Shown in pieces: positions 1 through 32,306 of a DNA stretch of 32,306 nucleotides (positions are counted from its first letter, which is position 1; each line of letters starts with the position of its first letter). The notes below the pieces were generated by a model, which worked only from the letters and a program-made list of their open reading frames with translations, was not told where the DNA came from and searched no databases. Both the position numbers and the translations under genes were made by a program. Source of the DNA: Solirubrobacterales bacterium (lineage in GTDB: Bacteria > Actinomycetota > Thermoleophilia > Solirubrobacterales > 70-9); the NCBI GenBank assembly GCA_021154855.1, contig JAJKHV010000105.1:1-32306 (forward strand), in the 5' to 3' direction.

Positions 1-66
1 CGTAACGCGACGGGCAAGGTGCTCAAGCGGGAGCTGCACGCGCGTGAGACCGAGAAGTCGGCTTAG
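1..66 (+). CDS. C-terminal end of an acyl-CoA synthetase / AMP-dependent ligase (partial, truncated by window start)
   Basis: Frame 1 reads RNATGKVLKRELHARETEKSA-stop; the N(A)TGKVLKREL motif is typical of the C-terminus of fatty-acyl-CoA ligases. Confidence 0.75.
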   Translation, partial: RNATGKVLKRELHARETEKSA

Positions 67-178
67 GGCCAATCCCGGTAGGGGTTTCACTTAACTTTTT
101 GGATGGAGCCGTACTTGCTGGCGCCTCAAGGTCAGCGCCAAAAAGTACAAGACGTTTCACCCCTACCGGGATTGGCTC
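66..178. repeat. Dispersed structured repeat family 1, copy 1
   Basis: 18-bp perfect inverted repeat GCCAATCCCGGTAGGGGT (68-85) / ACCCCTACCGGGATTGGC (159-176); inner CTTTTTGG / CCAAAAAG stem; conserved flanks shared with 25981-26091. Confidence 0.9.
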
Positions 179-267
179 TCGACGCATCTCGCCACTTCGC
201 TAAATGGGAGCTTTTGCGGTCAGCGGGGGTAGCTTGGCCTCCGGTGCCGGTAGTAGGTTGCCCACTC

Positions 268-1137
268 ATGGGGGAACCTGGGGTTCAGCTGAAAGCGGTC
301 GGGGCGGCTACTGAGGAGCTGCATGAGACTGCCAAGCAGGCGCTCGAGTGGGTGCGGGTCAGCGAGCAGCGCGTCGCCGAGGCCGAGGCGCGGGCGGTGC
401 GGGTCCACGCTGAGACGAAGCAGCGAGCGCTGCAGACCCTGCGCAAGCTTGGCGAGGATGGTCGCGAGCGAATCACCGCCGAGCGCAGCAAGCGCAAGGA
501 GGCGGAGGGGCGCGCGGCGCGCGCTGAAGCTGACCGCGACCGGGCGGAGAATGCCTTCGAGCAGGCGCAGCAGCGCGCCCAGGCCGACCGCGAGGCCCTT
601 GCCGCCGAGATGGGCTTGATCAAGGCCGAGGCCGAGAAGTCGATTGCCCTCGCGGTCGAGGCGGCCGAGAAAGATGCCAAGCGCCGCCAGAAGGAGGCTG
701 TGGACGAGGCCACTCTGGGAGCCGACCAGCGGGTTGCCGCAGCCGAGCAGCGCGCCGTCGAAGCAGAGGCGGCGGCTGCGGAGGCGCATCAGCTCGCGAT
801 CAAGCTCGAGACGGAGATCGAGGAGCGGGTGATGCAGGGCACCGAGGACGTTAGGCGCGAGGCCGACGAGCGGGTCCGCACCTTGGTCGAGAAGGTCGAA
901 GGCGAGGCGGCCGAGCTGGCCCGCGCCCGCGCCGAGCAGGCCTTGAAAGCCGAGTCGGACCGCATTCGCGCGCAGGCCGAGCAGCGCGAGGAGCGGGTGC
1001 GCCGGGCTGCCGAGGACGAGATCAAGGCGAGCACTTCACGGGCGCGGCGCGAGGTACTGGCCGCGGCCGATGCAACGGCGCCGAGCTGGGAGCGCAAAGA
1101 AGCGACTGCTTCGGGCTCCGGCTACCGGACTTTCTAG
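268..1137 (+). CDS. Ala/Glu/Arg-rich coiled-coil protein of unknown function
   Basis: Long ORF with continuous heptad-like AEAEARAVR/EADERV composition. The ORF-track start (103) lies inside the repeat, so the ATG at 268 (MGEPGVQLKAVG...) is the more likely start. Confidence 0.65.
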   Translation: MGEPGVQLKAVGAATEELHETAKQALEWVRVSEQRVAEAEARAVRVHAETKQRALQTLRKLGEDGRERITAERSKRKEAEGRAARAEADRDRAENAFEQAQQRAQADREALAAEMGLIKAEAEKSIALAVEAAEKDAKRRQKEAVDEATLGADQRVAAAEQRAVEAEAAAAEAHQLAIKLETEIEERVMQGTEDVRREADERVRTLVEKVEGEAAELARARAEQALKAESDRIRAQAEQREERVRRAAEDEIKASTSRARREVLAAADATAPSWERKEATASGSGYRTF

Positions 1138-1158
1138 ACCTCTCTAGCATCCGCTGCC

Positions 1159-2592
1159 ATGCGCGAGGTGCGGATCAAGGACACGCTTACTGGTGACGTC
1201 GTCACCGTCGACCGGAGTGCCGAGGTTGGAATCTACGCCTGTGGCCCGACCGTCTACAGCCGCATCCACATCGGCAATGCACGGCCTTTCGTTGTCTTTT
1301 CCCTTCTCGCCAGATTCCTCAGGTCGGAGGGGTACCGGGCGAAGTTGGTGGTCAACGTCACCGACATCAACGACAAGATCTACGTGGCGGCTCGCCAGGC
1401 GGGGGAAGAGTCGGCCGCCTTTGCCGAGCGGATGACCCGGGCTTACTTCGAGGACACCGAGCGGCTCGGCTTGGGCCGGCCCGACGCGGAGCCGTTGGCC
1501 ACCGAGACGATCAGTCAAATCACCAAGCTGATCTCCGATCTGATCGAGGCGGAGCACGCCTATGAGTCGAGCGGGGACATCTACTTCCGGGTGCGCAGCT
1601 TCGCTGCCTACGGCAAGCTCTCCAACCGGCGCACGGAGGATATGGATCAAGGGGAGGAGGCTGGTTCGGCTTCGCTCAAGGAGGATTCGCTCGACTTCGC
1701 CCTATGGAAGGCGCACAAGCCGGGCGAGGACACCTTTTGGGACTCACCCTGGGGCGCGGGTCGGCCTGGCTGGCACATCGAGTGCTCGGCGATGGCCGAG
1801 GCCGAGCTGGGACCGTCCTTTGCGATCCACGGTGGTGGCTCCGACCTGGTCTTTCCCCATCACGAGAATGAGATTGCCCAATCGGAGGCGGCGGGGCGTC
1901 CGTTTGCCCGGGCCTGGATGCACAACGGGATGGTCGAGACTGACGCGGAGAAGATGTCGAAGTCGGAGGGGAACATCTTTCAGCTGTCGGAGGCGCTGGA
2001 TCAGTATGGGTCCGAGGCGGTCGTCGCCTATCTGATCTCAGGTCATTACAGACAGCCGCTTGCTTTCGGGCCGCAGCAGATGGAGGAAGCGGTGGCGCAG
2101 GTCGAGCGGTTGAGGAACTTCTTCAGGGAGCATCCCGTCCGGGGAGGTGAGTCGGAGGAGAGCCCGTCAGAGCTTGTCGGGGGAGACTCGGGGGAGGGTC
2201 CGTCAGAGCAACAGCGGGGAGGCTCTGCCGGACCCTCCCCCGAGTCTCGTCGCGAAGCCTTCAGGGACGCGCTTGCGGATGACTTCAACACGCCAAGGGC
2301 CATGGCGGAGGCATTTGAGCTCGTCGGCGATGCGAATCGTCAGGACGTCCCCGGGCCGCAGGCAGCTGAGGCTCTGGCGGAGATGCTCGACCTCGTCGGC
2401 CTTGGCTCCCTTACCCAGCCGGACCAGGGAGCTGAGGGCGACGACGAGGCGCAGAAGCTTCTCGAGAAGCGACAGGAAGCTCGGGCGGCTAAGGACTTTG
2501 GGCGGGCTGACGAGATTCGGGATCGGTTGGAGGAGCTTGGCTGGGAGGTTCGTGATTCGGCCGAGGGCGCTCGTTTGGTGCCCAAGGGCTAG
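1159..2592 (+). CDS. cysS: Cysteinyl-tRNA synthetase
   Basis: YACGPTVYSRIHIGNARPFV, FPHHENEIAQSEA and KMSKSEGN motifs; full-length ORF. Confidence 0.97.
   Translation: MREVRIKDTLTGDVVTVDRSAEVGIYACGPTVYSRIHIGNARPFVVFSLLARFLRSEGYRAKLVVNVTDINDKIYVAARQAGEESAAFAERMTRAYFEDTERLGLGRPDAEPLATETISQITKLISDLIEAEHAYESSGDIYFRVRSFAAYGKLSNRRTEDMDQGEEAGSASLKEDSLDFALWKAHKPGEDTFWDSPWGAGRPGWHIECSAMAEAELGPSFAIHGGGSDLVFPHHENEIAQSEAAGRPFARAWMHNGMVETDAEKMSKSEGNIFQLSEALDQYGSEAVVAYLISGHYRQPLAFGPQQMEEAVAQVERLRNFFREHPVRGGESEESPSELVGGDSGEGPSEQQRGGSAGPSPESRREAFRDALADDFNTPRAMAEAFELVGDANRQDVPGPQAAEALAEMLDLVGLGSLTQPDQGAEGDDEAQKLLEKRQEARAAKDFGRADEIRDRLEELGWEVRDSAEGARLVPKG
2146..2248. repeat. Tandem (~36 nt) repeat plus long palindrome inside cysS
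   Basis: GGTGAGTCGGAGGAGAGCCCGTCAGAGC is repeated as GGAGACTCGGGGGAGGGTCCGTCAGAGC; 20-bp perfect inverted repeat 2183-2202 / 2229-2248 with a further 6-bp inner stem 2204-2209 / 2222-2227. Confidence 0.9.
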
Positions 2593-3243
2593 ATGGCTTC
2601 GCAGCTGATTTACGGCAAACAGCCTGTGGCTGAGGCTGAGAAAGGCCAGCGTCGGGTTCAACGCGTCTGGCGGGCGCCTGAGACCTCCTCGGCGGAGCTG
2701 GAGCGTCTCTGCGGGTCTCCGGACCATCAAGGGGTCGTTGCCGAGGTGGATCCATATCCCTACGCCGATCCGAATCAGCTGCTGAGCACCGAGAACGCCC
2801 TGATCGTCGCCCTTGATCAGGTCCAGGACCCCCGCAACCTCGGCGCTGTCTGTCGCTCCGCAGAGGCGGCGGGGGCCACGGGCGTAGTCATTCCTGAGCG
2901 CCGCTCAGCTGACGTGACGGCGGTTACCTGCAAGGCGTCGGCAGGAGCGGTCGAGCACCTGCCGATTGCCCACGTGCGCAACCTCGCCGACTGGCTTGGC
3001 GAGGCAAAGGAGGCTGGCTTCTGGATTTGGGGGGCCGATGCCGAGGCCAAGGAGGCGCCGTGGGACGCGGACTTGAGTGGGCCGACCTTGCTGGTGATGG
3101 GCGGCGAGGGCAAGGGCCTGCGACCCCGAGTTGCTTCTGCCTGTGATGGCCTCATAGCTCTGCCGCAACGAGGAAAGATCGACTCGCTCAACGTCTCGGC
3201 GGCTGCCACGGCGCTGCTCTTCGAGGCCGTTCGCCAACGCTAG
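2593..3243 (+). CDS. rlmB: 23S rRNA (guanosine-2'-O-)-methyltransferase, SpoU/TrmH family
   Basis: YGKQPVAEA N-terminus; DQVQDPRNLGAVCRSAEAAGATGVV, VMGGEGKGLRP and LPQRGKIDSLNVSAAATALLFEA SpoU motifs; starts immediately after the cysS stop. Confidence 0.93.
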   Translation: MASQLIYGKQPVAEAEKGQRRVQRVWRAPETSSAELERLCGSPDHQGVVAEVDPYPYADPNQLLSTENALIVALDQVQDPRNLGAVCRSAEAAGATGVVIPERRSADVTAVTCKASAGAVEHLPIAHVRNLADWLGEAKEAGFWIWGADAEAKEAPWDADLSGPTLLVMGGEGKGLRPRVASACDGLIALPQRGKIDSLNVSAAATALLFEAVRQR

Positions 3244-3280
3244 CGTTTGCAACCGGAATTGCAAAAATCCCGGCCAGGGG

Positions 3281-3308
3281 TTGACAGAACTCCGCGCGGA
3301 CGTAAACT
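3281..3308 (+). promoter_or_regulatory. Sigma70-type promoter upstream of sigH (TTGACA-N16-TAAACT)
   Basis: TTGACA at 3281-3286 and TAAACT at 3303-3308, 16-nt spacer, ~100 nt upstream of the GTG start. Confidence 0.7.
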
Positions 3309-3415
3309 AACGCGCCAATAAGGGTTAACCTCAGCTTGAGTCTGAGATGCCCGGTTAATACGGGCGCCGCCAGGGGAGGTAAGGCGCCACGACCCTTCGT
3401 CAAGGAGAAGGATCT

Positions 3416-4120
3416 GTGGCTCTATCTTTGCCTACCCAGGACATGCAACTCCCCTCCGGGCGCCTCAACGGCTCGCTCAGGCCGGCCGAACCTAACCCTC
3501 AACCTGAACTTGACGACCATTATCTGGTCGCCCTCGCCAAGGACGGCAGGACCGACGCCTACGACGCTATCGTGCGTCGCTACCGCGGCTTCGTCCGTCT
3601 CAAGGCGTCGTCGTACTTCCTGCTTGGCGGCGAGGCCGATGACCTGATCCAGGAAGGCCTACTCGGCCTCTATAAGGCGATTCGCGACTACCGCACCGAT
3701 CGCGAGTCGAGCTTTCGCAACTTCGCCGAGCTCTGCATCACCCGTCAGATCATCACGGCCGTGAAGACGGCGACCCGCAACAAGCACACGCCGCTCAACC
3801 AATACGTCTCGTTCAGTCAGACACCGGCCGCCGCGGGTGAGTCAGACACGACTCTCGACGAGATCCTGCCGGGTCCGACTGTGCACGATCCGGTCAACCA
3901 GGTGATTGCCACGGAAGAGCTCGAGAGCCTCGTCTCCTGCCTTTCAGGTGTCTCCGGTGTGCTTTCCGACCTCGAGAGCCGTGTGCTTTCGCTCTACCTC
4001 GACGGTCATTCCTACGAGGCGACGGCGGAGCGCCTCGAGTGCGACACCAAGACCGTCGACAACGCCCTGCAGCGGGTCAAGCGCAAGGTCGGCACTCATC
4101 TCGCCGCCCGCGAGGCCTGA
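3416..4120 (+). CDS. sigH: RNA polymerase sigma factor, SigH (sigma-30) family
   Basis: EADDLIQEGLLGLYKAIRDYR, FRNFAELCITRQIITAVKTATRNKHTPLNQYVS and YEATAERLECDTKTVDNALQRVKRKV closely resemble Bacillus SigH; GTG start preceded by AAGGAG. Confidence 0.9.
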   Translation: MALSLPTQDMQLPSGRLNGSLRPAEPNPQPELDDHYLVALAKDGRTDAYDAIVRRYRGFVRLKASSYFLLGGEADDLIQEGLLGLYKAIRDYRTDRESSFRNFAELCITRQIITAVKTATRNKHTPLNQYVSFSQTPAAAGESDTTLDEILPGPTVHDPVNQVIATEELESLVSCLSGVSGVLSDLESRVLSLYLDGHSYEATAERLECDTKTVDNALQRVKRKVGTHLAAREA

Positions 4121-4133
4121 GGCCCTCAGGCCT

Positions 4134-4201
4134 GCGCATATCGGCGTCCTCGGTCGCTTGCGTGCGAAGCACGCGGCGCTCCCTGCGTCCTTGATCTGCC
4201 T
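4134..4201. repeat. Dispersed repeat family 2, copy A (convergent intergenic)
   Basis: GCGCATATCGGCGTCCTCGGTCGCTTGCGTGCGAAGCACGCGGCGCTCCCTGCGTCCTTGATCTGCCT, ~90% identical by eye to 15238-15306; central hairpin GCGTGC-GAA-GCACGC. Confidence 0.88.
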
Positions 4202-4223
4202 GCCCGGAGCCCTCAGGCAGATC
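4193..4223. terminator. Hairpin at the 3' end of the minus-strand GNAT gene, candidate (bidirectional) terminator
   Basis: 10-bp perfect inverted repeat GATCTGCCTG (4193-4202) / CAGGCAGATC (4214-4223) overlapping the minus-strand stop codon at 4213-4215. Confidence 0.5.
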
Positions 4224-5226
4224 GCAGGTCGGCGAGGACGTAATCCAGCAGTTTCCGGCCGTGGTCGGAGGCGACTGAAACGTCGTTTGCCTCAATCCGA
4301 ACACGGTGCAGGGACTGCATGCGCAGCACGTCACCGTCGCAGCGAGTGTTAGGAAAAATTCCGGCGTAGGAGACACCCAGCCGCTCCAGGCGGTCGGCGA
4401 CGAGGGCGGTGGCGGGGATGTCCAGCGGCAGATCGATGTAGACCGCGTCGAGACGGGCGCGGTGGAAGAGGTGGTGGCGCTCGCCTGCGATTGCGGTCTG
4501 GAGGTCCTTGCCGGGGATGCTGACGCTGATCAGCGCCAGGTTGTGATCGGCGTCGATCGCAACGTGCAGCTCAGTGCGCTCCGCAAGCGTCGCGTCCGGC
4601 GGCGGCTCCGCCAGCGTGCCGCGTAGCTCGCACAGCTCAAGGGTGTGGCCGACGATCCCTAGGTGGCGCTCGGGAGCGTAGACGGAGCGCTCGTGGCCGT
4701 CATTCAGCTTTGTGTAGAAGAGTGCCGCCGACTGGCGACCGCGTCGCCCGCCGGCTGCATCGTTGGAGACGGAGGCCGGGATCCAGCCCAAGAGGAAGCC
4801 GGTCTCATGCGCTCCCAGCTCGACGTTGGCACGCTGGCTGTAGGGGTGGGCGGCGGTCGCCTCGCTGTACATCCCTGCCATCCCCTTTTCGCAAGCCCAG
4901 TCGATCAGGAAGCGCTTGGTACGGGTAAACAGATGCTGCCCCCGCGCCGCCGGCATGGTCACCGCCTGCCCCGAGTGCCCGACCGCGTCGGACGGGCTGG
5001 TGAAGCTCACCCCCTCATGGCAGAGCAGCTCGCCAGCGGCAGTCTCGGCCACGCATGAGACGTAGGTACCGGCAGCCAGCCGCGCCGAAACCTCCGCCGC
5101 GTCATAGACCCAGCGCACGTCATAGCTCTCCCCATAGGCAGTTCGGATTGCCTCGCTCAGCACCGCGCCCTCCCCGGGTTCGAGCAGCCGGAACCGTGCG
5201 TCGATTGCGCTGCTGGAGTCGCTCAT
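4213..5226 (-). CDS. GNAT-like N-acetyltransferase family protein (hypothetical)
   Basis: ORF 4213-5247 with likely start MSDSSSAIDARFRLLEPGEG at 5226; N-terminal GNAT-like layout (EAIRTAYGESYDVRWVYDAAEV...SCVAETAAGELLCHEG). Confidence 0.6.
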   Translation of the reverse strand: MSDSSSAIDARFRLLEPGEGAVLSEAIRTAYGESYDVRWVYDAAEVSARLAAGTYVSCVAETAAGELLCHEGVSFTSPSDAVGHSGQAVTMPAARGQHLFTRTKRFLIDWACEKGMAGMYSEATAAHPYSQRANVELGAHETGFLLGWIPASVSNDAAGGRRGRQSAALFYTKLNDGHERSVYAPERHLGIVGHTLELCELRGTLAEPPPDATLAERTELHVAIDADHNLALISVSIPGKDLQTAIAGERHHLFHRARLDAVYIDLPLDIPATALVADRLERLGVSYAGIFPNTRCDGDVLRMQSLHRVRIEANDVSVASDHGRKLLDYVLADLRSA

Positions 5227-5247
5227 GCCGTCTATATTCGGCAGCAC

Positions 5248-5320
5248 GCCCGCCTAGCTCAACTGGTAGAGCACCGCTCTTGTAAAGCGGAGGTTTCCGG
5301 TTCGATCCCGGAGGCGGGCT
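5248..5320 (+). tRNA. tRNA-Thr (anticodon TGT)
   Basis: Cloverleaf GCCCGCC-TA-GCTC...GAGC-A-CCGCT CTTGTAA AGCGG-...CCGG TTCGATC CCGG-GGCGGGC-T; 7-bp acceptor stem, anticodon TGT, no encoded CCA. Confidence 0.95.
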
Positions 5321-5329
5321 CTGGCTGGA

Positions 5330-6709
5330 TCAGCTCTCTTTGCCGGAACCACTGAGCACACGCCGCTTCTCCGAGGCGAGCTCCTCGTCGGTGAGGACGC
5401 CCTTCTCGTGAAGGGTAGCCAGCCGTTCGAGGCGGGCGAGGCGGTTCTCCTCGTCGTCGGCTGGAGGGGCCGCCGTCGGAGCCTCGCTGTCCGGTTTGCG
5501 CATCTCTGGAAGTCGCAGCTTTGAGGCACGCTCTCCCAGGTTGGCGTCTTTGACCGCCTCCACCACGCGGTCCTTGGTGCGACCGAACACCTCGCCGTAG
5601 TCCGAGTTGGGAAATTCCTCGGCCGCCTGTTTGCGCAGCTCGTGGATGCCGAAGGCGGCGAGGCCGGCGATCACCAGCGTGGTGAGGAAGGAGCGCAGAT
5701 TCTGGACGGGCGCCGAGAGGAAATAGAGGCAGACGATGATCGCAAGGCCGGCGTAGACGTAAGCTGCATGAGCGCGCAGGACCGGTGCCATGAGGCGCCG
5801 GGTCGCGCGGGCTGACTCGGTGGGTGAAGCCAGCCAACCGGCGATGCCGAAGAGCACGCCGACGACGATCACCGTGGTGGCAATGCTCGTCATCAATGAG
5901 GTGCCGATCGACCAGGCGGCTTCCGCCGCAGGCTTGACGCTGTCTTCTTCGACGAGCTGGCCGACGACGATTCCGCCGGCCACCTCGCGGGCCACGATCA
6001 CCGCGAAGCCGGCCGCGATCAGCCCGATCCCGCAGAAGAGAACGGTTACCCAGCGCCCCTCGCGGGAAAGGTAGATGGCGAGGCCGAAGGCGAGGAAGGT
6101 GAGCAGCGAGAGAAGCAGCGCCAGGCCCTTGACCGCGACGACGACGTTCTGGGCCGTCTTCAGCTGATCGGAGCGCAGGATCGTGATCTGGCCGGCGTCG
6201 GGCGGCAGCTTTTCCGCCAATTTTGCGCCGATCCCGACCTGACTGGCGAGGTTGGTGACGAGGCTGCCGAGGTTGAGGCTGACCTTGCCTTCTTCGGTCG
6301 AGACCGTATTGCCCTTTTCTTCCAATACTTCAAGCAGCTGTTCGTGCGTCGTCCGGTTGGCGTCCTTCCAGAGTTCCTGTGCGGTCGAGCTCTTCAGCAC
6401 CTGGTTGGCGCCGTCACCGGCGACCTGACGCAGGCCTCCGGAGATTGGTCCTGCCAACTCCTTGGTGTCGCCGGGAAGCTTTTCGCTCAGTTCTTTTTCG
6501 ACGTCGACGTTTTCGTAAAGCTGGTCGACCAGGTAGTTGCCGACCGCTTCGCGGATCGTTTCGTTCTGGATCAGGTGGCCGCTGGTCGTGACCCAGTCGT
6601 CGGTGTTGAGCGCCTGGCGCTCACTCCAGATCGCAAAGACGCTGAGGAAGGCCAACAGCGAACCGGCCACGACCAGGGCTCGCACCAGGCGTCGTCGTCC
6701 GCGGCTCAC
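5330..6709 (-). CDS. Integral membrane protein with C-terminal SHOCT-like domain
   Basis: Several hydrophobic helices (ALVVAGSLLAFLSVFAIW..., GLALLLSLLTFLAFGLAIYL...) and C-terminal RLARLERLATLHEKGVLTDEELASEKRRVL. Likely GTG start at 6709 (VSRGRRRLVRALVV); the longer ORF to 7588 is the shadow of the glyoxalase gene. Confidence 0.7.
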   Translation of the reverse strand: MSRGRRRLVRALVVAGSLLAFLSVFAIWSERQALNTDDWVTTSGHLIQNETIREAVGNYLVDQLYENVDVEKELSEKLPGDTKELAGPISGGLRQVAGDGANQVLKSSTAQELWKDANRTTHEQLLEVLEEKGNTVSTEEGKVSLNLGSLVTNLASQVGIGAKLAEKLPPDAGQITILRSDQLKTAQNVVVAVKGLALLLSLLTFLAFGLAIYLSREGRWVTVLFCGIGLIAAGFAVIVAREVAGGIVVGQLVEEDSVKPAAEAAWSIGTSLMTSIATTVIVVGVLFGIAGWLASPTESARATRRLMAPVLRAHAAYVYAGLAIIVCLYFLSAPVQNLRSFLTTLVIAGLAAFGIHELRKQAAEEFPNSDYGEVFGRTKDRVVEAVKDANLGERASKLRLPEMRKPDSEAPTAAPPADDEENRLARLERLATLHEKGVLTDEELASEKRRVLSGSGKES

Positions 6710-6719
6710 CGGCGGGATG

Positions 6720-6725
6720 GTATAC
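6720..6725. promoter_or_regulatory. Candidate bidirectional -10 element (GTATAC palindrome) between divergent genes
   Basis: TATACG 7 nt before the plus ATG (6734); TATACC 9 nt before the minus GTG (6709). Confidence 0.45.
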
Positions 6726-6733
6726 GTGCAGCA

Positions 6734-7642
6734 ATGAAGCTCGAGGGAATTCACCACATCACCGCGATCACGGCCGACGCGCAAAGCAATGTCGACTTCT
6801 ACGCTGGGGTAATGGGTCTGAGGCTGGTCAAGAAGACCGTCAATCAGGACAATCCGACCGTTTACCACCTCTTCTTCGCCGACGAGAAGGGCAGCGCCGG
6901 TTCCGACCTCACCTTCTTCGAGTTCCCCGGCGTGCCGCCGGGCAGGGCCGGGGCGGGAGACGTGCACCGGATCGTCTGGCGGGTCGGCTCGCATCAGTCG
7001 CTCGACTTCTGGGAGGAGCGCCTCGCTGTCAACGGAATCGAGTCCGATCGGGCCGGGGGAGGGTTGCGCTTCGCCGACCCAGAGGGCCTTGCCCATGAGC
7101 TCGCCCTCGTCGAGGTCGGCGACGAGCCGCTGATCGCAGACCATCCTGAAGTGCCCGCCGACCTGGCGCTGCGCGGCTTCCACGCGGTCTGCGCATACAG
7201 CGCCGCCCCGGAAACCAGTCAGACGTTGCTCGAGGCACTCGAGTTCGAGTCGATTGACGAGGGCAGCTGGGAGGCGCGCGGCTCTAGCCGCGGCGGCCTG
7301 TACGTCTACGAAAGCCCTCCGGAGGAGCGCTCGCGACAGGGGGCAGGCAGCGTTCACCACGTCGCCTGGGCCTCGACTATCGACGAGCACGAGCAGTGGC
7401 GCGACCGGGCGATCTCGGCCGGCGCACAACCGACCCCGGTGATCGATCGCTTCTACTTCCGCTCGATCTACTTCCGCGAGCCGAGCGGCGTCCTCTTCGA
7501 GATCGCCACCCTCGGCCCCGGCTTCACCGTCGACGAGCCGCTCGAGCACCTCGGTGAGAAGCTCTCGCTTCCCCCCGACTACGAGCACCTGCGGGCCGAG
7601 GTCGAACCGAACCTGCGCCCTGTGATCAATCCACGTTCGTGA
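6734..7642 (+). CDS. Glyoxalase / ring-cleaving dioxygenase family protein (two VOC domains, MhqO-like)
   Basis: MKLEGIHHITAITADAQSNVDFYAGVMGLRLVKKTVNQDNPTVYHLFFADEKGSAGSDLTFFEFPG; second VOC half GSVHHVAWAS...FYFRSIYFREPSGVLFEIAT. Confidence 0.9.
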   Translation: MKLEGIHHITAITADAQSNVDFYAGVMGLRLVKKTVNQDNPTVYHLFFADEKGSAGSDLTFFEFPGVPPGRAGAGDVHRIVWRVGSHQSLDFWEERLAVNGIESDRAGGGLRFADPEGLAHELALVEVGDEPLIADHPEVPADLALRGFHAVCAYSAAPETSQTLLEALEFESIDEGSWEARGSSRGGLYVYESPPEERSRQGAGSVHHVAWASTIDEHEQWRDRAISAGAQPTPVIDRFYFRSIYFREPSGVLFEIATLGPGFTVDEPLEHLGEKLSLPPDYEHLRAEVEPNLRPVINPRS

Positions 7643-7730
7643 GTAGGAAAGCCGCCCCCGGACGCGGAGGCGACCGAACGAGATCTCCGCTGATCATCAG
7701 CATGAGAGAGCGGCAGCAGAGGAGGCGGCG

Positions 7731-8741
7731 TTGACTTTCGTCTGGCGCGACGCCGGCCGCACCGTCGTCCTCCGCACCAGCGGAGTCCAAGATGCCCCCC
7801 AATTGCTGGTCGAGCACAGGATGGAGCCATTTGAGCTGCTCTCGACTGAACGGCACCTGAGTGACGCCTCGGGGTTGGTAAGCGCCGCTGCTGGCGTGCA
7901 CGATCTTCGCGCTTCGGACCAGGCAACCGCCGTGCCGGAGATCGCCGCGTCCCTCCTCGACTCGCTCAGCTCACCGAATCTCGTCGCCCTCGGCGGCGGC
8001 CGTACGATCGACACCGCGAAGGCGGTCGCCTCGGTCACCGGCGCCCGGGTAGTCGCGATCCCGACGACGATGTCGGGGGCCGAGATGACCGGCATCCACC
8101 GCCTTCCCGCGGGCGCAGAGGATCGAGCCAAAGCCCTCGTCCGCCCCTGCCTCGTGATCGCCGAGCCGGCGGCAATGACCAGCGCCCCCGAGCCAGAGCT
8201 GCGAGCCAGCTCGATGAACGCGCTGGCCCATGGCGCCGACTCGCTGTACACGCCATTCACCAACCCGGTCTCGCAGATGACCGCCCTGCGCGGCGCCGAG
8301 CTGATCGCCGCCTCACTGGACGAAGACCCGGCTGAACGCAACCGAGACGCCCTGGCCCTCGGCTCACTCCTCTGCGGCTACGCAATCGACTCGGGCTCCT
8401 TCGCCCTCCACCACGTGATCTGCCAGACCCTGGTGCGAATCTGCGGCGGCTCTCACGCGGGAGTCAATGCCGCAATCCTCCCCAGGGCAATGGCCTTCAT
8501 GGCCTCGAGAGCTCCCGACGGCCTCGCACCCTTGGCCTCAGCGCTCGGGGCCCAACCAAGCGACATCGAAGCTCGGATCCTCGAGCTGGGAGGCAACCCA
8601 CCCGGCCTGGGCGATCAAGGCGCGAACCGAAGCAAGCTTTCTGAAGCCCTGGACTCGATGCTCTTGCGTCCGGAGCTGGCGTTCACCCCGGAGCCCCCGG
8701 CGCGGCATGAGCTAGAGCAGCTCATAGACCGGGCTTGGTAG
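7731..8741 (+). CDS. Iron-containing alcohol dehydrogenase / maleylacetate reductase-like protein
   Basis: LVALGGGRTIDTAKAVA, VAIPTTMSGAEMTG, ALAHGADSLYTPFTNP and ALHHVICQTLVRICGGSHAGVNAAILP motifs; TTG start. Confidence 0.85.
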   Translation: MTFVWRDAGRTVVLRTSGVQDAPQLLVEHRMEPFELLSTERHLSDASGLVSAAAGVHDLRASDQATAVPEIAASLLDSLSSPNLVALGGGRTIDTAKAVASVTGARVVAIPTTMSGAEMTGIHRLPAGAEDRAKALVRPCLVIAEPAAMTSAPEPELRASSMNALAHGADSLYTPFTNPVSQMTALRGAELIAASLDEDPAERNRDALALGSLLCGYAIDSGSFALHHVICQTLVRICGGSHAGVNAAILPRAMAFMASRAPDGLAPLASALGAQPSDIEARILELGGNPPGLGDQGANRSKLSEALDSMLLRPELAFTPEPPARHELEQLIDRAW

Positions 8742-8784
8742 CTCGCCTCGGTAACCCTGGCCCCTTTTCCGTGTAGCGCTACGC

Positions 8785-10449
8785 GTGACCCCGGATCGAC
8801 TCCAGTCGTACCACGACTACACCCGCCGCCACGGGGTCAACCGAGTCATCTACCTCCTGGCCCGGCTCGCCATGACCCCCTTCTTCCTCGTCTATTTCCG
8901 TTACGCGAGGACCGGCCGCGAACACGCGCGTCTGAAGGGCGGCCTGATCGTCGCCTCCAACCACCGAAGCTTCCTCGACCCGTTCGCGATCGGCGGCGCC
9001 CTGCCCTGGCGGCGTCCGATGAACTACGTCGCCAAGGTCGAGCTCTTCGAGCGCCGCTGGCAAGGCTGGATCCTCTCCCGCCTCGGCGCCTTCCCGATCC
9101 GCCGGGGCGAGTCTGACGAGCAGTCGATGGAGACGGCGCGCCTGATCGTCGAGCGCGGCGGCACCGTCTGCATCTTTCCCGAGGGAACGCGTATCCGCAG
9201 CGGCGCCTTGGCCGAGCCCAGGCGGGGTGTCGGCCGGCTGGCGCTGCAGACCGGAGCTCCGGTGATCCCGTCCGCCGTCCTCGGCACCGAACAGGTGCGG
9301 CGGGGCTGGCAGATCCGTCCCCGCAAGGTCCGGGTGCGCCTCGGCAAAGCGATGACGTTTCCCCGCGCCGAGGATCCGTCTCGAGGTTTCGCCTCGACCG
9401 TGACCGCGCGGATCTGGCCGAACGTCGAGTTGCAGTGGGAGGACCTCGGCGGACTGCCGCCGATGCGGCGCGCCGCCGTAATCGGCGCGGGGAGCTGGGG
9501 CACCGCCGTTGCCGTGTTGCTCGCCCGGGGCGGCCTCGACGTGCAGCTCGCCACCCGCACCGCCGACCAAGCCGTCGAGATTGACGAGGGGCGAGAAAAC
9601 CACCGCTACCTGGAGGGAGTCAGGCTTCCCGATTCCGTACGGGTGCGGCAGGCCGCCGAAGTCGAGTTGGCGGGCCTGGATCTGGTTTGCCTGGCGATTC
9701 CCTCGGGATCCTTGCCACAGGCAGTGGGTGCGATTGCCGACAAGGTCGGCGCCCGCTCGGCGATGCTGCTGTTGACCAAGGGCTTGACTGCTCCGCTCGG
9801 CCAGCTGCCGGCCGAATACGTCGGCGAGCGCGTGCGAGCCCGCGCGGTGGCCTGCCTCGGCGGTCCGGCGCATGCCCGCGAGGCCGTCTCCGGCTCGGCC
9901 GCCCTTGTCCTCGGCTCGGCGGACCCAGACTTGCGCGATCAGCTCGGCGGTGTCTTCGACCGGGCCGGTCTGGTATGCGAGCGCTCCCGCGACGTAACCG
10001 GGGTGGAGATGGCTGGGGCGGCAAAGAACGCCGCCGCCCTTGCCGCTGCAGCCGCTCAGCCCTACGGGCTCAACGCAGCTGGGATCGCTGCCGCCCAGGT
10101 CTGGAGAGAGTGCATCGAGCACGCGATCGGACTCGGGGCCGACCTCACCACCTTCTCGGGCTTGGCCGGGGTCGGCGACCTCACCGCGACGGTGATGGCG
10201 CCGAGCGGGCGCAATCGGCGCGCCGGCGAGCTGCTCGGCCGTGGAACGCCGGCCGAGGAGATCCCGGCTCAAATCGGACAGGCTTCGGAGGGCCTAGATG
10301 CGGTGCCGCTGCTCGCGGCCGCGACCTCGGCCGCCGGCGGCTCGGCCGAGGCACTGAGCGGTCTGGCGGCGCTGATTCGCGGTGAGATCGATGCCGACGC
10401 CTGGGTCTCCGGATTGCGTCGGGTTGAGCGGGGGAGAAGGGCCGCCTGA
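8785..10449 (+). CDS. Fused 1-acylglycerol-3-phosphate acyltransferase (PlsC) - glycerol-3-phosphate dehydrogenase (GpsA)
   Basis: N-terminal NHRSFLDPF (NHx4D) and FPEGTR acyltransferase motifs; C-terminal AAVIGAGSWGTAVAVLLA and GAAKNAAALAAAAAQPYGLN GpsA motifs in one uninterrupted ORF. Confidence 0.92.
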   Translation: MTPDRLQSYHDYTRRHGVNRVIYLLARLAMTPFFLVYFRYARTGREHARLKGGLIVASNHRSFLDPFAIGGALPWRRPMNYVAKVELFERRWQGWILSRLGAFPIRRGESDEQSMETARLIVERGGTVCIFPEGTRIRSGALAEPRRGVGRLALQTGAPVIPSAVLGTEQVRRGWQIRPRKVRVRLGKAMTFPRAEDPSRGFASTVTARIWPNVELQWEDLGGLPPMRRAAVIGAGSWGTAVAVLLARGGLDVQLATRTADQAVEIDEGRENHRYLEGVRLPDSVRVRQAAEVELAGLDLVCLAIPSGSLPQAVGAIADKVGARSAMLLLTKGLTAPLGQLPAEYVGERVRARAVACLGGPAHAREAVSGSAALVLGSADPDLRDQLGGVFDRAGLVCERSRDVTGVEMAGAAKNAAALAAAAAQPYGLNAAGIAAAQVWRECIEHAIGLGADLTTFSGLAGVGDLTATVMAPSGRNRRAGELLGRGTPAEEIPAQIGQASEGLDAVPLLAAATSAAGGSAEALSGLAALIRGEIDADAWVSGLRRVERGRRAA

Positions 10450-10467
10450 TGAAGCTAGGCTGGAACG

Positions 10468-11028
10468 ATGAGCGCGGCAAGAGAGAACGTCGAGCCGGCG
10501 AGCCTCGACCCCGCAGCCAAGGCCGAGCTCGACCGCGCATTCGAGGACCTCTACCGAGCGCACCTGCGCGACGTCTACTCCTACGCCTGCTACCGGATCG
10601 GCGATCCCCACGATGCCGAGGACCTCACCGAGCAGGCCTTCCTGCAGGCCTACCGGCACTTCGACCGCGCCCGTCGGGAGTCCGACGGCCGGCCGCTGCG
10701 CCCCTGGCTGATCCGGATCGCCCACAACCTCGCATCGAACTACTATCGCGATCGCTCGCGCCGGCCGCAGACGTCGCTGGAGACCGCCGATCCGATTGCC
10801 GCCCGCCACGGCACCGAGGCGATCGTCGAGGGGCGCGAGGAGCTGCGGCAGGTGATGGCGCATCTCGATCACCTCTCCGACGACCGCCGCGACGCGCTGA
10901 TCATGCGCTTCGCGCTTGGCATGGACAACCGCGAGATTGCCCGTGCCCTTGGGCGCAGCGACGGCGCTACAAAGGTCCTGATCCATCGCGCGATCAAGCA
11001 GCTCGAGGAGGAGATGAGCGATGAGTGA
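10468..11028 (+). CDS. ECF-type RNA polymerase sigma factor
   Basis: FEDLYRAHLRDVYSYACYRIGDPHDAEDLTEQAFLQAY (region 2) and LSDDRRDALIMRFALGMDNREIARALGRSDGATKVLIHRAIKQLEEEM (region 4). Confidence 0.9.
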   Translation: MSAARENVEPASLDPAAKAELDRAFEDLYRAHLRDVYSYACYRIGDPHDAEDLTEQAFLQAYRHFDRARRESDGRPLRPWLIRIAHNLASNYYRDRSRRPQTSLETADPIAARHGTEAIVEGREELRQVMAHLDHLSDDRRDALIMRFALGMDNREIARALGRSDGATKVLIHRAIKQLEEEMSDE

Positions 11029-11368
11029 TCCGAGCGGACGATTGAGCGGCAGCACCTGGGACGTCGAGCAATTGCTCTCCGACGCCCTGCGCCCGATCGA
11101 GCCGCCGCAGCAGCTCTCGGGGCGCCTCGAGGACACGCTCGCGGCCGTCACACAAGCCGCGGCGGAGGAGCTCTCCGTCTGGGCCGAGCAGCTGTCGGAA
11201 AGCGAGCTGAGGGCGCTGCGCGATCCGCGCAACTGGGTGCGGCCGGTCTTTGCCGTGGGCGCCGGGGGGGCCGCCGCCGGCGCCCTGGTCGTCCTGGAGC
11301 TGCGTCGCCGCGGTCGCCAGCAGGCCAAAGGCGGCCTACGCTCGCTGGCCGGCCGGGTCAGGCCCTAA
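11021..11368 (+). CDS. Small single-pass membrane protein, candidate partner of the ECF sigma factor
   Basis: ATG overlaps the sigma stop by 8 nt; 115 aa with one TM segment (VFAVGAGGAAAGALVVLEL) followed by RRRGRQQ. Confidence 0.7.
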   Translation: MSDPSGRLSGSTWDVEQLLSDALRPIEPPQQLSGRLEDTLAAVTQAAAEELSVWAEQLSESELRALRDPRNWVRPVFAVGAGGAAAGALVVLELRRRGRQQAKGGLRSLAGRVRP

Positions 11369-11771
11369 CGGGCTCGCCGCCGTCCTTCAGGCCGGGCGTC
11401 GACAGGGCAGCACCGATGCCAAGCGCTCCAAGCACCAGGTGGAGCAGGTTGTCACCAGTATTGACCGGCAGCGAGCCGAGGATTGACTCGCCGCTGCCGA
11501 TCGCAAAGCCCCAGAGGGCCAGAGCGAGATAGAGGGCGCCGAGCCAGAGCGAGTACTGGCGAGCGGCATGGCCTGCGACCAGCAACCCGAGCGCTCCGCT
11601 GAGGATGTGAAGCACGTTCTCCCAGCCGTTGACGGCGAAGAGCCCAAAGATCTCCTCGACCTCCCCCGGCGATCCGAACGAGGCGCTGTAGAAGAAGCCG
11701 ACGATGCCGATTGCGATCAGCGCCGCACCGACCGATGTCGCGTAGAGCCGAGCTGGGCTGGGGGCATCCAT
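11358..11771 (-). CDS. DUF4383-like four-TM membrane protein
   Basis: ATSVGAALIAIGIVGF...HILSGALGLLVAGHAARQYSLWLGALYLALALWGF...NTGDNLLHLVLGALGIGAAL. Start at the M9 codon (11771) preferred because TACAAT lies 8 nt upstream; the alternative start is 11795. Confidence 0.8.
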   Translation of the reverse strand: MDAPSPARLYATSVGAALIAIGIVGFFYSASFGSPGEVEEIFGLFAVNGWENVLHILSGALGLLVAGHAARQYSLWLGALYLALALWGFAIGSGESILGSLPVNTGDNLLHLVLGALGIGAALSTPGLKDGGEPVRA

Positions 11772-11799
11772 CGGCGGCGATTGTAGGCTGCTCATCCCT

Positions 11800-12624
11800 G
11801 TGACCCAGACTTGCTATCGGCATCCGAATCGAGAGACGGCGGTCTCATGCTCATCCTGTGGGCGGCCGATCTGCCCCGATTGCATGACTCCGACCCCGGT
11901 CGGGATGCGCTGCCCGGAGTGCGCCAGCCAGCGCACAAAGGTGGTCAGCGGCATCGGCGATCCGGGACTGCTTGCGAGCGCGCCGGCAACCTTCATTCTG
12001 ATCGGCCTGAACGTCGTCGCCTTCCTTGCGGAGATCGCCAGCGCCAATGGCGGCTTCGGTGTGGGCAACAGCAGGGCGGTCGGCAACTTCGGCCTCTACG
12101 GAGTCGCTGTCGCGGAAGGCGAGTGGTATCGGCTCGTCTCTGGCGGCTTTCTTCACGCCAGTCTCAGCCACATCGCCTTCAACATGTTCGCCCTCTTCTT
12201 CCTCGGTCGCATGCTGGAGCCCTCGGTCGGCACGCTGCGCTTTGTCTTCCTCTACCTGGCGGCGCTCTTCGGCGGCGCTTTCGGCGCCCTCCTCATTAGT
12301 GGGCCCGACACATTCACGATCGGGGCATCGGGCGCGATCTTCGGCCTTTTCGGCGCCGCCTTCGTGATCGCCCGCGGCCGCGGCGTCGACGCCGTCGCCG
12401 GAACGATCGGCGTGATCCTGCTGATCAACCTCGCCTTCAGCTTTGGCACACCGCGGATCAGCCTCGGCGGCCACCTCGGCGGGCTCGTTGCCGGCGTCGT
12501 CTGCGCTCTCTTCATCATCGCCGGCGATCGGGGCCGGCTTGGACCGAACCGGCTGCCGGCGGAGCTGATCGCGATGACGGTCGTCGCGATCGTCTCGATC
12601 GCCGGGGCCCTCGCGATCGCCTGA
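11800..12624 (+). CDS. Rhomboid family intramembrane serine protease with N-terminal zinc finger (B-box-like)
   Basis: CYRHPNRETAVSCSSCGRPICPDCMTPTPVGMRCPEC; rhomboid HIAFNMFALFFLGRMLE, GASGAIFGLFGA and GGHLGGLVAG motifs. Confidence 0.95.
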   Translation: MTQTCYRHPNRETAVSCSSCGRPICPDCMTPTPVGMRCPECASQRTKVVSGIGDPGLLASAPATFILIGLNVVAFLAEIASANGGFGVGNSRAVGNFGLYGVAVAEGEWYRLVSGGFLHASLSHIAFNMFALFFLGRMLEPSVGTLRFVFLYLAALFGGAFGALLISGPDTFTIGASGAIFGLFGAAFVIARGRGVDAVAGTIGVILLINLAFSFGTPRISLGGHLGGLVAGVVCALFIIAGDRGRLGPNRLPAELIAMTVVAIVSIAGALAIA

Positions 12625-12631
12625 GCTCGGG

Positions 12632-13549
12632 TCAGCCCCGGCCGGAACGCAGCTGCGAGGAGCGCAGCTCGGCGAAGCCGATATTGCCCGGTGGGTCGAC
12701 CAGGTCGGGATGGAGCAGGTGGCCAAGCAACTCGACGCCGTCGACCAGTCGCGGGCCAGGCCGCGAGAAGGTCGAGGCGGCGTCGACGGCGAAAACCCGC
12801 TGGGCGCCGAGCCCATCGATCTGCTCCCAATGCGTCAGCGCCTGGGCGCGGGAGTCGTCGACGTACCAGCCACAGGGCATTGCGATGACCACGTCCGGGT
12901 TGAGCCCCGAAAGCTCACCCCATGAGACCTCGGGTGACTTCAGGCCAGGCGGTCCGGCGACATCCTCGCCGCCCGCGATCGAGATCATCTCCGGAATCCA
13001 GTGGCCGCCGACGTAGGGCGGGTCGAGCCACTCGAGCGCGATCACCCGCGGTGCGCTCGCGCCGGAGACCGCCGCGCGTACGGTTGCCAGCCTGCCCTCC
13101 AGCTCTCCGCGCAGCTCATGAGCCTGCCGCGGGATCGCGGTCACCTCGCCGAGCCGGACCACGTCCTCGAGCATCTCGCCGAGCGTGCTCGGGTCCTGCT
13201 GGACAACTCCCGGCTTGCTCGGCAGCCGCGCGGCGACGTCGACCACCTCCTCGTAGGAGACGGCACAGACGGCGCACACCGCTTGAGTGACGATCAGGTC
13301 GGGTTCGAGCCTGGCCAGGAGCTCCTCATCGAGCTCGTACAGAGCTTGACCCTCGGCAACGCGCGCCTTGACCGCCCGGTCGATCTCGCCGGCGCTCAAG
13401 CCGGGCCGCAGGACGGTACGCGTCAGGTGGGGTAGGGAACGCGCCTCCGGCGGGTAGTCGCACTCGTGCGTGACGGCGACGACGGAGTCGCCGAGCCCGA
13501 GTGCGTAGAGCATCTCGGTCGCGGAAGGGACGAGGCTTGCGATGCGCAT
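12632..13549 (-). CDS. ABC-type cobalamin/iron-siderophore substrate-binding protein family (BtuF-like)
   Basis: RIASLVPSATEMLYALGLGDSVVAVTHECDYPPEA...LIVTQAVCAVCAVSYEEV...MPCGWYVD. Start at 13549; the N-terminal extension in the ORF track is not homologous. Confidence 0.85.
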   Translation of the reverse strand: MRIASLVPSATEMLYALGLGDSVVAVTHECDYPPEARSLPHLTRTVLRPGLSAGEIDRAVKARVAEGQALYELDEELLARLEPDLIVTQAVCAVCAVSYEEVVDVAARLPSKPGVVQQDPSTLGEMLEDVVRLGEVTAIPRQAHELRGELEGRLATVRAAVSGASAPRVIALEWLDPPYVGGHWIPEMISIAGGEDVAGPPGLKSPEVSWGELSGLNPDVVIAMPCGWYVDDSRAQALTHWEQIDGLGAQRVFAVDAASTFSRPGPRLVDGVELLGHLLHPDLVDPPGNIGFAELRSSQLRSGRG

Positions 13550-13657
13550 CCGACGATCAATATGGCACTTATGACCGGTTCCGCGGACCGGAAAGCTATA
13601 TTGCCTAGGCCGAATGGCCGACGACGATCTCCCCCGAAGTACCGGGCCAAATAGACG

Positions 13658-14956
13658 ATGAGCGCCCTGCTGCTCGTCCTTCTCCTCCTGCTGGTGGCCA
13701 TCAACGGCTTCTTCGTCGCGGCCGAGTTCGCCCTGGTCCTCAGCCGCCGCGGCAAGATCGAGCAGCTTGCCGAGGAAGGCGAAAGCGGCGCCGAGGAGGT
13801 GATCGGCCAGCTCGACAAGATCGACGAGTCCCTCTCGGCATGCCAAATCGGGATCACGATGGCCTCGATCGGGATCGGCTTCCTCGGCGAGCCCTCGCTT
13901 GCGGTGCTGCTCGAACCGCTCTTCGGCGGCCTCTCACACGGCGCCGCCGTCGGCCTCTCGGTGGCGATTGCCTTCGCCCTCGTCACCGCGATCCACATCA
14001 GCATCGGCGAGCAGGTGCCGAAGATGCTCGCGATCGCCCATGCCGAGCGCATCGCCCGCCGCGTCGCCCGGCCACTCAACTGGTTTCGAGCCTCCACCGC
14101 ACCGGTGATCGTGGCGCTGAGCGCGATCTCGAACTGGATCGTCCGTCTCTTCGGCGTCGATCCAACCGACATCGAGGAGCACCACACCGCCGAGGACCTG
14201 AAGCAGATCATCGATCGCTCCAAGATGGGCGGCACGCTCGACCCCGGCGAGGCAGGCATGCTCGGTGGCGTCTTCCATCTGCACGAGCAGGAGGCGCGCG
14301 AGGTGATGACGCCGATCCCGGCGGTGGTCACCGTCGACTCCTCCGAGACGGTCGAGACGGCGCTGCGTCGCTGCGTCACCTCGGGACACACGCGGCTGGT
14401 TGTGATCGAGGACGACAACCCCGATCGAGTCAAGGGCATCGTTCACAACAACAGCCTCGCCCGCCTCTACATGAGCGAGGGATCGCAGGCCGAGATCGCT
14501 CCTTCTGTGCGCGACGCGGTGATCGTGCCCGAGACGCGCCCGCTCGACGACCTGCTCCACGACCTGCAGGTCCAGCGCACCTCCCTCTCGGTGGTCGTCG
14601 ACGAGTACGGCCGCACGGTCGGGATCGTCACCGTCGAGGACATCCTGGAGGAGGTGGTGGGGGAGATCGAGGACGAGACCGACCCGCGCGCCGCTGCGCT
14701 GCGACAGCTCGCCGGCGGCGAGTGGTTCGTGCGCGGCCACGTCTCGTTGGGTGACCTCTCCGACGCGGGGATCGAGCTGCCGGTCGACACCGATGCCTAC
14801 AACTCGGTTGGCGGCTACGTCTTCGGCGAGCTCGGCCGGCTGCCCAAGCGCGGCGACACGATTACCGCCAACGGCTACACGATCCGGGTCGAGTCGGTGC
14901 GCGAGAACCGCATCGAGGCAGTTCGAATAAGCGGTTCCGTCCGCCACGGCTCCTAG
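13658..14956 (+). CDS. CNNM/HlyC-CorC family protein (DUF21 + CBS pair + CorC_HlyC)
   Basis: VAINGFFVAAEFALVLSRRGKIEQL, ACQIGITMASIGIGFLGEP, VMTPIPAVVTVDSSETV, VVVDEYGRTVGIVTVEDILEEVVGEIEDETD. Confidence 0.95.
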   Translation: MSALLLVLLLLLVAINGFFVAAEFALVLSRRGKIEQLAEEGESGAEEVIGQLDKIDESLSACQIGITMASIGIGFLGEPSLAVLLEPLFGGLSHGAAVGLSVAIAFALVTAIHISIGEQVPKMLAIAHAERIARRVARPLNWFRASTAPVIVALSAISNWIVRLFGVDPTDIEEHHTAEDLKQIIDRSKMGGTLDPGEAGMLGGVFHLHEQEAREVMTPIPAVVTVDSSETVETALRRCVTSGHTRLVVIEDDNPDRVKGIVHNNSLARLYMSEGSQAEIAPSVRDAVIVPETRPLDDLLHDLQVQRTSLSVVVDEYGRTVGIVTVEDILEEVVGEIEDETDPRAAALRQLAGGEWFVRGHVSLGDLSDAGIELPVDTDAYNSVGGYVFGELGRLPKRGDTITANGYTIRVESVRENRIEAVRISGSVRHGS

Positions 14957-14999
14957 CTTCTCCGGGCAACCCGCGTTTCACCAACCCTGGAGGTGTCGC

Positions 15000-15233
15000 A
15001 TGTGGGTTGTGCGTTTGAGCGACAAGCAGCTCGAGGTGCTGAGGGCGTTGCTGCGCTCCGAAGAACATCTGGGTCCCGCGCTGCAAGGCGCAGCCGAGGC
15101 CCTCGATCTGGCCCGCTGGGACGACCTGCCCGAGGCCGAGCTTCCCTGGGAGGAAATCGAGACGAAGGCGCGCCAGCAGGGCATCTCTCCCGCTGACGTG
15201 ATCTGGGACCTCGCCGGGAAGAGCTGCGACTAG
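15000..15233 (+). CDS. Small hypothetical protein (77 aa)
   Basis: ATG preceded by GGAGG (CTGGAGGTGTCGCATG); MWVVRLSDKQLEVLRALLRSEEHLG...WDLAGKSCD. Confidence 0.65.
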   Translation: MWVVRLSDKQLEVLRALLRSEEHLGPALQGAAEALDLARWDDLPEAELPWEEIETKARQQGISPADVIWDLAGKSCD

Positions 15234-15237
15234 ACCG

Positions 15238-15306
15238 GCGCATTTCGGCGTCCTCGGTCGCTCGCGTGCTGAAGCACGCCACGCTCCCTGCGTCCTTGAA
15301 CTGCTT
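15238..15306. repeat. Dispersed repeat family 2, copy B (convergent intergenic)
   Basis: GCGCATTTCGGCGTCCTCGGTCGCTCGCGTGCTGAAGCACGCCACGCTCCCTGCGTCCTTGAACTGCTT; hairpin GCGTGC-TGAA-GCACGC; bracketed by near-perfect 16-bp inverted arms 15221-15236 / 15307-15322. Confidence 0.88.
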
Positions 15307-15322
15307 GGTCTAGCCGCAGCTC

Positions 15323-16147
15323 TTAGTCGTAACTGTAGAAACCCGCGCCGGACTTTCGCCCGAGCTTGCCTGCGTCCGCCATCTCCACCAGGAGCTTTGG
15401 GGGCTTCTGGTACTCCTCGTTGGAGGCGACGTAGAGGGCCTCGCCGATTGCCTTGCAGACATCGAGGCCAACGAAGTCGAGCAGGGCCAGCGGGCCCATC
15501 GGATGGCCAGCGCCGAGCTTCATGCAGGTGTCGATCTCCCCCGCCTCCATGCCGGTCTGTTCCATGAAGCGGACGGCATCGAAGAGATAGGGGAAGAGCA
15601 GGCGGTTGACGACGAAGCCGGCCAGGTCGGGAACCTCGACCGCGGTCTTGCCCAGGGCGGCGCACCAGGCCAGCGCCGCCTCGCGGGAGCTCTCGGCACC
15701 ATCAGGGAAGCAGACCTCGACCAGCTTCATGCGGGGAACCGGGTTGAAGACGTGCAAACCGAAGAGCTTGCCGTCGATTCCGCCGGCCTCGGCGATCTCG
15801 GCGATGCTGAGCGAGGAGGTGGTCGTCGCGAGGGCCGAGTTCGGGCAGGCCGCCGCAATTGTCTTCAGCAGCTCGCCCTTCGGCTCGACTTCCTCGACAA
15901 TCGCCTCGACGATCACGTCGCAATCGGAAAGATCGGCCGGGTCGGTCGTGACGCGCAGCCGTGAAGGTTCGGCTCCCTCTATCTTGGCGCAGGCGCCGAC
16001 GACTTTCTCCTCCGCTCGCCAAGCGGAAGCCTCGCTGCGGGCCAGCAAAATCGTGTCGGCCGTTGTGGTCGAAACCGCTGCGAGACCAGTGGCAATCGCC
16101 CCGCTCCCTGCGATCCCCGGACTCTCGTAACCCTTGCTTGCGTTCAT
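15323..16147 (-). CDS. 3-hydroxyacyl-CoA (3-hydroxybutyryl-CoA) dehydrogenase
   Basis: CDVIVEAIVEEVEPKGELL, LATTTSSLSIAEIA, FGLHVFNPVPRMKLVEV, GFVVNRLLFPYLFDAVRFMEQ, GAGHPMGPLALLDFVGLDV. Confidence 0.93.
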   Translation of the reverse strand: MNASKGYESPGIAGSGAIATGLAAVSTTTADTILLARSEASAWRAEEKVVGACAKIEGAEPSRLRVTTDPADLSDCDVIVEAIVEEVEPKGELLKTIAAACPNSALATTTSSLSIAEIAEAGGIDGKLFGLHVFNPVPRMKLVEVCFPDGAESSREAALAWCAALGKTAVEVPDLAGFVVNRLLFPYLFDAVRFMEQTGMEAGEIDTCMKLGAGHPMGPLALLDFVGLDVCKAIGEALYVASNEEYQKPPKLLVEMADAGKLGRKSGAGFYSYD

Positions 16148-16208
16148 GGCGGGTTCCTATCAATCCTTAACGAGCTTTTGCGCTGCGGGGTCTGCAAGCC
16201 ACCCTGGC

Positions 16209-16222
16209 TGACTGACCAGTCA
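16209..16222. promoter_or_regulatory. Putative TetR-family (FadR-like) operator TGACTGACCAGTCA
   Basis: Inverted repeat TGACTG-AC-CAGTCA between divergent hbd and thiolase genes; TGACTGACCAGTCAATC recurs at 24649-24665. Confidence 0.65.
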
Positions 16223-16273
16223 ATCGGTCGGCTATCGTCTCGGTAGCGAATAGATCGAGAACTGGAGGCTGTC

Positions 16274-17461
16274 GTGGCGAAGAGCGGAAGCGGCAAGTTT
16301 GGTGGTCGTGAGGTTGTGATCGTGGAGGCTGTGCGCACGCCGATCGGGCGTGGCCACGAGGAGAAGGGCTACTACAAGGACGTCCATCCCTCCAACCTCC
16401 TCGCCAAGGCTTACAGCGAGCTGTTCGAGCGGACCGGCGTCGATCCCGCCGAGACCGGTGACGTGATCGCCGGCTGCGCTCAGCAGTTCGGGGAGCAGGG
16501 GGTCAACATCGGGCGCAACGCCTGGCTCGAGGCCGGCCTGCCGATCGAGACGCCAGCGACCACGATCGACCGACAGTGCGGCTCCGCCCAGCAGGCCGTC
16601 AACTTCGCCGCCACCTTGATCGCCTCCGGGGTCCACGACGTCGCGGTCGGCGGTGGGGTCGAGCACATGGGGCATATCTCCTTCGCCGACGGCTACTCGG
16701 TGATGAAGGAGCATGGCGCGCCCTTCTCGCCAGAGCTGATGGAGCGGTATGACTTGATTCCGCAGGGCCTCTCGGCCGAGATGATCGCCGATAAGTGGGA
16801 GATCCCCCGCTCGGAGCTCGACGAGCTGGGCGTCCGCTCCCAGCAGCTCGCCGCCAAGGCGACCGAGGAGGGTCGCTTCGAGCGCGAGATCGTGCCGTTC
16901 AGCGTCAACGGTGACACCTACGCCACCGACCAGGGCATCCGCCCCGAAACCTCGATCGAGGTTCTCTCTCAGCTCAAGCCGGCCTTCAAGGAGGACGGCA
17001 AGATCACCGCCGGCAACTCTTCACAGGTATCCGACGGCGCCGCCGCGGTGCTGCTGATGGCGAGGGAGAAGGCCGATGCGCTCGGGCTCGAGCCACGAGC
17101 GCGGATCTACGACCAGACGACGGTCGGCGTCGACCCGGTGATCATGCTCACCGGACCGATCCCGGCGACTCGCAAGCTGCTCGAGCGCAACGGGATGGAG
17201 ATGGACGACATCGACCTGATTGAGATCAACGAGGCCTTCGCCTCGGTCGTCGCCGCCTGGCGGCGTGAGCTTGACCCAGACATGGACAGGGTCAACGTCA
17301 ACGGTGGCGCGATCGCCCTCGGACATCCGCTCGGCTCGACCGGCGCCCGCTTGATCACGACCCTGCTGCACGAGATGGAGCGCACCGACAAGGAGATGGG
17401 CCTGGTGACGATGTGCTGTGGTGGCGGTCTCGGCACGGGCACTTTGATCCAAAGGATCTAA
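16274..17461 (+). CDS. Acetyl-CoA acyltransferase / thiolase
   Basis: [84 protein letters not shown] start with GGAGG upstream. Confidence 0.96.
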
Positions 17462-17471
17462 GGTCGTGTAG

Positions 17472-17493
17472 GTTCCCTCCTCAGCGAGGGAAC
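17472..17493 (+). terminator. Hairpin after the thiolase stop, candidate attenuator/terminator
   Basis: 8-bp stem GTTCCCTC-CTCAGC-GAGGGAAC; no clear U-tract follows. Confidence 0.35.
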
Positions 17494-17507
17494 GAAGGGG
17501 GATCGCT

Positions 17508-17975
17508 TTGGGAATGCGCGGGATAACAGTGCTGATCGGAATGCTCGTCCTGCCATTGCTGCTCGCCGCTTGTGGCAGTAGCGCAAACTCGGACAGCGGT
17601 CCGACGATCTCGAAAGCGGCCTTCGTCAAGAAGGTGGATGCGGTTTGCAGCGGCGGCAACAAACGGATGGAAGTCGCCTTCGCGCATTTCCTCGAAGCAA
17701 ACAAAAACATCAAGCATCCGAGCAAAGCCGACTTCGAAGCGCTGGTCGGGAAGGTCCTGGTTCCGAACCTGAAGCGGGAAATCAAGGAGATCCGTGCGAT
17801 CGGCGCCCCGAGCGGCGATGAGGACAAGGTCGGCGAAATACTCACGGCGCTGGAAGAAGGCCTCGAAACGGCTGAAAGCAATCCGCAGGCAGCTGTCAAC
17901 AGCAGCGAAGCCGTTTTCGGCATCTCGAGCAGGCTCGCCAAGGAATATGGCCTCGAAGTCTGCGGCAGTCGGTAG
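17508..17975 (+). CDS. Putative lipoprotein of unknown function
   Basis: Signal peptide with lipobox LLLAAC-GSSANSDSG; AAGGGGG upstream of the TTG (alternative ATG at 17514). Confidence 0.75.
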   Translation: MGMRGITVLIGMLVLPLLLAACGSSANSDSGPTISKAAFVKKVDAVCSGGNKRMEVAFAHFLEANKNIKHPSKADFEALVGKVLVPNLKREIKEIRAIGAPSGDEDKVGEILTALEEGLETAESNPQAAVNSSEAVFGISSRLAKEYGLEVCGSR

Positions 17976-18096
17976 GGACGGCAGTCAAGCGCGCTGTTCG
18001 CGATCGGGTTGCGGCAGCGGTGGTGGCAGCGGCTTCGAAGCTGCGGCGAACTAGGCCTTGGCTGGGCGGCCAGTCGGCCGCTATGCTCCGCGGCCG

Positions 18097-19275
18097 ATGG
18101 ACCTGACCCTCTCGCCCTCCGAGCAGCAGTTCCGCGACGAGGTCCGCGCCTGGATCGAAGCGAACCATCCGGGACCGGAGCCCGAGGCCGGCCTCGATGA
18201 GGTGATGGCCTTCCGCCGTCAGTGGCAGCTGAAGTTGCACGCCGCCGGCTGGGCCGGCATTTCCTGGCCCGAGGAGTACGGCGGCCGCGGCGCCACGCTG
18301 ATCGAGCAGGCGATCTTCGTCGGCGAGGCGGCGCGTCAGGAAGCCCCCAGCCCAGCCAATGTCCTTGGCTTGGCGATGGGCGGTCCCGTGGTGATCGCTC
18401 ACGGAACCGACGCGCAGAAGCAGCGTTACCTGGAGCCGATCCTGACCGGTGATGAGATCTGGTGCCAGGGCTTCTCCGAGCCCGAGTCGGGCTCGGACCT
18501 CGCCTCGCTGAAGACCCGTGCCGTCAAGGACGGCGACGAATGGGTGGTCAGTGGCCAGAAGGTCTGGACCACCTTTGCCCAGTACGCGAAGTGGTGCATG
18601 CTCGTCGCCCGCACCGACCCTGAGGCTCCCAAGCACAAGGGGCTCACCTACTTCCTGATGGACATGGAGCAGGAGGGGGTGGAAGCAAAGCCGCTGGTGC
18701 AGATAACCGGCGAGGGCGAGTTCAACGAGGTCTTCATGGACGAAGCGCGGATTCCTGACTCCAACGTCGTCGGCGGTGTCGGAAACGGCTGGGGAGTGGC
18801 GATCACGACGCTGATGAACGAGCGGGCCGGCCTTGCCTTCGGCGCGATCGCCCAGATCCAGAACAGCCTCAGCGGGCTGGCCAGGCTGGCCAAAGAGGTC
18901 CGCGTCAACGGCGGCACCGCCGCTGAGGACACCTATTTCCGGCAGCGGATCGCCCAGCTCCATATCGAGGCCGAGACGATGCGCCTGAACGCTTATCGCG
19001 GCCTGACCAAGACGATGCAGTCGGGTATCCCCGGCCCGGAGGGCTCTCTGGGCAAGTGGCAGTGGGCCGATATCAACCAGGGCCTGACCGAGCTGGCGCT
19101 GGAGATCGAGGGTGCCTACGCACCGTTGGCCCGCGGCGGGAAGAACGCGATCGACAACGGCGCTTGGCAGTACGGCTTCCTGCGTTCGCGTGCCAACTCG
19201 ATCGAGGGCGGCACCACCGACATCCTCAAGAACATCATCGCCGAGCGCGTGCTCGGCCTGCCGAGGCTGCGCTAG
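18097..19275 (+). CDS. Acyl-CoA dehydrogenase (FadE-like, first of an adjacent pair)
   Basis: MDLTLSPSEQQFRDEVRAWIEANHP, GFSEPESGSDLASLKTRAVKDGDEWVVSGQKVWTTFA, ANSIEGGTTDILKNIIAERVLGLPR. Confidence 0.95.
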   Translation: MDLTLSPSEQQFRDEVRAWIEANHPGPEPEAGLDEVMAFRRQWQLKLHAAGWAGISWPEEYGGRGATLIEQAIFVGEAARQEAPSPANVLGLAMGGPVVIAHGTDAQKQRYLEPILTGDEIWCQGFSEPESGSDLASLKTRAVKDGDEWVVSGQKVWTTFAQYAKWCMLVARTDPEAPKHKGLTYFLMDMEQEGVEAKPLVQITGEGEFNEVFMDEARIPDSNVVGGVGNGWGVAITTLMNERAGLAFGAIAQIQNSLSGLARLAKEVRVNGGTAAEDTYFRQRIAQLHIEAETMRLNAYRGLTKTMQSGIPGPEGSLGKWQWADINQGLTELALEIEGAYAPLARGGKNAIDNGAWQYGFLRSRANSIEGGTTDILKNIIAERVLGLPRLR

Positions 19276-20397
19276 ATGTACTTCGATCTCACTGACGAGC
19301 AGCAGGCGATCAAAGCGACCGCCCACGATTTCCTCGCCTCCCACTTCAAATCTGAGCGGCTGCGCGAGATCGCCGCCAGCGACGATGGCTTTGATGCCGA
19401 CGGCTGGACCGAGATGGCCGAGCTGGGCTGGACCGGCTTGGCCGTGCCGGAGGAGTGGAGCGGACAGGGGCTCGGCATCGTCGAGCTGGCCGTCCTCTTC
19501 GAGGAGATGGGCTACGCGCTGGCCCCGTCGCCGCTCTTCTCCAACACGATCGCCGGCCTCGCGCTGACCCTCTGCGGCTCCGACGATCTGCGCGAGCGCT
19601 ACCTGCGGCCGCTGGCCACCGGCGAGGTGCGCGGCACGCCGGCGCTCTGGGATGCCGGCTCGCCCGTGACCCCTGGCAGCTTCACCATGGAGGCCAAGGC
19701 CGACGGCGACGGAGTGATCCTCAACGGCGAGAAGATCCTCGTCCCCGACGCGGCAAGTGCCGACTTCTTCCTCGTCGCCACCTCGGATGGCAAGCGTCAC
19801 CTGATCGAGCGTGGCGCCGACGGCGTCACCGTCACCGCCGAACCGTCGATCGATCCCACCCGCCGCTTTTCCTCGGTCCGCTTCGACGGCGTTCGGGTAG
19901 CCGCAGTCGACACGCTGCCTGGCGCCGCGGCCGACTATTACCCGGTCTTCTTTCGCCTCTGCGTCGCCCTTGCCGCGGAGTCGACCGGGATTGCGCAGCG
20001 GACGATGGAGATGGCCGTCGAATACGCCAAAGACCGCCAGCAGTTCGGTCGTCCGATCGGCGCCTACCAGGCGGTCTCGCACCGCTGCGCGCAGATGCTG
20101 CTCGAGACAGAGAACGCCCGCTCGGCCGTCTACGGGGCCGCCTGGGCCGCGGACGCTGAGCCGCAGTCGTTGCCGCTGGCCGCCTCGACCGCGAAGGCTT
20201 ACGCTTCTGACGCCGGCTGGCGGGTTGCCGACGCCTCGATCCAGGTCCACGGCGGCATCGGCTTCACCTGGGAGCACGACCTCCACTTCTTCCTCAAGCG
20301 CGCTCGCTCCAACGCGGCGATCTTCGGCGACGCCAAGTGGCACCGCGAACGGGTCGCCGACGCCGTGCTCTCTCGCGACGCGCTGAGCGCGGTTTAG
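19276..20397 (+). CDS. Acyl-CoA dehydrogenase (FadE-like, second of pair)
   Basis: MYFDLTDEQQAIKATAHDFLASHF, GLAVPEEWSGQGLGIVELAVLFEEMG, QFGRPIGAYQAVSHRCAQMLLE, HGGIGFTWEHDLHFFLKRA; starts immediately after the previous stop. Confidence 0.94.
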   Translation: MYFDLTDEQQAIKATAHDFLASHFKSERLREIAASDDGFDADGWTEMAELGWTGLAVPEEWSGQGLGIVELAVLFEEMGYALAPSPLFSNTIAGLALTLCGSDDLRERYLRPLATGEVRGTPALWDAGSPVTPGSFTMEAKADGDGVILNGEKILVPDAASADFFLVATSDGKRHLIERGADGVTVTAEPSIDPTRRFSSVRFDGVRVAAVDTLPGAAADYYPVFFRLCVALAAESTGIAQRTMEMAVEYAKDRQQFGRPIGAYQAVSHRCAQMLLETENARSAVYGAAWAADAEPQSLPLAASTAKAYASDAGWRVADASIQVHGGIGFTWEHDLHFFLKRARSNAAIFGDAKWHRERVADAVLSRDALSAV

Positions 20398-20408
20398 CCG
20401 GCCGCGAG

Positions 20409-21449
20409 ATGGGCGCCCTCGAGCGGATTTCGGTCGCCGCGATAGGCACTTCGGTGGCGGACCTCGAGGCGGAGGCGCTGCGTGCCGAGGCGGCGGGAGT
20501 CGAGTGCGTCTGGGCGCCGGAGCTGTTTCGCAGCGCCGCCACCCAAGCCGCTTACCTGGCCGCAAAGACGACCAAAATCAACGTCGCCACCGGGATCGTC
20601 TGGGCCTTCACCCGCAGCCCCTTCATCCACGCGGTCAGCGCCCTCGACATCGACGAGATGTCCGGCGGTCGCTTTCGCCTCGGCATGGGCGCCGGCGTCA
20701 AGCGCCTCAACGAGACTTGGCACAACGCCGACTACGGCAAGCCGGCGCCGCATCTGCGCGAGGCGATCGAGGCAACGCGCTTGATCATGCAGCATGCCGG
20801 CGCCGGGGAGCCGATTCGCTACGAGGGCTCCTATTACGACATCGACATCAAGGGCTGGATCCGGCCGCATCCCGCGGTGCGCGAGTCGGTGCCGATCTAC
20901 ACCGCGGGCATCCAGAGCGGGATGTGCCGGATGGCCGGCGACGTCGCCGACGGGCTGATCGGCCATCCGATCCAGAGCCTGCGCTGGATCGACGAGGTCG
21001 TCGTCGATGCCTTCGAAACGGGCCTCAGCCGCTCCGGCCGCGAGCGCAAGGACTTCGACTACCTGCCCACCGTCTGCTGCGCCATAGACGACGACGAGGC
21101 GCGCGCGATCGAGATGGCCCGGCGCACGATCTCCTTCTACGCCACCGTCAAGACCTACATGCCGCTCTGGGAGCTGCATGGTTTCGGCGACAACGCCGCT
21201 GCCGCGGGTGACGCCTTCCGCCGCGGTGATCTGACCGCGGTGCCCGCTGCGATCAGCGACGAGATGGTCGAGACCTACTGCGCCGCCGGCCCACTCGACA
21301 AGGTCAGGGGCCGGGTGGAGGCGACCGCCGAGCGCGCTGACGGTCTCTTCCTCACGCCGCCCACTTACTTCATCTCTCCCGAAGAGCTCTCCGAGTTCCA
21401 AAACCGGATCATCGACGCCTTCGGCCCCGCCGCATCGCTACCCCGTTGA
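20409..21449 (+). CDS. LLM-class (F420-dependent type) oxidoreductase
   Basis: VECVWAPELFRSAATQAAYLAAKTTKINVATGIVWAFTRSPFIHAVSALDIDEMSGGRFRLGMGAGVKRLNETWH. Confidence 0.92.
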   Translation: MGALERISVAAIGTSVADLEAEALRAEAAGVECVWAPELFRSAATQAAYLAAKTTKINVATGIVWAFTRSPFIHAVSALDIDEMSGGRFRLGMGAGVKRLNETWHNADYGKPAPHLREAIEATRLIMQHAGAGEPIRYEGSYYDIDIKGWIRPHPAVRESVPIYTAGIQSGMCRMAGDVADGLIGHPIQSLRWIDEVVVDAFETGLSRSGRERKDFDYLPTVCCAIDDDEARAIEMARRTISFYATVKTYMPLWELHGFGDNAAAAGDAFRRGDLTAVPAAISDEMVETYCAAGPLDKVRGRVEATAERADGLFLTPPTYFISPEELSEFQNRIIDAFGPAASLPR

Positions 21450-21450
21450 A

Positions 21451-21654
21451 CTACTCGTCGCGCGGGGTGATGCGAAAGGTCGAGACGACCTCGGCCTGCT
21501 CTGCCTCTGGATGCACGACGTAGGCGCTGGGACCTCCGCCAAACCAGCCGGAGCTCTCGTTGTCGGCGACGAAGATGCCGGGATGGTGCTTGCCGTCGCC
21601 ATCCTCGACCCAGACCTCGTCGCCCTCCTTGAAGCCGTGCTCGATCTCGCTCAC
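21451..21654 (-). CDS. Small hypothetical protein (67 aa)
   Basis: MSEIEHGFKEGDEVWVEDGDGKHHPGIFVADNESSGWFGGGPSAYVVHPEAEQAEVV; compact ORF, GWFGGGP motif. Confidence 0.6.
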   Translation of the reverse strand: MSEIEHGFKEGDEVWVEDGDGKHHPGIFVADNESSGWFGGGPSAYVVHPEAEQAEVVSTFRITPRDE

Positions 21655-21731
21655 GCGATCCAGACTAGCCGTTCGCGAGACGGCCCGGCCCCTCTGGTGG
21701 CGGTAGAGACCCCGGCCCGGCGTATCGCCCG

Positions 21732-22256
21732 CTATGGGCAGACGACGATCAGGTGGAAATCGGCATCCGCGTCAGCTCCTTTTTCGTCGCGGGTGCGCAC
21801 CTCGATCGCGTTGGGATTCGCCGGCGAGGTATTGGTCTGGGCATAGCCTGGCCCCGGCACCGAAGTTCCGGCGTTGTCGCGACCCGCGACGTTGGCGCAG
21901 CCGCTGATGTTGATCGGCAATGTGACCGTGACCGCTCCACCGCCCTCGGCTGCGGTGATCGTCGCATCGCTGGCCCGGGCGAGCGCTGCGCTTCCGGCGC
22001 CGGCCGGGTTGTTGACAACGGCCCAGTAGGTATGGGACGCGCGCTGTGCCGCCGGCACAACGCCAAGCTTGTTGGTGTTGATCTGGTAGCCGGTGAGCGT
22101 CTTGTGCTTGATCTTGCCGGCGCCGATCGTCTGCTTCTTGATCGCCCCGCCGTTGATCGTCTGGGCCGCGTAGGCGGTCCCGGCCAGGGCAATGACCAGG
22201 GCGACGATCGCCACGATCATCGCCGGCGAAGGCCGTCTGTCTGTCAGCTTCCTCAT
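21732..22256 (-). CDS. Secreted protein with N-terminal SPAMIVA-type signal and INGGAIKKQTI...L-type beta-repeat motif (lineage-restricted family)
   Basis: RRPSPAMIVAIVALVIALAGTAYAAQTINGGAIKKQTIGAGKIKHKTLTGYQINTNKLG; followed by an Ig/beta-like region. Confidence 0.8.
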   Translation of the reverse strand: MRKLTDRRPSPAMIVAIVALVIALAGTAYAAQTINGGAIKKQTIGAGKIKHKTLTGYQINTNKLGVVPAAQRASHTYWAVVNNPAGAGSAALARASDATITAAEGGGAVTVTLPINISGCANVAGRDNAGTSVPGPGYAQTNTSPANPNAIEVRTRDEKGADADADFHLIVVCP

Positions 22257-22306
22257 CGAGACTCCCTTCTCGAGATCTGGCTTTCGGTGTTCGGAGCCTT
22301 TGGGCG

Positions 22307-22975
22307 CTACCCAGCCAGAGAGCCGACGAAACGCTCGAAGGCAGCCATATCTCTCACGGCCGGACCGTGACCGGGCAGGATCAGAGCCGGATTCAGCTCG
22401 GCGAGCCTGCGGATCGAGCGACGGTTCTCAGCAGGGTCATAGGTGAAGATCCGTGGTGGCTCGGCGAGCATCGGCCGCCCTGTCGCGTAGCTCATATTGC
22501 GGATCACATCGCCGCAGATCGCCACGCGGTCTTTTTCCCGGAAAAAGATGACCTCGCCGCGGGAGTGCCCCGGCGCGTGGATCACCCGAAATCCCGCCAC
22601 CTCGTCTCCCTCCCGTAGGACGCGCTCGACCTCGTACGGCGGCCCCTGCCAGATGCTCTTGATCAGTCGGTTGACAGGGTTGTCTGGCGCGGCCTCCTGC
22701 ATCTGCCGCCGCCCTTCCGTCGCTTCGACGTCATCGGCGTGACAGGCAAGCGGGATTGCGCGCGCTTCGCAGACGTCCTTGGCGACGCCCTGGTGGTCGG
22801 GATGAGCGTGGGTCAGGGCAAGCATCGAGATATCGAGGCCCTCCAGCTCGGCGAAGATGCGGCGCCGGTCCCAGCGCCGGCCGGCGTCGATCAGCACGTC
22901 CTCTGCCAAGTAGACGTTGATCGAGGGTGATGGAAGCTCCTTGAGGCGCCAGACCCCAGGCGCGAGCGACTTCAT
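22307..22975 (-). CDS. MBL-fold metallo-hydrolase
   Basis: LTHAHPDHQGVAKDVC (HxHxDH), HAPGHSRGEVIFF, ICGDVIRNM, PGHGPAV motifs. Confidence 0.95.
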   Translation of the reverse strand: MKSLAPGVWRLKELPSPSINVYLAEDVLIDAGRRWDRRRIFAELEGLDISMLALTHAHPDHQGVAKDVCEARAIPLACHADDVEATEGRRQMQEAAPDNPVNRLIKSIWQGPPYEVERVLREGDEVAGFRVIHAPGHSRGEVIFFREKDRVAICGDVIRNMSYATGRPMLAEPPRIFTYDPAENRRSIRRLAELNPALILPGHGPAVRDMAAFERFVGSLAG

Positions 22976-23226
22976 CAGTGCTTGCCGATGCCCATCGTTC
23001 CGCGCGGATCGCCACTGTGCTCGGCCAAGTCTTCCAGCTCGATGATCTTGCGCTCACCTTCGACTCGGGCCGGATGGTCAGCGGCAAGTGGCTCGATCAG
23101 CCGGCGAATTCGGTTGCGGACCTGCAGCGCGAAGTGGGGGGTGGAGGCACCCGCCAAGACGCGGATGTCCTCCGGGCTGACCTGGTGGGCATCGCCGAGC
23201 AGCTCGGGGCTCTCCGCCTCGCTCAC
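22975..23226 (-). CDS. Small conserved-looking hypothetical protein (83 aa), translationally coupled
   Basis: GTG start at 23226 overlaps the upstream stop (GTGA); its stop overlaps the MBL start (ATGA); SPEDIRVLAGASTPHFALQVRNRIRRLIEPL. Confidence 0.75.
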   Translation of the reverse strand: MSEAESPELLGDAHQVSPEDIRVLAGASTPHFALQVRNRIRRLIEPLAADHPARVEGERKIIELEDLAEHSGDPRGTMGIGKH

Positions 23227-24593
23227 GATTCGCCCCCGATCTTCGCCAGTTCGGCGAGCTGGTCGATCTCCGCTTGCTGATTCACGTCGATGGCCTCCTG
23301 GTCTCCGATTACCCAAACATGGTTGTAGAAGGCGCGCGTCGGGTCGGTCGTGTAGCCCGGCTTGACGTCGAGCAGGTATTCGCGCAGCGCCTTGGGCAGC
23401 GTATCGGCGTCGTCGCTGAGCAGCAGCGGCCCCCACGTGCCCGAGGCCGAGAGCGGCGCCGCGACCGCGGCGTCCAGTGGCGAGTCACTGCGGGCAACCA
23501 CAAAGCCGTGACCGGGGTCGTTGACGTTCCAGCCGAAGTCGCCGCTGCTGTAGCGAGCGAGGGCGATCGCGTTTTCGACCGCTTCCTCGCCGGATACGCG
23601 CCGCACCTTCTTGTCGACCTTTGCTGCTTCCCGGACCACATCGGATGAGATCGCCGAGGATGGGCCGAGGACGTAGACGGGCACTTTCGGATGGCGCTTC
23701 AGCGCTTTGAGCGTTGCCGCCGGAAGCTTCTTGGCGCCGCTGAAGAGGACTGGGTCGCCCGACCGCGCCGCCCACGCCGCCGCCGGCATGGCGAGGCCCG
23801 GCTCGTCTTCGGAGGCGAGAACGATGTGATCTGGAGGGCCATCGAGCAGTTCGTCCCGCAGGGTCGCGATTGCCGCCGCGAGAGTCGCGGCGTCTGAGCC
23901 TTTGACCGGCGTCGTCTTCAGCCCTTCCGGCGCCGGGGCGCTGCCGATCGAGAACGCTTGGACTCCTTTCGTGCTGCTGTCACCGCGGGGGTCCAAGGCT
24001 GCCAAGGCTTGTGATGTGGCATCCGGCAGGTCATCGTCGGCGGAGACCAGCAGCGGCGCCTGAACCGGCGCCGCCATCAGGACCGCAGCGGCAATCGCTC
24101 CCTGCCATTCCCCTTCGTCGACGATCGTCACCGCTGCCGGCCGTTGCGCTGCGGTTGCGGAGGGAAAGACGGCCAATGCCACTCCGGCAGCTGTCGAGGC
24201 CGGATCTGATCCGCCGACGCGCGTCGTGTTGTTGGTCGCGAAAGACGGATAGCCCAGTTCTTCGGCCGCCGCTGCGGTCGGGGTCTGCTTCTCTTCGCTC
24301 ACCTCTGGCGGCGGCGCCGATACCGGTGCCGGTTTGCCGGAATTCTGGTTCGAGTCGCCACCCCCCAAGACCGCAGCGACGAGGAAGACAACGGCAACGA
24401 CGACCAGGCCGGCTATTGCCTTGAGCGCCCCCGGCATCGATTTACGCTTCCGCTTGGCGGTCTTAGGCGCCACCGGTTTGGCCTTTGTCTGCCCTTTTGG
24501 TTTGGGCGCCGCCGCTTTGGCCTCGGCTTTCGGCGAGCCGTCCACCGGCTCCGACGCGGGGATCTCGGCGTTGATGGGCTGCTTGCGGGCCAC
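23223..24593 (-). CDS. Membrane-anchored cell-wall-binding-repeat-like (CWB2-type) protein
   Basis: Basic N-terminus, TM (AIAGLVVVAVVFLVAAVLGGG), then NNTTRVGGSDPASTAAGVALAVFP, VYVLGPSSAISSDVV and VARSDSPLDAAVAAPLSA; GTG start. Confidence 0.75.
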   Translation of the reverse strand: MARKQPINAEIPASEPVDGSPKAEAKAAAPKPKGQTKAKPVAPKTAKRKRKSMPGALKAIAGLVVVAVVFLVAAVLGGGDSNQNSGKPAPVSAPPPEVSEEKQTPTAAAAEELGYPSFATNNTTRVGGSDPASTAAGVALAVFPSATAAQRPAAVTIVDEGEWQGAIAAAVLMAAPVQAPLLVSADDDLPDATSQALAALDPRGDSSTKGVQAFSIGSAPAPEGLKTTPVKGSDAATLAAAIATLRDELLDGPPDHIVLASEDEPGLAMPAAAWAARSGDPVLFSGAKKLPAATLKALKRHPKVPVYVLGPSSAISSDVVREAAKVDKKVRRVSGEEAVENAIALARYSSGDFGWNVNDPGHGFVVARSDSPLDAAVAAPLSASGTWGPLLLSDDADTLPKALREYLLDVKPGYTTDPTRAFYNHVWVIGDQEAIDVNQQAEIDQLAELAKIGGES

Positions 24594-24647
24594 GACCGGA
24601 AAGCTACAGGCGAGACATGGCTGGCTGGTCAGCTAGTCTGATACTGG

Positions 24648-24663
24648 TTGACTGACCAGTCAA
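24648..24663. promoter_or_regulatory. Putative TetR-family (FadR-like) operator TTGACTGACCAGTCAA
   Basis: Perfect 7-bp inverted repeat TTGACTG-AC-CAGTCAA upstream of an acyl-CoA dehydrogenase; core identical to the site at 16209-16222. Confidence 0.68.
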
Positions 24664-24701
24664 TCAACGGCAGGCCACCGTTACAGCTAAGAGGGGATCG
24701 A

Positions 24702-25979
24702 ATGGATTTCGCACTGAACGAGGAGCAGCAGGAGTTCAAGGAGCGCTGCCGGACCTTCGCCCGCGAGGTGATCAGGCCAGCGGCCCGCAAGCACGACGAA
24801 GAGGAGAGCATTCCTTGGGACGTGATCAAGGAGGCCCGTAAGCAAGGGTTCGGCGGCCTCGAGGCCATCCAGCGCTCCGCTGGCGACTCCGAGGGCCAGA
24901 TGCAGGTGATCTCGGCGGAAGAGTTTCACTGGGGCTGCGCCGGGATCGCCCTGGCAGTCTCCGGCTCCGGTCTTGCCGCGGCGGGAATTGCCTCCTCGGG
25001 AACCCCCGAGCAGATCGGCCGCTGGGTCCCGGAGTGCTTTGGGGTCGGCGATGAGATCAAGCTCGGCGCCTACGCGGTTACCGAGCCGCAGGCCGGCTCG
25101 GACGTGAAGAGCCTCAAGACGACGGCCAAGCGCGATGGCGACGAGTGGATCCTCAACGGGACCAAGGTCTTCATCACCAACGGCGGAATCGCCGACGTGC
25201 ACGTCGTCGTCGCCACCGTCGATCCGAGTCTCGGCACTCGCGGCCAGGCCTCGTTCGTCGTCGGCAAGGACACACCCGGCCTGAGCCAGGGCAAGAAGGA
25301 GTCCAAGCTGGGGATCCGTGCCTCCCACACGGCCGAGATCGTCCTCGACGACTGCCGCATCCCGGTCGAGAACCTGCTCGGCGGCGAGGAGAAGCTGGAA
25401 AAGAAGCTCGAGCGTGGCCGCTCTGGTCAGAAGTCGCGCGGCGGAGCCGACGCGCTGGCGACCTTCGAGATCACCCGACCCCTGGTCGGCGCTTCGGCGC
25501 TCGGTATCGCCCAGGCCGCCTATGAGTGGACGCTCGAGTACCTCGACGGCCAAACCGAGGGCGGCAAACCGATCTTGCAGGAGCAGCGCATCCAGCAGAC
25601 CCTGGCCGACGTCGCCACCGAGATCGAGGCCGCGCGCCTGCTTGTCCAGCGCGCCGCTTGGATGGGCCGCAACGGAATGCCGATGCGCGGCGGTCAGGGC
25701 TCGATGTCGAAGCTCAAGGGCGGCGACGTGACGATGTGGGCGACGACGATCCTGATGGACCTCGTCGGACCGTACGCCTGGAGCAAGGACTGCCCACTGG
25801 AGAAGTGGTTCCGCGACGCCAAGATCTACCAGCTCTTCGAGGGCACGGCGGAGATTCAGCGCATGGTTATCTCGCGGATGCAGGCGCGCGAATACGCCGA
25901 GCGGCTTGGCTACGCGGCCGAAGTGGCCGAGCAGGCGATTGCAGCGAAGCCGGTGGAGAAGGAGCCGGTCGCGGCGTAG
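24702..25979 (+). CDS. Acyl-CoA dehydrogenase
   Basis: MDFALNEEQQEFKERCRTFAREVIRP, YAVTEPQAGSDVKSLKTTAKRDGDEWILNGTKVFITNGG, YQLFEGTAEIQRMVISR. Confidence 0.96.
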   Translation: MDFALNEEQQEFKERCRTFAREVIRPAARKHDEEESIPWDVIKEARKQGFGGLEAIQRSAGDSEGQMQVISAEEFHWGCAGIALAVSGSGLAAAGIASSGTPEQIGRWVPECFGVGDEIKLGAYAVTEPQAGSDVKSLKTTAKRDGDEWILNGTKVFITNGGIADVHVVVATVDPSLGTRGQASFVVGKDTPGLSQGKKESKLGIRASHTAEIVLDDCRIPVENLLGGEEKLEKKLERGRSGQKSRGGADALATFEITRPLVGASALGIAQAAYEWTLEYLDGQTEGGKPILQEQRIQQTLADVATEIEAARLLVQRAAWMGRNGMPMRGGQGSMSKLKGGDVTMWATTILMDLVGPYAWSKDCPLEKWFRDAKIYQLFEGTAEIQRMVISRMQAREYAERLGYAAEVAEQAIAAKPVEKEPVAA

Positions 25980-25980
25980 G

Positions 25981-26091
25981 GATCTATCCCGGTAGGGGTT
26001 TCACTTAGCTTTTTCGGTGGATCGGATTGGGCTTGCGCCCGATGCGCGCGCCGAAAAAGTACAAGACGTTTCACCCCTACCGGGATAGGTC
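25981..26091. repeat. Dispersed structured repeat family 1, copy 2
   Basis: 16-bp perfect inverted repeat CTATCCCGGTAGGGGT (25984-25999) / ACCCCTACCGGGATAG (26073-26088); CTTTTTCGG / CCGAAAAAG inner stem; internal segments TTTCACTTA and AAAAAGTACAAGACGTTTCACCCC shared with copy 1. Confidence 0.9.
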
Positions 26092-26104
26092 CTAAGCTCG
26101 GGGC

Positions 26105-27019
26105 GTGCACTCTCATTCGCACGGGCTGGAAGCGCGCCGCGGCGATAGTCGGCGGCGGATGTGGATCGCTTTGGGGATCAATGCTGCGATGCTTGTTGCC
26201 GAGGCCGTTGGAGGTTTGCTCACCGGGTCGCTGGCGGTACTCGCAGACGCTGGGCACCTGCTCTCCGACGTCGGCTCGATTGGATTGGCACTCTTTGCCG
26301 CCACGCTTGCGCTCCGTCCCGCGGCAGGCCGGATGACCTTTGGCTACCAGCGCTCGGAGATCCTTGCGGCGCTGACCAACGGGTTGCTCCTCGTCCTCGT
26401 CGCGATCGCAATCGCCTTCGCCGCTATCGGCCGGCTCGGGGATCCGCCGTCGATCGACGGCCTCGGGGTGCTCGGGCTCGGCCTGCTGGGGCTGTTCGGC
26501 AACATCGCGGCGACCTTCGTTCTGGCCCGGGGCGAGCGCGAGGACGTCAACCTCGAGGGAGTGCTGCGACATAGCGCCGCTGACGCGCTCGGCTCGATCG
26601 GCGTCGTGCTTGCCGGCGCCTTCGTCCTCGCCGGCGGCTCCTCGATCATCGATCCGATCGTCAGCCTCGTGATTGCGGCCTTGATAGTGGCCTCCTCTTG
26701 GCGCCTGATCGCGGAGCCGGTCGGGGTGCTGATGGAGGCGGCGCCGAGCGGCGTCGACGTCGATGCGGCCGGGGCAGCGATCTGCGAAGAGGAGGGAGTG
26801 CGCTCGGTGCACGATTTGCACATCTGGACCGTGACCTCCGGCTTTGGCGCGCTCGCCGCCCACGTGGTGGTCGCGGGCGAGTGCGATCGCGACCTGGTTC
26901 GGCGTCGGATCGAGCTGCTCCTCCACGAGCGCTTCGACATCGATCACACCACGCTGCAGATGGAGGAGCAGGCTCCCGACCGGTTGCTTCACGTCGAGAA
27001 CGCCTCCGGCCGGGAGTGA
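26105..27019 (+). CDS. Cation diffusion facilitator (CDF) family transporter
   Basis: HSHSHGLEA, AEAVGGLLTGSLAVLADAGHLLSDVGSIGLAL, HSAADALGSIGVVLAG, VHDLHIWTVTSGFGALAAHV; GTG start. Confidence 0.95.
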   Translation: MHSHSHGLEARRGDSRRRMWIALGINAAMLVAEAVGGLLTGSLAVLADAGHLLSDVGSIGLALFAATLALRPAAGRMTFGYQRSEILAALTNGLLLVLVAIAIAFAAIGRLGDPPSIDGLGVLGLGLLGLFGNIAATFVLARGEREDVNLEGVLRHSAADALGSIGVVLAGAFVLAGGSSIIDPIVSLVIAALIVASSWRLIAEPVGVLMEAAPSGVDVDAAGAAICEEEGVRSVHDLHIWTVTSGFGALAAHVVVAGECDRDLVRRRIELLLHERFDIDHTTLQMEEQAPDRLLHVENASGRE

Positions 27020-27089
27020 TCGCAAGCCCGATTGCACGGTGAATGTCCTGCAACTGGCGCTGTCTCGACTCGGCTAGCCTCGCCCCACG

Positions 27090-28292
27090 ATGCTCAAGAC
27101 TCGCCTTCCCTCGGCGGCTCTGCTGGCCGCTGCGGCGGCGCTGATCATGCTGCTCGCGGCCAGCAGTGCAGCGCCTGCCCAGGACCTCGAATCGAAGCTG
27201 AACGCCAAGGAAGCGAAGCTTTCCAAGCTGCGCGAGCGCAAGGGCGTGCTGACCACGACGATCTCCAGCTTCGGCGAGAAGATCGATCGCCTGACGAGCG
27301 AGGTGGCGGCGCTGCGCGACCACGAGGCGGCCGTTCGGGTTCGCCTCGACGCAAAGCAGACGGAACTCAATCGGGCTGAAGCCCAGCTCGACGTCGCCAA
27401 GAAACGCCTGGCGGTGATGAGGGCGCACCTCAAAAGTGCGCTGATCGCACTTCGCGATCGCCTCGTCGCGATCTATGAGACCGGCACACCCGACGTGCTG
27501 AGCGTCCTCATCGGGGCCAACGGCTACGACGATCTGATCGATCGCACCGAATACCTCAATCGGATCCACGGCATGGACGAAGCGGTGGTCGGCCGCGTGC
27601 GCGACCTCCGTAACCAGGTGAAGCGCACCGTGAGCCGCCTGCGCACGGCCAAGAACACGATCGAGACGGCCCGCAACGCGATCGCCGCCGAAGAGCAGGC
27701 GCTGGCCGGCGCCCGCGCCGCCGTGCAGCAGCGTCAGTCGGCGCTGGTCTCCGCTCGCAGCGAGCGGCTCGCGGCGCTGAGCGAGATTCGCAAGCACGAG
27801 GAGGAGCTGGATGGCTCAGTGGCGGCGATTCAGGGCAAGATCGCGGCGCAGCTGGCGGGCACCGGATCGATGCCATTGCCGGCGGGACCGATCCAGGGCG
27901 GCAACGGCAGCGGCCTGATCTGGCCGGTCAGCGGTCCGGTTGTCTCCGGTTTTGGATCGCGCACGATCAACGGCTCCTACGAGTACCACCCCGGGATCGA
28001 CATCGCGGTGCCAAGCGGCACACCGATCCGGGCGGCGGCGTCCGGGACCGTGATCTTCACCGAGCCCGAGGCAAGCAGTGGCGGCTACGGCAACTACACC
28101 TGCATCGACCACGGCGGTGGTCTATCCACCTGTTACGCCCACCAGGAGACCTTCGCCGTCACCGCCGGACAGCAGGTCTCGCAAGGCCAGATCATCGGCT
28201 ACAGCGACTGCACCGGTTACTGCTTCGGTCCCCACCTGCACTTCGAGGTCCGGATAAACGGTGAAGTGACCGATCCGATGGCATACCTGTAG
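27090..28292 (+). CDS. Murein hydrolase activator / M23-family peptidase with coiled-coil N-terminus
   Basis: Signal peptide; long coiled-coil; YEYHPGIDIAVPSGTPIRAAASGTVIF...NYTCIDHGGGLSTCYAHQE...GYCFGPHLHFEVRINGEVTDPMAYL. Confidence 0.95.
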   Translation: MLKTRLPSAALLAAAAALIMLLAASSAAPAQDLESKLNAKEAKLSKLRERKGVLTTTISSFGEKIDRLTSEVAALRDHEAAVRVRLDAKQTELNRAEAQLDVAKKRLAVMRAHLKSALIALRDRLVAIYETGTPDVLSVLIGANGYDDLIDRTEYLNRIHGMDEAVVGRVRDLRNQVKRTVSRLRTAKNTIETARNAIAAEEQALAGARAAVQQRQSALVSARSERLAALSEIRKHEEELDGSVAAIQGKIAAQLAGTGSMPLPAGPIQGGNGSGLIWPVSGPVVSGFGSRTINGSYEYHPGIDIAVPSGTPIRAAASGTVIFTEPEASSGGYGNYTCIDHGGGLSTCYAHQETFAVTAGQQVSQGQIIGYSDCTGYCFGPHLHFEVRINGEVTDPMAYL

Positions 28293-28319
28293 CTCGCCTC
28301 GCCTGACTACTCGAAATTC

Positions 28320-28350
28320 TTCGGAAATCCAATTATTTGGTATGTCCGAA
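28320..28350. promoter_or_regulatory. AT-rich imperfect palindrome upstream of a secreted-protein gene
   Basis: TTCGGA-aat-CCAA-ttat-TTGG-tatg-TCCGAA. Confidence 0.45.
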
Positions 28351-28352
28351 TG

Positions 28353-28376
28353 GTTTCGTCGTGGCACTCTGGGTAG
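28353..28376 (+). promoter_or_regulatory. Candidate stress-sigma (SigB/SigF-type) promoter GTTT-N14-GGGTAG
   Basis: GTTT at 28353-28356 and GGGTAG at 28371-28376, 21 nt before the ATG at 28398. Confidence 0.4.
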
Positions 28377-28397
28377 GACCGAGAGGGAGTCACGTCG

Positions 28398-29102
28398 ATG
28401 GTTCGCCAAGCTCATACCTATCTTGCCGGCGCCGTATCAGGCACAGCCCTGATCGCAGCGGCTGTCGTCGCCTTCGTCCTGCTTGTATCTCTGCAGGCCA
28501 TCAAGGACTGGCCGCTGGCCGGCATCGGCGGCGGTAGCGACAGCTCTGCCGTGTCGAGTGGGCGCCCGGCGGCTCCAACCAATACCGCCTCCCCGACAGC
28601 CGTGGGCGCCGGAGCGGCCGCCGGGGGGACCCCGAGCTCGGCTGCCAACGCCAATGGCCGGCGCCGTGGCGGCCCCGCCGGGGAGGGCAGGCAGCAGGTC
28701 GGCGCCGCGACGACTGGCTCCTCGCCGTCGCCGGCGGCTGGTTCGCCGGCCGGTGATGTCCCGGCCTCGAACCCGGGGAGCGGCGGCGGAGCTGCCGGTT
28801 CGCCCAATCAATCGACATCGCCGAGGTCCGGCGGCGGTGCCGGCTCTGGCGGCCCGGTGTCCTTGCCGGGGACCGGCGGATCAGGTGGGGGCGGCCAATC
28901 CACTTCCGGTGCTGTGAGCGGCGCCGTCAACGACACGGTTTCGGGGGCAGACCAAGCCCTGGGCGGGACGCTCGGCGACGCTGGGGTGACCAAAGTCACC
29001 GAAGAAGTCGTCAGCGGAGCCGCCGGCCCCGAATCGACGGTCGGCGAAACGGTCGACAAAGTCACCGAAACGGTCGGCGGCCTGCTCCCCGGCAAACGCT
29101 GA
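28398..29102 (+). CDS. Membrane-anchored Gly/Ser/Pro-rich extracellular protein of unknown function
   Basis: MVRQAHTYLAGAVSGTALIAAAVVAFVLLVSLQAI TM segment; low-complexity linker; C-terminal GVTKVTEEVVSGAAGPESTVGETVDKVTETVGGLLPGKR. Confidence 0.7.
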   Translation: MVRQAHTYLAGAVSGTALIAAAVVAFVLLVSLQAIKDWPLAGIGGGSDSSAVSSGRPAAPTNTASPTAVGAGAAAGGTPSSAANANGRRRGGPAGEGRQQVGAATTGSSPSPAAGSPAGDVPASNPGSGGGAAGSPNQSTSPRSGGGAGSGGPVSLPGTGGSGGGGQSTSGAVSGAVNDTVSGADQALGGTLGDAGVTKVTEEVVSGAAGPESTVGETVDKVTETVGGLLPGKR

Positions 29103-29161
29103 CGCGCGCTCGGCGACACGACCAGCCGCCGCCGTCGTCCTAACCGTCACAATGCCCGCCT

Positions 29162-30466
29162 ATGGCGGAGCACGGACAGGCGGGCGCGGTGGCGGATCCG
29201 ATTGCCGGCTCCCCGGTCTATCCGGGGGGGAGCCGCGTCAACGAGCGCGGCCATCTCGAGATTGCCGGCTGCGACGTGGTCGAGCTGGCCGAGGAGTTCG
29301 GCACCCCCGCCTACATCTACGCCGAAGCGGACATGCGGGCCAGGGCCCGCGCCTACCGCAGCGCCTTCGAGTCCAGCAGGGGCGGCTACGAGGTTCTCTT
29401 CGCCAGCAAGTCGCTCCCCTGCACCGCTGCCTATCGGCTCTTCGCCGAGGAGGGGCTCTCGGTTGATGTCGCCTCGGGCGGCGAGTTGCACATGGCGTTG
29501 CAGGCCGGCTTCGACCCCGCCCGTATCCATATGCACGGCAACAACAAGAGCGACGAGGAGATCCTCTTCGCCGCTCGCTCGGGCGTCGGCCACCTGATCC
29601 TCGATTCCTTCGACGAGATCGAGCGCTGCGAGCGCCTGCTCGAGGCACCGCAGGACGTGCTGATTCGCGTTACCCCCGGGATCAAGCCCTCCACGCACAC
29701 TTACGTGCAGACCGGCCAGCTCGACTCGAAGTTCGGCTTCGGGCTCGAGGACGGTCTCGCGGCGAAGGCGATCGAGCGGGTGCTCGCCTCCGACCTTCTC
29801 AACCTGACCGGCCTGCACGCTCACATCGGCTCGCAGATCTTCGAGCTGGAGCCCTACACGCTGGCGATTCGCGCGCTCGGCGAGCTTGCCGGCGGGTGGT
29901 GCCGGATCGTCAACGTCGGCGGCGGGCTTGGCATCGCCTACACCGCCGAGGACGAGCCGCCCTCGGTCGAGGCCTATGCCGAGGTCAAGCTGCGCGGCGT
30001 CGCCGAGGTCTTTGGCGAGGACGTGCGCGTGCTGGTCGAGCCTGGGCGCTCACTGGTCGGCAACGCCGGCGTCACCGCCTACCGGGTCGGAACCGTCAAG
30101 GAGATTCCCAGCATCCGTACCTATGTCGCGGTCGACGGTGGCATGTCGGACAACCTGCGGCCGATGCTCTACGGCTCCCGCTACGAAGCGCTGATCGCCG
30201 ACCGGGCAGCCGAATCCGCTGGCAGCCCGGCCACGATCGCCGGCATGCATTGCGAGTCCGGTGACATCATCGTCCGCGACGCGATGCTCGCCTCCCCGGC
30301 GGTCGGCGACGTCTTGGTCACCCCGGCGACCGGCGCCTACGGCTACGCGATGGCCAGCAACTACAACGGCGTGCCGCGGCCGCCGGTGCTCTTCTGCCGC
30401 GACGGCGATGCCCGTGTCGTCGTGCGCCGCGAGACCTACGAGGATCTGACCGCCAGGGATGTCTGA
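29162..30466 (+). CDS. lysA: Diaminopimelate decarboxylase
   Basis: EFGTPAYIYAEADMRARARAYRSAF, VLFASKSLPCTAAYRLFAEEGLSVDVASGGEL, HMHGNNKSDEEI, SKFGFGLEDG, HCESGDIIVRDAML. Confidence 0.95.
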   Translation: MAEHGQAGAVADPIAGSPVYPGGSRVNERGHLEIAGCDVVELAEEFGTPAYIYAEADMRARARAYRSAFESSRGGYEVLFASKSLPCTAAYRLFAEEGLSVDVASGGELHMALQAGFDPARIHMHGNNKSDEEILFAARSGVGHLILDSFDEIERCERLLEAPQDVLIRVTPGIKPSTHTYVQTGQLDSKFGFGLEDGLAAKAIERVLASDLLNLTGLHAHIGSQIFELEPYTLAIRALGELAGGWCRIVNVGGGLGIAYTAEDEPPSVEAYAEVKLRGVAEVFGEDVRVLVEPGRSLVGNAGVTAYRVGTVKEIPSIRTYVAVDGGMSDNLRPMLYGSRYEALIADRAAESAGSPATIAGMHCESGDIIVRDAMLASPAVGDVLVTPATGAYGYAMASNYNGVPRPPVLFCRDGDARVVVRRETYEDLTARDV

Positions 30467-31694
30467 GGATCCTTCTAAAGTCGTCCGCATTGGGCTGCTC
30501 GGTCGCGGCACGGTCGGTGGCGCCTTCGCCGAGATGGTCGAGGCACGCGCCGACGCGGTCGAGGCCGCGACCGGCCGCCGTCCCGAGATCTCCGGCGTTC
30601 TGACCCGTGAGGACGGGGACTTCAGCGCCATCCTCGAGCGCTCCGACCTGATCGTCGAGCTGATCGGTGGCACGGACCCGGCCCGGCGGTACGTGCTGGA
30701 CGCGTTGCGCGCCAAACGGCCAGTCGTGACCGCCAACAAGCAGCTCCTCGCTCAGCACGGCGAGGAGCTCTTCGACGTCGCCCGGGAGGCCGGCGTGCAG
30801 TTGCGCTTCGAGGCGGCGGTTGCGGGGGTGATCCCGATTGTGAGGGTGATCCAGGAGAGCTTCGGAGTGACCGAGATCGCCAAGGTCTTCGGCATCGTCA
30901 ACGGGACGACCAACTTCATCCTCACGGAGATGGCCTCGAGCGGCGCTCCTTATGACGAGGTCCTGGCCCGCGCCCAACAGCTCGGCTACGCAGAGGCGGA
31001 CCCGACCGCGGACGTCAGCGGCGCTGACGCGGCGGCCAAGATGGCGATTCTCGCCCGGCTCGCCTTCCACACGCCGGTCACCTTGGACGAGGTCTTCTAC
31101 GAGGGGATCGAGCGGATCGAGCCCGGCGACCTCGCCTACGCCAAGGAGCTCGGCCTCTCGCTGAAGTTGCTTGGCGTCGCCGAGCGCCGGGAGGGCGGCG
31201 TCAGCGTCCGCGTCTTCCCCTGCTTTCTCTATGGCGGCCACCCGCTTTCGCCGGTCGAGGGCCCCTTCAATGCGGTCATGGTCGAGGCGCCGGATATCAC
31301 CGAGGTGACGCTGTCGGGTCCGGGAGCCGGCGGCCTGCAGACCGCCTCGGCCGTGCTTGGCGACGTCGTCTCGATCCTCAGCGGCGATGCGCCGGTGCAC
31401 GAGACCCGCGAGAAGCTGCCGATCGTCACCGACGTCGCTTCCTCCTTCTACCTGCACTTGGCGGTCGCCGATCGGCCGGGTGTGCTGGCCCAGATCGCCC
31501 AGGTTCTCGGCGACGAAGACGTCTCGGTCAAGAGCGTCGTCCAGCGCGGGGTCGACGAGGACGCGCGGTTGGTGATGGTCGTCCACGAGTGCCTCGAGTC
31601 CCGCTTCGCCGCGGCGCTGGAGGCGATCGACCGGCTCGATGTCCTGCGCTCGCCGCCGCGCTCGATCCGGGTGATCGAAGAGGAGTTCATTTGA
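30459..31694 (+). CDS. hom: Homoserine dehydrogenase
   Basis: [70 protein letters not shown]-terminal ACT-like domain. Confidence 0.96.
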
Positions 31695-32306
31695 GCCCTG
31701 CTCCCCTGATCGAGCGCTACCGGGAGCGCCTCGCGCTGGAGCCGGGCGACCCGGTGGTGACTCTCAACGAGGGCTCGACGCCGCTGGTCCAGGCGCCGCG
31801 GCTCTCCGAGCGTCTCGGTGTTCGTGCATACCTCAAGTTCGAGGGGGCGAATCCGACCGGCAGCTTCAAGGACCGCGGGATGACGGTCGCTGTCTCGCGG
31901 GCGAAGGGCAGGGGCGCGGAGGCGGTGATCTGCGCCTCGACCGGAAACACGGCGGCGAGCGCCGCCGCCTACGCCGCCCGTGCGGGCTTGCGTGGCGCGG
32001 TGATCGTCCCAGAGGGCAAGATCGCGATCGGCAAGCTCGCCCAGGCGCTGATGCACGGCGCCCGCGTCGTCGGCCTGCAGGGAAACTTCGACGATGCCCT
32101 GAGGATCGTCCGTGACCTGGCCGACAAGCACCCGATCGAGCTGGTCAACTCGGTCAACCCGCACCGGATCGAAGGGCAGAAGACAGCCGCTTTCGAGGTG
32201 ATCGAGGAGCTGGGGGAGATGCCCGGGGCGCTCGCGATCCCGGTCGGCAACGCCGGCAACGTCACCGCCTACTGGCGCGGCTTCCAGGAGGTGGGCACGG
32301 CCCCGA
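31691..32306 (+). CDS. thrC: Threonine synthase (partial, truncated by window end)
   Basis: TTG start overlapping the hom stop (TTGA); [70 protein letters not shown]...[13 protein letters not shown]. Confidence 0.93.

What the first reader, a model, noticed from the sequence alone, without database searches (positions are those of the whole stretch)
66..178. Dispersed structured element (family 1) with covarying stems and a conserved internal loop, starting right after a stop codon
Seen directly: two copies in the window (66-178 and 25981-26091) share the outer arms ATCCCGGTAGGGGTTTCACTTA and AAAAAGTACAAGACGTTTCACCCCTACCGGGAT. They differ in the extended outer stem (CCAAT/ATTGG versus TCTAT/ATAGG), the inner stem (CTTTTTGG/CCAAAAAG versus CTTTTTCGG/CCGAAAAAG) and the apical hairpin sequence, yet pairing is preserved in each. 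The unpaired segments (TTCACTTA on the left, TACAAGACGTTTC on the right) are nearly invariant. Conserved loops with covarying helices are the hallmark of a functional structured RNA or a hairpin DNA element (REP/MITE type). Both copies begin 1-2 nt after a TAG stop on the plus strand, behind a fatty-acyl-CoA ligase tail and an acyl-CoA dehydrogenase. Inference: an undescribed 3'-UTR RNA motif or terminator-like element, or a REP/MITE-like mobile family.
Basis: partly seen in the sequence, partly recalled or inferred. Interest (0 to 1): 0.82.

Follow-up and report, generated by a model that had tools for sequence, protein, structure and literature searches.

The report
Mobile hairpin repeats at gene ends
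A previously undescribed family of about 113-base hairpin-forming repeats has spread through two related soil-bacterium genera, usually landing right behind genes, and its two arms keep changing in step in a way that points to folded DNA rather than folded RNA as the form that matters.

Summary
Both copies are present, and the element has 22 copies in this 2.2-Mb genome and at least 97 across 13 genomes of two genera. No other of 54 genera in the order carries it, and Rfam has no match. Every outer-stem pair covaries, far above a tree-simulated null. The stem is nearly always 20-23 bp. The asymmetric loop is conserved and includes one canonical (G-C/A-U) and one non-canonical (U.A/C.C) covarying position.

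It is best read as a mobile palindromic element (REP/MITE/RPE-like). Sister species have 6-22-nt gaps where this genome carries the ~117-bp element, and copies sit in-frame inside an ABC ATPase and a glycosyltransferase. The arms are probably kept paired at the DNA level: G.U is no commoner than A.C in the stem (33 vs 52), whereas tRNA stems of related genomes give 29 vs 0.

A 3'-UTR RNA role is weakened but not excluded, because copies next to stop codons are overwhelmingly sense-oriented (46:4). No U-tract, no target-site duplication, no RAYT-type transposase and no integron integrase were found. The mobilising enzyme is unknown. Verdict: a new variant of a known kind.

The parts
63..180 (+). 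element copy 1 (whole), starting at the TAG stop (64-66) of the upstream gene
   Evidence: cmsearch with R1, 118.9 bits; sequence
65..85 (+). copy 1, outer stem, 5' arm
   Evidence: pairs with 159-179, 95% complementary over 21 nt
86..93 (+). copy 1, conserved left loop strand TTCACTTA
   Evidence: conserved in 96 aligned copies
94..102 (+). copy 1, inner stem 5' strand ACTTTTTGG
   Evidence: pairs with 138-146
138..146 (+). copy 1, inner stem 3' strand CCAAAAAGT
   Evidence: pairs with 94-102
147..158 (+). copy 1, conserved right loop strand ACAAGACGTTTC
   Evidence: conserved; covaries with the left loop strand at two positions
159..179 (+). copy 1, outer stem, 3' arm
25977..26094 (+). element copy 2 (whole), starting at the TAG stop (25977-25979) of the acyl-CoA dehydrogenase gene
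   Evidence: cmsearch with R1, 119.2 bits
25980..25999 (+). copy 2, outer stem, 5' arm
   Evidence: sequence; fold
26000..26007 (+). copy 2, conserved left loop strand TTCACTTA
26009..26017 (+). copy 2, inner stem 5' strand CTTTTTCGG
26051..26059 (+). copy 2, inner stem 3' strand CCGAAAAAG
26060..26072 (+). copy 2, conserved right loop strand TACAAGACGTTTC
26073..26092 (+). copy 2, outer stem, 3' arm; sister genome G001 lacks the element here
   Evidence: empty-site comparison
24702..25979 (+). acyl-CoA dehydrogenase gene upstream of copy 2 (context)
   Evidence: Pfam PF00441/PF02770/PF02771
26105..27019 (+). cation-efflux transporter gene downstream of copy 2 (context; true start may be later)
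   Evidence: Pfam PF01545

Best explanation
It is a lineage-specific, non-autonomous mobile palindromic DNA element. An approximately 113-bp unit is inserted as a whole, both arms included, mostly in the few bases behind stop codons and sometimes in-frame in protein linkers. It probably works as a folded single-stranded DNA hairpin: a ~21-bp outer stem of almost free sequence presents a conserved asymmetric internal loop and an inner stem that an unidentified transposase or recombinase recognises. The arms stay complementary at the DNA level, through hairpin selection, replication template switching, or both. Shown: multi-copy spread, whole-unit insertion, covarying structure, conserved loop, sense bias at stop codons, absence of a G.U excess. 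Inferred: that folded DNA is the recognised form, and that a trans-acting enzyme moves it.
For: 22 copies in this genome and 97 distinct copies in 13 genomes. Insertion: the cdsA/dxr gap is about 124 nt here and 22 or 6 nt in two sister species; recO/dgt is about 128 nt versus 10-19 nt; copy 2 of the window is absent from G001. Copies lie in-frame and stop-free between the two ATPase domains of an ABC transporter (three orthologs) and, antisense, between the two domains of a GT4 glycosyltransferase. Structure: 32 modelled pairs, 91.7% paired versus 53-55% when slid by one column, 752 cells changed on both sides; pairs exceed a tree-simulated null. Stem length is 20-23 bp in 68 of 94 copies. 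DNA-level pairing: G.U 33 versus A.C 52 in outer stems, against 29 versus 0 in tRNA stems of related genomes of the order. At shared orthologous sites the outer stem diverges in sequence while staying paired, also inside coding genes.
Against: No target-site duplication signal (1.78 versus 1.62 +/- 0.14). No Y1/RAYT transposase, no integron integrase above cut-off, and no consistent reverse transcriptase, so the mobilising enzyme is unknown. The 46:4 sense bias at stop codons is not explained by DNA-level mobility alone. Sister genomes are divergent, so precise ends and target sites could not be fixed. Copies at many orthologous sites have persisted across two genera, so the element is not only young and selfish.
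Confidence: 0.57

Rival explanations
1. A functional structured RNA in the 3' untranslated region: the transcript folds behind the stop codon and acts as an mRNA 3'-end stabiliser, processing site or unusual terminator, with a protein or RNA fold recognising the conserved loop.
For: 46 sense-only versus 4 antisense-only copies next to stop codons; starts within about 10 nt of the stop codon in most; convergent genes each with their own copy in facing pairs; strong covariation and conserved loop with a non-canonical U.A/C.C co-change; one copy directly after an rRNA operon.
Against: No G.U excess in the outer stem, and A.C even exceeds G.U in the sense 3' copies, 41 versus 18; no U-tract after the stem; lies between tightly linked cdsA-dxr and recO-dgt; copies in coding regions in both orientations and upstream of divergent genes; no Rfam match.
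Confidence: 0.25
2. Passive palindromes: remnants of an old insertion wave whose arms are kept perfect by replication template switching (quasipalindrome correction), with no present function or mobility.
For: Template switching is reported to create and maintain perfect hairpins with multi-base double changes (PMC8794818) and to homogenise inverted-repeat arms in coding genes (PMC8604942, abstract); G.U and A.C mismatches about equal; arms paired even inside coding copies.
Against: The unpaired loop strands are the most conserved part and stem length stays at 20-23 bp, which a passive process does not predict; species-specific insertions; sense bias.
Confidence: 0.13
3. A classical DDE-transposase MITE, for example inserting into TA dinucleotides such as those of stop codons, whose autonomous partner is missing from the assembly.
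For: Whole-unit insertion with terminal inverted repeats; TAG stops enriched at the insertion edge, 29 of 48 versus 125 of 336 in called genes, p = 0.003.
Against: No target-site duplication above shuffled flanks; terminal arms are not conserved in sequence, unlike transposase-recognised ends; no copy flanks a transposase-sized gene among the pairs seen.
Confidence: 0.05

Closest known systems
REP/BIME elements (GTAG- and CGTC-tagged palindromes; PMC3733652)
   Same: Multi-copy palindromes mainly downstream of genes, between codirectional and convergent genes, sometimes in facing pairs or inside genes.
   Different: About 113 bp instead of 20-40 bp; conserved part is an asymmetric internal loop, not a GTAG/CGTC tag at one end; stem sequence almost free; no RAYT/Y1 transposase gene found in ten carrier genomes.
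Rickettsia palindromic elements (RPE; reviewed in PMC10969869)
   Same: Palindromes of 100-150 bp inserted in-frame in unrelated protein genes as well as elsewhere; mobilising enzyme unknown.
   Different: Unrelated taxon; most copies here are at gene 3' ends in sense orientation; arms vary freely with compensation.
Bacterial MITEs
   Same: Short, non-autonomous, inverted-repeat ends, species-specific insertions.
   Different: No target-site duplication, no conserved terminal sequence, no partner transposon found.
Integron attC sites (PMC2727003)
   Same: Works-like resemblance only: stem, unpaired spacer, second stem, variable tip; structure conserved and sequence variable; lies behind genes in fixed orientation.
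   Different: No integron integrase above cut-off in 18 genomes, no cassette arrays seen, and the conserved RCTTAAC lies in the inner loop with partner GTACAAG, not as attC outer R boxes.
Intrinsic (Rho-independent) terminators
   Same: Strong hairpin behind stop codons and between convergent genes.
   Different: No U-tract after the stem, long two-part stem with conserved internal loop.

Membership tests
REP/RAYT system | 20-40 bp palindrome with an unpaired GTAG or CGTC tag at one end | tested here: not met
   About 113 bp; no end tag conserved across 94 copies; definition from PMC3733652
REP/RAYT system | RAYT (Y1 transposase, PF01797) encoded in the genome | tested here: not met
   None in ten carrier genomes; one hit in a non-carrier. 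MAGs are incomplete; some REP types lack a RAYT
MITE | Inserted unit absent from orthologous sites of relatives | tested here: met
   cdsA/dxr, recO/dgt and window copy 2
MITE | Target-site duplication | tested here: not met
   1.78 versus 1.62 +/- 0.14 nt for shuffled flanks
MITE | Conserved terminal inverted repeats shared with an autonomous transposon | tested here: not met
   Terminal arms vary between copies, identity 0.46-0.50; no partner seen among the copies found
RPE-like palindromic elements | In-frame insertion in unrelated protein-coding genes | tested here: met
   ABC double ATPase, GT4 glycosyltransferase, a membrane protein
RPE-like palindromic elements | Sequence relationship to described RPE families | not tested
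   RPE sequences were not fetched; no copies outside Solirubrobacterales in the 85k-species scan
Integron attC | Integron integrase in the genome | tested here: not met
   TIGR02249: 0 of 18 genomes above cut-off
Integron attC | R''/R' core boxes (RYYYAAC / GTTRRRY) at the outer ends | tested here: not met
   Outer arms free in sequence; RCTTAAC lies inside, partner GTACAAG
Intrinsic terminator | GC-rich hairpin followed by a U-tract | tested here: not met
   T fraction after the stem 0.18, same as the 5' flank; scan negative
Structured RNA under RNA-level selection | Covariation above a phylogeny-aware null | tested here: met
Structured RNA under RNA-level selection | G.U pairs tolerated more than A.C mismatches | tested here: not met
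   33 versus 52; tRNA control 29 versus 0
Structured RNA under RNA-level selection | Transcribed and with strand-specific placement | tested here: inconclusive
   Placement is strongly sense; no expression data available
Any Rfam family | Match to a curated covariance model | tested here: not met

The most novel reading that the evidence does not exclude
A folded single-stranded DNA recombination substrate of a new kind: an actinobacterial hairpin with attC-like layout but freely varying arms, recognised through a conserved asymmetric loop (with an unusual U.A/C.C exchange) by an unidentified recombinase that places it behind stop codons in the sense orientation.
Probability: 0.2. Interest if true: 0.82.

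Novelty: new variant of a known kind. Interest (0 to 1): 0.6.

Why it matters
Compensatory double changes are usually taken as proof of a functional RNA. Here a textbook-strength covariation signal (every outer-stem pair) comes with no G.U excess and occurs also inside coding genes, which points to folded DNA or template switching. It is a clean, many-copy natural test case for telling RNA-level from DNA-level conservation of hairpins, and a warning for covariation-based RNA discovery. It also exposes a genus-specific mobile hairpin family with an unknown mobilising enzyme.

Tried and rejected
Rfam at gathering and lax thresholds: only chance-level hits. Viral contigs: no copy. One hit in a Ghiorsea MAG was a chance match in coding sequence without the palindrome. 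RAYT/Y1 transposase, reverse transcriptase and integron integrase as partners: absent or not correlated. Target-site duplication: no signal. A composite element with cargo between facing pairs: the middles differ between genomes, and where gene ends could be read the pairs mostly belong to convergent genes, each with its own copy. Comparing folding energy of the two strands to choose the functional strand: contradictory between DNA and RNA parameters. Empty-site alignment at the membrane-protein site: too divergent to place ends. Some of the first automatic gene calls were on the wrong strand; Pfam confirmed the sense genes in three such cases.

Full report
Check of the observation. The two window copies are exactly as described. 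The shared arms have no chance expectation in the window, and both copies fold far more stably than shuffles. A BLASTN search of the same genome gave about 17 copies. A covariance model built from 17 copies gave 22 in the 2.23-Mb, 74%-complete assembly. The family is present in all three genomes of the same genus and most genomes of one other genus of the family. It was not found in the other genera: 13 of 50 family genomes carried it, and 12 of 232 genomes and 2 of 54 genera in the order at a stricter threshold. A pattern scan of 85,000 species returned only Solirubrobacterales/Thermoleophilia/Actinomycetota MAGs of this group plus one chance match. Viral contigs gave none.

Anatomy. From 97 distinct copies the layout is: (i) an outer stem, 20-23 bp in 68 of 94 copies, whose sequence is nearly free; (ii) an asymmetric internal loop, left strand yCrCTYAA and right strand (GU)ACAAGMCGYU; (iii) an inner stem, usually ACUUUUUCGG/CCGAAAAAGU but replaced by ACCCUU.../...AGGGU in G063 and G065; (iv) a variable tip. 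On 93 copies the 32 modelled pairs are 91.7% standard; sliding one column drops this to 53-55%, and 752 cells change on both sides. Against a null simulated along a FastTree phylogeny, the outer-stem pairs, one canonical loop pair (G-C 48, A-U 35) and one non-canonical loop pair (U.A 63, C.C 27) exceed the null maximum. This null is my own simplified version, not R-scape.

Placement. A sense gene stop lies within -12 to +50 nt of the element start in 64 of 97 copies, against 4% of random positions. Counting copies with a stop next to one side only, 46 are sense and 4 antisense (p = 4e-10), or 38 to 4 after removing repeated orthologous sites. Genes come from my own codon-usage caller. It mis-assigned some strands; in three such cases Pfam confirmed the sense gene (Ppx/GppA, LigD PolDom, MFS). 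Other copies lie upstream of divergent genes, behind an rRNA operon, or inside genes. In coding copies the frame is open and no stop occurs: sense between the two ATPase domains of an ABC transporter in three orthologs, antisense between the two domains of a GT4 glycosyltransferase, and sense and antisense in a membrane protein.

Insertion. Sister species of the same genus have 6-22 nt where this genome has about 124-128 nt (cdsA/dxr, recO/dgt), and G001 lacks window copy 2. Both outer arms are part of the extra DNA. At jag/rsmG the element appears to have supplied a new start region of the downstream reading frame. There is no target-site duplication signal. TAG stops are enriched at the insertion edge, 29 of 48 versus 125 of 336 in called genes, compatible with insertion at or into stop codons.

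DNA or RNA? Many sites are shared by descent between species or genera. At these sites the outer arms diverge in sequence yet stay paired. If the transcript were the selected form, G.U intermediates should outnumber A.C mismatches. They do not: 33 versus 52 overall, and 18 versus 41 in sense 3' copies. A tRNA control from related genomes of the order gives 29 versus 0; ARAGORN may not bracket mismatches, so this control is indicative. Template switching during replication is reported to maintain and rewrite hairpins by double changes (PMC8794818; coding cases PMC8604942, abstract). It could explain perfect arms, but not the conserved unpaired loop or the fixed stem length. I therefore favour a DNA hairpin that is itself recognised, with template switching possibly helping to keep the arms perfect.

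Partner enzyme. Y1/RAYT transposase is absent from ten carriers. Reverse transcriptase is present in only two of 18 genomes. No integron integrase passes its cut-off. The enzyme remains unknown.

Relation to known kinds. Placement resembles REPs, which also lie downstream of genes, in facing pairs and sometimes in genes (PMC3733652). In-frame insertion resembles Rickettsia palindromic elements (PMC10969869). Layout resembles attC sites (PMC2727003), but defining tests for REP/RAYT and attC failed. I file it as a new variant of mobile palindromic elements, not as a member of a named family.

Limits. The genomes are mostly metagenome assemblies of different species, so insertion ends are approximate; there is no expression data; the enzyme is unidentified; and the sense bias is not explained by the favoured model.

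Noticed in passing
window 4121-4212 and 15232-15307: A second dispersed repeat family of about 75 nt, both window copies between convergent genes; about 25 matches in this genome.
   Followed up: partly
window 2183-2248: A near-perfect inverted repeat (27-bp arms) inside the coding gene 1159-2592; further copies in this genome and in G002, perhaps a third palindromic family, this one inside a gene.
   Followed up: partly
L156:2668-2750, L156:7288-7370, L157:2945-3020: In G063 the stretch between facing element pairs holds another conserved sequence of about 85 nt (CTCGCTGTGAACTTATGGTGCCATGAGAACCAAAATGCTTCAG...), also once without a left partner.
   Followed up: no
L110:1362-1478: The downstream rsmG reading frame appears to start inside the element, so the insertion may have supplied a new N-terminus.
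   Followed up: partly
L095:2287-2403 and 2841-2957 (also L094, L096): One membrane-protein gene carries two facing copies, one sense and one antisense, kept in two genera.
   Followed up: partly
L097:2395-2646: Two copies in direct tandem between divergent genes in G001.
   Followed up: no
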